DNA of 64,000 bases from Thermococcus thioreducens (GTDB taxonomy: Archaea > Methanobacteriota_B > Thermococci > Thermococcales > Thermococcaceae): the NCBI RefSeq assembly GCF_002214545.1, contig NZ_CP015105.1, forward strand, positions 1,798,001-1,862,000, in the 5' to 3' direction. This document shows, piece by piece, positions 1 through 64,000 of the stretch. The notes below the pieces were generated by a model. It was given only the letters and a program-made list of their open reading frames with translations, made no database searches and was not told the DNA's origin. The translations under genes and the position numbers were made by a program. Each line of letters begins with the position of its first letter. Within the stretch, counting starts at the first letter, position 1.

Positions 1-97
1 TTTTAGACGCGTAGGCCAAAAGAATCCCAAACAGAACTGCCAATTCAAGTGAAAACCTCCTAAACAGCAATCCACGAAAGAATCACAAACTTTGATG

Positions 98-119
98 AAA
101 CTTTGCGCAGGCAAAGTTT
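98..119. repeat. palindromic hairpin, AAACTTTGC type
   Basis: Perfect 9-bp inverted repeat AAACTTTGC / GCAAAGTTT with loop GCAG, preceded by TTTGATG. It is related in sequence to the hairpins at 316-337 and 562-585, suggesting copies of one small intergenic palindromic element. Confidence 0.6.
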
Positions 120-315
120 CAGCGCTGGCGGAAAAATGACATGCAATTCTAAAAACGCTTGTTGATCTGATAGCGTTTCACTCCCAACAATGTCAAATGA
201 CAAGGCTTGATATTAAACCCTCATTCACCTGCGGATTTCAGAATTCATGCTTGATTTTCCCAAAGCTGGCTTGGTTGGCAAAGTTCTAGGGGTGTGGGGG
301 CGTTAGCCCCCCAGC

Positions 316-337
316 AAGCTTTGCGCAAGCAAAGCTT
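316..337. repeat. palindromic hairpin, AAGCTTTGC type
   Basis: Perfect 9-bp inverted repeat AAGCTTTGC / GCAAAGCTT with loop GCAA. It shares the CTTTGCGCA core with the hairpin at 98-119. Confidence 0.6.
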
Positions 338-561
338 GACCAAAAAGTTCCGACTGCCCAAGAGGGGCTTGAAGATGTTGCATGCATTGTTAAGCGGGAG
401 GTTTGTTTGGGGTTTACTTTCATGAGAGCCCATTGGAATGAGGTTTGCTCAAAAACAGCGCCCGAAGGGCGCTAAGGAGAAGAAACCCTTATCACGAGGA
501 TGGAGTTTAAAGCAAACCCTTAAATTAGGTTAGCACCTCTAAAAGGCATGCCATTTTTGAT

Positions 562-585
562 GAAACTTTTCTCCAGAAAAGTTTC
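562..585. repeat. palindromic hairpin, GAAACTTTTCT type
   Basis: Perfect 11-bp inverted repeat GAAACTTTTCT / AGAAAAGTTTC with a 2-nt loop, preceded by the same TTTGAT string as the hairpin at 98-119. It lies downstream of the minus-strand tRNA-Arg gene, so it could also act as a 3' element for that transcript. Confidence 0.6.
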
Positions 586-664
586 TTAACGTGGGGTGAA
601 ACCCCACCTCGGGGGTTTGAGAGTACAGAGAGATAAGGGGGCGGAGCCCCCTTGTCTTTCGTTG

Positions 665-742
665 TGGCGGGCCGGGCGGGATTTGAACCCGCGACCTTCG
701 GCTCCGGAGGCCGACGCCCTGTCCCGACTAGGCCACCGGCCC
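665..742 (-). tRNA. tRNA-Arg (anticodon CCG)
   Basis: The minus strand folds as a complete cloverleaf. The acceptor stem is GGGCCGG/CCGGCCC, the anticodon stem is TCGGC/GCCGA around loop CTCCGGA (anticodon CCG, codon CGG), and the T loop is GGTTCAAATCC. The 3' CCA is encoded at 665-667. No intron is present. The length of 78 nt is normal. Confidence 0.96.
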
Positions 743-765
743 ACGCCCATAGGTATTCCCCGGGT

Positions 766-778
766 GAATTTAAAAACC
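766..778 (-). promoter_or_regulatory. TATA-type promoter of tRNA-Arg
   Basis: On the minus strand the AT-rich string GGTTTTTAAATTC lies about 24-36 nt upstream of the mature tRNA 5' end, the expected distance for an archaeal TATA box. Confidence 0.55.
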
Positions 779-786
779 TAATCACT

Positions 787-827
787 GCTTTTGATGTACC
801 GAACTATACATTAAAGCATCAAAAAGC
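787..827. promoter_or_regulatory. candidate operator dyads upstream of the BlaI-like repressor
   Basis: An outer dyad GCTTTTGATG (787-796) / CATCAAAAAGC (817-827, one extra A) encloses an inner dyad ATGTA (794-798) / TACAT (807-811). BlaI/MecI repressors are known to bind TACA/TGTA dyads and often regulate themselves. The site lies 60-100 nt before the repressor start. Function is inferred only. Confidence 0.4.
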
Positions 828-885
828 ACAAAAACTTTTTAGCTTAGGCGCCCTACATAGAACAAGGAAGAGGAGGAGTGATACC

Positions 886-1251
886 ATGCGGCCCCACGAA
901 TTCAAGCTCACCGAGGAGGGTATAAAGGCTGTTCTTCCGCCCCTTGAGGCTGAGATAATGGAACACATGTGGAGGGTCAAGGTGGCAACGGCGGGACAGG
1001 TCTATGAGTACATGAAGGTGAAACATCCGGACATAAGGCGCTCCACCATAAGCATCCTCATGAACCGTCTGTGCGAGCGCGGACTTCTCAAGAGGAGCGT
1101 TGAGAAGGGAAGGGGTGGAATGAGATACGTGTACTCCATAACCACCACGAGAGAAGAGTTCGAAGAGAGGGTCGTCCAGAGCATCTTGGACGCTCTCATG
1201 ACGAACTTCAAGGAGGCGACCTACGCCTACCTCTCCAGAATTAAGAAGTGA
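886..1251 (+). CDS. BlaI/MecI/CopY-family winged-helix transcriptional repressor
   Basis: This 121-residue protein matches the penicillinase-repressor (BlaI/MecI/CopY) winged-helix family. Seen: an N-terminal helix region (LPPLEAEIMEHMW), then AGQVYEYMKVKHPDIRRSTI and ILMNRLCERGLLKR, corresponding to the recognition helix and wing, then a charged C-terminal helix typical of the dimerisation tail. The start at ATG 886 is fixed by an AGGAGGAG ribosome binding site at 871-878; an upstream extension of the frame runs through the tRNA-Arg and is rejected. It is 6 nt from the downstream HtpX-like protease gene, so the two are almost certainly cotranscribed. In bacteria BlaI-type repressors pair with a membrane metalloprotease (BlaR1/MecR1). 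Its ligand and target genes are not evident. Confidence 0.82.
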   Translation: MRPHEFKLTEEGIKAVLPPLEAEIMEHMWRVKVATAGQVYEYMKVKHPDIRRSTISILMNRLCERGLLKRSVEKGRGGMRYVYSITTTREEFEERVVQSILDALMTNFKEATYAYLSRIKK

Positions 1252-1257
1252 TGGGAA

Positions 1258-2040
1258 ATGCTGTTCATTATCATGGCCCTCGAAGTCATACTGGCCGTGA
1301 TAGCCCTTAAAGAGCTGGGTCTCAGGATAGCTTTGGCTGCCTTCGGCTCCATACTTCTCCTGTACTTCTGGGTCTCAACCAAGGACGTTAAGGGCAGCTA
1401 CCTGACGCTTCAGAGGAGCGAAATTCCATGGCTCTACGACGGCATAGCGGAGATGGCCAAAAAGGCAGGGCTCCCAATGCCCAGGGTGTACATCCTGGAC
1501 GACTACATACCCAACGCATACTCCTTCAAGAACACGATAGTCCTTTCCCTGGGGCTTTTTGAGGTTCTCGACAGCGACGAGATACTCGCCGTTGCCGCCC
1601 ACGAGCTCGGCCACATAAAGAACGGAGACACAAAGATATTCCCCGTGCTCGCCTACGGCAGATTCCTTATGATGGTGTTCACTGGAGTGCTCATACTTCT
1701 CGCCCATACATCGGCCGTTACAGTAGCGGCCCTCTTCCTCTACGCCCTCTATGAGGTCGCCAGGGCCAATTTCCTTAAGAGCAGAGAGTTCCAGGCGGAT
1801 GAAACAGCGCTCAGACTGCTGGACGTGCCGATGAGCCTCAAACACGCCCTCGAAGAGCTCAAGTACTACGAAGACCTGAGGGTTGGCGTCAGACTGAGTG
1901 CCCTGCCTAGCATAGAGCCAGCGATAGAGAGAAAGCAGAAGCCTGCGATAATAGAGACCCACCCAAGCTATGACGAGAGGATATTTAGGATACTCGTGGA
2001 GATTAACGGCAACAACATGTTCAACCAGCGCGTGCAGTGA
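1258..2040 (+). CDS. htpX: M48-family membrane zinc metalloprotease, HtpX-like
   Basis: A 260-residue membrane protease of the M48 family. Two N-terminal hydrophobic segments (about residues 1-16 and 22-40) precede the catalytic HELGH at 115-119; a further hydrophobic segment (about 130-160) follows, then the third-ligand region SREFQADETA. HtpX proteases degrade misfolded membrane proteins. Length is close to the usual 260-300 residues. The gene follows a BlaI-like repressor by 6 nt and is followed 6 nt later by a dCMP deaminase gene, forming a three-gene plus-strand operon. Pairing with a BlaI-type repressor suggests protease-linked signalling, though the family alone also fits plain housekeeping. 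Confidence 0.88.
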   Translation: MLFIIMALEVILAVIALKELGLRIALAAFGSILLLYFWVSTKDVKGSYLTLQRSEIPWLYDGIAEMAKKAGLPMPRVYILDDYIPNAYSFKNTIVLSLGLFEVLDSDEILAVAAHELGHIKNGDTKIFPVLAYGRFLMMVFTGVLILLAHTSAVTVAALFLYALYEVARANFLKSREFQADETALRLLDVPMSLKHALEELKYYEDLRVGVRLSALPSIEPAIERKQKPAIIETHPSYDERIFRILVEINGNNMFNQRVQ

Positions 2041-2046
2041 TGCCCT

Positions 2047-2583
2047 ATGGGGATTGAGATAGTACTCGACAGGGAAAAGGCCGAGAGAATAAAGCGCATA
2101 AGGCCGACTAAAGACGAGTATTTCATGCTTATCGCAAAGCTCGTCTCGCTTAGGGCCACCTGTCCCCGTCTCAGGGTAGGTGCCGTCGCTGTCAAAGACG
2201 GCTACATCCTCGCTACCGGCTACAACGGTGCACCTAGGGGCATGGAGCACTGCATTGATGTGGGGTGCCTCATCGTCGACGGCCACTGTCACAGAGCCGT
2301 CCATGCAGAGCAGAACGTCATAGCGATGGCGGCCAGAAAGGGCATAAGCCTCGAAGGAGCGACGCTCTACGTCACCCACTTCCCCTGCGACATCTGCTTC
2401 AAGATAGTCATAAACGCCGGAATAAAGGAGATAGTCTACGAGGAGATGTACCCCAACGAGGCAACGGAGATTCTGCTCAGAGAGGCGCAGGAGAAAGGAA
2501 TAGTCAAGATAAGACAGTTCAAGCTTTCAAAGGAAAGGGTGCAGGCATTCCTGGAGGAGCTTTTCGGCGAGTTCGTGGATTAG
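2047..2583 (+). CDS. deoxycytidylate (dCMP) deaminase family protein
   Basis: The 178-residue protein has the cytidine/dCMP deaminase signature: HAEQN carrying the zinc-binding His and catalytic Glu, and PCDIC carrying the paired zinc-ligand cysteines. The ATGYNGAPRGMEHC region is typical of dCMP deaminases, as are the extra Cys/His ligands before HAE. The enzyme converts dCMP to dUMP, feeding thymidylate synthesis. About 25 extra N-terminal residues precede the conserved domain. It is the last gene of the BlaI-HtpX operon and its stop overlaps the convergent DUF2304 gene by 4 nt. Confidence 0.85.
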   Translation: MGIEIVLDREKAERIKRIRPTKDEYFMLIAKLVSLRATCPRLRVGAVAVKDGYILATGYNGAPRGMEHCIDVGCLIVDGHCHRAVHAEQNVIAMAARKGISLEGATLYVTHFPCDICFKIVINAGIKEIVYEEMYPNEATEILLREAQEKGIVKIRQFKLSKERVQAFLEELFGEFVD

Positions 2584-2945
2584 AGCTTTTTGTTTATCTC
2601 TTCAAGCCTTCTGTTTATCTCCTCCATCTCAATTGCTATTCTCCTAGTCAGCTCCGTTATCTCCCTCTCTGTTCTGTCCACCGCAACGTAGACCTTCAAT
2701 ATCAGGAGGTACGACAGGCCTATCGCAATGACAAACAGCGCATCGAGGCCCCTCCCAAGACCGAGGAGCCTCCGTATCTCGTTGGCCATTTCCAGGGGAA
2801 ATATCGCCACTATCAGAAGCCCCAGGAGGATAACCTCCCAAAAGAGAAAATCACCCCACTCAAACTCCTTCTTTCCGTACTTGCCCAGCACGTAGAGCAT
2901 CAGGGCCAGCACAACAACTATAGCCATGTACTGAACGGCATACAT
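2580..2945 (-). CDS. DUF2304 membrane protein, partner of the adjacent GT2
   Basis: A 121-residue protein with three hydrophobic segments (near residues 4-20, 34-50 and 64-86) and a charged C-terminal coiled-coil tail rich in Glu, Arg and Ile. The pattern fits DUF2304 proteins, which commonly neighbour polyprenol-phosphate glycosyltransferases. ATG 2945 is chosen because GAGGTG lies 6 nt upstream; GTG 2954 and ATG 2951 are alternatives. The upstream GT2 gene stops 5 nt before this start, so the two are cotranscribed. A role in anchoring or aiding the GT2 is inferred. Confidence 0.72.
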   Translation of the reverse strand: MYAVQYMAIVVVLALMLYVLGKYGKKEFEWGDFLFWEVILLGLLIVAIFPLEMANEIRRLLGLGRGLDALFVIAIGLSYLLILKVYVAVDRTEREITELTRRIAIEMEEINRRLEEINKKL

Positions 2946-2950
2946 GGTCA

Positions 2951-4273
2951 TCACCTCAGTTTATCAAACAGCAGGTTGAGGGCTATTTTAACACCCTCCA
3001 GGATGTTCGTCCCCTTTTTCATGGAGTACTCGGTGTACACAGCTTGGATTGGCACTTCAACAACGCGACAACGGTTTCTGGAGACCTCAATGATTATCTC
3101 GCTCGAAACCGCGTAGCGGTCGCAGGTTATCCTTATTTTGGCGGCGCAATCCCTGCTGAAGCATCTCAGCCCGCTCTGACTGTCGCTGACGTATTTTCTC
3201 GCAAAAACGGCCGTTATAGCGTCGAGGACAAAGTTTCCAAAGCGCTTCACAAAGGGCATCTGGCTGGTGTCGCCCTTGAGCCTCGAACCAACGGCAAAGT
3301 CCGCCCTCCCCTCGGCGACGGGCTTCATAACCCTCAGGGCGTCGCTCACGAGGTGCTGACCGTCGGCATCGAAGGTGATGATAAGCCGGGCGTTCCTTCT
3401 GAGGGAATAGGTTATCCCTGTGCCAAGGGCACCGCCGAGACCGCGGTTGACCAGGTGTGTGAGGACATGGACGCCCTTCGAGCGGGCTATCTCCCGGGTT
3501 CTGTCACGGGAGCCGTCGTTGACGACGACTATCTCATCCCGCCTGAAGTAGCGGAGCAGGTCATCGAGGACAGCACCTATGGTCATCTCTTCATTGTAGG
3601 CCGGCACAACAACGTAAGTGCTTAGAAGGTTTTCCAGGAGTCCAAGGAGTCCCCCCATGTCCTCAACCTCAAAATCCGGGGTGGAGTCAACTGAAAAGCT
3701 CATCCTCCCGGCGGTGTGACCCGTTATCATAACGCTCAACGCACCGAGCTCCCTGGCCGGGAGTATGTCGTAGCCGTGGTCGCCAACCACCAATACCTTG
3801 GTCGGTTCAAGGCCAAAGGCCTCGATTATCCGCCGAAGCTGTCCGGGGTTAGGCTTGAGGTCATCCGGCGGAACATCGTCACGGGTGGAGACAACCTCAA
3901 AATAGCCACTCACTCCATGCATCTCCAGCGCCTTAAGGGCCGCCTTCCGGGAGCTCCGGGTCATTATCGCCATTTTGACGTCCCTTTCCCTCAGAAAGTC
4001 CAGGACTTCCAGGACCCCCTCAAAAAGAAAACTGTCCCTCATCCTCTCGGACTCAAGCTCAACAAGGACAGCGTAGAGCTCCTCGAAGTCCCTTCCCGTC
4101 TCGCGGGATATTCTCAGCAGGTTCTCGTACATCGGCGTCATGTCACCGATTATCTCCTTAGGGATTCCCATCTCAACGAGCCGGGATTTGAGCTCCTCCT
4201 TAATTTCAGCAAAGGGCTTAGGTGCACCGACCAGCGTTCCGTCAAGGTCAAAGACCACCAGTTTCACGTCCAT
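2951..4273 (-). CDS. HAD-family hydrolase fused to GT2 glycosyltransferase
   Basis: A 440-residue two-domain protein. Residues 1-212 form a HAD phosphatase: DLDGTLVG nucleophile motif near the N-terminus, MTRSSRKA motif II region, and VVGDHGYDILPA as the acidic motif. Residues 215-440 form a GT2 domain: VVPAYNEEMTIG, VVNDGSRDRT, FDADGQH as the metal-binding DxD-like motif, and SDSQSGLRCF, all typical of dolichyl-phosphate hexose synthases. The DUF2304 gene follows directly, and a GT4 gene starts divergently 57 nt away. The fusion suggests a phosphatase coupled to lipid-linked sugar transfer; sugar and acceptor cannot be told. The start has GGTGAG upstream. Confidence 0.85.
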   Translation of the reverse strand: MDVKLVVFDLDGTLVGAPKPFAEIKEELKSRLVEMGIPKEIIGDMTPMYENLLRISRETGRDFEELYAVLVELESERMRDSFLFEGVLEVLDFLRERDVKMAIMTRSSRKAALKALEMHGVSGYFEVVSTRDDVPPDDLKPNPGQLRRIIEAFGLEPTKVLVVGDHGYDILPARELGALSVMITGHTAGRMSFSVDSTPDFEVEDMGGLLGLLENLLSTYVVVPAYNEEMTIGAVLDDLLRYFRRDEIVVVNDGSRDRTREIARSKGVHVLTHLVNRGLGGALGTGITYSLRRNARLIITFDADGQHLVSDALRVMKPVAEGRADFAVGSRLKGDTSQMPFVKRFGNFVLDAITAVFARKYVSDSQSGLRCFSRDCAAKIRITCDRYAVSSEIIIEVSRNRCRVVEVPIQAVYTEYSMKKGTNILEGVKIALNLLFDKLR

Positions 4274-4329
4274 GTTCTCACCGAAGGATTTATTTTTGGC
4301 TTGTTCTAAGGGGATTGGGTGTCTAAGAT

Positions 4330-5238
4330 ATGATAGCGGCCGCTCCGCTTATAGGTTTAACCCTAACGCTCATCCTCACCCCCTACATAGCCGGAAGAAT
4401 GAAGAGGGCTGGAATCACGGGGAGGGACATACACAAGATGAACCAACCGGAAGTAGCGGAGATGGGGGGTATGGCAGTTCTTCTCACCATTCCCATAGCG
4501 CTCTCACCCTTTATGGACGAGAAAATCATGGGGGTTCTCACGGTCTTTCTGCTCTTCGGAGTCGCTGGAATCATAGACGACCTGACGAACCTGAGACAGC
4601 TCCACAAGGTCTTTCTATCGCTCTTGGTCTCAGTCCCGGTGGCGTTTTTCGGCATCGCGCCCGAGGTTGATCTCTTCGGCTACACCCTCAATCTGGGGGT
4701 TCTGTATCCCGTTTTCGCGGTGCTCTTCGTCACAGGCTCGGCAAACCTGGTGAACATGCTCGCTGGGTTCAACGGGCTGGAGGTGGGGACTTCCACCATA
4801 ATCCTTGGAATTCTGGCCCTGATAACCGACGGAAATGCCAGGCTCATTGCACTGACCGGGATGGGGGCCGCGTTGGGCTTTCTGTGGTGGAACCGCTATC
4901 CAGCGAGAGTCTTCCCGGGCGATACAGGAACCTTAAGCCTGGGCGCGCTGATAGGGCTGGTTGCCTTGACAGGAAAGGTGGAGGCCTACGCGGCGCTTCT
5001 CCTTCTGCCGCACTTCCTGGACTTCGCCATAAAGGCAGTGGGTGTTCGCTTCGGTGTACGGAGGCACGGAAGAACGACTGTACTGCCAGACGGAACGCTT
5101 CGGGCGCCGCCGTATCCCAGCTTCCTGGGGATAATAATGAGAAAAGTCAGGGTCACCGAGCCCAGGCTTGTGGCCATTGTATGGCTGATCGAACTCACTC
5201 TTGGCCTTCTCGTTTGGGCTCTTCATCAATTACTTTGA
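4330..5238 (+). CDS. GT4 polyprenyl-phosphate sugar-1-phosphate transferase (MraY/AglH-like)
   Basis: A 302-residue polytopic membrane enzyme of the WecA/MraY/GPT family, which moves HexNAc-1-phosphate from a UDP-sugar to a polyprenyl phosphate at the start of lipid-linked glycan synthesis. Seen: IHKMNQPEVAEMGGMAVL near the N-terminus, the catalytic IDDLTNL loop, NLVNMLAGFNGLE, the nucleotide-site FPGDTGTLSLGAL, and a basic late loop RRHGRTTVLPDG. About ten hydrophobic helices. In Archaea this is likely the dolichol-linked GlcNAc-1-P transferase of N-glycosylation (AglH type), matching the nearby GT2-DUF2304 pair. Its 3' end overlaps the convergent cas6 gene by 44 nt. Confidence 0.87.
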   Translation: MIAAAPLIGLTLTLILTPYIAGRMKRAGITGRDIHKMNQPEVAEMGGMAVLLTIPIALSPFMDEKIMGVLTVFLLFGVAGIIDDLTNLRQLHKVFLSLLVSVPVAFFGIAPEVDLFGYTLNLGVLYPVFAVLFVTGSANLVNMLAGFNGLEVGTSTIILGILALITDGNARLIALTGMGAALGFLWWNRYPARVFPGDTGTLSLGALIGLVALTGKVEAYAALLLLPHFLDFAIKAVGVRFGVRRHGRTTVLPDGTLRAPPYPSFLGIIMRKVRVTEPRLVAIVWLIELTLGLLVWALHQLL

Positions 5239-5944
5239 CCATTCCAAAGCCGTAGCGGGTCTTTTCTCCAAAGCCGTTCTCGTAGCCGAAGCGGGCTATC
5301 TCCGGAGAGCCGTGGTAGCGGAATATCATGAGGGAGCCGCGGTAGTAGGTGTCTCTGACGAGAATCCTGACGGGCTTAAACTTGATAACGTCAATGGCAA
5401 AGTCCTTCTCCTCGGGCATCGTGCCCATTATCGCCGAATACCTCATCAGCATTACCTTGCGTAGCTTATCAAAGAAGGCCTCCTCGCTTGGGTAGAGATC
5501 CCATATCTTCATCCTGTTGCCGCTGAGCTTGACCGTCCTGACCATTATTGGACTAAGCGTTGAGAAGAGCGCCCCCTCCTTTATGCGGGGTTCCTTGAGT
5601 ATCTTTATATCGTCCGCTATGAAAGCCGAATCGCCCAGCTGGAGAACCGGGCTGTCTATGAATCCCTCCACAACGGCCTTTATGAGCTCGCTGGAAGATG
5701 AAGAGACATAGAGAGAAACGTCATCTGAAAGAACCCTTATCCCCCTATCCGGAATCAGCTCACGCTTTCTGACCATTATACGGGAGAAGGTAAAGTAGTC
5801 AACGTGACTTACCTCAGCCTCGTGGGCGATCTCGGGAGATACTATGGCCATTTTCTCAAGAAGCTGAACGTAAACATCGTAGTTATAATTGAAGGGAAGA
5901 ATTGTGCCCTCCTTTGCGGGCCTGAACTTTATCTCGACTCTCAT
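5195..5944 (-). CDS. Cas6-family protein, solitary, probably non-catalytic paralog
   Basis: A 249-residue RAMP-fold protein. Seen: the N-terminal ferredoxin-like strand MRVEIKFRP, a central LSPIMVRTV strand typical of Cas6, and the C-terminal glycine-rich loop GFGEKTRYGFGMV. Aligned by eye to Pyrococcus furiosus Cas6 as remembered, the catalytic Tyr31, His46 and Lys52 positions are not conserved (Ala and Asp fall at the His and Lys positions). From memory, a non-catalytic Cas6 paralog is known in Pyrococcus, and this resembles it. No CRISPR array or other cas gene is in the window. Start ATG 5944 has GGTGGGA upstream; a longer frame to 6022 lacks support. Confidence 0.8.
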   Translation of the reverse strand: MRVEIKFRPAKEGTILPFNYNYDVYVQLLEKMAIVSPEIAHEAEVSHVDYFTFSRIMVRKRELIPDRGIRVLSDDVSLYVSSSSSELIKAVVEGFIDSPVLQLGDSAFIADDIKILKEPRIKEGALFSTLSPIMVRTVKLSGNRMKIWDLYPSEEAFFDKLRKVMLMRYSAIMGTMPEEKDFAIDVIKFKPVRILVRDTYYRGSLMIFRYHGSPEIARFGYENGFGEKTRYGFGMVKVIDEEPKREGQE

Positions 5945-6071
5945 TACATCCCACCCCTGTGCTATAACCCCCTTATAATTGGCACTCGAAGTTAATAAGA
6001 ATTTCGCAAATAAACCACGCATCCATTACTTCAAAATTAAGTCAGGAAAAATCCGCACGTCTCGTACCAAA

Positions 6072-6082
6072 GGTATATAAAG
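6072..6082 (+). promoter_or_regulatory. TATA box for pan
   Basis: GGTATATAAAG preceded by an A-rich BRE-like string, 82-92 nt before the PAN start. It implies a 5' leader of about 60 nt, unusually long for this window, where many promoters give short leaders. Confidence 0.6.
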
Positions 6083-6163
6083 CCGGGTGCCCCAAAGAAT
6101 ACATGGAAAGGATAGAGTTAAAAAGGCCCTTCTACACAGTCTGCATTGTGAGAGGTGAAAATT

Positions 6164-7360
6164 ATGAGCGTTGAAGACGTTGGTGTTAAACCATCGAACG
6201 AGTACGATGATTACATCATGTACCTCAAGAGGAGGATCAGGCAGCTTGAACTCCAAGTGAGAACCCTGGAAGCCGACAAGGAGAGGCTGGAGAGGGAACT
6301 CTCACGCATGAGGATGGAGATGTCCCGGCTGAGACAGCCCCCAGCCTTTGCGGGTATGCTCCTTGAGGTACTCGACGAGGACAGGGCGATAGTCCAGAAC
6401 TACAACGGACCGCGCTTTGTAGTCCGGATTGCACCCTGGATAGAGAGGGACAGACTGAAACCAGGTTCGAGGGTTGCCCTCGATCAGAGAACCATGGCCA
6501 TAGTTGAACTCCTTCCCAGCGAGAAGGACCCGAGCGTATTGGGCTTTGAAGTCATTGAGAGGCCAGAGGTCAGCTACAAGGATATCGGCGGTCTGGACAG
6601 ACAGCTCCAGGAGCTTAGAGAGGCCGTCGAGCTTCCGCTCAGGCACCCGGAGCTCTTTGAAACGGTGGGGATTGAACCGCCGAAGGGGGTACTCCTCTAC
6701 GGCCCGCCGGGATGTGGAAAGACGCTCATGGCGAAGGCCCTTGCCCACGAGGTCAACGCTACATTCATAAAGGTCGTCGGCAGCGAGCTGGTAAGGAAGT
6801 TCATAGGCGAAGGGGCAAGGCTCGTCCACGAGCTCTTTGAGCTGGCCAAGGAGAAGGCACCTACAATAATATTCATTGACGAGATAGACGCCATCGGGGC
6901 GAAGAGAATGGACGAGACGACCGGTGGGGAGAGGGAAGTCAACAGAACCCTCATGCAGCTTCTGGCTGAGATGGACGGCTTCGACCCAAGGGGCAATGTT
7001 AAGGTAATAGCCGCCACCAACAGGCCGGACATCCTTGACCCGGCACTTCTCAGGCCCGGACGCTTCGACAGACTTATTGAGGTTCCTCTTCCGGACTTCA
7101 AAGGCAGGCTGGAGATACTCAAGGTTCACACGAGGAAGATGAACCTCAGGGACGTCGACCTGCGCGTCATAGCCGAGCTGACGGAGGGGGCCAGCGGAGC
7201 AGACCTGAAGGCCATAGCCACCGAGGCAGGGATGTTTGCCATAAGGGCGAGGCGTGAGTACATCACCCAGGACGACTTCCTCAAGGCAATAGAGAAAGTT
7301 TTCGGGGCAGAGCAGAGGCTCGCCCAGCAGATAGCCATGCACGAGGTCATGTACGGCTGA
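6164..7360 (+). CDS. pan: proteasome-activating nucleotidase PAN
   Basis: A 398-residue AAA+ ATPase, the hexameric unfoldase that feeds substrates to the archaeal 20S proteasome. Domains in order: N-terminal coiled coil (about 15-60), OB domain (about 65-130), AAA+ domain with Walker A GPPGCGKT, Walker B IIFIDEID, sensor region AATNRPD and the arginine-finger segment RPGRFDR, then the helical C domain. The C-terminus ends in MYG, fitting the HbYX motif that docks into proteasome alpha pockets. ATG 6164 has AGAGGTG upstream; GTG 6155 is an in-frame alternative. The 3' end overlaps the convergent MFS gene by 14 nt. Confidence 0.97.
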
Positions 7361-8471
7361 TCTCTCTCTTTTCCAGCTTTTCTTCCACCCGGATTATCCC
7401 CCACGCCATCAGGTACATCAGGGGTATCGACAGAAACGCCCTCTCATAACCAAAGCCGTCGATGAGGAGTCCAACGAAGTACGGGCCGACGGTTGCACCA
7501 AAGAACCCGACCATGTTGACGAAGCCCATGACTGAACCGAGGTTCTCTCCGGTGGCCTTTTCCGACGTGTAGGCGGTGACTATGGCGCCTACCGAATAGA
7601 AAGCCAGCCCCAAGGGGATTATGACCCACGGGGAGGCCGTTAAGGCAAGGATCAGCGTGAGGAATGCGTTGAGACCGAAGACCACCGCTATGCTCCTCCT
7701 CCCGATTCTGTCGTAGAGGCCGCCGCCGAAGAGAGAACCTGCGATCCCTATGACGGATAGAAGGGAGAACAGCCAAGAGGCCGTTTCGAAGGAAACGCCT
7801 GCGCTCACCAGGAAAGAGACCAGGAAGGTGAGAAGCCCAAAGAACGCGGCAAGGACTATGAAGTTCGCCGTACTGAGCAGGAAAACGTTCCGGGGAATCG
7901 AGAACTTAACGCGAGACGGCTTTGAGACCTCGCCCCTGACCGCAAAGGTAAGGGCTATTCCAGTCACCAAGCTCATTGCCGAGAGCGCCAGAAAGGCGTA
8001 GCGCCATTCAAGTCTCAGGGCGATGGGGACGGCTATAATGGGTGCTATCCCGCTGCCGACGGGCGGGCCGACCATGAAAACGCCCAGAGCGGAGCCCTTT
8101 CTCTCCCGATAGACCTCGCTTATCAGCGCCGTTGCCGGGGCATAATACAGACCCGAGAAAAGGCCGTAAAGAGCCCTAACAGCGAGAAGCTCCCAGTATT
8201 CCCGGGCAAAGATTATGAGCGCGGACGAGAGCGAGTAGCCGATTATGCTGAGAACAAGGAGCCTCTTCCTCCCAAAGCGGTCGCCGATGTATCCGGCCGG
8301 AACCTGAATGATGGCGTAGGGGAGCAGAAGGGCGGTCATCAAAAGCCCGGCCTCGGCGTTGTTTATCCCCAGCTCGGCCTTTATCATCGGAATGAGGGGA
8401 GGGATTGCCATCCTGTGGGCGTAGTTAAAGATCCAGCCGAGCGAGACTAACAGTAAAAGCCTCTTCCGCAT
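7347..8471 (-). CDS. MFS transporter
   Basis: A 374-residue polytopic protein with about twelve hydrophobic segments and the MFS loop signature [11 protein letters not shown] between helices 2 and 3, mirrored by [10 protein letters not shown] in the second half. The N-terminus, with [16 protein letters not shown], resembles organic-anion or sugar-phosphate-type MFS carriers. Substrate unknown. The start has no Shine-Dalgarno and a TATA-like TTTTAAAC about 22 nt upstream, so the mRNA may be leaderless. It converges with pan. Confidence 0.85.
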
Positions 8472-8520
8472 GGTTTCGATAAAGGGCTAAGCGTTTAAAA
8501 GTATGTCGCCAAGCCAACTA

Positions 8521-8530
8521 GGTTTATAAG
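8521..8530 (+). promoter_or_regulatory. TATA box for rio2
   Basis: GGTTTATAAG centred about 39 nt before ATG 8564, leaving a short leader that carries the GGGAGGGAG ribosome binding site. Confidence 0.6.
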
Positions 8531-8563
8531 TCCCAGCCCGGAACGGACTTCAGGGAGGGAGCG

Positions 8564-9490
8564 ATGGTAAGCAAGCTACTGGCACTGGAGGCATACCCCA
8601 ACCTCCGCGACCTGGACTTCAGGGTACTCAGAGGAGTAGAGCTGAACATGCGCCACCACAGATGGGTGCCCCTGGAGGATATAGCCAGATTCGCGAGGGT
8701 TGACGTTGAAACTGCATCCTTCAGACTTGGCAAGCTCGACGACATGTCCCTCGTCAGGAGGCGGAGCGACATAGGCTACATCGGCTACCAGCTCACGATA
8801 CACGGCTACGACGTTCTGGCGATAAGGGCGCTGGCGAAGAAGGGCGTTGTTGAAGCTATAAGCACGGCACAGATAGGCGTTGGAAAGGACGCAGATGTGT
8901 ACGTGGGAGTAACGCCGGCCGGAGAGAAGGTCGCCGTCAAGTTCAACCGCATAGGCGGCAGGACCGCCTCAAGAAAGGCTGCCTATCACGGGGATGTGTT
9001 CGCCAACAAAAGGCACACGAGCTGGCTCTACGTCTCAAGGCTCATAGCGAAGAAGGAGTATGAGGCGCTGACCCTGCTGAGCCCGATAGCCAGCGTTCCG
9101 AGGCCGGTAGCATGGAACAGGCACGTGGTCGTCATGGAGTTCATAGACGGGACCGAGCTGGCGGAGCTCCGCGACACCGACCTCTCCAGGGAGGAAGCTG
9201 GGGAGATACTCGACATGGTCCTGGACGAGTACATCAAGATAGTCCGCTTCGGCATCGTTCACTCGGATATGAGCGAGTTCAACGTCGTTCTGACTCACGG
9301 CGGGGGCGTTCTCATAATAGACTGGGCCCAGTACGTTACAACCGCCCGCCCGGAGAGTTACGAGCTCCTCAGGCGAGATATAAGGGTGCTCCTCAACGCC
9401 TTCAGGAGAAGATGGCGCGTGGAGAAGAGGTTTGAAGATGTGTGGCCGGGCTTTGAAAAGGCCTGGCGTGAGAGCCGGGGTGAGGGATGA
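8564..9490 (+). CDS. rio2: RIO2-type atypical serine/threonine kinase
   Basis: A 308-residue RIO2 kinase. Residues 1-90 form the RIO2-specific winged helix (RHHRWVPLEDIARFARVDV, IHGYDVLAIRALAKKG). The kinase domain carries the nucleotide loop IGVGKDADVYVG, Lys in VAVKFNRIG, the flexible-loop region RTASRKAAYH, the catalytic loop VHSDMSEFNVVL and the metal-binding IIDWAQ. Archaeal and eukaryotic RIO2 act in late small-subunit ribosome maturation. The downstream TPR-like gene starts at the last base of the rio2 stop codon, indicating translational coupling. Confidence 0.95.
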   Translation: MVSKLLALEAYPNLRDLDFRVLRGVELNMRHHRWVPLEDIARFARVDVETASFRLGKLDDMSLVRRRSDIGYIGYQLTIHGYDVLAIRALAKKGVVEAISTAQIGVGKDADVYVGVTPAGEKVAVKFNRIGGRTASRKAAYHGDVFANKRHTSWLYVSRLIAKKEYEALTLLSPIASVPRPVAWNRHVVVMEFIDGTELAELRDTDLSREEAGEILDMVLDEYIKIVRFGIVHSDMSEFNVVLTHGGGVLIIDWAQYVTTARPESYELLRRDIRVLLNAFRRRWRVEKRFEDVWPGFEKAWRESRGEG

Positions 9491-9981
9491 TGGTGATAAA
9501 ATACGAACCTATGAAGGTACGGGAAAAGATAATGAGGCTCTTCCGGGAGGCTATAGAGGCTGAAAACGCCAGAGACCTTGAGAGGGCAAAGAAAAAGCTC
9601 GACGAGATAATGGAGCTGGCCAAAGAGGAGGAGCCGGAGTTCTACTTCGAGGCATGCTTCAGGCTCGCGGAGATTTTTCTCCAGGAGGACAACTACCGTG
9701 GGGCAGTGAAGTGCGCGCTCCGGGCGATACACCGCGCCCCCAATGAAGACCTCTACAGGCTGGGGATAAAGAGGCTCGGCGACATTCTGTTCATAATGAA
9801 GGGGGAGGGCAGACTCGGGGAGGTTTCCGAGGGCATGGACGTTACGCTGGGTCTGGTGAAGGACAACGAGGAGCTTCACCGCTTCGTCATGGCGCTCATG
9901 AAAATAGCGAGGGGAGAAAAGGTCGATGAGAGGTTCACCCTGGAAGAGTTCAACGAGATACTGGAGCTCCTTAAAGGATAG
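9490..9981 (+). CDS. TPR-like helical protein of unknown function
   Basis: A roughly 163-residue all-helical, highly charged protein. Helix-turn-helix pairs such as EAIEAENARDLERAKKKLDE and AEIFLQEDNYRGAVKCALRA look like degenerate TPR repeats, so a protein-protein contact role is plausible. ATG 9490 overlaps the rio2 stop as TGATG and has GGGGTGA 6 nt upstream; ATG 9487 is possible. Coupling to rio2 suggests a link to ribosome assembly, but this is inference. The 3' end overlaps the convergent radical SAM gene by 11 nt. Confidence 0.7.
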   Translation: MVIKYEPMKVREKIMRLFREAIEAENARDLERAKKKLDEIMELAKEEEPEFYFEACFRLAEIFLQEDNYRGAVKCALRAIHRAPNEDLYRLGIKRLGDILFIMKGEGRLGEVSEGMDVTLGLVKDNEELHRFVMALMKIARGEKVDERFTLEEFNEILELLKG

Positions 9982-10918
9982 ACTGAAGGACGCGCCTCAC
10001 GTAGTCTTTCCCCGGACTTTCGGGGAAGTTGTAAGGCTCTTTCTTTGGCCTTTCATTGTAGTACGGCCTGTTACAGCCCGGACAGCCATGGGTGGCGAAG
10101 ATCTCAGGTGGAATCACCAAGGCAAGCTCATCAGCATCGACCCCAAACCCGACGAGGGAACCTTTCTCATCGAACTCAAAGTCCTCTAATGTAGCGAGCC
10201 CTTCCTTTATGAGGTAATGGGCCACCTGGATTCTCCTGTACCTGGCGAGGCTCGGGGGTTCCGCGTTCTCAAGGCGGGTCCCCCTAATGGGCGTGAACGC
10301 GAAGAGGGAAACCCATGCACCCGTCGAGTACGCCCGCTCAATGGTCCCAATGAGCTCCTTATCCGTCTCTCCGAGCCCGACTATTACGTGCACGAGGGCT
10401 TTCCCATCGCCGAAGACGTCGATGACATCTTCCGTGAAGCGCCACATGTCGTCCCAGGAGTAAAGGGACTCCTTAATTTCCGGATAGAGCCTCTCGCTGG
10501 CCACGTCGAGGCCGACGCCTATGTAGTCAACCCCCCTTGATTTGAACTCCATGAGAGTGCCCCTGTCCACGGGGGTTATCGAGACCGAGACCGGAATGCC
10601 TAGGGGCTGGAAAAGATCGAGGAGTTCAATAACGTCGGAGACCAGGCCGGGGTAGTCAACCGTCTGGAGACATATTCTTGCAAAACCGCCCGCTGGAAGG
10701 TTTTCAACCACTTCCTCAACATCAAAGGCGGGCCAGGTTATGCGGGACAGCCTCCTGAGATCCGCCTCGCTTCCCCTGGCCTGGGGGCAGAAGGCACAGT
10801 TGTTCCTGCACCGGCCGTCGTGGTACGTCATGAGATACGCCGTCCTTGGCTTGGCCAGCATCCGGGCCTTTATCAGCCCCATCGCTATGGCGGTTCCATA
10901 GGAGACCCTGATCTTCAT
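9971..10918 (-). CDS. radical SAM enzyme, probable archaeal lipoyl synthase subunit LipS2
   Basis: A 315-residue radical SAM protein with the 4Fe-4S motif CRNNCAFC (CxxxCxxC) near residue 37. A second cysteine pair near the C-terminus (HGCPGCNRPYYNERP) could bind an auxiliary cluster or thiol substrate. The barrel has a biotin-synthase-like arrangement (ICLQTVDYPG, VSVSITPVD). From memory, Thermococcus kodakarensis makes lipoate with two such proteins, LipS1 and LipS2, and the LipS2 gene lies close to PAN and the plant-type asparaginase, as here. That context supports LipS2, but other biotin-synthase-like functions cannot be excluded. Its ATG overlaps the MFS stop as ATGA, and asparaginase, MFS and this gene form one minus-strand operon. 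Confidence 0.68.
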   Translation of the reverse strand: MKIRVSYGTAIAMGLIKARMLAKPRTAYLMTYHDGRCRNNCAFCPQARGSEADLRRLSRITWPAFDVEEVVENLPAGGFARICLQTVDYPGLVSDVIELLDLFQPLGIPVSVSITPVDRGTLMEFKSRGVDYIGVGLDVASERLYPEIKESLYSWDDMWRFTEDVIDVFGDGKALVHVIVGLGETDKELIGTIERAYSTGAWVSLFAFTPIRGTRLENAEPPSLARYRRIQVAHYLIKEGLATLEDFEFDEKGSLVGFGVDADELALVIPPEIFATHGCPGCNRPYYNERPKKEPYNFPESPGKDYVRRVLQSIL

Positions 10919-12087
10919 TTCTCCCTACCTCCCATGATGAGAGGCGCGTGGACTATTATAAGTGATGCGGCCGCTATGAAGGGGAGCAGTGGAAAGACAC
11001 CAGCGTACCCCCTCAAACCAGCGACGTAGCCGAGGACAACCTGTCCCCCGAGCATCCCGAGGTCAAAGAACATCGTGTACACACTCGAACCCATCGTCCG
11101 TATCCTCCCGGGCAGGGGGGCGAGGGCCATGAGCTGCATCGCCGGAACCGAAAGGCCGAACCCCCCACCTATCAGAAGGGCGCTTATGTATGAGGGATAG
11201 GGGAGCCTGTAGTATATGAGAACCACGTACCCCGCAATGACCAGGAGAACCCCCGTCCTTATAACGGGTATGGGGCCGATCCTGTCCGCGGTCCTGCCCC
11301 CTATCAGCCTCATTATAAAGCTCGCCACACCCATGACCATCATGTAGAGGCCGAACACCCTCTGGGGAAGGTCAATGGTCTTGTAAAACGCCGGCAGGTA
11401 CGTGATAACGCCCGCATATGAGAAGGCAAAGAAAAACAGGGCCAGTGAGGCGGCTATGAAGTAGGGGCGGAGAAGTTCGGAGTAACTCACATGTCCCGTG
11501 TGAACACTTTTGTGCTGGAGCCCCCGTTCGCCCATCCAAACAGGTATCACGAAGGCGGCACCGATGAGGGCAAATATGAGCGTAAAGGTGAATGCCCCGA
11601 CAAAGCCCAGAATGTCCGAGAGGTAACCCCCGAGGGCAGGCCCTACGATGTTGCCGAGAGAGAACATCATGCCGCGCCAGCCGAGGGTCTCTCCCACCCT
11701 TCCCTCAGGTGCGAGGTCAACGGCTGTGGAGAGACTGGAGGGGAAGAATATACCCATTGAGAACCCGTGAATTGCCCTTGCAAAAGCAAATACCCACAGG
11801 TTCCCCATGAGTGCGGACGACACGTAGAGGAGGCCCGCGACCATCCCAAGGACGTTCCCCAGTATCATGGCCTGGAACCGGTAGCCCCTGTCCCCGATCA
11901 GGCCGCCCAGGGGCTTCGAAATCAGGGATATGACCGATGCTATGCCCGCCACCAGGCCAACGAGAAACGGTGTCGCACGGAGCGTGATCGCAAATGGTGA
12001 GATTATGGGGTTCACTACGCTTATCCCCAGGAAGAAGAAAAACGTGGACAGGTTGAGCAGCCAGACGTCCCTAAGGCGGCCCCCCAC
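10915..12087 (-). CDS. MFS transporter
   Basis: A 390-residue carrier with about twelve hydrophobic segments and the MFS loop motif GGLIGDRGYRFQ; the second half has GGRTADRIG. The sequence lies between asparaginase and the radical SAM gene, coupled on both sides: GTG 12087 uses the last base of the asparaginase stop codon, and its own stop overlaps the next ATG. Substrate is unknown; export of small metabolites is as likely as uptake. Confidence 0.83.
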   Translation of the reverse strand: MGGRLRDVWLLNLSTFFFFLGISVVNPIISPFAITLRATPFLVGLVAGIASVISLISKPLGGLIGDRGYRFQAMILGNVLGMVAGLLYVSSALMGNLWVFAFARAIHGFSMGIFFPSSLSTAVDLAPEGRVGETLGWRGMMFSLGNIVGPALGGYLSDILGFVGAFTFTLIFALIGAAFVIPVWMGERGLQHKSVHTGHVSYSELLRPYFIAASLALFFFAFSYAGVITYLPAFYKTIDLPQRVFGLYMMVMGVASFIMRLIGGRTADRIGPIPVIRTGVLLVIAGYVVLIYYRLPYPSYISALLIGGGFGLSVPAMQLMALAPLPGRIRTMGSSVYTMFFDLGMLGGQVVLGYVAGLRGYAGVFPLLPFIAAASLIIVHAPLIMGGREK

Positions 12088-13007
12088 TAAACACCCGCCT
12101 CCGGCCCTTTCATACCGTCATGCATGAAGGCATAGCTCATATGCCTCGTGTTCTTGGCGAAGCCGACGTTGCCCGTAGAGTCAACCATGATGATGCCCAT
12201 CGTGTCCCTGCCGAAGTAGCGCGTTGCGAGGCTTATGGCTGCGTCGCTCGCAGCCTGGGCGTCCATCCCGAGGCGGACAAAGTCGGTGGCGCTCTTGGCG
12301 AGGGCAAGCTTTATGGCCACCTCCCCCAGGCCCGTGCAGGAGGCCCCTGCCACCTCATTGGCGTAGGTTCCGCCTCCGATTATCGGCGTGTCGCCGACCC
12401 TGCCGAACATCTTGAGGAAGACCCCGCCGGTGGAGGTTCCGGCAACGACTTCTTCGCCGTCGAAGGCGACTGCACCAACCGTGCTCCTGAGGACTTCGGG
12501 ATACTCCTTGATAAGCTCGTTGAGCTTCTTCCAGTGCTTCGTTTCGCCCCTCTCTATGAGCTTCTTCCTGAGCTCCTCCCACTGCTTCAGCCTCTCGTCT
12601 GTTATGGGGTTGTACTCCTCGAAGCCCATGAGCCTGGCGAACTTTACCGCTCCCTCACCGTTGAGGAGCACGTGGTCGGTCTTCTCCATGACCTTTCGAG
12701 CGACGCTTATCGGGTTCTTGACGCCCCAGATCCCGGCGACGGCGCCCGCTTCAAGCGTTTTGCCGCGCATTATTGCCGCGTCCATCTCGACCTTTCCGTC
12801 GAGCGTCAAAACGCTCCCGGTTCCAGCGTTGAAGAGTGGGTTGTCTTCCAGGGCCTTGACGGCTTCCTCAACCGCATCCAAAGCAGAGCCCCTCTTGAGT
12901 TCGCGCCATCCGGCCAGAACTGCCTCCCTAACACCCTCGATGACCTTTGGAATGCGCTCCTCTTTTCGTATGGTACCTGCACCGCCGTGAACTATTATCG
13001 CTGGCAT
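12087..13007 (-). CDS. plant-type L-asparaginase / isoaspartyl peptidase (Ntn hydrolase)
   Basis: A 306-residue Ntn-hydrolase proenzyme. It is cut autocatalytically before the nucleophile Thr176 in the STVGAVAFDG motif, giving alpha and beta chains. Conserved features are the N-terminal VHGGAG, GSALDAV, NAGTGSVLTLDG, the linker before the cleavage site, and the substrate-binding STGG and GTYA regions. Thermococcus kodakarensis has a characterised homolog of the same length with L-asparaginase activity. The enzyme hydrolyses L-asparagine or beta-aspartyl peptides to aspartate. It heads a minus-strand operon with the MFS and radical SAM genes. Confidence 0.94.
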   Translation of the reverse strand: MPAIIVHGGAGTIRKEERIPKVIEGVREAVLAGWRELKRGSALDAVEEAVKALEDNPLFNAGTGSVLTLDGKVEMDAAIMRGKTLEAGAVAGIWGVKNPISVARKVMEKTDHVLLNGEGAVKFARLMGFEEYNPITDERLKQWEELRKKLIERGETKHWKKLNELIKEYPEVLRSTVGAVAFDGEEVVAGTSTGGVFLKMFGRVGDTPIIGGGTYANEVAGASCTGLGEVAIKLALAKSATDFVRLGMDAQAASDAAISLATRYFGRDTMGIIMVDSTGNVGFAKNTRHMSYAFMHDGMKGPEAGV

Positions 13008-13072
13008 AGAACCACCGGAGAAAAGAACGTTCGAACGGTTAAAAGGATTATGGAAACGGGAAGATAAGAACT

Positions 13073-13987
13073 TCAGCTCAGAGCCATGTTGATTATTGTT
13101 TCCCCAATGTTCTCAAGGTACTCCAGGATTCTCCTGTAGCTCTCAAGGGCTATTGACTGCCGGTAGTCGATGGAGCGTATCTCCTCCTTCAGCTCAAGCA
13201 TGAGCCTGTCTATCTTGCCAAGGTCCCTCTCCTCTATCTGGGCCATCACATGACCAAACTTTTCCTTGAGATACTGGATGTTCACAGCCCCAGGGTTTTC
13301 GGCTATCCTCATGATGTGATCCCCTATGCGCTCTATGTTGCGCACTATGAACAGTATACCGAGGAGGTCAAAAGTCCTTTTTATTATGCCGCTCTCCTCC
13401 GTAACGCCGCGCTTGTTGAGGAGCCTGTTGACGGCACGGATTATGAGGAAGTAGAACCTGTCCAGCTCGTTCTCAAGGTCGTTTATGTCGCGGAGGATCT
13501 CCCCGTCCCCGGGGGAGGCAATGAGAAGCTCAAGGTCGCCGAGCATCGATATGATGAGCGAGCGGATCCTGTTGAGGAGCTCGGCCAGGTTGACCTCCTC
13601 CTCATCGAGGAGGCTCTTGGCGACTATCCTCTGGGGCTCGTCAAGTATTATCTCGACCCCCGGAAGGCTCTGGAGAATCTTCCTTATCTTGACCTTGTAT
13701 ATCGGCATCTCCTCAGCGAGGTGGATCTCAAGGACGTCGTAACCCTGGATGTAGGCCGAGATAACGAGCCTGACCGCCATGTCGGGCGAGTACTCCCGCG
13801 ATATATGGAGAATTTTCTTCTCGCTCACATCTCTGGGCTCCTTTGGGAATATGGTTATGCTGCCGTCGGGGTTTATTGAGAGCGGAACCACGTCACCCTG
13901 GCTGAGGTTGTGCTCGCGAACCCATTTTTTTGGGAGGGAAATTATGTATGAACTCCTGCCGGTAAATTGGATTTTCCTGAACTCCAT
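13073..13987 (-). CDS. PhoU-family regulator with N-terminal AbrB/SpoVT domain
   Basis: A 304-residue protein. Residues 1-50 form a swapped-hairpin AbrB/SpoVT DNA-binding domain (RKIQFTGRSSYIISLPKKWV, LSQGDVVPL). The rest is helical with two PhoU-like repeats, including ERIGDHIMRIAEN, the acidic PhoU metal-binding motif. Such archaeal fusions are thought to regulate phosphate uptake. No pst transporter genes lie nearby. ATG 13987 has GGTGAT 6 nt upstream, preferred over a TTG five codons earlier. The divergent MFS gene begins 89 nt away. Confidence 0.85.
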   Translation of the reverse strand: MEFRKIQFTGRSSYIISLPKKWVREHNLSQGDVVPLSINPDGSITIFPKEPRDVSEKKILHISREYSPDMAVRLVISAYIQGYDVLEIHLAEEMPIYKVKIRKILQSLPGVEIILDEPQRIVAKSLLDEEEVNLAELLNRIRSLIISMLGDLELLIASPGDGEILRDINDLENELDRFYFLIIRAVNRLLNKRGVTEESGIIKRTFDLLGILFIVRNIERIGDHIMRIAENPGAVNIQYLKEKFGHVMAQIEERDLGKIDRLMLELKEEIRSIDYRQSIALESYRRILEYLENIGETIINMALS

Positions 13988-14046
13988 AGATATCACCGCC
14001 AATATATAGAAAACCGACGCAGTATAAAAGGCTTCAGTTCGACAGA

Positions 14047-14055
14047 CTTATAAAC
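14047..14055 (+). promoter_or_regulatory. TATA box giving a leaderless or near-leaderless mRNA
   Basis: CTTATAAAC is centred 25 nt before ATG 14076, and there is no Shine-Dalgarno between them. The transcript start should coincide with the start codon. Confidence 0.6.
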
Positions 14056-14075
14056 GCTAAGATTAACGTTAGCAC

Positions 14076-15242
14076 ATGTTCCAGGGCTACGACAGAGACG
14101 CAAAGATACTCATAGCGGCAAACGCAGCCGGCCAGCTGTTCCTCCAGTTCTCGATATTCATCATGCCGTTCTATCTGACCGTCCTGGGATACAATATGGC
14201 AGCCATGGGGACGTTCTTTTCGATACAGACGTTCACAGGGGGACTGTTCTTCCTGATAGCCGGTCAGGTCTCACTGAGGCTTGGTTACCGGAGAACCCTC
14301 ATCATCTCGGCCCTCCTCGGGCTTGTCGGAAGGCTCCTCCAGGTGGCCGCGATAAACGACTATGTCCTAGCCCTTGGATTCTTCCTCGTTGGTGCGAACA
14401 TGGGATTGAGGCAACCCAACTTCACAGCCTTGCTTAGTGAGGAAGTCGGCGAGGAGAGGCGTCACCATGCGTTCTCAATAAGCTTCGGGCTGGGGACGAT
14501 ATTCAACGCCCTGGGAGTCCTCATAGCCGGTTTTGCCCCGGGCCTTTTCGTAGGGCTTGGGCTGAGCGAGGGTATAGCCTACCGGCTGGTCATCTCGCTG
14601 GCGCTCCTCCAGTTTGCCCTCGTGATTCCTGCCTTACTCATAATTCGCGATGTTCCCGTGAAGAATCCAAGGATAAACTGGAACCGCGAGCTGGTCGTCA
14701 AGATACTCAAGTTCTCCCTTCCGAGCGCGCTGATAGGCTTTGGCGCGGGGATAACCATACCCTACATGAGCCTCTACTTCAAGCTCCAGTTCGGACAGAC
14801 TTTAGCGGCTATAAGCGGCATATTCTTCTTCCAGCAGCTGGCCATGGGGCTCGGCTCCTTCGGCCTTCCAAGGCTGGTTCACAGGATAGGGCCTGTGAAG
14901 GTGATAACGTCCTTCCAGAGCATAGCGGCCTTTCTCTTCGCGATATTCCCATCGATAGAGACCTTCCTGATAGCATCGGCCCTCTACGTCGTCCGCTCCA
15001 TCCTCATGAACATAGTCTGGCCCATAAACGACTCCTTCATGATGGGCTTCTTCTCGACAGAGGAGAAGGCAACGGCCGCTGGAATAAGGAGGGCGTTTTC
15101 AACCTTCATGCGCGGTGGGGGGAACTACGTCGGCGGCCTGCTCTTCGGCATGTCCCTGAGCTACCCGTTCTACGCGACCGCTCTGCTTTACGTTATAGCG
15201 ACGGCGATATTCTACGCCTTCTTCATAAAGCACAACAAGTGA
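14076..15242 (+). CDS. MFS transporter
   Basis: A 388-residue carrier with about twelve hydrophobic segments and the loop motif GQVSLRLGYRRT between helices 2 and 3. The C-terminal half ends in a lysine-rich cytosolic tail (FFIKHNK). The MFS identity is clear, but no substrate can be named. It is transcribed alone from a TATA box placed for leaderless initiation and converges with the iorB-like gene 13 nt downstream. Confidence 0.84.
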   Translation: MFQGYDRDAKILIAANAAGQLFLQFSIFIMPFYLTVLGYNMAAMGTFFSIQTFTGGLFFLIAGQVSLRLGYRRTLIISALLGLVGRLLQVAAINDYVLALGFFLVGANMGLRQPNFTALLSEEVGEERRHHAFSISFGLGTIFNALGVLIAGFAPGLFVGLGLSEGIAYRLVISLALLQFALVIPALLIIRDVPVKNPRINWNRELVVKILKFSLPSALIGFGAGITIPYMSLYFKLQFGQTLAAISGIFFFQQLAMGLGSFGLPRLVHRIGPVKVITSFQSIAAFLFAIFPSIETFLIASALYVVRSILMNIVWPINDSFMMGFFSTEEKATAAGIRRAFSTFMRGGGNYVGGLLFGMSLSYPFYATALLYVIATAIFYAFFIKHNK

Positions 15243-15255
15243 GGGAAAAGAAAAG

Positions 15256-15840
15256 TCAGCCCTTCGCGAGCTCTATTCCCCGCTCAAGGGCCCTGAAGTT
15301 GACCTCCCAGAGCTTCTCCCTGAGGGTACTCCTTATCCCCTCCAGCAACGACTCCTTCCTGAGGGGCACCAGACCTCTACCAAACGCGTAGCCGAGCATG
15401 AGGACGCCGAGGGTTCTGGGGTTTATCCTGTCTGCCTCGCGCTGGAAGTCCATCATGTACACGGGACATATTCTGCCGAGGGCTTCCCTTATCTCCTCCA
15501 GCGCTGGATAATTCTCCTTCCCGACGAGGGTCGTTGCCGTGTGGATCGGGTAGGCGTTGACCACTGCGTGGCTCTCCTTTCCCAAGAAGCGGGCGTTCCT
15601 CAGCGCCTCGGCAGGTTCAAGGGCGAGCATGAGGTTTGCTTTACCCTCCTCGATGAGGGGTGAGTAGACATCCTCGCCAAAGCGGAGGTAGCTCAGAACA
15701 CTGCCATAGCGCTGGCTCATTCCAAGGGTTTCACCTATTCTCACGTTGTAGCCCTCGTGCATGGCGGCGTTTCCCACTATCCTGGAAAGGGTCAAACCGC
15801 CCTGCCCGCCGACACCGGTGATTATGAGGTTGAACTCCAT
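15256..15840 (-). CDS. IorB-like indolepyruvate:ferredoxin oxidoreductase beta subunit, orphan
   Basis: A 194-residue 2-oxoacid:acceptor oxidoreductase gamma/beta-type domain. The N-terminal ITGVGGQGGLTLSRI is the family signature, followed by MSQRYGSVLSYLRFG. IorB works with the large TPP- and cluster-bearing IorA to oxidise indolepyruvate to indoleacetyl-CoA. No iorA lies in the window, so this is either a paralog or a subunit encoded apart. It begins upstream of the MFS 3' end and follows lysS by 121 nt. ATG 15840 has GGTGGTG upstream. Confidence 0.82.
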   Translation of the reverse strand: MEFNLIITGVGGQGGLTLSRIVGNAAMHEGYNVRIGETLGMSQRYGSVLSYLRFGEDVYSPLIEEGKANLMLALEPAEALRNARFLGKESHAVVNAYPIHTATTLVGKENYPALEEIREALGRICPVYMMDFQREADRINPRTLGVLMLGYAFGRGLVPLRKESLLEGIRSTLREKLWEVNFRALERGIELAKG

Positions 15841-15961
15841 CTGCACCACCGCACAACCTTCGCGCAGAGGGATAAAAATCTGTTGTCCACAAAATTCGGG
15901 AAAGCCGCCCTGTTTCGAAAAAGTTTTCCAAATATAAGAAAACAGCCGGAAAATTTAAAGC

Positions 15962-17542
15962 TCATGCCTCCATGCGGAGGCGCTTTATAACGAAATCCCT
16001 GTCGAGGGAGGCCAGAAAAGGCGCCAGCCTTGGCCCACGGTCCTTGCCGATGAAGACGTTGTACAAAGCTTTGAACCACTCTTTGCTCGAAATTCCACGT
16101 TTCTTTGCGATATCAAAGAGCGCGTTGTTGAGTTCGTCAACGGTGAAGCTCCCGTGAGAGCTGAGCCACCCCGCGACCTCAAGCATGGCCTCCCTGATTT
16201 CAGGCCCCAGTTCGATTTGAGGCGGCTCTTCCAAGATGCTGAACTTCACGTTGTCCGGTGCGTACTTCTCAACCCAGTTCTTGGCGAGCCTTATGCGGAG
16301 CCTTATGCGCCCGACGTCATCTTCACTCAGCTCCCTTGGAACGTGACCCTGCTCCCGAAGGACACGGATTATTCCACTCTCGTCGAGGTGGGGCATCTGG
16401 ACAAGTGTAACAAGGAACCTGAAGGGTGCCTGCGCGGTCAGTCTATCGGGAACCTTCGGCATCGAGAGCTCGTAGGTTCTCTTGAGCTCCTCTTCCTCCT
16501 CCGGGTTCTTCGCCCGCTCAAGGTCGAAGTAAATCCTCTCAACCTTATCGAACTCGTCGTAGAGGTTGAGAAGACCGAGACCTAGGTCTATCTTGAGCTC
16601 CTTGTTCGGCCTCGCCTTGGCGTATATGAAGCGTATTATTCCCGGCTCAAGAACCTCGTAGAGGTCGCTGAGGAGTATGACGTTGCCCTTTGAACCGCTC
16701 ATCTTGCCCTTCTGGCCCTTTATTCCGACGAACTCATACATGAGCGTTATAGGCGCGGGCCAGCCAAAGGCTTTCTCCACTATCTCCCTGCCGGTGTCGT
16801 ACGAGCCACCAGCTGCCAGGTGGTCTTTTCCTGCCGGCTCAAAGTCCACCCTGAAATGTGCCCAGCGCATTGGCCAGTCAACCCTCCATCTGAGCTTGAC
16901 GTTGCCTTCCCTTATGTCGGTCTCTCCCTCACTGCCGCAGTGAGGACACCTGTAGGAGACCTTCCACTCGCCATCCCATGAAACGAACTGGGCTTCTCTC
17001 CTGCACTTCGGGCAGTAAACCATGACCGGCTGCCAGTCCTCTTCGAGGGGCGGCTGCTTGGCCCTCTCACGGTACCTGTCGAGGACAGCCTTTATCTCAT
17101 CCCTCTTTTCGAGCGCCAGTCTGACATCCTCTGCGTATTCACCGGACTTGTAGAGCTCGTAGGCGTGGAGAAAGTCCACCTCTATGCCGAGCTTCTCAAC
17201 CTCGCTCTCAAAGAGCTCCATGAAGTGCTCGGCGTAGCTGTCGTGGCAGCCCCAGGGGTCTGGAACCTCCCTAACCGGCTTCGTGAGGTGTTCCTTCCAC
17301 TCGGGCGGAACGTTCTTCGGCACCTTCCTAAACCTATCGTAGTCATCCCACATGTGGATGTGACGAACCTTCTTACCCCTGTCCCTCAAGGCGTGGCCGA
17401 CTATATAGGCCGTGAAAAACTCCCTGAAGTTCCCTATGTGAACGTAACCGCTCGGGGTTATACCGCTCTCTACCACATACTCCTCCTTGTCGCCCCTTTC
17501 CTGAATTATCTTTTCGGCCATGTAATCCGCCCAGTGAACCAT
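15962..17542 (-). CDS. lysS: class I lysyl-tRNA synthetase
   Basis: A 526-residue class I LysRS, the archaeal form unrelated to the class II enzyme. The Rossmann domain has GYVHIGN (HIGH motif) and KMSGSKGN (KMSKS motif). A zinc-binding insert has CPKC and CPHC pairs near residues 176-205. The C-terminal alpha-helix cage (about 350-526) binds the anticodon. Length matches the family. It charges tRNA-Lys. ATG 17542 has GGTGGTGAG upstream. Confidence 0.96.
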
Positions 17543-17619
17543 TCTCACCACCGCGGTTAGCTCTGACGAGGGCCTTTTAAGCTTAAGCTCGGCGCTTGGG
17601 ACAACTCAAAAAAGGAAAA

Positions 17620-17629
17620 ATTTATAAAC
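17620..17629 (+). promoter_or_regulatory. TATA box for the 17671 gene
   Basis: ATTTATAAAC, with an AAAGGAAA BRE-like element before it, centred about 46 nt before ATG 17671. An AAGGAGGGG ribosome binding site follows at 17658-17666. Confidence 0.6.
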
Positions 17630-17670
17630 AACTAAAGTAAAACTACCACAAAGAGTAAGGAGGGGCACCA

Positions 17671-18555
17671 ATGGAGGTTGAGCTGGAGAGGATGGGGGTA
17701 TTCTTCCCGGCATCGCTTGAGATACAGGAGGAGCTTCTCAAAGCTGGCTTCAAGGTACCCTACGATAAGGGAAGCGGAAGGAAAACACCGATCCCGGTAG
17801 TGGTGAGTTCGCGGGAGGGAAGAAGAATACGGAGGAGCCGGCTACTGAAGGCCAAAGACTTCGAAAGCGATGGGAAGTTTGCATTGGTGCAAGGTGAAAG
17901 GACACTGATGGAACTGGAGCTCACGGAAAGGGGCTTCCTGGTGCTCAGGCCAAAGCCGATCGAGTACCACCTTGAAGAAATCGGATTCACCTCGATTCCT
18001 CCGAGGGTCTGGGGGACGTGGGCGAGCTTTTCGATCCCGTTTTCGGCGTACGATGAACTGGCTGATTTCCTGGGAGATTTCAGGAAAGATAACGGAAACG
18101 GATTCTACACAGCCTCCCGGGGCTCAGGTGGAAGGATAGAGGTCTACGCTTACAAGGGGAGAAGCAAGAAAGACCTGGGAATTCCGGTTTTCGGGTATTC
18201 ACTAGGGCTTCACGGACTGACGCTGTTCGAAGAGTACCTGGGAGAAAAGGCCGAGGAAAACGACGTTCCGAAGGAGAGACTCCGCTACCTCAAACTCGGC
18301 TTGAAGAAGAGGAAGGAAACGAAGACAGGACTTAAGGTCGGTATCGTCTGGGAAAACGGAAGACCGGTCGAGATAACGCTCAAGCTCTCAACTACAGAAC
18401 CCAGAATCAGAATTCAAGGACTTTATGGCGAGCTCGTCGGAAAGTCCCGGGGAGAACTCGTGAGAACGGATGACTGGTATGTCATCATCCACGCGAGCGA
18501 TTTCATCACCGCGTTGGAGGCCGTTGGAAGGGCCTTCGGGGGCAACTCATATTAA
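17671..18555 (+). CDS. unrecognised 294-residue protein
   Basis: No family is recognised. The protein is soluble, with no signal peptide or membrane helix, and alternates short beta-like and charged helical stretches. Visible features include basic patches (SREGRRIRRSRLLKAK; GLKKRKETKTGLKVG) and a Gly/Ser-rich stretch (NGNGFYTASRGSGGRIEVYAYKGRSKK) that could contact nucleic acid. The codon choice favours GGA, GAA and AAA more than the flanking genes. It has a strong promoter and ribosome binding site and is therefore probably expressed. It is transcribed 34 nt ahead of the dolichol-kinase-like gene. Function unknown. Confidence 0.65.
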   Translation: MEVELERMGVFFPASLEIQEELLKAGFKVPYDKGSGRKTPIPVVVSSREGRRIRRSRLLKAKDFESDGKFALVQGERTLMELELTERGFLVLRPKPIEYHLEEIGFTSIPPRVWGTWASFSIPFSAYDELADFLGDFRKDNGNGFYTASRGSGGRIEVYAYKGRSKKDLGIPVFGYSLGLHGLTLFEEYLGEKAEENDVPKERLRYLKLGLKKRKETKTGLKVGIVWENGRPVEITLKLSTTEPRIRIQGLYGELVGKSRGELVRTDDWYVIIHASDFITALEAVGRAFGGNSY

Positions 18556-18588
18556 CCCCAACCCCCTCTCATTTTTTGATGGGAATAA

Positions 18589-19200
18589 ATGCTTCCCGGC
18601 TGGATACCCTATGCCGGCATCGCCGCTGCCTTTATACTCCTCGCCATAGGGCTCACGAAAAGTCCCGGCCCAGAGTGGGCCTGGGTGAACAGGAAGATAA
18701 TCCACTTCAGCATTGCGCCTGCAGTTCTGATGTTCCACTACGAGAGAATACCCCCAGAGGTTTTCAGCGGCGCGGCTCTCGTCTTTGGCATCTTTCAGCT
18801 CTGGCCGCACCTCAAAAAGAGGGAGTTCTCATGGTATCAGATAGAGCACAACTACGGCGAGGTCTTCTTTGCGTTCTCCGCCTCGGTCGTGCCGGTGGTT
18901 CTGCCGAAGGAATACGCCACCGCTCTACTCCTGGCGATGGCAATAAGTGATGGGGTAACCGGGATAATCAGACACTTCTACTTCAAGCGGCACGGCTTCA
19001 ACGTCAAGCTGAGGAAGCACTGGACGGGAAGCGCTGGATACTTCATAACAGCTCTCGTTATAGCGTTTCTGCTGCTCGACACGGCAACGATAGGAAAAAT
19101 AGGATGGGCGGTCATCCTGACCCTGGCGGAATACCAAGGCTGGGTCGATGATAACCTGGCGGTGCCATTAGTGGGAAGCGTTCTCTCCCTCATCTACTGA
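18589..19200 (+). CDS. dolichol kinase / SEC59-VTE5 family CTP-dependent prenol kinase
   Basis: A 203-residue membrane protein with about six hydrophobic helices. Diagnostic motifs are NRKIIHFSIAP, EHNYGEVFFAFSA, AISDGVTGIIRHF and KHWTGSAGYF, which match the CTP-dependent dolichol or phytol kinase superfamily. In Archaea such enzymes would phosphorylate dolichol or another isoprenoid alcohol to supply lipid carriers for glycosylation. The short upstream gap suggests cotranscription with the 17671 gene. It overlaps the convergent DUF366 gene by 7 nt. Confidence 0.8.
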   Translation: MLPGWIPYAGIAAAFILLAIGLTKSPGPEWAWVNRKIIHFSIAPAVLMFHYERIPPEVFSGAALVFGIFQLWPHLKKREFSWYQIEHNYGEVFFAFSASVVPVVLPKEYATALLLAMAISDGVTGIIRHFYFKRHGFNVKLRKHWTGSAGYFITALVIAFLLLDTATIGKIGWAVILTLAEYQGWVDDNLAVPLVGSVLSLIY

Positions 19201-19760
19201 GCCCACCTGACCTTCAGGCTGTCCTTCTTCACCTTGTTGAACTCCTCGACGAGGGCCTTCCCAGTCGTCTCCATGAAGTTCTCGACCTCAGTAATGCCAA
19301 GCTCCCTGAGGCCGATGGCATCAACGCCCTCTGGGATTCCCTTCGCCTCGACGTTTATCCCGATATGGATCTTGACGCTGACGGGTGAAACGGTGGCTAT
19401 AGAGATGCTGAGCTTCTTTCCGTTCACGTAGATGTCGTCGCCCTTTCTCGTCGTTTTTATTCCATATTCAGCCAGAACCTCGCAGAGCTTGGCTATGAAG
19501 AGCTTCTGGAGTGCTGAGGCGAAGAGGGCGTTGACTAAATCAAAGACTTCAATGATGTAGTGAACCATGTCGTCGCTCTTGATTTCCTTGCTCGCCCTCA
19601 AATCTTCGATGTCGATCATCTCCTCCACTTTAACGTCGCACCTTCCCCGGAAGACGACGAGAGAGTTGCCGAGTATTCCGAAGTTCCTGTAGGCCCAGTG
19701 GCTCCCTATCGCGGAACCGTCGTAGTCTATGCGTCTATCCCTAACGATGAGCAGCTCCAT
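19194..19760 (-). CDS. DUF366 family protein
   Basis: A 188-residue conserved archaeal protein whose N-terminus MELLIVRDRRIDYDGSAIGS and HWAYRNFGI match DUF366. The family function is unknown; it has a distant class II aminoacyl-tRNA synthetase-like look, but I cannot verify that here. ATG 19760 has GGTGATAGC directly upstream and lies 4 nt after the MDP-1 stop, so the two are coupled. Confidence 0.8.
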   Translation of the reverse strand: MELLIVRDRRIDYDGSAIGSHWAYRNFGILGNSLVVFRGRCDVKVEEMIDIEDLRASKEIKSDDMVHYIIEVFDLVNALFASALQKLFIAKLCEVLAEYGIKTTRKGDDIYVNGKKLSISIATVSPVSVKIHIGINVEAKGIPEGVDAIGLRELGITEVENFMETTGKALVEEFNKVKKDSLKVRWAQ

Positions 19761-19764
19761 GCTA

Positions 19765-20241
19765 TCACCCCATCCTCTCAAGAAGTTCCCTCAACTCCTC
19801 AAAGCTTTTGGCATCTTTCCACATGTGGATGAACCGAATAGAGGGGACGGTAGTTTTAACGTCTTCGATGTGAATATCTCTGTCGTCCACGTAGATTACT
19901 CCCTCAACATCGTACCCCGAAAGTTCCAGTTCCTTGAGTGTCCTCGCTATCATATCCGCCTTGTTCGGGTGGTTTTCAATTTTCGGAAAAACGAAGTAGT
20001 CCCAGAGTCCAAAGCCCTCAATGATCGGCCTGACTCTCTCCTCAACGTTCCAGCTGGCAATGGATAGGACGAACCTTTCACTCGCCCATTCGAGGAACTC
20101 CCTGATCCCGGGAAAGAGATGGAGTTCCTCACCTGTAGAATCAACCAGATAATCGTCGTGGAACTCGTATGGCGGCGTAAGCCTGGATGCATCTTCGTGA
20201 TCCCAGAGTGTGCCGTCTAGGTCAAGAACTAAGAGCTTCAT
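19765..20241 (-). CDS. magnesium-dependent phosphatase-1 (MDP-1) family HAD hydrolase
   Basis: A 158-residue HAD phosphatase. The catalytic motif is DLDGTLWDH, whose Trp after the second Asp and Leu marks the MDP-1 group. The motif II Ser lies in LSIASWNVEERV, and the acidic motif is VIYVDDRDIHI. Family members are magnesium-dependent protein-tyrosine or sugar phosphatases; the true substrate here is unknown. It is the first gene of a two-gene unit with DUF366 and starts 114 nt before the rRNA-side processing repeat. Confidence 0.86.
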   Translation of the reverse strand: MKLLVLDLDGTLWDHEDASRLTPPYEFHDDYLVDSTGEELHLFPGIREFLEWASERFVLSIASWNVEERVRPIIEGFGLWDYFVFPKIENHPNKADMIARTLKELELSGYDVEGVIYVDDRDIHIEDVKTTVPSIRFIHMWKDAKSFEELRELLERMG

Positions 20242-20354
20242 TCAACCACCAAGAAAAGCTCCGCTGAGGGGTTTTAACGGTTGCGGAAAAGCATCATACC
20301 CAGGGTTCAACATTGCAATGCAATCAACCAGAAGGGAAACGAGATTTAAGGGCT

Positions 20355-20381
20355 TGAGGACCGTGCACAGGCCGATTGACC
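20355..20381. repeat. 3' arm of the pre-23S processing stem
   Basis: This 27-nt segment is perfectly complementary to 23464-23490 on the other side of the 23S gene. A second inner helix pairs 20386-20400 with 23445-23459. Unpaired bulges (20382-20385 and 23460-23463) separate them, giving the bulge-helix-bulge that the archaeal splicing endonuclease cuts to release pre-23S rRNA. Confidence 0.9.
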
Positions 20382-20401
20382 TATCAAATGCCCAGCCCCC
20401 C

Positions 20402-23441
<3,040 letters not shown>

Positions 23442-23463
23442 TCAGGGGGCTGGGCATTTTTTG

Positions 23464-23490
23464 GGTCAATCGGCCTGTGCACGGTCCTCA
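23464..23490. repeat. 5' arm of the pre-23S processing stem
   Basis: Perfect 27-nt complement of 20355-20381; together with the inner arm at 23445-23459 it builds the bulge-helix-bulge for 23S release. Confidence 0.9.
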
Positions 23491-23557
23491 TCGTGACCCC
23501 TGTTCGGGGCCTAGGACCCTTCCACCCCAAGCTTCGCTTGGGATGTGCACCTCTTCG

Positions 23558-23634
23558 TGGTGGACCGGCCGGGATTCGAACCCGGGGCCTTCGGCTTGCA
23601 AAGCCGACGCTCTCCCAGGCTGAGCTACCGGCCC
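23558..23634 (-). tRNA. tRNA-Ala (anticodon TGC)
   Basis: The minus strand folds as a cloverleaf: acceptor GGGCCGG/CCGGTCC with one G-T pair, anticodon stem TCGGC/GCCGA around loop TTTGCAA (anticodon TGC), and T loop GGTTCGAATCC. CCA is encoded at 23558-23560. It lies in the 16S-23S spacer, the standard euryarchaeal position. Confidence 0.97.
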
Positions 23635-23640
23635 ACGGAT

Positions 23641-23676
23641 GGCAGGCCCGACATCCCTTAGACCCCCCGGACGGAT
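23641..23676. repeat. 3' half of the pre-16S bulge-helix-bulge
   Basis: 23641-23657 pairs perfectly (17 bp) with 25245-25261, and 23665-23676 pairs (12 bp) with 25226-25237. The unpaired 23658-23664 and 25238-25244 form the two bulges. This is the classic archaeal 16S processing site. Confidence 0.9.
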
Positions 23677-23687
23677 TTTCCGGCGAT

Positions 23688-25175
<1,488 letters not shown>

Positions 25176-25556
25176 TGAGCAAGGAGTACGGCCGGTGGGA
25201 CTTCCCTCAAGGGGAAGTACCAAATATCCGTCCGGGGTTTAGTCGGGATGTCGGGCCTGCCTTACCCCCGAGGGATCCGCCTTTCGGCGTTTCCTCGGGA
25301 GCGCACCTTTTTGTGACCCGGGCTGGAGGGCGGGGTTCATGAGTGGGTGCTTTGCACCCTGTCCCCCCGACGCCGCCGTCTTGGCGCCCGGGTGTTTCGC
25401 GCCCTGTTCGGGCGCTCCACCCAATAGGGGTGAACCCCCACAGTGAAAAATTTTTGCAAAACGGATTTTCGGTCAGATTTTTGAAAAAGAAGCCGTCAAA
25501 AGACGCCGTCAAAATGCACAAAATTAAACGAAAAAATGTCGATAATTTTTGCACGG
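25176..25556 (-). promoter_or_regulatory. rRNA operon leader and promoter region
   Basis: No gene is seen in this stretch. 25226-25261 is the upstream half of the 16S processing stem; 25262-25440 is G+C-rich leader. 25441-25556 is strongly A+T-rich and should hold the promoter. GCCGTCAAAA is repeated in tandem 13 nt apart (25492-25501 and 25505-25514), and CGGTCAG, each time preceded by an ATTTTTGCA string, occurs at 25470-25476 and 25554-25560. No canonical TATA box stands out. Confidence 0.55.
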
Positions 25557-25823
25557 TCAGAAGATGAAAAAGACGAGGAGCAGAAAACCAGAGACCACTG
25601 AAACAACAATTCCCATCTCGACTGCATCATCGTGACTCAGCCCGAGACCCCTTCCCGTTGCCCACCCAACGTAGCCGCCGAGTGCCACCATCGTAAGCGA
25701 AACCAAGAAAAGAATCCACCGTCCCCTCAATGGAACGAGCCTCCCCACAAAGAGGACGAAATCAAGTGCCGCAATAAGCGTCATGAGGAGGAAAGTGACG
25801 GTATAGATAGCGACTCTCCTCAT
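25557..25823 (-). CDS. small membrane protein, unknown
   Basis: An 88-residue protein with three hydrophobic segments (MRRVAIYTVTFLLMTLIAAL, WILFLVSLTMVALGGYVGW, IVVSVVSGFLLLVFFIF). No family recognised. ATG 25823 overlaps the stop of the preceding small membrane gene as TGATG. It ends within the repeat-bearing upstream region of the rRNA operon. Confidence 0.65.
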   Translation of the reverse strand: MRRVAIYTVTFLLMTLIAALDFVLFVGRLVPLRGRWILFLVSLTMVALGGYVGWATGRGLGLSHDDAVEMGIVVSVVSGFLLLVFFIF

Positions 25824-26116
25824 CAGCGGCACCACCAGCAAGCCCTCGGTATGGTCACGTAGAACACCAGAACCGAAAGAAGGCCGACCAAGAGGGCAAG
25901 CTTTCTGGCGTCCTCTTCCCGCACCCCGACAGAAACGAGGAGGCGCTTCGTCAGCGGGAGGAGAATCATGAGCGAGAGAACCATGGAGAAACCGTCCGCG
26001 AAGGGAATCACCGATCCCAGACTACCAACCACGAAGAAAGAAACCACCATTAAGAATCCGGCTCCAAAAAATGTCAGAAAGGTTAAGGGGGCGATGAGAG
26101 AAGACGCCCTGGCCAT
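25823..26116 (-). CDS. small membrane protein, unknown
   Basis: A 97-residue protein with about three hydrophobic segments and a Cys-rich end (ACWWCR). No family recognised. ATG 26116 follows the prs stop by 9 nt and has GAGGTGGGG upstream, so it is cotranscribed with prs and with the next small membrane gene. The pair may form a two-component membrane complex, by inference from the coupling alone. Confidence 0.65.
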   Translation of the reverse strand: MARASSLIAPLTFLTFFGAGFLMVVSFFVVGSLGSVIPFADGFSMVLSLMILLPLTKRLLVSVGVREEDARKLALLVGLLSVLVFYVTIPRACWWCR

Positions 26117-26125
26117 TGCCCCACC

Positions 26126-26965
26126 TCACAGCTTCAGTATATCGGGCACTATGCTTATCTTCGAGACGGGAGTGGGTATGGTGTTCGTGACGGCGAGCTC
26201 GTCAACGGCTTTGCTCACCCTCTCTATTGCCCCTTCCGCAAAAACTCCGTGAGTTGCAGCGACGAAAACCTTCTTCGCACCCATCTCTTTGAGCAGGTTC
26301 GCGGCCCTGATCATAGTCCCACCGGTGCTTATGATGTCATCGACTATGAGCACGTTCTTGCCTTTAACGTCCACATCAACCGGCTTCATCTGCACCTCTG
26401 TCGGGGAGATGCGGACCTTGTGGAAGTGGCTGTACTCAAGGCCCAGCTTTTCAGCGACAGCCTTTGCCCTCATCAGAGCCCCCTTGTCTGGGGCGAGAAC
26501 GACACCCTCACCGAGCTTTTTCCCGAAGTACTCGGCAATGGCCCCCGCCGGTGAAAGGTTGACCGCCTTGCTAGGGAAGAACCGCAGCGTTTCCGGGTTG
26601 TGGAGGTCGAAGACGTAAAGCTCGTCGTAGTAAACGGCGATGGCCCTGAGTATCGCCCTAACGCTCACGGGCTCCCCGTCCTTTGTAACCCTGTCCTGTC
26701 TGGAGTATGCCAGATAAGGGACAACCGCCCTGAGCTTTTGAACACCCCTCTCGCGCAGCGCATCAGCGAGCAGGATGAGTTCGACCAGATGCTCGTCCTG
26801 GGGGGCAAAAGTGGACTGAACAACCGTAACCTCCTCCGAAGAACCCATGACCCTAACGTACTTCTCACCGTCCGGGAACCGCTTTATTTCAACGTTGAGA
26901 CCCCCCCCGCCGAGAGCCCTCAGCTCATCCTCCAGATGCCTGGCACCGCTCCCAACCACGAACAT
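26126..26965 (-). CDS. prs: ribose-phosphate pyrophosphokinase (PRPP synthetase)
   Basis: A 279-residue PRPP synthetase that transfers pyrophosphate from ATP to ribose 5-phosphate, feeding nucleotide, histidine and tryptophan synthesis. Seen: the N-terminal FVVGSGA strand, [12 protein letters not shown], the metal and substrate site [12 protein letters not shown], and the PRPP-binding loop [14 protein letters not shown]. It is slightly shorter than bacterial enzymes, as usual for Archaea. ATG 26965 has GGGGTG 6 nt upstream; ATG 26971 is less well spaced. A TATA box lies at 27007-27015. Confidence 0.95.
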
Positions 26966-27006
26966 GGGCATCACCCCGTTTTGCCGTTGAAGTGTTCAAC
27001 CTGGAG

Positions 27007-27015
27007 CTTATAAAC
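27007..27015 (-). promoter_or_regulatory. TATA box for prs
   Basis: GTTTATAAG on the minus strand, centred about 46 nt before ATG 26965; it lies just inside the gap after the DUF1614 stop codon. Confidence 0.6.
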
Positions 27016-27021
27016 CCACCG

Positions 27022-27726
27022 TTATACCAGAAGGACGGCAATAACCCCCGCGAGGAAGATTCCGTCGAAGGTTCCAGCCCCACCTATGCTGACCATCGGC
27101 GCACCGAGGTTCTTGATCTTTCCCCAGTTCATAACGTCCGCCCCTATAAGCACCCCCATCGTTCCGCTGACGTAGGCTACCAGGTTGGGATTGCCATCTC
27201 CCAGAAGCCAGCCTAGGGTCATGGCTATCAACGGGGGAAGGAACATTGGCATCGCTATCCCCAGACCCCTGACGGGTCTGGCGAAGGCGTGGCTGAAGAG
27301 GGCCGCTATCACAGTCGCAAGTGCCGTGTTGAAGAGCAGGGCAAACTGGCCAAGGTAGAGAAGTCTGAATACCTCATAGAGGACGATACTCAGTGGAACC
27401 AGTGCCCCACCCACGTTTATCGCTATTATCACCCTCCTCTCAGCCCAATCAAAGTAGGGGACGGGATAGGAGATGCCGAAAAAGCGAACCTCCTTCAGGC
27501 TGATGATCGGCTCGTAGGAGACCTCCTCCGCTATGGGGATGTTGATGAAGCTCCCGAGAAGTGCGAAAATAAAGAGGGCATACGCGACCTCGGGGGGTAT
27601 CCCGAGCTTCTCAAAGGCGGCCATGACTATGCTTGAAAATATAACGAAGACCGCCAGGAAGATGAGGAATATCACGAGGAGAAACGGGAGCGAGACGGGA
27701 GGGACTATGAAGCGTCTCTTATTCAT
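27022..27726 (-). CDS. DUF1614 membrane protein
   Basis: A 234-residue membrane protein with about seven hydrophobic segments. The C-terminal GTMGVLIGADVMNW and GAPMVSIGGAGTFDGIFLAG are the conserved DUF1614 motifs. Function unknown; the acidic and Gly-rich membrane motifs suggest a transporter or membrane enzyme. ATG 27726 overlaps the end of the ASCH gene by 8 nt, so the two are coupled. Confidence 0.8.
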   Translation of the reverse strand: MNKRRFIVPPVSLPFLLVIFLIFLAVFVIFSSIVMAAFEKLGIPPEVAYALFIFALLGSFINIPIAEEVSYEPIISLKEVRFFGISYPVPYFDWAERRVIIAINVGGALVPLSIVLYEVFRLLYLGQFALLFNTALATVIAALFSHAFARPVRGLGIAMPMFLPPLIAMTLGWLLGDGNPNLVAYVSGTMGVLIGADVMNWGKIKNLGAPMVSIGGAGTFDGIFLAGVIAVLLV

Positions 27727-28096
27727 CCTCCACCACCACGTTGGCCCAGACCTGGGCCCCTCTGGAGATGCGAACTTTCCGGGGAATCTTGAACTTCTCC
27801 GCGTTGCGGAATACCCATGCGTAGAGGGGCTTTCCCCCCGAGTACTGCCTGAGGAAGTCCACATCGGCCAGGTGCTTGTCGGCATGCTGGCCTAGCTCCT
27901 CGGGTGTAAACGGGCCGAGAACGTCAACCAGCTCCGCACTTCCAACTGCCTTACCGCCACTGATTATGAGAACCCTCCCCCTAACGTTAGTCCGGGATTT
28001 TCTTATCTCCCAGACCTTCTTTCCCTCGGCTATGAGCGTTGCGAAGGGTTCGCGTACTATTAAGCCCTTTTTGAGGTTTGGGTTCCCGGTGCACAT
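27719..28096 (-). CDS. ASCH-domain protein
   Basis: A 125-residue protein with the ASCH beta-barrel pattern: [20 protein letters not shown], then [24 protein letters not shown] domains are related to PUA folds and bind RNA or modified nucleobases. ATG 28096 agrees with a TATA box at 28119-28128, which implies a nearly leaderless transcript; the frame extends to 28165 but would cross the promoter. The Lys-Trp-Glu and Arg-rich segment likely lines the binding cleft. Confidence 0.8.
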
Positions 28097-28118
28097 CAGT
28101 ATGTTGACGAAAACGAAG

Positions 28119-28128
28119 TATATAAAAT
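28119..28128 (-). promoter_or_regulatory. TATA box for the ASCH-DUF1614 unit
   Basis: ATTTTATATA on the minus strand centred about 27 nt before ATG 28096, supporting that start and a very short leader. Confidence 0.6.
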
Positions 28129-28228
28129 CTACGCCAGACTCTCCGAAGCAACCGCGGGGTTTCAAAAAGACCCGCCGATGAAAAACTTTAAGTCCACCTC
28201 ACCGAACCTACCAGAGGAGGTATCACCG

Positions 28229-28864
28229 ATGAAGATTATCTGGTACGGACACGCGTGCTTTTGGGTCGAGACGAATGGTGTGAGACTGCTCATCGACCCG
28301 TATCCAGAGGTCGACGACGACAGGATTGGAGAGGTCGACTACATACTGATAACCCACGAGCACGTTGACCACTACGGCAAGGTGGAACTGCTCTCAAGGC
28401 TGAGGAACGCCGAGGTCATAGGGCCAAAGCCAGTCTACATGATGGCCATAAGCGACGGTGTGACCAGGGTCAGGGAAATAGAGGAAGGACAGACGCTCGA
28501 GCTTGAGAACGGCGTCAGAGTTACCGCCGTCTACATGGAGCACCCGTCAAGCCAGTATCCCGTCGGCTACATCATAGAGGGGGACAAGACCCTCTTCCAC
28601 ACCGGAGATACCTATTCAACCCCTGCCCTCCAGAAGCTCCGGGGAAAGGTGGACGTTCTCCTGGTGCCCATCAGCGGGCGCTCAACCGCCAACGAACGCG
28701 AGGCGGCGCAGATAATAGAGGACATAAGGCCCAGAATAGTCATCCCGATGCACTACGGGACTTACGGGCAAGGGAGCGTCGAAAAGCTCCAGGAAGAGCT
28801 CAAAAAGCGCCGCATATGGGTGATGGTAAGGCCCATGGCCCTGTACGAGGAGCTCACGCTGTAG
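28229..28864 (+). CDS. UPF0173 metal-dependent hydrolase (MBL fold)
   Basis: A 211-residue metallo-beta-lactamase-fold protein. Metal motifs are [16 protein letters not shown] (HxHxDH), the downstream HTGDTY and MHYGTYG. It matches the UPF0173 (YtkL-like) group, a widely conserved hydrolase of unknown substrate. ATG 28229 has GAGGAGG upstream. radB follows 11 nt later, so the two are probably cotranscribed. Confidence 0.88.
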
Positions 28865-28875
28865 CGGTGGGGCTA

Positions 28876-29541
28876 ATGCTCACCACCGGTGTAAAATCAC
28901 TCGACGAGCTTCTAGGGGGAGGTATCGCTCCCGGGGTCTTAACCCAGGTCTATGGGGACTTTGCAACAGGAAAGACAACCCTGGCAGTCCAGGTGGGGCT
29001 CCTGAGCGGAGGGAAGGTCGCCTACGTTGACACGGAAGGTGGCTTTTCCCCGGAAAGGCTGAGCCAGATGGCCGAGTCCCGGGGACTGAACCCTGAGGGG
29101 GCTCTCCAGAGGTTTATCCTCTTTACTCCGGCGGACTTCAAGGAGCAGAGGCGCACCATCGGGAGCCTGAAGAAAGTCGTTGACGGCTCCTTTTCCCTCG
29201 TTGTTGTGGACTCCATAACTGCCCACTACCGCGTAGAGGAGCACAGAAGGAACCTCACCGCTGAACTCGGCAAACAGCTCCAGGTTCTCCTGTGGATATC
29301 CAGGAGAAATCGCATTCCGGTGATAGTCATAAACCAGGTTCACTTCGACAGCCGGGCGGAGAGGATGAAACCCGTCGCCGGGCACACCCTCAACTACAGG
29401 ACGAAGGATATTCTGAGGCTCGACAAACTACCAAAGCCTGGCTTAAGGCTTGCCATACTCGAAAGGCACCGTCTCCGGCCGGAGGGCGGCATGGTCTACT
29501 TCAGGATTACCAAGAAGGGAATAGAGGACGTCGGGGACTGA
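28876..29541 (+). CDS. radB: DNA repair and recombination protein RadB
   Basis: A 221-residue RecA-fold protein, the archaeal RadA paralog. It lacks the N-terminal helix-hairpin-helix domain of RadA. Seen: GVKSLDELLGGGI, Walker A GDFATGKTT, AYVDTEGGF, and Walker B-like LVVVDSITAHYR. RadB modulates RadA loading rather than acting as a full recombinase. ATG 28876 has GGTGGGG upstream. Confidence 0.94.
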   Translation: MLTTGVKSLDELLGGGIAPGVLTQVYGDFATGKTTLAVQVGLLSGGKVAYVDTEGGFSPERLSQMAESRGLNPEGALQRFILFTPADFKEQRRTIGSLKKVVDGSFSLVVVDSITAHYRVEEHRRNLTAELGKQLQVLLWISRRNRIPVIVINQVHFDSRAERMKPVAGHTLNYRTKDILRLDKLPKPGLRLAILERHRLRPEGGMVYFRITKKGIEDVGD

Positions 29542-29609
29542 GGGATATTACGAAACCGAGACATTGTCGAACGAGGAATATTTTGAGAGCTAAAGAGTTA
29601 ATAGAAAAA

Positions 29610-29980
29610 TCAAAACTTCGGCTCTATTTTCTCAAGCTCCATTACGAGTTCAATCGTCCGCTTCAATATTTCAACAACCCTGTAAATGTGTTCAAGCTCT
29701 TCAAGGCTCAGCTTTCTTCCTTCCTACCCTTGAGATACTTCTCTATCACGCGATAGCCGCCTATCGTGTACTCCCAGACCTCCGGCGGAATTCCGCAGAG
29801 CTTCGTCGTTTTGTTTATCGTCACGCAGTCTCTACCGTCATACTTGGCCTTTTCAACGGTCAGGTCGTCCCCGACGAGCTTCGGCTCGATTGGGAAGTCC
29901 ACCTTCATCAGGTGAAGCCTTACCAGCTCCTCGCCGATTTTCCGGTACTTCTCAAAATTAGAGCCGAAAAGTGCTAAAAA
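29610..29980 (-). pseudogene. C-terminal remnant of a DNA methylase/restriction enzyme, frameshifted
   Basis: The minus strand encodes only the end of a larger protein. In one frame it reads EKYRKIGEELVRLHL, then CGIPPEVWEYTIGGYRVIEK and YLKGRK, which look like the C-terminus of a type ISP or related N6-adenine methylase/restriction enzyme. The frame then stops, and the natural continuation LSLEELEHIYRVVEILKRT and IELVMELEKIEPKF, ending at 29610, is found in another frame. So the fragment is both 5'-truncated and frameshifted near 29715-29730. Family naming is by pattern only. Confidence 0.65.
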
Positions 29981-30043
29981 TTGATATTGAAAGGTTTCCA
30001 GAAAACTTTTTATCACCAGGTTCCAACTATATTTGGTGAGACT

Positions 30044-30268
30044 ATGGGGCTTACAAAGGTAACTAGGAACTATCAGATTACCATACCAAGCGATGTTAGG
30101 AAGAAGATGGGGATTAGGGTGGGGGACGTTCTAGTGGTCGATGTTGAAGACGGAAAGGTAGTGCTCAAAAAAAGTGAACTTGAGCTTCCCCTTCTTCCGG
30201 GAGGAAAGGGGTTGAAGGTGGAAGACATCGAAGAGGCCACAAGAAGGGGGCAGGGTGAAGAGGAATGA
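30044..30268 (+). CDS. AbrB/SpoVT-type antitoxin
   Basis: A 74-residue antitoxin with the swapped-hairpin AbrB fold: TKVTRNYQITIPSDVRKKMG, then GDVLVVDVEDGKVVLKK. The C-terminal acidic tail ([15 protein letters not shown]) would bind the PIN toxin encoded next, whose ATG overlaps this stop as ATGA. ATG 30044 has GGTGAG upstream. Antitoxins of this type bind the toxin and repress their own promoter. Confidence 0.85.
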   Translation: MGLTKVTRNYQITIPSDVRKKMGIRVGDVLVVDVEDGKVVLKKSELELPLLPGGKGLKVEDIEEATRRGQGEEE

Positions 30269-30651
30269 CGGTGATAGACACCACCGTCTTCGTATACGCG
30301 GTTCTCAAAGATTCCGAGTTCAACGGAGAAGCGAGAAAACTGCTGGCTGGGCTGGAGAGATGGGTTGTCCCTAGCATAGTCCTTTACGAACTCTACTGGT
30401 TCTTCAGGGAGGAAGGCTATAAAAGTGAGGAAATAAGGGAGGTCATCTCCTCAATCCTAAACAGTCCGAGGACGAAGGTAATAGGTGACGGCGGTAAATA
30501 CACAAAACGCGCGCTGGAACTGACCAAGAACCCAAAACGCTTTAACGACATGGTAATCCTTGCCACAGCGGAGGATTTTAAAAAGCTCGCCACGTACGAT
30601 AAGAGACTGAAAAAAGAAGCGGAAAAGCTGGGCATCAAAACCCTGCCTTAA
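30265..30651 (+). CDS. PIN-domain toxin (VapC family)
   Basis: A 128-residue PIN ribonuclease. The catalytic acids are visible as IDTTVF, the Glu in VLYELYWFF, the Asp in RFNDMVIL and the Asp in ATYDKRL. VapC toxins cut tRNA or rRNA. It overlaps the antitoxin by 4 nt at its start and the convergent FAU-1 gene by 4 nt at its end. The pair lies beside a decayed modification-enzyme gene. Confidence 0.87.
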
Positions 30652-32072
30652 ACCCTCTCGTAAACCTCCTGGACTATCCTCAGAACCGCCCGGTAGAGCT
30701 TCTCCGTGATGACGCCCTCCTCGTAGTGCTCTGTCAGCTTCTCCTTGTCTATTACCTCCTTCTTGCCGTCCGGCCACTTGACGATGTCCACCTCAAGGTC
30801 GATGTAGCGTGCCCTGTCGGGGTATATCTCCACCGGCGTGTTGATGTTGTAGTACTCTCCCTTGAGGTTGCCGTTGCGGTCGTAGTAGCGGTGCACGAAC
30901 CACCACTTTCCGGCCTCTATCTCCGTTATGACGTAGTCACCAAACTCTATGGGTATGTCCAGCCCGTCGTAGAACTTCCCTGGCTTCAGATGGCGTTTAA
31001 ATGTTACCCTCAGCGGGTTCATTGAGACCTCAAGTATCTCGCCGGGCCCTATCTTTATCCTCTGGCCGTCGGGCTTGTAGTGCTCAAGGCTGAAGAGCCA
31101 GCCCTTCTTCGGCCCCTTGTTGGTTATGAGAGCCTCCCAGAAGCCGGTCTTTACCTTCTCCCTCTGGGCAGGAATCTTCGAGAGGATCCCCTCCGCTATC
31201 TCCACCGCGAAGCTCAGCTCCGGATCGTAGGCCTTCAGCTGGTGGTGGCCCTCAACGGTCGGAACGACCCTGTTCCGTATCTCGTCGAGCTTCTTTTTGG
31301 CACCGCCACCGAACTCAACCTCATATATGTTCCGCCCCTCAATTATGAGGGCTGGAGCTGTGTATGAATCAGCCTTCTTTAGCCGGTCGGCAAGCTTGGA
31401 GAGGTTTATTATCTCGTCACGTAGGGTGTTCCAGTCTTTATAAGCCGCGGCCGTCCTCCAGAGGATTCCCCATTCGCCCAGGTCTATGCTGAGGCCCAGT
31501 ATCCTGAGCCTCTCGCGCTCGCTCTGCTCCCGTATCTTCCGGGATATCTTGACGTGCCTCTGAGCACCTACCGGCTTCGGAATGAGAACCGCGTAGTCGC
31601 CCGGAATCGTGAGGACAACACTCAGCTGGGGGAGGAGGTTGTGCTTCTTAACCTGAACGAGAACCTCGTCGCCTTCCACCGCCCGCGGGATGTCTTTCAC
31701 CGGGATAGTCCCGATTGCACTTCCTATGTCAACGTATACGTAGCGCTCGTCCCTCTTGACGACCATTCCCTTGTAGATTCCGTAGAGCTGGTAAGGGAGC
31801 TTCCTGAAGAAAACGTCTATGAGCTCCTCCTCAAGAACCGCCTTAACCTCCTCAACCTTCGTCCCGACGAGGATTACCCCGTGGTGGTCCTTCTTGTCGT
31901 AAACGTCGACGTCGAACTCGTCGTAGGTCTTTTCAAGCCCGAGTCTCTCGACGATCCTGTTGCTGGGCTGTGAAATGCCGAAGCCCCTGTCGAGGAAGAG
32001 CTTTGTAAGGGCCGTTGAGTAGATGCCCCTAACCCGAACTGAAACTCCTGTGTCTGTAGACACCTTCACCAC
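30648..32072 (-). CDS. FAU-1 RNase E/G-like RNA-binding protein
   Basis: A 474-residue homolog of the Pyrococcus FAU-1 protein, which binds AU-rich RNA and has RNase E/G-like activity toward rRNA precursors. Seen: [20 protein letters not shown] at the N-terminus, an S1-like segment ([20 protein letters not shown]), and a C-terminal DUF402-type domain ([34 protein letters not shown]). Start choice is uncertain: GTG codons occur at 32072, 32069 and 32063, with GAGGGGTGGTG just upstream; 32063 is best spaced. The gene overlaps the coiled-coil gene by up to 44 nt. Confidence 0.88.
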
Positions 32073-32775
32073 CCCTCATCTTCTTTTCCACCACTCCAAT
32101 GAGCGTGAGCCCTTCAAGTATAGCCCCGGCGTTCTCAACGCCGCTGAGCTTTTCAACGTTTCTCGCCTCGACCCAGAGCAGTCCCCTGGAGTGCCAGTCT
32201 CGCAGAGCCTCTTCAACCTTGTGAACATCCCCCGGATGGGTGTAGAGCCTGAGCAGGAAAACCTTTAAGATTCCAAGCTCGGCCTCAAGTTTCCTAATTT
32301 TCCTTAGCTCCTCCATTATACCAACGGGTACCTTTTTCTCCTTTTCGCTCTCAAGGAAAAGGCTCAGCCCCTCGACCTCCCGGAGCATCTCGCCCAGCGC
32401 CTTCCTAACGGCGTAGTCGTAAACCCTGTGGAACTGGACGAGCCTGTCTAAGGCCGTCGAGAGCTTTATCTTTGCCTCATAGTCATGGCCCTTGACGAGA
32501 AGCGAGAGCATCTCCTCAAGGCGGAACTTCATCTGGTGCTCGTTGCGGTACAGCTCCTTTGCATGCTCCTCCACGCGGCCGCCGAAGCTCCCCATCTCGC
32601 GGTACAGAGACGACGCTATCTCAAGCTTCTCCCTCGATATGTTGTATAGGGACTTCACCATCTCCAGAAGGGCCTCCCCGTCCCGCTCCTCGTAGATGGC
32701 TGAAAACTGGCGCTCAAAAGCCGAGTGAAGCGACTCAAGACGGGAAAGTTGGGCCTTAACCTCCTCAACGTTCAT
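32029..32775 (-). CDS. coiled-coil protein of unknown function
   Basis: A 248-residue, largely helical and charged protein with long heptad-like stretches (for example [20 protein letters not shown], and [20 protein letters not shown]). The C-terminal third looks like a small winged-helix-type region ([20 protein letters not shown]). No family recognised. The 44-nt overlap with the FAU-1 gene indicates tight coupling, so a shared RNA-related role is possible but unproven. Confidence 0.7.
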
Positions 32776-32902
32776 GCGGAAAACCCCCTGGCCTTAATCT
32801 TGCGCTTCCCCCTACTTGTAGTTTTCGATGGGGACATGTTAAACAATAGAGCTTACCCAAAACCTTTTTTTAAGCTGGTAGGCTAATCATCCTGGTGATC
32901 AA

Positions 32903-33829
32903 ATGACCCTCTACGACCGCTTCGGCAGGCCAGTAACGAATCTGAGGATTTCGCTCACCCAGGACTGCAACTATGCGTGCTTCTTCTGCCACAGGGAGGG
33001 ACAGCACTTCAACGCTAGGCTAGAGCTGACGCCCGCGGAGATAGAGAGACTCGTCCGTATAGCCTCAAGACTCGGAATAAAGAAGGTTAAGCTCACCGGC
33101 GGCGAGCCAACGGTGAGGAGGGACATCATCGAAATTGTGAGACGGATAAAACCCTACCTTAGAGATCTGTCCATGACGACCAACGGGAGCCGCTTAAAGG
33201 AACTGGCCAGACCGCTGGCGGAGGCCGGCCTGGACAGGGTCAACGTCTCGCTCCACAGCCTCAGACCAGAGGTTTACAGGAAGATAACCGGCGCCGATAT
33301 GCTGGACACCGTCCTGGAGGGCATTGACGAAGCCGTCAGGCACCTGTCCCCTGTAAAGCTCAACATGACGGTGATGAAGGGCCTGAACGACGGCGAGATA
33401 TGGGACATGGTTGATTTTGCGGCAAGGACCGGGGCAATCCTCCAGCTCATTGAGCTTGAGGCTCCGAGGGAGTTCACGGAGACGCGCTTTTTTAAAAAGT
33501 ACTTCTACCCCCTCAAACCGGTCGAGAGAAAGCTTGAGGAGATGGCCGTTGAAATCCGCGAGAGGAGGATGCACAGGCGGAGAAAGTACTTCGTCCCAAC
33601 CGACTACGGAATAGCTGAGGTCGAGGTAGTCAGAGCGATGCACAACACGGTCTTCTGCGCCAACTGCACAAGGCTGAGGGTCACCTCAAACGGGAAGTTC
33701 AAAACATGCCTGCTGAGGAAGAACGACCTGATAGACTTCGCCACTGCCCTAAGAAACGGGGCGAGCGATGCCGAACTCGTCGAGATATTCAAAAAAGCCG
33801 TTCTCATGCGCCAGCCGTACTGGAGCTGA
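32903..33829 (+). CDS. moaA: GTP 3',8-cyclase MoaA (molybdopterin/tungstopterin synthesis)
   Basis: A 308-residue radical SAM enzyme for the first step of molybdenum/tungsten cofactor synthesis, which Thermococcales need for tungsten oxidoreductases. The N-terminal cluster motif is CNYACFFC. The C-terminal substrate-binding cluster uses [19 protein letters not shown]. The C-terminus ends in RQPYWS without the GG pair seen in many bacterial MoaA. The stop codon abuts the right end of the TnpB element, so the last residues could have been altered by the insertion. ATG 32903 has GGTGAT upstream. Confidence 0.93.
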
Positions 33830-34000
33830 CCTCCTCCCCGCCCTGAAGGGCGAGGGTTCCACTGGGGAACCTCCTAACTCAAAGGCGGGGAGGTTTGAGG
33901 GGTTCTCATCAGGGGGACCCTTGAAAAGGGTTCTTCGAATCCCTCTGGCCGGGCCTCCGGCCAATTACCCCTCCCGTGGGCATAAAGCCCACCCAAGTTC
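33830..34000 (-). ncRNA. predicted omega-RNA region of the TnpB element
   Basis: By analogy with characterised TnpB systems, the guide scaffold overlaps the 3' end of tnpB and the right-end hairpins and runs out of the element. The guide would then be read from the moaA 3' end (complement of about 33810-33829). Structure seen: hairpins at 33836-33855 and 33855-33871. No direct evidence of transcription. Confidence 0.4.
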
Positions 34001-35181
34001 GGGGTTATCGTCCTGACAGCCTTCTTCAAAATGTTAAACGCTCCAACGAGATCGGAATTAAAAACAAGCCCCGTCGCGGGACACTTAAACAAACCACGAA
34101 CAAAGCGAGCCCCCTCATGGGGCTTCCCGCAAACGGGGCAAGTCTTAGAAGTGAAAGCCTCATTCACGACTTCAACAACAATACCATACTCTTCAGCAAC
34201 CTCGGTTAAGCGCCTGATAACCGTATTGAACCGCCACACGTGAGAAAGGAGGAAATTCTGCCTTCTCCCCTTATCGGAGTTTCTGGCGATTCCCTTCGGA
34301 TAACCAACAACAATCCTCGAAACACCGAGTTCATAAAGTTTTTTAATCGTTTGCCTCACAGCGGTATTGATGTAATGCTTTGCCTGAAGTTTCGCCTTCT
34401 CATGCATTCTCCTGAGTTTTCTGCTCGTTTTAGCTCCAGACTTGTTGAGTTTTGACTGATGCTCTGCAATCTTCTTCCTCCAGTAAAAATCAATGCTCTT
34501 CAATGGCCTCCCGTTCACGAGAAAGCTTTCGCCGTTCTCCACGTAAACGGCCATTAGATTGTTCACTCCCAGGTCAATTCCGGCGGAAAGGTTACCTAAT
34601 GGTTCTTTTGGAACTTTAACCCATTCCCCGCCCTCAAGTTTTTCCTCCACTGTAAGGCTAATGTGCGCGTACCACTTCCGCTTTACCGGGTCGTAAGTGA
34701 TTTCTAAGCGCCCTTGCTTGCCCTTCAAGTGGATTCTGCCCTTGAACTGAACTTCGAGTTTTTTGAACTTACCAAGGCCTTTGAGGGTTAACCTGTTCCC
34801 CTCAATCCGATACTGGTCGTTTCTCAAAACGATTAAGGGTTTTCTTCTCCCGTCTTCTTTCAGATAGTTTGGTGGTTTTGGTTTTAACCAAGAGGGTAGC
34901 TCTCCATTCCGCTTCTTTCGAAGGAGGGAGAAGAATGAACGCCACGCTTCTGCGTTCTTCCGGCAGATTTGTTGGACGGTTGCAGAGCCGATTTCCTTTT
35001 TGAATTCTTCATAAACGGTTTTCTCCGTGCCGTTGAAGTCCACGATTTGCTCTTGGAAGTATTGGTGTCGTCTCAAGTAGTTTACCCTGTTCCAGACTTT
35101 TGCTCCTAAGTCGGCTAATTCGGAAAGGATTTTTGCCTGCTCCTTGCTCGGCTGGAGTTTAACCGTTACTGAACGCTTCAT
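33874..35181 (-). CDS. tnpB: TnpB RNA-guided nuclease / IS605 OrfB
   Basis: A 435-residue TnpB. The RuvC acids are in place: Asp in AGIDLGVNNL, Glu in VVNEAFTSKT and Asp in FNSDLVGAFNIL. The N-terminal half has the usual WED/REC-like sequence starting MKRSVTVKLQPSKEQ. The zinc finger reads CPVC then KCPATG, so the fourth cysteine of the usual CxxC pair is Thr. The C-terminal 40 residues are translated from the right-end hairpins. TnpB uses an omega-RNA to cut DNA next to a transposon-adjacent motif. No resolvable tnpA partner is near. Confidence 0.92.
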   Translation of the reverse strand: MKRSVTVKLQPSKEQAKILSELADLGAKVWNRVNYLRRHQYFQEQIVDFNGTEKTVYEEFKKEIGSATVQQICRKNAEAWRSFFSLLRKKRNGELPSWLKPKPPNYLKEDGRRKPLIVLRNDQYRIEGNRLTLKGLGKFKKLEVQFKGRIHLKGKQGRLEITYDPVKRKWYAHISLTVEEKLEGGEWVKVPKEPLGNLSAGIDLGVNNLMAVYVENGESFLVNGRPLKSIDFYWRKKIAEHQSKLNKSGAKTSRKLRRMHEKAKLQAKHYINTAVRQTIKKLYELGVSRIVVGYPKGIARNSDKGRRQNFLLSHVWRFNTVIRRLTEVAEEYGIVVEVVNEAFTSKTCPVCGKPHEGARFVRGLFKCPATGLVFNSDLVGAFNILKKAVRTITPNLGGLYAHGRGNWPEARPEGFEEPFSRVPLMRTPQTSPPLS

Positions 35182-35310
35182 CTCAAAGTATGGTATGATT
35201 TTTAGGCTTTAAAAAAGTGTTGCTTTCTCACTCAAAAGATGGTTTTAGAATTACCGCATCCCCGCCGTGAACAGCGAGGCTTTCAAAAGAAACAATGTAA
35301 GCGTTTTTAA

Positions 35311-36357
<1,047 letters not shown>

Positions 36358-36369
36358 AGAGCAATTCCT

Positions 36370-37848
36370 TCACTTCTTCCCGAGGAAGTCGAACAGCGTC
36401 GCCTGCTTGCCCTTCTTCTTGGGCTTGTCTACCTTCCCCCCGCTTTCCCCGACGGCTTCCATTTCCTCCTCGGCCTTCTGGAGCTCCTCCTCGCTTATCT
36501 CTTCCTCCACCTCTTCTTCGGCTCCTTTCTCCCCCTCAATTTCTTCTCCTCCCATCTCAGCGGCGACCCTCACGTGCTCCTCAAGCTCACCGCGCTCCTT
36601 GAGCTTCTTTTCGATGTTCATGCTCTTGCCCCATATGGTCTTAGCCTTCTCTTTATCGCCAACTATGAACTCGACCTCCTTGAGGTCAAGGTCGAGGTAG
36701 ACGACGAAGTGCGCCGCCACCTCCGGGTTGTACTCGAATATCGCCTTCAGAACGTTGAGGGTCTCCAGGGCTTCGAGCTTCGCCATGTGCATCTCCTTCA
36801 TTATCTTCTTGAGCACCGAGTCCCTCAGTCCCCTTTCGGCCTTGCTCTCGGTGAGGAGCTTTATGATCCTGGGCGGGTAAATCCTCACGAAGCCCTTCCT
36901 CTTAACGCCAGCAACGGCAACTCCAGCCGTCATCATATCCGTGGCGTACTTCCAGAGGCCGTAGTTCCCCGTTCTCTGAGCCCTGCCGAGGTATATGTCA
37001 GCCCTGCTAAGAGCATCGTAGGCACGAGCTATGTCCTCAGGCTTGTAGTATACGTAGGGGAGGTTCTCGTCTATCCACTGGAGGAGCTCGTGGGGGAACA
37101 TGTCAACTCCGAGGACGACCAGCTTGGCCTTCTTGGCGTTGTCGGTTGCGAACAGCTGGGCCAAAGCCTGGAAGACGCTCTTTTCCGTGTCGCGGTAGGC
37201 GAGGACATCAACCGCATCCTCCACCCCGCCGGACACAACCGTCTGGAGGTCGTTGATCGCTGCGCGAAGATCGCCGTTGGCGCGCTTGGCTATCTCGTAG
37301 AGCACCTCCTTCGGAACGGTTAAGCCCTCCGCGTGGAGGATCCTCACGAGCCCCTTTATGATGTCCCTCTGGGTCAGGCGCTTGTATTCAACGATTTGGG
37401 CCTTGTTCCTTACCTCCCTCGGAACCTCCCAGTAGTGGTTGGCGCTCATTATTATTGGGTTCCTTGCCCGGTCTATCAGCTTCGCTATTTCGCGAGCGCC
37501 GCTCGGCTCCATGTTGTCGGCCTCGTCGAGGAATATGAGCTTCCTCCGCTTCCCCAGTATGTCGAGGGTGTATGCGGCCTGAACGTAGCGCTCCACCTTC
37601 TCAAAGGTTCTTTCGTCGCTGGCGTTGAGCTCGATTATTTCGAAGCCGTACTCCCTGGCTATAGCATAAACCGTCGCCGTCTTACCTGTTCCAGGAGGGC
37701 CGGCCAGGATCAGCGCCTTCTTCTTTGGCGGACTGCCCTGGAGCCACGCCTCTATCCATGCCTTCACCTGTCCCAGGGCCTTGGTCTGGTTTATCAGCTC
37801 CGCCAGGCGCCTCGGCCGGTACTTCTCAACCCAGGGCATCTCCGTCAT
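36370..37848 (-). CDS. rfcL: replication factor C large subunit
   Basis: A 492-residue clamp-loader ATPase. Seen: [14 protein letters not shown], Walker A GPPGTGKT, Walker B LIFLDEAD, sensor and collar domains, then a highly acidic linker (about 420-470, [20 protein letters not shown]). The C-terminal QATLFDFLG is a PIP box for PCNA binding. The gene starts just after rfcS; the GTG 37857 overlap start, ATG 37854 and ATG 37848 are all possible, and 37848 matches the family N-terminus. RfcL and RfcS together load PCNA onto primed DNA. Confidence 0.95.
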
Positions 37849-37853
37849 GGCCA

Positions 37854-40658
37854 TCACTTACCCATCAGGGTGAACTGGGCGAGTAGAGCTTCGAGCTGTA
37901 TCATCTCGTTGGCGCCTTCAACGAGGCGGAAGTTGTACTCGCCTATCTTATCCGCCAATGCCACCTTCTTGTCCTCAGGTATCGTCAGGTTGAAGACCTC
38001 CTTGTGCATCTGGATGAGAACATCCTCGCCGCTCAGGCCCTGCTTGAGGAGTATCTCCCTGAGCTTCTCCCTGGCCTTGAGGAAGTTGCCCTCCAAGGCC
38101 AAGGCCATCATCTGTCTGACGTCCTCCGGACGGGCCCTGCTAGCAACGAGGAAGACGTTCTCATCGGTTATCTTGGTGTCGAGGGCCGCTGCAGCCTGCA
38201 GGACGTTTATGGCCCTTCTGAGGTCACCTTCAGCGACGTAGAGGAGCGCCTGAAGGCCCTCCTCCGTCAGCTCAAGCCCCTCGTTCTCGGCTATGAGCTC
38301 TATGCGCCTCGCTATGTCCTCGTCCCTCAGCGGCCTGAAGCGGAAGATGGCACACCTCGACTGTATCGGCTCGATTATCTTTGAGGAGTAGTTGCAGTTG
38401 TGGCTTACCAGACCGTTGGAGATGAAGCTGTGGTCTTTAGCGCAGGTAACGTCGTATACGTCGAGGTAGCCGAGTTCTTCCTTCTTGATGACCTTTTCGA
38501 CGACGTAATCACCGAGCGTTCTTTCACTCAGGAACTCCTCAAAGGTCATGAAGTCCCTGGTTAATCCTGTTGGAACACCCCTAATCCTGTTGAGCACGAA
38601 GTCCCTCTTCACGCCCAAAACCTTCGCTGCCTGAGTGGGATTTGTGGCAGTGGCAAGTTCAACGGCTCTCTCAGCAATCTCCGGAAGAATGAGTTCCTTG
38701 TAGGCTAACTTAATCCTGAGGTACTCCCCAACGAGCCTCGCGTGGGAATCTTTGACGTAGGCGTAGCCAACCCTCGTGAGGAAGTTGAGATAATTGACAT
38801 CGTTGGTTGTAATTATGAGACGGACGACGAACTTCCCATCGGCGGGGGAAACCACTATCTTCGACTCCACATCAAACTCCCTGAGGAGCTCTGCCAAATC
38901 GTTGAAGAACTCGGTGGTTTTTTCAAGGCTCTCCTTTGTTGCGCGCATCTCAAGTTTTATCCCGTTAAAGTTGTAGCGCCTCCCGTTCGGCTTCGTTCCG
39001 TCCGCTCCGAAGAGCCCCCTCAGGAACTCCCTCTTGATGAAGAGGTTGCCCCTCTTTATCCACTCCGGGACTGTGTAACCCTTGACAGTTTTGTTCCCAA
39101 CTTTAACCCCCCAGAAGCGCATGAGTGCGTGGAATGCCGAGCTGTCAACGTAGAGCATGTGTATTCTGCCCTCAACCTTTCTTCCACGGATTTCGGAGTC
39201 CGTTTCCCTCTCAATTATTTGGGAGGGTTTTAAGCCAAGCCTCCTAAGGTCTTCGGCAAGGGCCTCAAGTTCCTCCCTGCTTGAATTGAACCATATCCTA
39301 ACCCCTTTCTTGGCCAAGTGGCCGTCGCCGAGGAGGAAGCCGAGAACCCTTGCAAGGATTCCTGTTTTCTCGTCGTCGTAGCGGACGAGCCACTTCTCCT
39401 TGACCTCCTTAAGAACGCTGTAGGCGATTCCGTTCAGCTCTCCATTGAGGAGCCTCCTAACCGCGGAGTAGCTTATCTTTATTCCAAACTCCTCCTCAAT
39501 GATCCTCTTGACGTCCATTGCATTTCTCAGGGGCTTACCTTCACGAACCTTTCTGATTAGCTGTTTTTTGCCCTCAATCATTCTCTCGACGTAGCCCTTC
39601 TTTTCTAAGCTTAAGAGGAGCTGGTTTAATCTCACCCTCGAAAGACTGACCTTCTCCTGAAGTTCCTCCCTTGAAATCCAGTCCCTCGGAATCCGCCCTA
39701 AGATCTCGGCTTCCCTAGCCGTTAAGCCGTTTTCCATCTCCGCCTTAAGCTCCAGGACCTTGGCGAGGATTCTCTCCTTGTCCCTTGTAAGAAGCTCGCG
39801 AAAGGTTTTTGCCTCGCCGAGAGGTTTAAGACCATGCTCACGCTCGATTCTCTCAAGGAAGCGATAGAACTCCCTAAGATCGATTATCGGCCTCGGGTCT
39901 GGCTCATAGGGAGTTCCTTCGAGTGTGGGCTTAACGAGAACCTCCGAGCCCTCCTTGAGGTCGTAGGTCTGAACCCAGCCTTCTGGTGTCAGAAACATGT
40001 GGTCGCCCGTCGCCTCGATAACCCTTCCGCTCTCAAGGGTGAGCCTGTAAACTGGGTGGCCAATTATCTTCGAATTGAAAGCCACTGCGGCAACAACAGT
40101 GTCTCTTCCGGCTCTGTTGCCGACCTCCTTGAGAAGGCCCTCTTCAAAGTGCCTGAGGAAGTCCCTGATCTTTACCTCCCTCTCGTCGGGGGTGTAAATT
40201 TTTGTATCGCCCGTGACACAGCTCAGGATAAACCTCACGTTGTTCGAGAACATCTCCATAGTTCTTCTTAAAGCTTGCTGGGCGTCCTGAGTTAGAGCAT
40301 CTGCCTCATCGAGGAAGATTATCTTGAAGCTTGCACCACCTATCGGCTTCGTCCTTGCAAACTCCTTCACCTTCTCGCGGATGACGTTTATACCGCGCTC
40401 GTCGCTCGCGTTCAGTTCAAGGAAGTTGTGCCTCCAGCCCTCGCCAAAGAGCTCCCTCGCGAGGGCCAGAGCGGCCGTCGTCTTCCCGACGCCGGGCGGC
40501 CCGGCAAATAAAAGGTGCGGCATGGAACCGGTTTTAACGTAGTGCTTGAGCCTCTTGACTATGTGATCCTGACCGACTATATCATCGAGCCTCTGTGGCC
40601 TGTACTTCTCAACCCACGGCTTTTCGAGGATTTTAACCTCCTTAACTTCCTCCGGCAT
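37854..40658 (-). CDS. rfcS: replication factor C small subunit, intein-containing
   Basis: A 934-residue precursor giving a 326-residue RfcS after removal of a 608-residue intein. Extein motifs: [13 protein letters not shown], Walker A GPPGVGKT, Walker [11 protein letters not shown], and the arginine-finger SRC box in [13 protein letters not shown]. The intein interrupts between RFILS and CNYSSK, splitting the sensor I/SRC region. ATG 40658 has GGGTGAT upstream; a frame extension to 40751 lacks support. rfcL follows at once, forming an operon. Confidence 0.96.
38397..40220 (-). other. RFC intein with LAGLIDADG homing endonuclease
   Basis: A 608-residue intein. It starts at Cys147 ([10 protein letters not shown]), has block B TGDHMF, endonuclease motifs [10 protein letters not shown] and [10 protein letters not shown], block [11 protein letters not shown], and ends in HN before the +1 Cys of the extein (NCNYSS). 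All splicing residues are present. An extra helical, HTH-like stretch ([20 protein letters not shown]) precedes the endonuclease. It is longer than the Pyrococcus RFC inteins of about 525 residues that I recall. Confidence 0.94.
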
Positions 40659-40762
40659 AGCTATCACCCTACCTAAAGGGCTTATGAGCTTTGGGGGTAT
40701 TAAGCCTTTTGCCATGTGCAAAACTTTTATACCTCGATGTCCAAAAATCACCGGTGGTTCTC

Positions 40763-41950
40763 ATGGCGAAGCTCGACTGGATTAGGGAAGAGCTCAATGA
40801 GCTCAAGGAGAAGGGCCTTTACGTGACCATCAGGAAGCTTGAGAGCGCCCAGGGCCCCTGGGTCGTCGTTGACGGAAAGCGCGTTCTGAACATGTGTTCG
40901 AACAACTACCTCGGTTTAGCGGCCCATCCCAAGATAAAGGAGGCCGCCATAAGGGCAATCCTCGACTACGGCGTCGGTGCCGGAGCCGTTAGAACCATTG
41001 CAGGGACCATGGAGCTCCACGTCGAGCTTGAGGAGAAGCTCGCCAAGTTCAAGAAGAGGGAAGCGGCGATTCTCTTCCAGAGCGGCTACAACGCAAACCT
41101 CGGCGCCATAAGTGCCCTCATCACGAAGAAGGACGACGGCGTCTTCGTCAGTGAGGAGCTCAATCACGCGAGCATCATAGACGGAATGCGCCTAAGCGGC
41201 GCGCCGAAGGTCATCTACAAGCACCTCGACATGGACGACCTCAAGAAGAAGCTCGAAGAGGTCAAGGACAGAAAGAAGAAGCTCATCGTTACCGACGGTG
41301 TCTTCTCAATGGACGGCGACCTCGCCCCGCTCCCGGAGATAGCCGACCTGGCAGAGGAGTACGACGCGATGGTCTACGTTGACGACGCCCACGGTGAGGG
41401 TGTCCTCGGTGAGCACGGAAGGGGTATAGTCGACCACTACAAGCTCCACGACAGGATCGACTTCGAGATGGGAACTCTCAGCAAGGCATTCGGTGTCATA
41501 GGCGGCTACGTTGCCGGTCCGGAGGAGGCCATAGAGTACCTCAGGCAGCGCGGAAGACCGTTCCTCTTCTCAAGCGCGCCCAACCCGCCTGACGTTGCGG
41601 CGGCGATAGCGGCAGTTGAGATACTCCAGCACAGCGACGAGCTGGTCAAGAAGCTCTGGGAGAACACCCACTTCCTCCAGAACGGGTTGCGCGAGTTAGG
41701 CTACGACCTCGGCAACACCAAGCACCCGATTACACCGGTCATGCTCTACGACGAGAAGACCGCCCAGGAGTTCTCAAAGCGCTTATACGACGAGTACAAC
41801 ATCTTCGCGCAGGCAATAGTCTACCCGACCGTCCCGCTCGGAACGGCGAGGATAAGGCTTGAGCCTTCAGCGGCCCACAGCAAGGAGGACCTCCAGTACG
41901 TCCTGGATGCCTTCGAGGATCTCGGAAAGAAGACCGGCTTCCTGAAGTGA
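40763..41950 (+). CDS. kbl: alpha-oxoamine synthase, 2-amino-3-ketobutyrate CoA ligase (KBL)
   Basis: A 395-residue PLP enzyme of the alpha-oxoamine synthase family. Seen: [49 protein letters not shown] and the PLP lysine in [13 protein letters not shown]. The family includes KBL and 8-amino-7-oxononanoate synthase. No biotin genes are nearby, and Thermococcus kodakarensis is reported to have a KBL at a similar locus, so KBL, acting in threonine breakdown to glycine and acetyl-CoA, is preferred. It is divergent from rfcS, with a TATA box at 40723-40732. Confidence 0.85.
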
Positions 41951-42137
41951 GGCCCTTCCCTATTTACATTTCTACCTAATCCAAACCCTGGTTATCTGTC
42001 CGAACGTATTACAGGAAATTGAGTTCGAAATCAGAACCCAGGATTTTGGCATTCTTTCAGAACCCTACCGAAAAATATAATTTCCTGAAGATGCCACAGT
42101 ATACGGTGGAATAACTAGGTTATACCAGGTGTCGGAG

Positions 42138-42946
42138 ATGATAGCGACCGCACTACTCGTGGAAGCCATCTTGGTCGCAATATTCGCAATGGCGTTGAAA
42201 CGCAGGAATAGGTTTGTCTCGCATTACCCAGAGTTCAGGAAGTTCTATGACTATGGGATACTGGCTTTCATGACCCTCGCCGTTTCAAAGGGGGTATTCC
42301 TCCTGCTCGACCTCAACGACCACGGTGTTTTAGAGCTTTCACAGGATCAGTCAGCCATGATAAATTCGGCGGGCAACCTGCTGCTGCTCATTGCACTGCT
42401 CATGTACGTTCTCGGGTGGGTTCGCCTGCTTGATGTTCTCACGGAAAAATATGAGATAGTCCCCGTGATCGAGTTCGCCGGTGGGGAAAACCACGAAGCC
42501 CTTAAACCCGGCCTCTACCTCTGTAACCTGCCCAACTGCTACCCGGTGATAGCCAAGCCCCTCCGTGGAAGGGCGGGGCTCATAGTGTCGAGGAATCCCC
42601 AGAGATCGTCAGGAAAAACCTAAAGATAGAGAAGACCCCAATACTGTGGCTTACAAAGGTCCGGGACAGAAACGCAGTTTCCCCCACGAGGCTTGAGTTC
42701 CTCCTCCAGACGATGGTTGACTTCATGAGAAAGACCGACGACCCGAAGGTAATCTTTCTTGACGGGGTCGGATACCTCATCCTAGAAAACGGCTTCGTAC
42801 CGGTCTTCAGGTTCCTGACGACGCTCAAGGACTACACAGCCCTCTACAACACCGTCGTCATAGTACCGCTGAGGGAGGACGGACTTGACGAGAAGACCGT
42901 GAACCTGATGTACCGCGAGTTCGAGAGGATGAGGTTCCAGTCTTAG
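42138..42946 (+). pseudogene. DUF835 membrane protein gene with an apparent -1 frameshift
   Basis: The first part (42138-42590) gives three membrane helices (MIATALLVEAILVAIFAMAL; YGILAFMTLAVSKGVFLLLDL region; LLLLIALLMYVLGWV) and the start of a DUF835 domain (GLYLCNLPNCYP, GLIVSR). It stops at 42621-42623. The rest of the domain (SPEIVRKNLKIEKTPILWLT to the end at 42946) is in another frame. One missing base in the run at 42588-42592 (AGGAAT for expected AGGGAAT) would restore it. A TATA box lies at 42071-42081. It could be a real mutation, phase variation or a sequencing error. Confidence 0.78.
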
Positions 42947-43473
42947 AACTTCACCCATTCTATTTTATAGTACACCACGTCGTTGTCCTCGTCAACGACG
43001 GCCATCACCATGTTCTTCCTGACGCCGTGGGCAACCCTCACGCGCGCCGTTATATCATTGGGGCTAAAGCGGAGGTTCTCCGGAACCACCCAGATGAGCC
43101 ACTGGGAGTGCTCGTCCATCCCGCGCCTGTAAACGCGGAAGTGGGAGCCGAACTTGAGGGCGGACTTCACCGTGTACCCCCTGTCGCGCAGGTCGGTGTA
43201 AACCAGGAGCTTTATGTCGAACTGCTCGTCCCTTTTCCTTCCGAGTTCGACCAGCTCCCTGAAAGAGAGCTCTTTTTCGCCGTCGAAGACCCTTATTCTG
43301 CCCTTCTCCATAAGATAAGCCGCCTCTATGAGCGAGAGAAAGAGCTTCCCGTTCACAACCTCGCCGAAGTAGCGCTTGTTGTAGAACTGGTTTATCGCCT
43401 TTTCACGCTCGCTGAAGACCCTGTCCCCGCTGAGATGGAAGATTATCGGCTCCTTCAATTCCTCCCACCCCAT
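42943..43473 (-). CDS. endA: tRNA-splicing endonuclease
   Basis: A 176-residue EndA of the short homotetrameric type. The catalytic C-terminal domain has the Tyr in HFRVYRRG, the His in VRVAHGVRK and the Lys after it, forming the Tyr-His-Lys triad. It cuts bulge-helix-bulge structures in tRNA and in the pre-rRNA stems seen at 20.4-25.3 kb. The start overlaps the rimI gene by 19 nt. Its stop overlaps the DUF835 pseudogene by 4 nt. Confidence 0.93.
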   Translation of the reverse strand: MGWEELKEPIIFHLSGDRVFSEREKAINQFYNKRYFGEVVNGKLFLSLIEAAYLMEKGRIRVFDGEKELSFRELVELGRKRDEQFDIKLLVYTDLRDRGYTVKSALKFGSHFRVYRRGMDEHSQWLIWVVPENLRFSPNDITARVRVAHGVRKNMVMAVVDEDNDVVYYKIEWVKF

Positions 43474-43913
43474 TCCTCAGCAGGTAGAAGCATGTAATAG
43501 GCATCCTCCCCGTCGGCGTAGTAGCCGATTATGCGCTTGATGCGCTTGAAACCAAAGCGCTCGTAGAGCTTTATGGCCCTTTCGTTGCTCACGCGAACCT
43601 CCAGGCCTATGTAGCGGGCGCCCTTCTTTATGAGCCTTTCGATGGCCTCACTAAGCAGGGCCGAACCAATGCCGCTGCCCCGGTACTGGGGGTCGACGGC
43701 TATGCTCATTATATGCCCCTCCAGGTCGGGCCTCAGATAGGCCATCACGTAGCCGATGACCCTCCCCCTGTACTCGGCAACCAGAAACGTGTCCGGATTG
43801 TTCTCAAGAAAAACGAGAAAAACCCCCCTCGGATATTCCTCGCGGAATGAGAGCCGTTCTATCCTTACGACGTCGGGTATGTCGAACAGCTTCGCCGGCC
43901 TTATGACGACCAT
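43455..43913 (-). CDS. rimI: GNAT N-terminal acetyltransferase (RimI/Ard1 type)
   Basis: A 152-residue GNAT enzyme with the acetyl-CoA loop QYRGSGIGSALLSEAI and the substrate-side ERFGFKRIKRIIGYY. It acetylates protein N-termini. The frame extends to ATG 43958, but a TATA box (43959-43967) sits directly before that codon, which would place it ahead of the transcript start. ATG 43913 (MVVIRPAKLFDIP) is therefore preferred, although its GGTGGGAGG lies 12 nt upstream. It is cotranscribed with endA. Confidence 0.87.
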   Translation of the reverse strand: MVVIRPAKLFDIPDVVRIERLSFREEYPRGVFLVFLENNPDTFLVAEYRGRVIGYVMAYLRPDLEGHIMSIAVDPQYRGSGIGSALLSEAIERLIKKGARYIGLEVRVSNERAIKLYERFGFKRIKRIIGYYADGEDAYYMLLPAEEWGGRN

Positions 43914-43977
43914 CGCCAGGGGAATCCTCCCACCGGCTTCCCTAACGGACACGCTCATGTTATAAACTACGCGCCAA

Positions 43978-43988
43978 AGCTTTTAAGA
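43978..43988 (+). promoter_or_regulatory. candidate TATA box of the C/D sRNA
   Basis: GCTTTTAAGAC lies about 30-35 nt before the probable sRNA 5' end, in the gap between the divergent rimI and herA genes. Confidence 0.45.
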
Positions 43989-44017
43989 CTTGAGGAGGAC
44001 TCCATGTGGGGTGGCCA

Positions 44018-44082
44018 CCCCGCGTGATGAGCACTCTCGAACCTGACCCCGGGATGATGACCGGATTCCTGGCTGATTCTTT
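44018..44082 (+). ncRNA. C/D box methylation-guide sRNA
   Basis: The box order and spacing fit an archaeal double-guide C/D sRNA: C box GTGATGA (44024-44030), D' box CTGA (44043-44046), C' box ATGATGA (44054-44060) and D box CTGA (44073-44076). Guides are 12 nt each. The D guide is complementary over 10 nt to 23S rRNA (window 21027-21036) with the target nucleotide at the +5 position. No rRNA or tRNA match was found for the D' guide. It lies 63 nt before herA and is not part of any ORF. Confidence 0.82.
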
Positions 44083-44100
44083 CCCCTACTTTCTGGAGTA

Positions 44101-44110
44101 AAGTTTAAAG
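44101..44110 (+). promoter_or_regulatory. TATA box for the herA operon
   Basis: AAGTTTAAAG centred about 40 nt before ATG 44145, immediately after the C/D sRNA. Confidence 0.5.
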
Positions 44111-44144
44111 CCCCCGAGAACCAAGTCAGCCGATAGGTGATGTT

Positions 44145-45911
44145 ATGCGCATAGCCGAAGACCTTAACAACCCGGTTGGAATCGTGACCGGTGAAGCCAC
44201 GGTCAGCTCCTTCCAGTTCTACGCTCATCCCGATAGCGACCTCAAGTTTGGAGACTTCGTCGTTGCAAAGCTGTGCAAGGAGGCGAAGGACAGGAACTGC
44301 CGCTGGAACGGCGATGAGTGGGTTATAGGCACCATCAGGGGGATTAAAAACATCAACTGGCTCCTCAGCGAGGGGAAGAGCACTTTTGCGAGCCTCGACC
44401 TCGACCTGAGGGAGTACGGGGAGAGCATAGGCGAGAACGAGGCGCTTATAGTCACCGTCCACGTGCTGGGAAGGATAGAGTTCAGGGGTGAGGTTGCCGA
44501 GATAGTCCCCAACCGCGTCCCAGTTCCCAACGGAAACAAAGTCTACATAGCCAGCTCAGACCTCCTCAGGGCTATCTACTACGGCGGGGAGGGCTTCATC
44601 GAGGTGGGGACCCTGCTTTTGAGGGAGGACGTGCCGATATACCTCAACGCCGACGAGCTGGTTTCAAGGCACTTCGCAGTTTTAGCCGTCACCGGGGCCG
44701 GCAAGAGCAACACCGTTTCGGTAATGCTCTGGAAGATGGTGGAAGACCTGAGGGGAACCGTCGTCGTCCTCGACCCACACGGCGATTACATGCGCCTTAG
44801 TCTTCCCAACACGGGCACAAAGTACGTCAACCTCATCGAGGCAAGGATCCAGCCGGAGACGATGGACGGCGAGGAGCTGGCGGACCTAATGGAGATACAG
44901 AGCAACGCAACCATACAGCGCTCCTACCTGCTCCGCGCCTGGGACACGGTTCTCCACGAGAACCCCAACCTCGGTGGAAGGGAGATAGTTAAGGCCGTCC
45001 TCGACCTGCTCCAGAACTGGGTGGCCAACGCCGGGGGAAGCTACTGGGACCCCCACGCCGGCAAGTACCGCGACCTGGGCGAGATAAAGGCCGCCGAAAA
45101 GGAAACGATAACGAGGCTCACGATGAAGATATCCCGCTTCCTGAGGAACTACGGCCACCTGCTCTCAAGCGAGGACATAGTGGCATCCATCAGAGCCGGG
45201 ATGGTGAACGTTATAGACCTCGGACCGCTCGACGAGGGCCAGATGAAGCTTGTCGCAGCAAAACTCCTCGAAAAGATGTTCGAAACCAGGATGGACTACG
45301 AGAAGGCCAGGAAGAGGCTCGAATACCTCAGGAGAAAGTACGGAAGCAAAATCTCGGCCGTTTCGGAAGAGGTGGAGGAGCTTGAGAAGTTCATCCGCTC
45401 GGTTGAGGCGAGCTATCCGGCCCTCTCAGAACCTATACTCATAATAGTAGAGGAGGCACACATCTTCGCACCCCACGGCGAAAAGGGCGGAACAGTGAGG
45501 ATACTCGGGAGGATAGCACGCGAGGGAAGAAAGTTCGGCGTCGGCATGGGGCTCGTATCCCAGAGGCCGAGCAGGCTCAACGAGGACGTGCTGAGCCAGA
45601 CGAACACGAAAATCATAATGCGCATTGTAAATCCTAACGACCAGAACTACGTCATAAAGGCCAGCGAGCAACTGAGCGGTGAGCTTATGGGAGACATAGC
45701 CGGCCTCGGCAAGGGCGAGGCGGTGATAGTAGGCCAGGCCATAAGCCTGCCGGCGCTGGTGAAGATACACAACTTCAAGGCCCTCGGCGGCGACTACGGC
45801 GGGGAAGACATAGGCGTCGTGAGGCGCTGGAGGGAAAGGGCGGAGCGCGAGAGGGCAGAGGAGAAGAAGGAGGAGCTCTACGAGGAGGAGGGCATAGAGC
45901 TGGACTTCTGA
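44145..45911 (+). CDS. herA: HerA bipolar DNA helicase/translocase
   Basis: A 588-residue FtsK-HerA ATPase. N-terminal HAS-barrel (about 1-130), then Walker [10 protein letters not shown], Walker B LIIVEEAH, and the arginine finger region after [17 protein letters not shown]. It forms hexamers that work with NurA, Mre11 and Rad50 to resect double-strand breaks for recombination. A DxD-rich segment and coiled helices between Walker A and B are typical. It is the first gene of the four-gene cluster. Confidence 0.96.
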
Positions 45912-45920
45912 GGTGTTAGC

Positions 45921-47261
45921 ATGAAGTTCGCCCACATGGCAGATGTCCACCTCGGCTTCGAGCAGTACCGCCTTCCCTACCGCGCCGAGGAGTTTGCCCA
46001 GGCATTCAGGGAGGCGGTGGAGAGGGCAGTAGGTGAGGGAGTTGACTTCATTCTCATAGCCGGCGACCTGTTCCACTCAAGCCGGCCCAGCCCGGAGACC
46101 ATAAAGACCGCTATAGAGGTGCTGGAAAAGCCCAGAAAAGCTGGAATTCCGGTCTTCGCCATAGAGGGAAACCACGACAGGACGCAGAGGAAGGTCTCGG
46201 CCTATCATCTCCTTGAGGGGCTCGGTCTGCTCCACCTCGTCGGTCTGAGGGACGAGAAGGTCGAGAACGAGTATCTGACGAGCGAGAGGCTTGGGAACAA
46301 ATACCTCGTTAAGGGCGTCTTTGAGAGGGGCGGAAAGACCGTCGAGATTCATGGGCTGAAGTACATGAGCGCGGCATGGCTTGAGCGCAACCATCTGGAG
46401 GAAATCTTCAGGCCGGAAGGCGATGCAATCCTGATGCTCCACCAGGGGATAAAGGAGCTCATAGAGAAGATGATGGGGATAATCCCCGAGAGCCAGCGCG
46501 ACTACTTCGAGCTGAGGATGGAAGACCTGCCGAAGGGTTACGTCTACTATGCGCTCGGCCACATCCACAGGAACTTCGAGACCAGCTACGACATAGGGAC
46601 TCTGGTCTATCCGGGCTCGCTCCAGCGCTGGGACTTTGGAGACTACGAGCTCAGATACCGCTGGAACGGGAGGAGCTTCACCCCAGAGGCCGGCACGAGT
46701 AAGGGCTTCTACATAGTCGAGGAGTTTAAGCCCAGCTTCATTGAGCTGAGGGTGAGGCCATTCGTAGACATCAAAATGAAGGCCGACGAGGAGACCGCCA
46801 AGAGGGAACTGAAGCGCCTCAGGGGCAAGATACCAGGGGAGGCCTTCGTAAGGCTCGACCTGCGCTGGGAAAAGCCCTACGACGTTTCCCACTTCCAGGA
46901 GATCCTGGAGGTCAAGTACCTTTACCTGAGAACACGCTTCGAGAGGAAGGGCAAGGCCGTTAAAGGCGAGGGTGTACCCAAGCCGGCCGAGTATTTCACC
47001 CCTGCGGAGCTGAGGGCGATAGACCTTACCGGCGAGAAGAAGTTCGATGCCATCGATGCCGTCGTCGAGCTGTTCCTGAGCGAGTGGGAGGAGAAGCCGA
47101 AAGAGTCAAGAGGGGAGAAGCGCGAAGAGCCCGCCCCGGCCGAGGAGGAAAAGCAGAAGAGAGAGGAAAAACCCGAAAGGGCGCGGAAATCGGAGAAACC
47201 CAAGCCAAAGGGCAAGCCCACGAGCATTTTAGCCTGGATCGGTGGTGGGAATGAGGATTGA
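45921..47261 (+). CDS. mre11: Mre11 nuclease
   Basis: A 446-residue metallophosphoesterase nuclease. Motifs I-V: ADVHLG, GDLFH, GNHDR, LMLHQG and GHIH. A Rad50-binding region follows. The last 80 residues are a low-complexity Lys/Glu/Pro tail ending PTSILAWIGGG. It overlaps rad50 by 11 nt. The Mre11-Rad50 complex trims DNA ends before HerA-NurA resection. Confidence 0.96.
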   Translation: MKFAHMADVHLGFEQYRLPYRAEEFAQAFREAVERAVGEGVDFILIAGDLFHSSRPSPETIKTAIEVLEKPRKAGIPVFAIEGNHDRTQRKVSAYHLLEGLGLLHLVGLRDEKVENEYLTSERLGNKYLVKGVFERGGKTVEIHGLKYMSAAWLERNHLEEIFRPEGDAILMLHQGIKELIEKMMGIIPESQRDYFELRMEDLPKGYVYYALGHIHRNFETSYDIGTLVYPGSLQRWDFGDYELRYRWNGRSFTPEAGTSKGFYIVEEFKPSFIELRVRPFVDIKMKADEETAKRELKRLRGKIPGEAFVRLDLRWEKPYDVSHFQEILEVKYLYLRTRFERKGKAVKGEGVPKPAEYFTPAELRAIDLTGEKKFDAIDAVVELFLSEWEEKPKESRGEKREEPAPAEEEKQKREEKPERARKSEKPKPKGKPTSILAWIGGGNED

Positions 47262-49908
47262 AAAGCTCATCGTGAAGGACTTCCGCTCCCATTCACTGAC
47301 GAAGGTTAACTTCACGAGCGGGATAAACCTCATAATCGGACAGAACGGCTCCGGAAAGAGCTCCCTCCTCGATGCGCTCCTCGTCGGCCTCTACTGGCCG
47401 AGCAAGCCAAAAGACCTCAGAAAGGAGGAGGTACTCCGCGCGGGCGGAAAGTCCACGGAGATAACCGTCTTCTTCGAGAAGGACGGCGTCAAATACCAGC
47501 TCCACAGGAACATAACCCGTGGAATGGCCTTCGCCAAGTACTATGACGGAAGCTCATGGAAGCACGCCACGGAGACGAGCCAGAAAGCTGTAAGGGACTG
47601 GATGGAGAGGCTCGTCCCGTACGACGTCTTCCTCAACGCGATTTACATAAGGCAGGGTGAAATCGACGCCATCCTTGAGAGCGACGAGAGCAGGGAGAAG
47701 GTGGTCAGACAGGTCCTCGGCCTTGAAAAATACGAGAACGCCTACAGGAACCTCCTCGAAGTTAGGAAAGAGATCGAGCGGAGAATAAAATCAACGGAGG
47801 ACTACCTCAAGAGCACGGAAAACCTCGACGAGCTTATCGTAGAGATGGAGAGGGAGCTCTCAAACGCCCTTAAAGAGATAAACGAGCTCTCACCCCAGAT
47901 TCCAAAGCTGGAGAAGGAACTGGAAGGAGTAGAGAGAAAGCTCAAGGAACTCGATGCCCTGGAGAAGGAGATAAACTCCCTCAGACTTGAGGTCAAGGAG
48001 AGGGAAGGGAACCGAAAGCGGCTTGAGACGAAGCTGGAGGAGCTTGAGAAACGCATAGCCGAGGGCAGACAACGACTGCATGAGCTGGAGGACAGGGTTA
48101 AAGAGTTCCAGAGGCTCAAGGAGAAAGCAGAGCTCTACCTGAGGCTCTCTGACTTCAGGAGGCGCTATGTGGACGAGAAGGCCAGAAACGAGAAGCTCGC
48201 CGAGAACTACAGGGCGCAGATTTCGGCGATAGAGGAGCGCCTCAAGGAGCTGAGCGAACTTGAGAAGCGCCTCAGGGGGCTGGAGAAAGAGAGGGACAAA
48301 CTCGAAAGGAAACTCAAGGGGCTCGAAAAGGACGCCCGAGCATACGAAGATGCCAGATCGCTATCATCGCAACTGGAAGACCTCAGAAAACGCCTCAAGC
48401 TCTCCAGAGGAGAGATAGAAAAGTTCATCGAAGAGATCGAGGATGCAAAGAAGAGGAAGGAAGAGATACAGGCAGAGCTAAACGAGATAAACGGGGAGCG
48501 TGGCGGACTGAAAAACCTGGCCAGGGAGAGAAACAGGGCCATAATGGAGCTCAAGAAGGCCAAGGGCAAATGTCCCGTCTGCGGCAGGGAGCTGACGGAG
48601 AAGCACCGCAAAGAGATAATCGCAAAGTACCAGGCCGAGCTCAAAGATGTCTCCCAGTCCCTGAAGGAGCTCGACGAGAGGGAGAGGGAGCTCAGGAGCG
48701 AGCTCGTCAAGATAGAGAAGATTCTGAAGAGGGAGCGCGAGCTTATAAGGCAGAAAGAGCTCCTCGACCAGATAGCTGAGCTTGAGGAGAGGCTGAAGGG
48801 ATACGACCTTGAGGAGCTCAGGAAGAAGGCGGAGGAATACGAGGGAGTGAAGGACGAGCTGAGCAGGCTCGAAGGTGAGCTGGAGAGCACTAAAGCCGAG
48901 CTTGAGAAGGCGAAGGCCCTCGAAAAGAAGAGGACAATCACCGGGGAGAAGCTCAGGCTCATCGAGGAGAGGCTGAGAAAGCTCGACGAAGAGCTCAAAG
49001 AGATGGGCTTCTCGGAAATAGGGGAGCTCGACGAAAAGCTTGCAGAGCTCGAACCGTCCTACAAGCGCTACCTGGAACTGAGGAACTCCGAGGAGGAGTT
49101 TGAGCGGGAGAAGAGCAACCTGGATAGGCTCAAACTGGAGCTTGAGGAGGTAAAGAGTAGCCTGGATGCTGAGAGCAGAGCACTGAAGGAGCGGATGGAT
49201 GAGCTGTCAAAGAAAGAGAAGCTTTACAGCATGGAGGAGCACGAAAAGACCCGGGAAGCATTCGCCTCGCTCAGGGAGGAGCTGGCCGGAAAGAAGGCCC
49301 AGCTGGAGGCCCTGGAGAGGAAGCGCGACGAGACCATGGAGAACCTCAGGAAGCTCAAGGAGGAGAGGGAGCGCAGAAAGGAGAAGGCAAAGGAACTTGA
49401 GGAGCTTAAGAAAGCCCGCGATAGGGTGCAGGAGCTCAGGGAGAAGGTGAGGCGCTACAAGGCCATGCTGAAGGAAGGCGCCCTCGCGAAGGTCGGCGAG
49501 ATAGCCAGCGAGATATTCGAGGAGCTGACCGAGGAGAAGTACTCCGGGGTTACAGTGAAGGCGGAGGAGAACAAGATACGGCTCGGCGTGATATACAACG
49601 GGAAGGAGCGTGGCCTCGGCTTCCTCAGCGGTGGGGAGAGGATAGCCCTCGGCCTGGCCTTCCGGCTGGCGCTCTCGCTCTATCTGGCTGGAGAGATAAG
49701 CCTCCTCATTCTCGACGAGCCAACACCATACCTCGACGACGAGAGAAGGAGAAGGCTCGTTGACATAATGCAGCGCTACCTGCGGAAGATACCTCAGGTG
49801 ATAGTCGTTTCGCACGACGAGGAGCTGAAAGACGCCGCCGACAGGGTGATACGGGTGAGCCTTGAGAACGGCGTCTCGGTGGTCAAAGAGGTCGAGCTGG
49901 GGGTGTGA
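47251..49908 (+). CDS. rad50: Rad50 ATPase
   Basis: An 885-residue SMC-like protein. Walker [12 protein letters not shown] near residue 32; long coiled coils with the zinc-hook CPVCGREL near residue 446; signature [11 protein letters not shown] and Walker [14 protein letters not shown] in the C-terminal half. ATG 47251 has GGTGGG upstream; GTG 47242 is possible. The central region is extremely rich in Glu, Lys and Leu, as is normal. Confidence 0.97.
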
Positions 49909-49910
49909 CG

Positions 49911-51239
49911 ATGGGGTACAGGCTCATAGACAGGGCGAGCGTTGACAGAATAAAGCTGATGCTCCAGAGGGGCTACGCCGAGGCGCAGGAGAAGCTGAAA
50001 ACCATAGAGTGGCGTGAGCTGCCGGACAGGAGGGAAAGCAAAGTCTATGCAATCGACGGGAGCCAAGGAAAGCAGAGGCTCAGCGGAACGATCTTCTACG
50101 CCGTCTCAAGTTACGCCTTCGGCAACGGACCGGCGTACAGACTGGTTTACACCAACGCCATGCTCTACAACCAAGGTATATCCGACCAGATAATCCGCCT
50201 CCAGATGGAGACCCTTGAGAACAAGCTGGGCTATCTCGCGGCGAAGATTGGCAACGTGGACTACGTCATGATGGATGGAACTTTAACTGGTTCCCTCACG
50301 AGGCCGCCAGTTTATCCGGAGAGCGTGCGGGGGATAAACGCCCTTCAGGTTGTGTTAGAAGACGAGTTCGCCTCCATGATAGAGTTTGTGCTGGAAAGAC
50401 TTGAGAAAAACTACCAGGATCTAGAATCAAGGCTCAAAAAAGAAGGAAAAAGCCATGAGGAAGTGATATTTGCGGAGTCCCTTATGAGGGACGTTTTCAG
50501 AAAGTTCTTCAGAAACAAACTCATTGCACACTCCAAAGGAATCAGGATAAGAAACTGCGAAACAGCACCGGAGAAAGTGCTAATACCACTCGATGCCCTC
50601 GAGAGGTATAGAGGAAGGAGTGTTGAAGAAGCCGTCGAGAACCTGAGGAAAAAATACTGCAGAGAGATAGTGATCGAAGATATCAGGGAAGCCATCCATG
50701 TGGTTTTAAGCTACATTGAATACCTCTACTCGTTGGAGCAACTTCTCGATATGAATCTAATTTACGTCGCCAAAAGTTTCTATACAAAGCGGTTTTCAAA
50801 GAAAGCCGGTGTTGATCTTCCAGATGTACCGTATCTTGATGCCTACATACGGAAAAAATTCGGCGAAGAGATACCAGGATACTTACCATTCCCCGAACCG
50901 GTGAAAGTTGAGCACTCCCTCCCAGAGTCGCTGAGAGAGTTCTTTCCAAAAATCGAGGATATGAGCTCTCGGGGTGTTCCCTCCGCGTACATCCGCACCA
51001 TGAAGGGCGGTGTCATATACCTCCTCCAGAGCAACAGGGAGATAAACGACGACCTCTTGGCTGAGATACTCTGGCACGAGAGGAACGGCTACTTCAGGCC
51101 GCTCCAGAGGGCCCACGAGGGAGTGAAGATCGAGAAGAAGGCCTTCGATGCCGAGCTGAAGGCACTGCTCAATATAATAAAGGCCGAAAGCCCCGAGCTG
51201 AGGGTATTCCTGAAGTACGGGAGGAGCCCGCTGGAGTAA
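49911..51239 (+). CDS. nurA: NurA 5'-3' nuclease
   Basis: A 442-residue NurA. The catalytic motifs are IDGSQGK (first Asp) and MMDGTLTGS (second Asp), with a late acidic or basic cluster near the C-terminus. It works with HerA on DNA ends. The gene follows rad50 by 2 nt; ATG 49911 is preferred to GTG 49905. A central section (about 50350-50960) is visibly richer in A and T and in AAA, GAA and AGA codons than both ends, suggesting a recombined or replaced segment. Confidence 0.93.
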
Positions 51240-51250
51240 AAAAAGAAAGC

Positions 51251-53203
51251 TCAGGAAACCGAGACACTGAAGGTCGCCAGGATTCTCAGGTACGAGCCGT
51301 CGATGCCGTTCATGTAGTCCCTTATTTTTCCTCCGGTGGCCCACCTGTCCTGCCCGGCGAGGACTATGACAACCTGTCCCTCGGCCCAGACGTTGGTCTT
51401 GACGAACATGCCCCTCTCTCCGTTTCTCACCGCACTCTGCTCGCCGGGGGTTAGAACCTGCATGACGTAGCCACCAACGCCGTCGTAGGCGTCGGGCCCG
51501 CCGAGGATTATGATTATCCTCGAGTCCCTGTAGGCCTCGAAATCGTCGGCGGTAGCGCGCTTCACCGAGAGGCCAAATGCACCCAGCTGTGAAGCCAGCA
51601 GGTTGCCCTTGATGCCCCAGTCTATGTCGTTGGAGAGGATAACAACCTCGGGCATCTGGACTGGCCTGTAGTTCAGGGTCCAGTCGACCAGCTCCCTGAG
51701 AACCGAGAGCTCCCCCTCACTGCCGGCCTCAAGCTCCAGGGAACTGTAGACGGCACGGTAGTTCCCATCGGTGGCAAGTATTCCACCGCTGTAGTCACTG
51801 GTGCGGGCTAGAAGCATCGGGACGTAGCCCCTGAGGGCATGGAGGAGCCTGACGCGCTCAAGGAGCTTCCTCTCGATGGGAATCTCCGCCACCATGCCGT
51901 TGTAGCCCATCACAACACCCCTGTCCGTAACATCCATGGAGGAGAGAATCCCCGGCAGAACCATCGACGCCGAGAGCGAGAAGTTGAACTGCACACCAGT
52001 GATGTTCTTAACGGACTCGCCCATTTCCCTCATCCTGAGACTGTTCTCCGAGGCGAAGCGTGAGACGCTCCTCTTGGCCATGCCGAAGTGGGTTGGCGAA
52101 AGCACGCACTGCCACCCAACGGTGGAGTAGGTGCTAACATCGATTGTGCCGCCGTTGAACGGCCCCCTGTCTGAGAGCATCAGTGAGTAGCCGGTGTTTA
52201 CGTACGGAACCATCACAGAGGCCTGGGTGAGGTTTAGTTCCCCCCTGGCCGCATCCGCAATGGCCAGCGAGTCAAGGCCAAGGAGTTTCGCTAGGCTCGG
52301 CGGGTCCTCTGTACCTCCGACGTGCTGGGGGTTGGTAGCATCGAATAGGTTCCCCGCCGTGACCACAAGGCCGGCGTGGTGAGTTTCAAGATAGTCCCCA
52401 AGGACTGAAATCTGATCCTCGGAGAGGCCCCAATCCGGGAGCCAGAGGTTCGAGAGTATAACTGCCTGGGGCTGGAAGCTCTGCAGGGCATTGACGAGCT
52501 CATCGGGGGAGACTATCTTTATGTTGTAGTACTTGGCCAGACCCTCCCAGTGATGGTCCGAGAGCATCCAGGGTTTCAGGCGGGTTAAAGGCTTCGCGAC
52601 GGCCTCAAAGTCCGAGAGGTTGTAGTGGTAGAAGCTCCGGGAGACGTTAAACTGTGCCATCAGCGAGTCCAAGGACTTTTGAAAGGCCATTGCCTCAACG
52701 GAGGGGTCAACTATCAGAACCTTCGGCCCATCGGGATTGGCAACGTAGTACGAATAGACAGGGCTGTAGGACACGTGCCCCTCGACGTCAGTGACCACTA
52801 TCTTGAACTCTATCCTGCTCCCCGGCGGTGCCCCCGGCAGGTTTATCTTGCGGTAGAAGACGTAGAAGTCCTGACTCTCACCGTAGAAGCGGCGTATTAT
52901 GGACTGATAGAGCGACCAGTTCTCACCGGCAGCGGCCTTTTTAACATAGGCCTGCTTCCAGTCACCGTCGTTTACTCTGTAGTATGCCTCAACCTTGCCC
53001 TCACCCACCGTGACCCCAAAGTCATCGGCTATGTAGAAGTACACGGTGAACTCCTCGTAGGGACCAACGACAAAATCCTTGGGAACGTTACCCATTATTA
53101 TTATTGGCGGCCTCAGCTCCGAGACTATTACGGCTGAGGAGGCTGGTGGAAGGAGCATACCGAACAGCAACAGCATTGCAAAAACCGCTTTGAGCTTATT
53201 CAT
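51251..53203 (-). CDS. secreted protein with S-layer-like C-terminal domain
   Basis: A 650-residue exported protein. Signal peptide at 1-23 (MNKLKAVFAMLLLFGMLLPP region, cut near ASSA). A beta-rich first third (VYFYIADDFGVTVGEGKVEA) precedes a GATase-like or Rossmann-like middle (VLIVDPSVEAM, VVTAGNLFDATNP). The C-terminal section (IIIILGGPDAYDGVG; VVIVLAGQDRWATGG) resembles the C-terminal repeat of Thermococcales S-layer and cell-wall proteins. It is divergent from a FecCD-type importer with separate TATA boxes (53241-53250 here). Function unknown; surface anchoring is likely. Confidence 0.65.
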   Translation of the reverse strand: MNKLKAVFAMLLLFGMLLPPASSAVIVSELRPPIIIMGNVPKDFVVGPYEEFTVYFYIADDFGVTVGEGKVEAYYRVNDGDWKQAYVKKAAAGENWSLYQSIIRRFYGESQDFYVFYRKINLPGAPPGSRIEFKIVVTDVEGHVSYSPVYSYYVANPDGPKVLIVDPSVEAMAFQKSLDSLMAQFNVSRSFYHYNLSDFEAVAKPLTRLKPWMLSDHHWEGLAKYYNIKIVSPDELVNALQSFQPQAVILSNLWLPDWGLSEDQISVLGDYLETHHAGLVVTAGNLFDATNPQHVGGTEDPPSLAKLLGLDSLAIADAARGELNLTQASVMVPYVNTGYSLMLSDRGPFNGGTIDVSTYSTVGWQCVLSPTHFGMAKRSVSRFASENSLRMREMGESVKNITGVQFNFSLSASMVLPGILSSMDVTDRGVVMGYNGMVAEIPIERKLLERVRLLHALRGYVPMLLARTSDYSGGILATDGNYRAVYSSLELEAGSEGELSVLRELVDWTLNYRPVQMPEVVILSNDIDWGIKGNLLASQLGAFGLSVKRATADDFEAYRDSRIIIILGGPDAYDGVGGYVMQVLTPGEQSAVRNGERGMFVKTNVWAEGQVVIVLAGQDRWATGGKIRDYMNGIDGSYLRILATFSVSVS

Positions 53204-53240
53204 TACGCGCTCACCAGCATAAAGTAACGCCTCCGGACTA

Positions 53241-53250
53241 TTTATATTTA
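53241..53250 (-). promoter_or_regulatory. TATA box for the secreted protein at 51251
   Basis: TAAATATAAA on the minus strand, centred about 42 nt before ATG 53203, leaving room for GGTGAGCG as the ribosome binding site. Confidence 0.6.
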
Positions 53251-53258
53251 GCCCGAAA

Positions 53259-53267
53259 GATTTAAAC
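53259..53267 (+). promoter_or_regulatory. TATA box for the FecCD/BtuC-type importer
   Basis: GATTTAAAC centred about 28 nt before ATG 53291 with no Shine-Dalgarno, implying a leaderless transcript. Confidence 0.55.
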
Positions 53268-53290
53268 GGGTGGACAAATAATCCACGCCC

Positions 53291-54307
53291 ATGAAAAAGT
53301 GGCTTCCAACACTGCTGGCACTCTCGCTCATCGCCGGGTTTCTCGGCGTCTACATCGGCTCCGTCAGCCTGACCCCCTCGGACGTAACCGCCAGTATGAC
53401 CTATGGAGTAAAATCAGCCATGTCTGAGTTATTCCCCTCAATAAACCCCGGTGAGAGGCCGAAAGCCTTCATCATAGTGTGGGAGCTCCGCCTTCCCCGG
53501 GTTCTTCTGGCCTATCTGGTCGGACTTTCCCTCGCCTCTGCGGGCGTTGCCAGCCAGGCGCTCTTCAGGAACGCCCTGGCTGATCCGTACATAATAGGCG
53601 TGAGCGCCGGAGCCGGAATAGGCGCCGCTCTAGGAGCTATCTACGCACCTGCACACATGGGGACACTCGCACTCATATCGGCGGTTCTCTCGGTGCTCGT
53701 AGTTTACACCGTCTCCAGGGTCGACGGCCACGTTCCAGTTGATACACTACTCCTAGCGGGCATAGCCTACGGCTTTCTGGCCAGCGCAATAACGTGGTAT
53801 CTCATCATAAGCCAGGGAGAGAAAGCCCATATAACATGGATGTGGCTAATGGGAACGTTCAACGGCTCAAGCTGGGGCGACGTTGGTGAGATGTTTATCG
53901 TTGCACTCCTCGGCGTCGGGTTCCTCGTATGGAAGTGGAGGGAGCTGAACCTGATACTCCTTGGCGAAGAGAGCATCGCCCTCGGCCTCGACCTTCACCT
54001 CTACCGCAAGCTCTTCATAGGAACCATAGCCCTTCTGACAGCCTTTGCCGTCTCCACCGCAGGGATAATCGGCTTCATTGGCCTCGTCAGCCCGCACATA
54101 ATGCGCCTCCTCCTCGGCCCAAACCACAGAAGCCTTACCCCCGCGAGCGCCCTCTTCGGAGGCGTTCTCCTCGTTTTCGCTGACTTACTCGCGAGAACGG
54201 TTGCAAAGCCAATGGAACTGCCCGTTGGAATTATAACTGCCCTCATGGGGGCGCCCTTTTTCCTCTACCTCCTGATGAAGCACAAGAGGGGTGAGCTGTA
54301 CTCATGA
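53291..54307 (+). CDS. FecCD/BtuC-family ABC importer permease
   Basis: A 338-residue permease with about nine or ten helices. Family motifs are LRLPRVLLAYLVGLSLASAG, ALFRNALADPYIIGVSAGAG, GIIGFIGLVSPHIMRLLLGP and ELPVGIITALMGAPFFLYLL, typical of vitamin B12, siderophore or heme importers. It uses a leaderless start. Its ATGA overlap with the ATPase gene confirms an operon. No substrate-binding protein lies next to it; the divergent secreted gene is a possible but untested substitute. Confidence 0.92.
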   Translation: MKKWLPTLLALSLIAGFLGVYIGSVSLTPSDVTASMTYGVKSAMSELFPSINPGERPKAFIIVWELRLPRVLLAYLVGLSLASAGVASQALFRNALADPYIIGVSAGAGIGAALGAIYAPAHMGTLALISAVLSVLVVYTVSRVDGHVPVDTLLLAGIAYGFLASAITWYLIISQGEKAHITWMWLMGTFNGSSWGDVGEMFIVALLGVGFLVWKWRELNLILLGEESIALGLDLHLYRKLFIGTIALLTAFAVSTAGIIGFIGLVSPHIMRLLLGPNHRSLTPASALFGGVLLVFADLLARTVAKPMELPVGIITALMGAPFFLYLLMKHKRGELYS

Positions 54308-55026
54308 AGGCGCTTGAGGTTAAAATTTCCTTCGCCTACGGTGAGAGGGACGTTCTCCGGGAGGTGGAGTTCACCGCTGAGAGGGGAGAGCTTTTAGCCA
54401 TAATCGGCCCCAACGGTGCCGGGAAATCAACCCTCCTCAAGTGCCTGGTCGGGATTCTAAGGCCCGAAGGGAGGGTGACCTTCGACGGGACGAACTTGCT
54501 TGAGCTTAAGCCCAGGGAGAGGGCCAAACTGATAACCTACGTCCCCCAGAGCTCCTTCCCCGAGTTCGCCTTCACAATAGAGGAATTCGTCGAGCTCGGC
54601 ACATATGCAACGAAGGGAAATGTTGAGGAAGCCCTGAAGAGGGTCGGCCTCTGGGAACGCAGAAATGAGCAGATAACCGCTCTGAGTGGCGGTGAATATC
54701 AGCTGGCCCTGATAGCGAGGGCTTTAGCCCAGGGCAGCGAGGTGGTTCTCCTGGACGAGCCGACGAGCCACCTCGACATAAACCGCGCCCTTGAGATAAT
54801 GGAGCTCCTTAAGGGAATGAGCCGGGAGAGAATTGTCATAGCCGTTCTCCACGATCTCAACCTGGCCCTCCGCTATGCTGACAGGCTGATGCTCCTCCAC
54901 AACGGACAGAAGCACTGGGAAGGAAAACCGGAGGAGCTGAAGCCCGAGATCATCGAAGAAATCTACGGCGTGAAGGCGAGGATAGCAGAGGTCGATGGTC
55001 ACAGGGTTCTTCTAGCTGGGATTTGA
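54304..55026 (+). CDS. FecE/BtuD-family ABC importer ATPase
   Basis: A 240-residue ATPase: Walker A GPNGAGKSTLL, signature LSGGEYQLALIARAL, Walker B VVLLDEPTSHLD, then the His in VLHDLNLALRYADR. It powers the FecCD-type permease encoded just upstream. Likely substrates are corrinoid, heme or ferric siderophore, but the genes do not settle this. The last codons (GHRVLLAGI) have an echo at 56735-56764. Confidence 0.93.
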   Translation: MKALEVKISFAYGERDVLREVEFTAERGELLAIIGPNGAGKSTLLKCLVGILRPEGRVTFDGTNLLELKPRERAKLITYVPQSSFPEFAFTIEEFVELGTYATKGNVEEALKRVGLWERRNEQITALSGGEYQLALIARALAQGSEVVLLDEPTSHLDINRALEIMELLKGMSRERIVIAVLHDLNLALRYADRLMLLHNGQKHWEGKPEELKPEIIEEIYGVKARIAEVDGHRVLLAGI

Positions 55027-55133
55027 AAGCCCGTATAAGAGACGGCCGGGAAGAGGTCAGTTATGTTCTTTACCTCTTACTCAGGCTCCAAACGAACGAA
55101 AGGCCCATAAGTTTTTCCGAGCTTTAAGAGTAA

Positions 55134-55143
55134 ACTTTATAAG
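55134..55143 (+). promoter_or_regulatory. TATA box for the 55176 gene
   Basis: ACTTTATAAG centred about 38 nt before ATG 55176; the short leader carries a weak GTGGAG ribosome binding site. Confidence 0.55.
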
Positions 55144-55175
55144 TTACCATTAAGCAATAGCATGTGGAGTTCACA

Positions 55176-56597
55176 ATGGTGAGAAAGCAACCTCTGTTAG
55201 TGGTTCTACTGCTGATTCTCCTGGGAGGAACCACAGTAGGGGCTTTGAACTACACGGCAGGCAACGAAGACTCCGTAACCAGAATCCTTGGTTACGACGT
55301 GTACAAAATAGAAGGCTCAGGCAACTACATCATCTACTACCCTCTACCCAACGGAAGCGTTAAAGTGCTGAAGAAGGGAAAAGCCGGCAGCTTCTTCCCG
55401 ACTTTCGTCAAAGTACCCAGGCACGAGTGGATAAAGGAACTCTCAACGGACGAGAAAGCCCTCTACGCCCCACCAACTCCCCTAATACTCTACATCACGA
55501 AGGACGGAAAGCTGGGAGTGAAAAGCATAACCTCAAGCAGAATCAAGCTCGAAAGCGAAAAGACGCTGAACCTGAAGGGGGACTATCAGGTTCAGGCAAA
55601 GGGTTCGTGTCCACGGGGCTGGATAGACTTTGGAGGAAGGTACTGCCTCAACCCCCAATGGGACCTGTACTTTGACAGCAGGGCAAAGGCAAAAACCTTC
55701 GACGAATGGGTTTCAGTGATGGGATTGAAGATTGAGAATTGGGCCACAGAAAAAGTCGATTTTGACTGGCACCTTGTGCTCAGCAAGAGCACCTACAGCT
55801 ACTGGACGGTCGGGATTGATGTAGGGCCGTTTACGGTTCTCAGCGTATCCAAGGGACACCACTTCGAGGGATGGGCACTTGATGTATACTACAAAACAAA
55901 TGGCCCAGTCCCTATTTATTCTAGAACATGGGAGAGGTATCTTAGCATTAGGGTAGAGTATATAGTGGCCCACGCCAAAGTCCCTGCATACGATAAACTC
56001 ACGAAAAGGTATGTGGACATAGGGATAGTACAGACATACCCAATCAAGATCCACAGCACCGGAGATTACAACATTAAAGAGCTGGGAGAAGGATGGAGGT
56101 TCGAAAAATCCGCAGGACAGAATCCTCCAAAAATTACGAAGACTCCCAACATCTGGAGCATCTCAAGAGAGGCAGAATGGAAGAGAAAGTGGATTGGTAA
56201 TACTGGAAACTGGGAGGAGGCAGTATTCATAAAGCAGCTTCAGGCCAATTCACTTTCCTCCAAGTCAAGTCTGAGCATCCCAATAGGCTACGCCGCTGGA
56301 AATTATCTCACGGGTATAAGCCCAACCCTCGGAAAACTGGCCAGCGCACTCAGCCTGACATTTGGATTTCACAAGTATATGAACGCTGTATCAATTGCAG
56401 TGTACGATGTGGACATCAAACCAAGAAAGAACTGCTACTCTATGTACAGCGTTCTGGGTGTAAATGTTGGAACGGAGAGGATAAAGGTAAACGTTCCAGT
56501 GGTATTCAGTATCATAACGGACGGTGGGTCGTCATCTCCCCCTTGCAATCCAAGAACCGGTGTATGTGTAGAATCTACGAGCCCGCGGGAAAGATAA
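55176..56597 (+). CDS. exported protein of unknown function
   Basis: A 473-residue protein with an N-terminal signal peptide (VRKQPLLVVLLLILLGGTTV, cut near ALN). The mature part is rich in Trp, Tyr, Lys and Thr with beta-like alternation, and has two Cys pairs that could form disulfides (CPRGWIDFGGRYC; C near residue 427 and in SPPCNPRTGVC). No family recognised. Base composition is richer in A+T than its neighbours, especially after 55850, suggesting transfer. It sits between an ABC ATPase gene and psmB. It has its own promoter. Confidence 0.65.
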   Translation: MVRKQPLLVVLLLILLGGTTVGALNYTAGNEDSVTRILGYDVYKIEGSGNYIIYYPLPNGSVKVLKKGKAGSFFPTFVKVPRHEWIKELSTDEKALYAPPTPLILYITKDGKLGVKSITSSRIKLESEKTLNLKGDYQVQAKGSCPRGWIDFGGRYCLNPQWDLYFDSRAKAKTFDEWVSVMGLKIENWATEKVDFDWHLVLSKSTYSYWTVGIDVGPFTVLSVSKGHHFEGWALDVYYKTNGPVPIYSRTWERYLSIRVEYIVAHAKVPAYDKLTKRYVDIGIVQTYPIKIHSTGDYNIKELGEGWRFEKSAGQNPPKITKTPNIWSISREAEWKRKWIGNTGNWEEAVFIKQLQANSLSSKSSLSIPIGYAAGNYLTGISPTLGKLASALSLTFGFHKYMNAVSIAVYDVDIKPRKNCYSMYSVLGVNVGTERIKVNVPVVFSIITDGGSSSPPCNPRTGVCVESTSPRER

Positions 56598-56810
56598 GGG
56601 AACTAACTCTTCTTTCTATTTTTCAAATATCCAGCAACCGCCGTGCGAACAGAGGTTTCTATCACATGAGAGTACGCAATGGGAAAGACAGCCCAAGGAT
56701 TCGGAACACTGAACAATTAAAGACAGCCCAGGGATACCACAGGGTTCTTCTCGCCAACCTCTAGCAAAGGTTTAAAACCCGGTGTGAGAAGATGGGTCAG
56801 GGGTGAGAGA
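56598..56810. other. intergenic region with possible relic of an ABC ATPase 3' end
   Basis: No gene is supported. 56735-56764 encodes YHRVLLANL then a stop, resembling the C-terminus GHRVLLAGI of the ATPase gene that ends at 55026, and shares the string CACAGGGTTCTTCT with it. GACAGCCCA also occurs twice (near 56689 and 56722). The TATA box for psmB is at 56770-56778. Confidence 0.4.
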
Positions 56811-57413
56811 ATGGAAACTAAGAAAACCGGTACCACCACAGTAGGAATAAAGGCCAGGGACGGTGTCGTTCTGGCCGCTGATACTCAAGCCTCACTCGAC
56901 CACATGGTCGAGACCCTCAACATCAGGAAGATAGTCCCCATCACCGACAGGATAGCGATAACCACCGCAGGAAGCGTTGGCGACGTTCAGGCCCTGGCGA
57001 GAATGCTTGAGGCTGAAGCCAGATACTACCAGTTCACCTGGGGCAGGCCCATGAGCACCAAGGCCATGGCAAACCTGCTCAGCAACATACTCAACGAGAA
57101 CAAGTGGTTCCCCTACCTCGTCCAGATAATCATAGGCGGCCACGTTGAGGAGCCGACCCTGGCGAACCTCGACCCGATGGGCGGCCTCATCTTCGACGAC
57201 TACACCGCAACCGGCTCGGGAAGCCCCTTCGCCATAGCCGTCCTTGAGGATGGCTTCAAGAAGGGCATGAGCGTCGAGGAGGCAAAGGAGCTCGCGGTCA
57301 GGGCCGTCAGGACGGCCGGAAAGAGGGACGTCTACACCGGCAGCAGGAAGGTTCAGGTCGTCGTCATAACGAAGGGCGGCATGAAAGAGGAGTTCGTTGA
57401 GTTCAAAGAGTGA
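56811..57413 (+). CDS. psmB: 20S proteasome beta subunit
   Basis: A 200-residue beta subunit. A seven-residue propeptide precedes the catalytic Thr of TTTVGIK, which is exposed by self-cleavage. Conserved Asp/Lys/Ser active-site elements occur in [11 protein letters not shown], the Lys at RKIVPI, and [12 protein letters not shown]. Thermococcales carry two beta subunits; from the setting this may be the second (beta-2) copy. It works with alpha subunits encoded elsewhere and with PAN at 6164. ATG 56811 has GGGGTGAGAG upstream. Confidence 0.94.
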
Positions 57414-57465
57414 TGTTCAAAGGTTGCACCAAAGCCCTTTTTAATTCCCTTTTCGAGTTGATAGC

Positions 57466-58557
57466 ATGCAGAAGCCTTCGAGAATCCTCACCGTCCTCGC
57501 TCTCATACTCCTTCTCCTGCCCACGTTCTACATCGCTGAGAAGGTAACGTTCACTCCAGACAGCGTGCTCAGCCAGGTAAACGGGATTCTTGATCAGGTT
57601 CAGGAGATAAGGAACCTAACCTTCAGGGAGAGGCCGAAGGTAGTCGTTCTGACCAAGGATGAGGCCTTGGCTAAATGGAAGCCCGGCAAAGCCGACCTTG
57701 AGAGGATGAAAATAGAAGAGCTGACCTACAAGATGACCCTCCTCCTTCCTCCGGACTACCAGTACATCAAAAAGGAAACCGAGAGGAGCGCCAACTGGAT
57801 AGCCGCAACGGTCGGGGACACGATATACATAATCCAGGAAAACTTCATGTCAAACCTCGACGTCGCCCAGAGGACGATAGCCCATGAGAGCGTCCACGTG
57901 CTCCAGAAGCAGTGGTTCAATGCACGCTATGGAGCTGACACCTACGACGGGACGATAGCGATCCAGTCACTAATCGAGGGCGATGCCGACCTGGTTGCCG
58001 ACCTCTACTGTGAGAGAAACGGGATACCCATATACAAGATACGCTCGCTGAGCGGGAACCCCCTAGCTGACCTTCACATCTTTCCCTACGTCTTCGGCGA
58101 CCGCTTTGTGAGATACCTCTACGAGAAAGGCGGCTGGGAGCTCGTTAACGAGGCGTACAGCAGGTACCCGGTCTCGGTGCAGCAGGTCATGCACCCGGAG
58201 CTGTACCTCGAAAACGTTACACCCATCAACGTCACCTTGGGTGCACCGCCTAACTCACAGATTCTCAAGGAAGACAGGCTCGGGGAGTACTACGTTTACC
58301 TCCTCCTCAGGGACGTTGCGAAGCTTGACAACGAGACCGCCTGGAGCGTTTCAAGTGCGTGGCGCGGGGATAAGCTCCTCCTAACCCAGAACGTGAGTGC
58401 CTACCTCCTCCAGTGGAAGCTCGTCTTCTCAAGCGAGAACGCCGCGAAGACCTTTGGGGAAGTCCTCTCCAAGCTCGCGGAGGGAAACACCTACGCGAAC
58501 TACACGATAAGAATCGACGGAAGCTCCGTTCTCCTGATCGCCGAAAGGAGGGACTGA
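57466..58557 (+). CDS. membrane-anchored zincin metallopeptidase-like protein
   Basis: A 363-residue protein with an N-terminal membrane anchor or signal (ILTVLALILLLLPTFYIAE). The zinc motif HESVH (HExxH) lies in QRTIAHESVHVLQKQ, and a Glu about 30 residues on in LIEGDADLVADLYCE may be the third ligand, giving a gluzincin-like site. The protein would act outside the cell. The family is not named. Its stop is 1 nt before the threonine synthase ATG, so the two genes are coupled, though the functions look unrelated. Confidence 0.68.
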   Translation: MQKPSRILTVLALILLLLPTFYIAEKVTFTPDSVLSQVNGILDQVQEIRNLTFRERPKVVVLTKDEALAKWKPGKADLERMKIEELTYKMTLLLPPDYQYIKKETERSANWIAATVGDTIYIIQENFMSNLDVAQRTIAHESVHVLQKQWFNARYGADTYDGTIAIQSLIEGDADLVADLYCERNGIPIYKIRSLSGNPLADLHIFPYVFGDRFVRYLYEKGGWELVNEAYSRYPVSVQQVMHPELYLENVTPINVTLGAPPNSQILKEDRLGEYYVYLLLRDVAKLDNETAWSVSSAWRGDKLLLTQNVSAYLLQWKLVFSSENAAKTFGEVLSKLAEGNTYANYTIRIDGSSVLLIAERRD

Positions 58558-58558
58558 T

Positions 58559-59698
58559 ATGAAGCTTGTCTGCCCCATCTGTGGAAAAACCTACGAGGAA
58601 CCTGTTCAGAGGTGTGAATGTGGCGAGCCGGTGGAGTTTGAGACGTTTAAGGGAGAACCATACATAGGAAAGAGCGTCTGGGAGAGGTTTTGGGATTTCT
58701 GGCCGGTGGAACCGGCACTGGAGCTTTCCCTCGGCGAGGGCGACACACCGCTGATTAGGTCGAAGCTCGGCAAGGAGCTCGGCGTAAAGCTCTATCTCAA
58801 GAACGAGACGGCTAATCCAACGTGGAGCTTCAAGGATAGGGGGACGTTTCTGGCGATGAGCTACGCGGTTAAGGTCGGCTACAAAGCCGTTGGGACTGTA
58901 TCGACTGGCAACATGGCGGCGAGCGTTTCGGCATACGCTTCCCGCTTTGGATTGAAGGCGAAGATTCTGGTTTCAGAGAGCGCGAGCGACGAAAAGCTGA
59001 AGGCCGTTTCGGTGTACGGTGGCGAGGTCATTAGAGTTCGCGGCGACTACGGAAGGCTCTACTTCGATAGCATGAAGCTGGGAAAAAGGCTCGGCGTTTA
59101 CTTCATGAACTCAGACAACCCCTTCAGAGTGGAGGGCTACAAGGGCATAGCATTCGAGATAGCTGAGGAGATAAGCCCTGACTACGTTCTGATTCCAACG
59201 AGCTCGGGCGGACTCTTCCGGGGAGTCGCCAAGGGATTCATCGAGCTCCACGAGAGCGGACTCATCGATAGGGTTCCCACCCTCATCGCCGTCCAGGCTG
59301 AGGGCTGCTCACCGATATGCAGGGCCTTCCGTGAAGGAAAAATAAGAATAGAGCGCTTTGAAACCCCTAAAACGATAGCCAAGGCCATAGCCACCCCATC
59401 CCCGCCGAGCGGGAACGCCGTGCTCAAACTCCTCCGCGAGTTTGGCTGGAAATGCGTTTCAGTGAGCGACGACAAAATCCTTGAAGCCCAGAGGAAGCTC
59501 GCCGGTGAAGGCCTCTTCGTCCAGCCGGCCAGTGCGACTGGAATTGCCGCGCTGAAGAAGCTCGAACTTCCGGAAGGGGCCAAGGTAGTCTCAATACTCA
59601 CCGGTTCCGGGCTGAAGACTCTCTCGACGACAGGGCAGGGTAAGGTGAGGGAATGTCATCTTGAAAGGCTGGAAAACTGCATCAAAAATGATTCATAA
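58559..59698 (+). CDS. thrC: threonine synthase
   Basis: A 379-residue PLP enzyme that converts O-phosphohomoserine to threonine. It has an N-terminal zinc-ribbon-like CPICGKTYEEPVQRCEC, the PLP lysine in SFKDRGTFLA, a phosphate loop (STGNMAASVSAYA), and the late glycine-rich GSGLKTLS. The length fits the archaeal form. It pairs metabolically with KBL at 40763, which acts on threonine breakdown products. It overlaps the convergent small membrane gene by 17 nt. Confidence 0.9.
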   Translation: MKLVCPICGKTYEEPVQRCECGEPVEFETFKGEPYIGKSVWERFWDFWPVEPALELSLGEGDTPLIRSKLGKELGVKLYLKNETANPTWSFKDRGTFLAMSYAVKVGYKAVGTVSTGNMAASVSAYASRFGLKAKILVSESASDEKLKAVSVYGGEVIRVRGDYGRLYFDSMKLGKRLGVYFMNSDNPFRVEGYKGIAFEIAEEISPDYVLIPTSSGGLFRGVAKGFIELHESGLIDRVPTLIAVQAEGCSPICRAFREGKIRIERFETPKTIAKAIATPSPPSGNAVLKLLREFGWKCVSVSDDKILEAQRKLAGEGLFVQPASATGIAALKKLELPEGAKVVSILTGSGLKTLSTTGQGKVRECHLERLENCIKNDS

Positions 59699-59936
59699 AG
59701 AAGCGTCTCGCCCGCTGCCTGTTCCCCTCATTTTTCTCGGACAGCAGATCAGGGTTCTCCGCAAATAGGAACTCATAAAAGCGCTTCAGGAGGAGCATGG
59801 CTCCAGCATAAAGCCACACAAAGAACGCGGCGATACCGTTGGTAAAGTAACCCCAGAAGAGTAGCGTCCCGACTATAACGCCGAACGAGAGGGCGATCAT
59901 GAGCCTAAGCAGGAGCGCATAGCCGTAGCGCTCCAT
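59682..59936 (-). CDS. small two-helix membrane protein, unknown
   Basis: An 84-residue protein (MERYGYALLLRL start) with hydrophobic segments at about 7-30 and 34-52 and a long basic tail (KRFYEFLFAENPDLLSEKNE). No family recognised. Alternative starts are GTG 59963 and GTG 59954. The promoter region carries a 10-bp dyad overlapping the TATA box, so expression is probably repressed by a dimeric regulator. It overlaps thrC convergently by 17 nt. Confidence 0.6.
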   Translation of the reverse strand: MERYGYALLLRLMIALSFGVIVGTLLFWGYFTNGIAAFFVWLYAGAMLLLKRFYEFLFAENPDLLSEKNEGNRQRARRFFMNHF

Positions 59937-59964
59937 CAATAGCCCAAAATCCACACCACTCACC

Positions 59965-59990
59965 AAACATTTACAACGGTGTAAATGTTT
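59965..59990. promoter_or_regulatory. perfect dyad operator at the promoter of the 59682 gene
   Basis: AAACATTTAC (59965-59974) and GTAAATGTTT (59981-59990) form a perfect 10-bp inverted repeat with a 6-nt spacer. The right arm runs into the minus-strand TATA box (ACTTATAAA, complement of 59988-59996). The expected transcript start falls on the left arm, so a bound repressor would block TBP or polymerase. Confidence 0.7.
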
Positions 59991-60089
59991 ATAAGTTTTA
60001 CTCCTGCTCAAAGTCCAGAAGGAAATAGCAATGAGTAAAACCGAGCAAAACGTATAAACGGGAAAGGACACAGCAACACAGGTGATACC

Positions 60090-60881
60090 ATGCTCGCTGG
60101 AGTTGGCCTGATGCCCCACGGAAACCCGGTTTTAGAGCCCCCAGATGAAGATACGAGAAGGCTCGCAGATGTCCTGAAGAAAATTGGGAGAACTTTCGCC
60201 GGTGTGGATTCCTACGTCCTCATAAGCCCCCACAACGCTCGTATGAGCGAGCATCTTGGCGTTATTTTAGCCGAAAACCTCGTCTCGTGGCTCGGCTTTG
60301 AGGGGAAAGTGATACCTGGCGAGTGGAAGACCGACCGCGAACTGGCTGAGAAAATTTACAGAGAGGAGAAAGACGCAGGAATGCCTGTCGTTGATTTGAA
60401 CTTCGCTTCCCTTAGCGGGGAATATTCAAGATGGCCGTTAAGCTGGGGCGAACTCATACCGCTCCAGTTCCTTGAAAGAAAACCGCTGGTCCTCATGACC
60501 CCGGCGAGAAATCTTAGCAGGGAGATGCTAGTTAAGTTCGGCGAAACGCTTGGAGATATCATCGAGGTAAGCGGGAAGAAAGTAGCGTTGATAATCAGCG
60601 CAGACCACGGACATGCACACGACGAGAAAGGACCCTATGGCTACAGAAAGGAGAGCGAAACCTACGACAGGCTCATCATGGAGCTGATTAACGAGAACCG
60701 CCTTGAAGAGCTATTAAAAATCCCCGAGGAGCTCGTGAGGAATGCCTTAGTTGACAGCTACTGGCAGATGCTCATAATGCTCGGGGCAATGAGAAATGCC
60801 GAATTCGAGCTTAAAGATTCAGCCTACGCCTGTCCGACCTACTTTGGCATGGCGGGGGCGCTGTGGGTGAGGAAGGTTTAA
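60090..60881 (+). CDS. LigB-family extradiol dioxygenase-like protein
   Basis: A 263-residue class III extradiol dioxygenase fold. Metal-binding or catalytic His residues lie in LMPHGN, VLISPHNARMSEH and SADHGHAH. Members cleave catechols or act in unknown reactions, and the related MEMO/AmmeMemoRadiSam proteins are non-enzymatic. Substrate unknown here. A TATA box lies at 60051-60059 and GGTGATACC is the ribosome binding site. The following VapBC TATA box overlaps its stop. Confidence 0.8.
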   Translation: MLAGVGLMPHGNPVLEPPDEDTRRLADVLKKIGRTFAGVDSYVLISPHNARMSEHLGVILAENLVSWLGFEGKVIPGEWKTDRELAEKIYREEKDAGMPVVDLNFASLSGEYSRWPLSWGELIPLQFLERKPLVLMTPARNLSREMLVKFGETLGDIIEVSGKKVALIISADHGHAHDEKGPYGYRKESETYDRLIMELINENRLEELLKIPEELVRNALVDSYWQMLIMLGAMRNAEFELKDSAYACPTYFGMAGALWVRKV

Positions 60882-60915
60882 ATGGACAACGAGTTTACAT
60901 GTCCATGGTGATTCC

Positions 60916-61176
60916 ATGTCATCAACAAAGCATGTTCAGACTGAGATAGATGAAAGTCTTTACTCAATGCTAAAAGCCCTCTCCCTAAGGGAAAAAAGAC
61001 CCATAAAGGAAATCCTGCGGGATGCAATAGAGGAGTACCTGCGAAAAAATGCGAATTTAACCGAGGAAGAGATTTCAAAAGACCCAATATGGGACGCCTT
61101 TGGGGTTGTCGCGCTGAAGGGCAAAAGGACCAGCCGTGATGAGGACTGGGGAGTGGTTGAATGGCGAAGCCATTGA
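60916..61176 (+). CDS. ribbon-helix-helix antitoxin (VapB type)
   Basis: An 86-residue protein: a ribbon-helix-helix DNA-binding N-terminus (HVQTEIDESLYSMLKALSLR, RPIKEILRDAIEEYL) and a toxin-binding tail (DPIWDAFGVVALKGKRTSRD). It overlaps the PIN toxin gene by 16 nt. ATG 60916 has GGTGATT upstream. Different antitoxin fold from the AbrB-type pair at 30044. Confidence 0.86.
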   Translation: MSSTKHVQTEIDESLYSMLKALSLREKRPIKEILRDAIEEYLRKNANLTEEEISKDPIWDAFGVVALKGKRTSRDEDWGVVEWRSH

Positions 61177-61589
61177 AACCCGAGCTATTTTACATGGACA
61201 CAAGCGCGATGATAGCACTTCTCGTTAGGGACGACCCGGAGCACGAAAGGGCGCTGAGCTTCTTCAGAGATGCCGTCAGAGGGGGCTCGGTCTTTGTAAT
61301 CGGAAGACCAACATTGATGGAGTTCCTGAACGGTGTTGCGAAGCACGTTGGAAAGGACGTAGCCGAGGAGCAGTACCGGCTCTACACGTCGAGCAGGTTT
61401 ATATTCATAGAAAAGGAGAACGAGGCAGACTGGACGAGGGCCTGGGAGCTCTTCTTCAAGTACCGAGACCAGCGGGGGATAGACCTCTTTGACAGCTTAG
61501 CTTTCGCGATAATGGAGAGGCTCGGAATCAGGAAAGCCTTTACCTTCGACAGCGACTTCGTTGTTCATGGGTTCACAATGCTACCCTGA
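61161..61589 (+). CDS. PIN-domain toxin (VapC family)
   Basis: A 142-residue PIN ribonuclease with acids in YMDTSAMIAL, LMEFLNG, IDLFDSLAFAIM and FTFDSDF. It pairs with the ribbon-helix-helix antitoxin, which overlaps it by 16 nt. RNA target unknown. It ends 4 nt from the convergent AlaX gene. Confidence 0.88.
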   Translation: MAKPLKPELFYMDTSAMIALLVRDDPEHERALSFFRDAVRGGSVFVIGRPTLMEFLNGVAKHVGKDVAEEQYRLYTSSRFIFIEKENEADWTRAWELFFKYRDQRGIDLFDSLAFAIMERLGIRKAFTFDSDFVVHGFTMLP

Positions 61590-61593
61590 GAGA

Positions 61594-62058
61594 CTAAAGG
61601 ACGTCAAAGCTGATCTCCAAAAGCTCCTTGCTCCTCCTAAACCTAACTTTCCTGATTTTTATCTCCCCTATCTCCCCAGTAGTTGAAGTGTGCTCCTTGT
61701 TGCACGCGTTCACATTCCAGCCTTCGATAACGACGACCCTGAGGGTTCTTATCTCCTCCGGAATCGGGAAGAGGTCGTACATGTCCTCGCCGAAGCGCTC
61801 CTCGGCCTCTTCCCGCGGAAGCTCGTAGACCCGAACCGGGACGTTTTCTTTTACCTTCTCGTTGGCAAGGCGCTCTATCTCGGCGATTTCTTCGGGCGTC
61901 GGCTTCCGGTCGAACTTGACCGTTAATCTCCCGTGGTTCCCACTAACATAAACGCTCGCTGTCCACTTGGCGTTTTCACCCAGAACCTTCACAACTGCAC
62001 CTTTGAGGACGTGAAGAGCGGTGTGGGTTCTAACCTCCACCGGCAACATAGGCGTCAT
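61594..62058 (-). CDS. AlaX-type alanyl-tRNA editing protein
   Basis: A 154-residue free-standing editing domain (AlaX-S type) related to the second half of alanyl-tRNA synthetase. Zinc-ligand motifs are HTALH near residue 12 and CNKEH near 118. It clears Ser or Gly mischarged on tRNA-Ala. ATG 62058 is used; the in-frame ATG 62049 is equally possible, and no strong ribosome binding site marks either. Confidence 0.88.
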
Positions 62059-62234
62059 AAAACCTTTGGGGAGGACCTATTAACTGTTGCGGCGACCGTA
62101 GTAAGATACGCTGGGTTATTAACCAGCCGGGTAAATTCAAACGGAGATTATCCAGCGGCGCTTGAATGTTTTTCAGTTCACTTAAGTCTCCACCGAATAA
62201 TTCACGCCAGAAGCTTGCACCATTAAACAAAAAC

Positions 62235-62244
62235 CGTTATAAAT
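62235..62244 (+). promoter_or_regulatory. TATA box for the cPGS-like gene
   Basis: CGTTATAAAT centred about 55 nt before ATG 62295; GAGGTGGTC is the ribosome binding site. Confidence 0.6.
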
Positions 62245-62294
62245 GCCAAAAACGATACACCAGTGCCAGGTTAAAAATTTTTGAGGTGGTCATC

Positions 62295-63641
62295 ATGGCC
62301 GAAAAGAAGAGAAAGAGGGTTCTCATTTTGGGTGCAGCAGGTAGGGACTTCCACAACTTCAACGTGTTCTTCCGCGACAACCCGGAGTATGAGGTTGTAG
62401 CTTTTACCGCCACCCAGATACCGGACATCGAGGGCAGGCTCTATCCACCTGAACTTGCCGGCGAGCTCTACCCGAACGGAATTCCGATCTGGAGCGAGGA
62501 CGACCTTGAGAAGATAATCAAGGAGCACAACATTGACATAGTTGTCTTCGCCTACTCCGACGTCTCCCACGAGCACGTCATGCACCTGGCCTCTCGCGCT
62601 CACTCAGCTGGCGCTGACTTCTGGCTCCTCGGCCCGAAGAGCACCATGCTCAAGTCCAGCAAGCCGGTCATAGCGGTCACCGCCGTCAGAACCGGGTGTG
62701 GAAAGAGCCAGACCAGCAGGAAGGTCGCCCAGCTTCTCCAGGAGATGGGCTACAAGGTCGTCGCCATAAGGCACCCGATGCCCTACGGCGACCTCAGGAA
62801 GCAGGTCGTCCAGCGCTTCGCAAGCTACGAGGACCTCGACAAGCACGAGTGCACCATCGAAGAGCGCGAGGAGTACGAGCCCTACATCGACAGGGGCATG
62901 GTGGTCTATGCCGGCGTTGACTACGAGAAGATCCTCCGCGAGGCCGAGAAGGAGGCAGACATAATCCTCTGGGACGGCGGAAACAACGACTTCCCGTTCT
63001 ACGAGCCGGACCTCTGGATAGTAGTTACGGACCCGCACAGGCCCGGCCACGAACTCAAGTACCACCCAGGTGAGACCAACTTCCGCGCCGCTGACGTTAT
63101 CATCATCAACAAGATCGACACCGCCAACAGGGACGACATCCAGAAGGTCCGTGAGAGCATCGAGAAGGTCAACCCGAACGCCATCGTCATCGACGGTGCC
63201 TCACCGCTCTACGTCGACAAGCCGGAGCTCATCAAGGGCAAGCGCGTTTTGGTGGTTGAGGACGGCCCGACCCTCACCCACGGAGGCATGAAGTACGGTG
63301 CAGGCTACATCGCCGCCAAAAAGTACGGGGCTAAGGAAATAGTCGACCCGAGGCCCTACGCCGTTGGCTCAATCGTCGAGACCTACAAGAAGTACAGCCA
63401 CCTTGACGTCATCCTTCCCGCTATGGGCTACGGCGCCAAACAGATCAAGGAGCTTGAGGAGACCATCAACAGGGCCGATGCAGACGTCGTCATCATGGGT
63501 ACCCCAATCGACCTTAGGAGAGTCATGAAGCTCAACAAGCCGGCCGTTCGCGTCAGGTACGAGCTTGAGGAGATCGGCGAGCCGAAGCTCAGGGACATCC
63601 TCAAGGAGTTCGTCGAGAAGTGCGAGAAGCTCAAGAAGTGA
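62295..63641 (+). CDS. cyclic 2,3-diphosphoglycerate synthetase-like NTPase
   Basis: A 448-residue NTPase. An N-terminal Rossmann-like domain (VLILGAAGRDFHNFN, FTATQIPDI) precedes a P-loop domain with Walker A RTGCGKSQT, metal-site region IILWDGGNND and IINKIDTAN. It matches proteins annotated as cyclic 2,3-diphosphoglycerate synthetase, which makes a thermoprotective solute in some methanogens; the true product in Thermococcales is uncertain, as the solute is not a typical major one there. Monocistronic by appearance. Confidence 0.78.
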   Translation: MAEKKRKRVLILGAAGRDFHNFNVFFRDNPEYEVVAFTATQIPDIEGRLYPPELAGELYPNGIPIWSEDDLEKIIKEHNIDIVVFAYSDVSHEHVMHLASRAHSAGADFWLLGPKSTMLKSSKPVIAVTAVRTGCGKSQTSRKVAQLLQEMGYKVVAIRHPMPYGDLRKQVVQRFASYEDLDKHECTIEEREEYEPYIDRGMVVYAGVDYEKILREAEKEADIILWDGGNNDFPFYEPDLWIVVTDPHRPGHELKYHPGETNFRAADVIIINKIDTANRDDIQKVRESIEKVNPNAIVIDGASPLYVDKPELIKGKRVLVVEDGPTLTHGGMKYGAGYIAAKKYGAKEIVDPRPYAVGSIVETYKKYSHLDVILPAMGYGAKQIKELEETINRADADVVIMGTPIDLRRVMKLNKPAVRVRYELEEIGEPKLRDILKEFVEKCEKLKK

Positions 63642-63701
63642 TTTCTTCAATCAGAAGAAAACTTTTTATTCTCTTCTTTTGTACTTCATACCGGTGATCC
63701 C

Positions 63702-63970
63702 ATGGTAGATGAAGGAACGATATTCGTATTTGTCGGGTGCTCTGGCTGTTGGGTCTCATTGGACTGATAACAGCAATATGGGTTGTCTATGATGTCCTTG
63801 CAAAGCAGACGAAGATGGACACAACCCAGAAACTTATCTGGATCCTCGTGGCCTTGTCCCTCTGGCTCATAGGCGCAATAATCTACTACATCATAATCAA
63901 AAGAGAGCACAAGTACGAGGAGACGCCGGAAGAAATCCCCAGTAGCTACGACGAGCCGTCCATCTACTGA
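63702..63970 (+). pseudogene. PLDc_N-type small membrane protein gene, -1 frameshift
   Basis: ATG 63702 with GGTGATCCC starts MVDEGTIFVFVG, then the frame runs out. The rest, WLLGLIGLITAIWVVYDVL, LIWILVALSLWLIGAIIYYI and the acidic tail, is in the next frame from about 63737. One extra G in the GGG run (63735-63737) would restore a single 89-residue PLDc_N-like protein with two membrane helices. It may be a true mutation or a homopolymer sequencing error. A TATA-like ACTTTTTATT is at 63661-63670. Confidence 0.7.
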
Positions 63971-64000
63971 CCGGAAGCCTTTTTAGGCATGATGACCAAC

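Follow-up and report, generated by a model that had tools for sequence, protein, structure and literature searches.

The window analysed here, a stretch of 64,000 nucleotides (64 kb) of DNA, carries on its minus strand a small gene for a membrane protein, with thrC and a LigB-family gene as neighbours and an inverted repeat in its promoter (Table 1). The first-pass annotation had given this gene 84 residues, and this model is wrong, because a GTG codon at 59954, 18 nt (six codons) upstream of the ATG at 59936, gives a protein of 90 aa. At this start position GTG or ATG is found in 13 of the 14 orthologues described below (12 counted by script and that of G069 by eye) and GTA in G029; relatives of the protein open with MDFxLxMERYGY, and a start at the ATG would drop the conserved MDFxLx N-terminus. 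Judging by its codon changes, the 90-aa protein is under purifying selection, dN/dS being 0.06–0.20 in five comparisons with dS of at least 0.5 and 0.23 and 0.60 where a pair is very close and has few changes (two pairs); two more distant pairs were saturated. The protein matched no entry in Pfam or NCBIfam and no homologue of it was found in the plasmid collection; its structure predicted from the single sequence is helical, with a mean pLDDT of 86 and a pTM of 0.48.

Table 1. Features around the small membrane-protein gene (positions in the window)
Feature	Position	Strand	Basis or remark
thrC, threonine synthase, convergent neighbour	58559..59698	+	Last 17 bp (3' end) shared with the small gene
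Small gene for the 90-aa protein (two hydrophobic segments, MDFGLLMERYGY...), starting at GTG	59682..59954	-	Sequence, conservation
Ribosome binding site GGTGAG, abutting the dyad	59959..59964	-	Sequence; fits GGDGRD
Zone of the predicted transcription start, some 23 bp past the TATA box	59963..59969	-	Inferred from the T. kodakarensis median
Dyad, almost certainly an operator, AAACATTTACA-N4-TGTAAATGTTT, 11-bp arms	59965..59990	.	Sequence, conservation, matrix
TATA hexamer TTATAA of the small gene	59989..59994	-	Sequence
BRE-like GTAAAAC just upstream of TATA	60001-59995	-	Sequence
LigB-family gene, divergent neighbour	60090..60881	+	Pfam PF02900; own TATA-like box near 60050

On the plus strand the repeat reads AAACATTTAC AACGGT GTAAATGTTT, and on the minus strand, from 59990 to 59965, AAACATTTACA-CCGT-TGTAAATGTTT. 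The perfect 10-bp dyad described in the first-pass annotation is present as given, and its perfect arms are even longer, 11 bp around a 4-bp spacer, with symmetry at 12 of 13 half-positions. In 40 dinucleotide shuffles of the 64-kb window, perfect dyads with arms of at least 11 bp occurred 0.075 times on average; the real window holds three, this one included, and the other two both lie inside the first 600 bases. Perfect inverted repeats with arms of 10–11 bp lie there at 96-121, 315-338 and 562-585.

Read along the minus strand, the promoter presents the BRE-like element, the TATA box, the dyad, the ribosome binding site and the GTG start in this order. The median distance from TATA to the transcription start is 23 bp in T. 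kodakarensis, and the consensus GGDGRD for ribosome binding sites is reported in the same source (available text of PMC4247193). Since that median would place the transcription start of the small gene near 59966, the dyad should fill the space from TATA to about +1, and a leader of about 12 nt would contain little besides the ribosome binding site. The dyad shares its first two bases with the end of the TATA hexamer and reaches close to the predicted start, so that the overlap with the TATA box claimed previously is correct for these two bases, and otherwise the dyad lies downstream of TATA. It is scarcely credible that the dyad works as an RNA hairpin, with the small gene's leader serving as an attenuator or riboregulator. 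The strand does fold, with -13.3 kcal/mol at 37 C and a z of -2.1 against shuffles, but with transcription predicted to start at its far end most of the dyad should remain untranscribed, no Rfam match was obtained in 59600-60200, and the element is 73% A+T, a composition that makes for weak hairpins in the heat at which such organisms grow. A role as core promoter of the LigB-family gene, which we take to encode a MEMO-like protein, is also unlikely, because that gene has its own upstream TTATA box in 12 of the 14 loci. On the 3' side of the LigB-family gene, 60916-61589 on the plus strand encodes an RHH protein (PF12651, just below the cut-off) and, next to it, a PIN-domain protein, a pair resembling a VapBC-like toxin-antitoxin system.

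Conservation was examined in 94 Thermococcaceae genomes, including the genome of the window itself and 61 genomes of its genus. A protein search with the small gene matched 25 of the 94 genomes and gave 14 orthologous loci, all of them beside thrC and 13 also beside the divergent LigB-family gene. TTTAC-N6-GTAAA is present in the promoter at all 14 loci; TTATAA is found in 11 of them and TTTAAA in G027 and G026, with neither in G042. Averaged over all pairs, identity reaches 0.93 in one arm and 0.86 in the other, compared with 0.81 over the first codons, 0.56 upstream and 0.55 in the spacer. Position 5 of the left arm is altered at four loci: in G026, G022 and G029 the change from A to T is accompanied by T to A at the mirror position of the other arm, and G027 has G at position 5 with the mirror change absent. 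At several diverged loci the outer positions of the dyad are asymmetric. Because the arms are far more conserved than the flanks and the spacer, and because three of the four changes at position 5 are mirrored, we regard the dyad as almost certainly an operator and not a product of chance, and the operator claim of the first-pass annotation is borne out at the orthologous promoters. Of the two findings that were to count jointly against it, the uniqueness of the exact dyad has indeed been observed, as described below, and loss at orthologous loci has not, the site being kept at 14 of 14.

Three of the 14 small genes are broken, those of G042 and G069 by frameshifts and that of G029 by loss of the start codon and an in-frame stop. 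All three retain the dyad, in G042 even where the TATA box has gone, which points either to recent decay or to an additional role of the site. Exact TTTAC-N6-GTAAA occurs at none of 15 loci of distant paralogues (L016-L031 without L028), three of which (L019, L022 and L026) have a one-mismatch variant of either this pattern or the core defined below, and the 10 places in the 94 genomes that match the 10+10 dyad with one mismatch or none are all at the small gene. In a collection of 84,980 species, whose count may omit records near the window, the form AAACWTTTACA-N4-TGTAAAWGTTT, to which the diverged orthologues relax the motif, was found in two stretches, one from a Thermococcaceae MAG and one from a Nomurabacteria MAG; no stretch of the viral contigs contained the extended dyad.

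The genome scan proposed previously, in which further copies of the dyad were to define a regulon, yielded no second copy at up to three mismatches, either within the window or across the 2.07-Mb genome. Because the exact dyad has this single copy, we adopted a looser core shared by related sites, TTTWCA-N4-TGWAAA, which the dyad contains exactly, as do 12 of the 14 orthologous loci, with one mismatch in L004 and more than one in L011. The exact core occurs 271 times in the 94 genomes against 87 times for the reversed control (binomial p = 4e-23, with genome relatedness ignored), and 123 against 27 times within the genus. The genome of the window by itself gives no evident excess, 5 against 4 in the control, and the extended form there gives 9 against 2 (p 0.065). 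The five cores of this genome are the dyad, one at 161342 in the promoter of an Opp/Dpp-type permease gene, one at 1875543 in the divergent promoter of a transglutaminase-like and a BtpA-family gene, and those at positions 53049 and 655833. Elsewhere in the family, the motif also precedes the genes of a family of membrane proteins of about 210 aa, with which the 90-aa protein has no detectable homology (hhalign probability 3.4).

The permease belongs to the BPD_transp_1 family (PF00528). Its best NCBIfam match is the oligopeptide permease Opp4B, at 168 bits against a much higher cut-off of 450, and nickel permeases also match; a designation as 'dppB' or a peptide permease is thus at most likely, and our weighting of the main reading below does not depend on its substrate. 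The gene ahead of the permease (a 456-aa fragment in L064) had no Pfam match and gave no help in naming the substrate. Because the permease had first been met through the motif, we sampled it anew by protein homology, ignoring the motif. This search matched 87 of the 94 genomes at E of at most 1e-60, and the upstream stretches of all 87 were used (30 available as loci and 57 fetched separately); the 17 least similar matches, with 49–53% identity, may represent a paralogous permease. The exact core is present in the 120 nt upstream in 59 of 87, and a core with at most one mismatch in 71, the reversed control giving 0 of 87 in both counts; the 59 exact sites are also counted among the 271 cores mentioned above. 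Of the 71 sites, 68 have their core 2–7 nt beyond a TATA-like heptamer; the other three show distances of 11 and 19 nt and, in one case, no heptamer. The remaining 16 promoters, all from the less similar group, carry without exception TTTAAC-N6-GTAAAA 2 nt after TATTTAA, a pattern that was defined post hoc after inspection of the sequences. A dyad of this general type is thus present at all 87 permease promoters, and 84 of the sites lie 2–7 nt past a TATA-like box.

A symmetrised matrix trained solely on the 36 distinct permease sites scores the dyad of the small gene at 25.9 bits, which falls inside the training range of 22.1–35.0 and is the top score of the 64-kb window, where the next site reaches 12.1. 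As at the permease, the core follows TATA by a few bp, and the small gene and the permease can be said, on this sequence comparison, to share both motif and promoter geometry; since the permease was reached via the dyad, the likeness of motif is partly selected, and the independent observations are the conservation and the position of the site at the permease. The suggestion of a regulon made from the window therefore has to be reworded: it fails for the exact dyad, which is unique, and stands for the looser motif, which is common to Opp/Dpp-type permease promoters throughout the family. We consider that a regulator common to the small gene and the permease is probable.

One may instead assume a dedicated operator, at which a separate regulator recognises the symmetric dyad alone, the permease sites being similar because their regulator is a different member of the same protein family. 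The dyad is symmetric, almost invariant and unique in the genome at up to three mismatches, compared with usually asymmetric permease sites (TTTACA/TTTTCA), and the small gene has a patchy distribution (14 orthologous loci in 94 genomes) compared with a nearly universal permease (87 of 94); the symmetric form is thus peculiar to the small gene and leaves room for such a regulator. However, half-site, spacing and placement relative to TATA agree with the permease sites, and the form seen in diverged orthologues (AAACTTTTACA-N4-TGTAAAA) comes near that of the permease, and we judge this alternative to be unlikely.

Among specific candidates for the regulator, a PadR-family protein encoded at a 4HBT-thioesterase locus deserved attention, because several genomes have a strong dyad between the thioesterase gene and a divergent gene for the membrane protein of about 210 aa, with the PadR gene beside the thioesterase, and because a PadR relative is found at E of at most 1e-8 in 82 of 94 genomes, that of the window included. 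Against this, none of the 14 PadR neighbourhoods (6 kb each) of the genomes with the small gene holds the core at up to one mismatch, although the small gene and PadR coexist there, and a homologous membrane gene that in another genus lies beside an RNase PH-family gene also carries the motif; the motif therefore follows the membrane gene and not PadR. Furthermore, permease sites are kept in genomes without a PadR hit, namely G035 and G072 (99% complete) and G065 (75% complete), and in two with a weak hit only (G012 and G059). We dropped PadR as the regulator on the basis of the site-free loci and of these PadR-less genomes, and consider it a very unlikely cognate repressor. In the genome of the window the corresponding cluster (L176, G000:C1:399300-405300) consists of an MFS transporter, PadR and the 4HBT thioesterase, and has neither the 210-aa membrane gene nor a dyad there.

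Returning to the putative regulator shared with the permease, we compared the dyad with archaeal sites described in the available parts of the literature. An operator between TATA and the start is of a type already known: LrpA of P. furiosus, of the Lrp/AsnC family, binds its autoregulatory site just downstream of TATA together with TBP and TFB, and represses by blocking the recruitment of RNA polymerase (PMC2995911). The dyad likewise borders TATA on the downstream side; the likeness is one of position. The same source names dpp genes among the Lrp targets of Halobacterium (Table 2 of PMC2995911). CopR of P. furiosus, another Lrp/AsnC protein, has the palindromic thermococcal motif TTNNCAWWWTGNNAA, whose half-site TTNNCA fits both TTTACA and TTTTCA, but its centre is 3 bp instead of the 4 bp of the dyad, which by eye does not belong to the CopR type, and the CopR site lies directly upstream of the BRE (PMC7830388). 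An Lrp/AsnC protein as regulator is a lead and nothing more. EnfR, a Tfx-family repressor, has a pseudo-palindromic site near the gene start in the codh promoter of T. onnurineus, but its half-sites AATcT-N8-AcATT are, by our own reading, opposite in direction (PMC10570040). The conserved thermococcal promoter palindrome of TFB-RF1, TCTGAANTTCAGA, has an ABC transporter among its promoters, but differs from the dyad in sequence, length and position, lying upstream of a weak BRE (PMC5937170). As far as the available text of these two sources goes, neither the EnfR site nor the TFB-RF1 motif fits the dyad.

Activation, or a dual role of the site, has to be weighed against repression. At the transglutaminase-like and 210-aa membrane-protein genes, inspection by eye places the motif upstream of a TATA-like box, the side from which CopR and TFB-RF1 activate (available text of PMC7830388 and PMC5937170). 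At the small gene and the permease, however, the site occupies the interval from TATA to the predicted start, in which a protein on the DNA should collide with RNA polymerase, and we hold an activator or dual site to be rather improbable and repression to be quite probable. The repressor site proposed in the first-pass annotation is accordingly plausible to the extent that its TATA-to-+1 position, as at P. furiosus LrpA, carries it, and no further; tight control of the small gene would be an inference.

The reading towards which we lean on balance is that a dimeric, sequence-specific transcription factor binds the dyad and represses the small membrane-protein gene. One protein would bind both this dyad and the permease site, and, when bound, would leave TBP and TFB in place but block RNA polymerase; repression of this LrpA type appears the most likely because the geometry downstream of TATA is the same. 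Release might come from a signal that depends on the supply of peptides or amino acids, a guess that may well be mistaken. More tentatively still, one may imagine an envelope and peptide-uptake regulon throughout Thermococcaceae, under one conserved repressor, from a family that has so far no link to the member genes; these would include the Opp/Dpp-type permease, the small two-helix membrane protein, the 210-aa membrane proteins, and transglutaminase-like and solute-binding proteins. Thermococcales feed largely on peptides, yet in the open-access literature we found no regulator site named at this permease, and found neither the dyad motif, its link to the permease, the regulon nor a regulator for the motif. 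The dyad and the permease site together provide bait of defined sequence for fishing out the regulator, and the reuse of the motif at an orphan membrane gene may tie the small gene to nutrient uptake.

Several further occurrences of the motif can be mentioned as observations in their own right. It lies between the BtpA-family and transglutaminase-like genes in four genomes (L067, which is the core at 1875543 on G000:C1, L095, L130 and L199). A one-mismatch core is found upstream of a second BPD_transp_1 permease at L063 (G000:C1:153513) and L142, and G030 has an exact core before a gene resembling this second permease. In five genomes (L036, L037, L039, L080 and L084) the motif, with three mismatches to the 26-mer, is located upstream of the gene for a protein of about 200 aa that contains YExxFRxK and a hydrophobic stretch.
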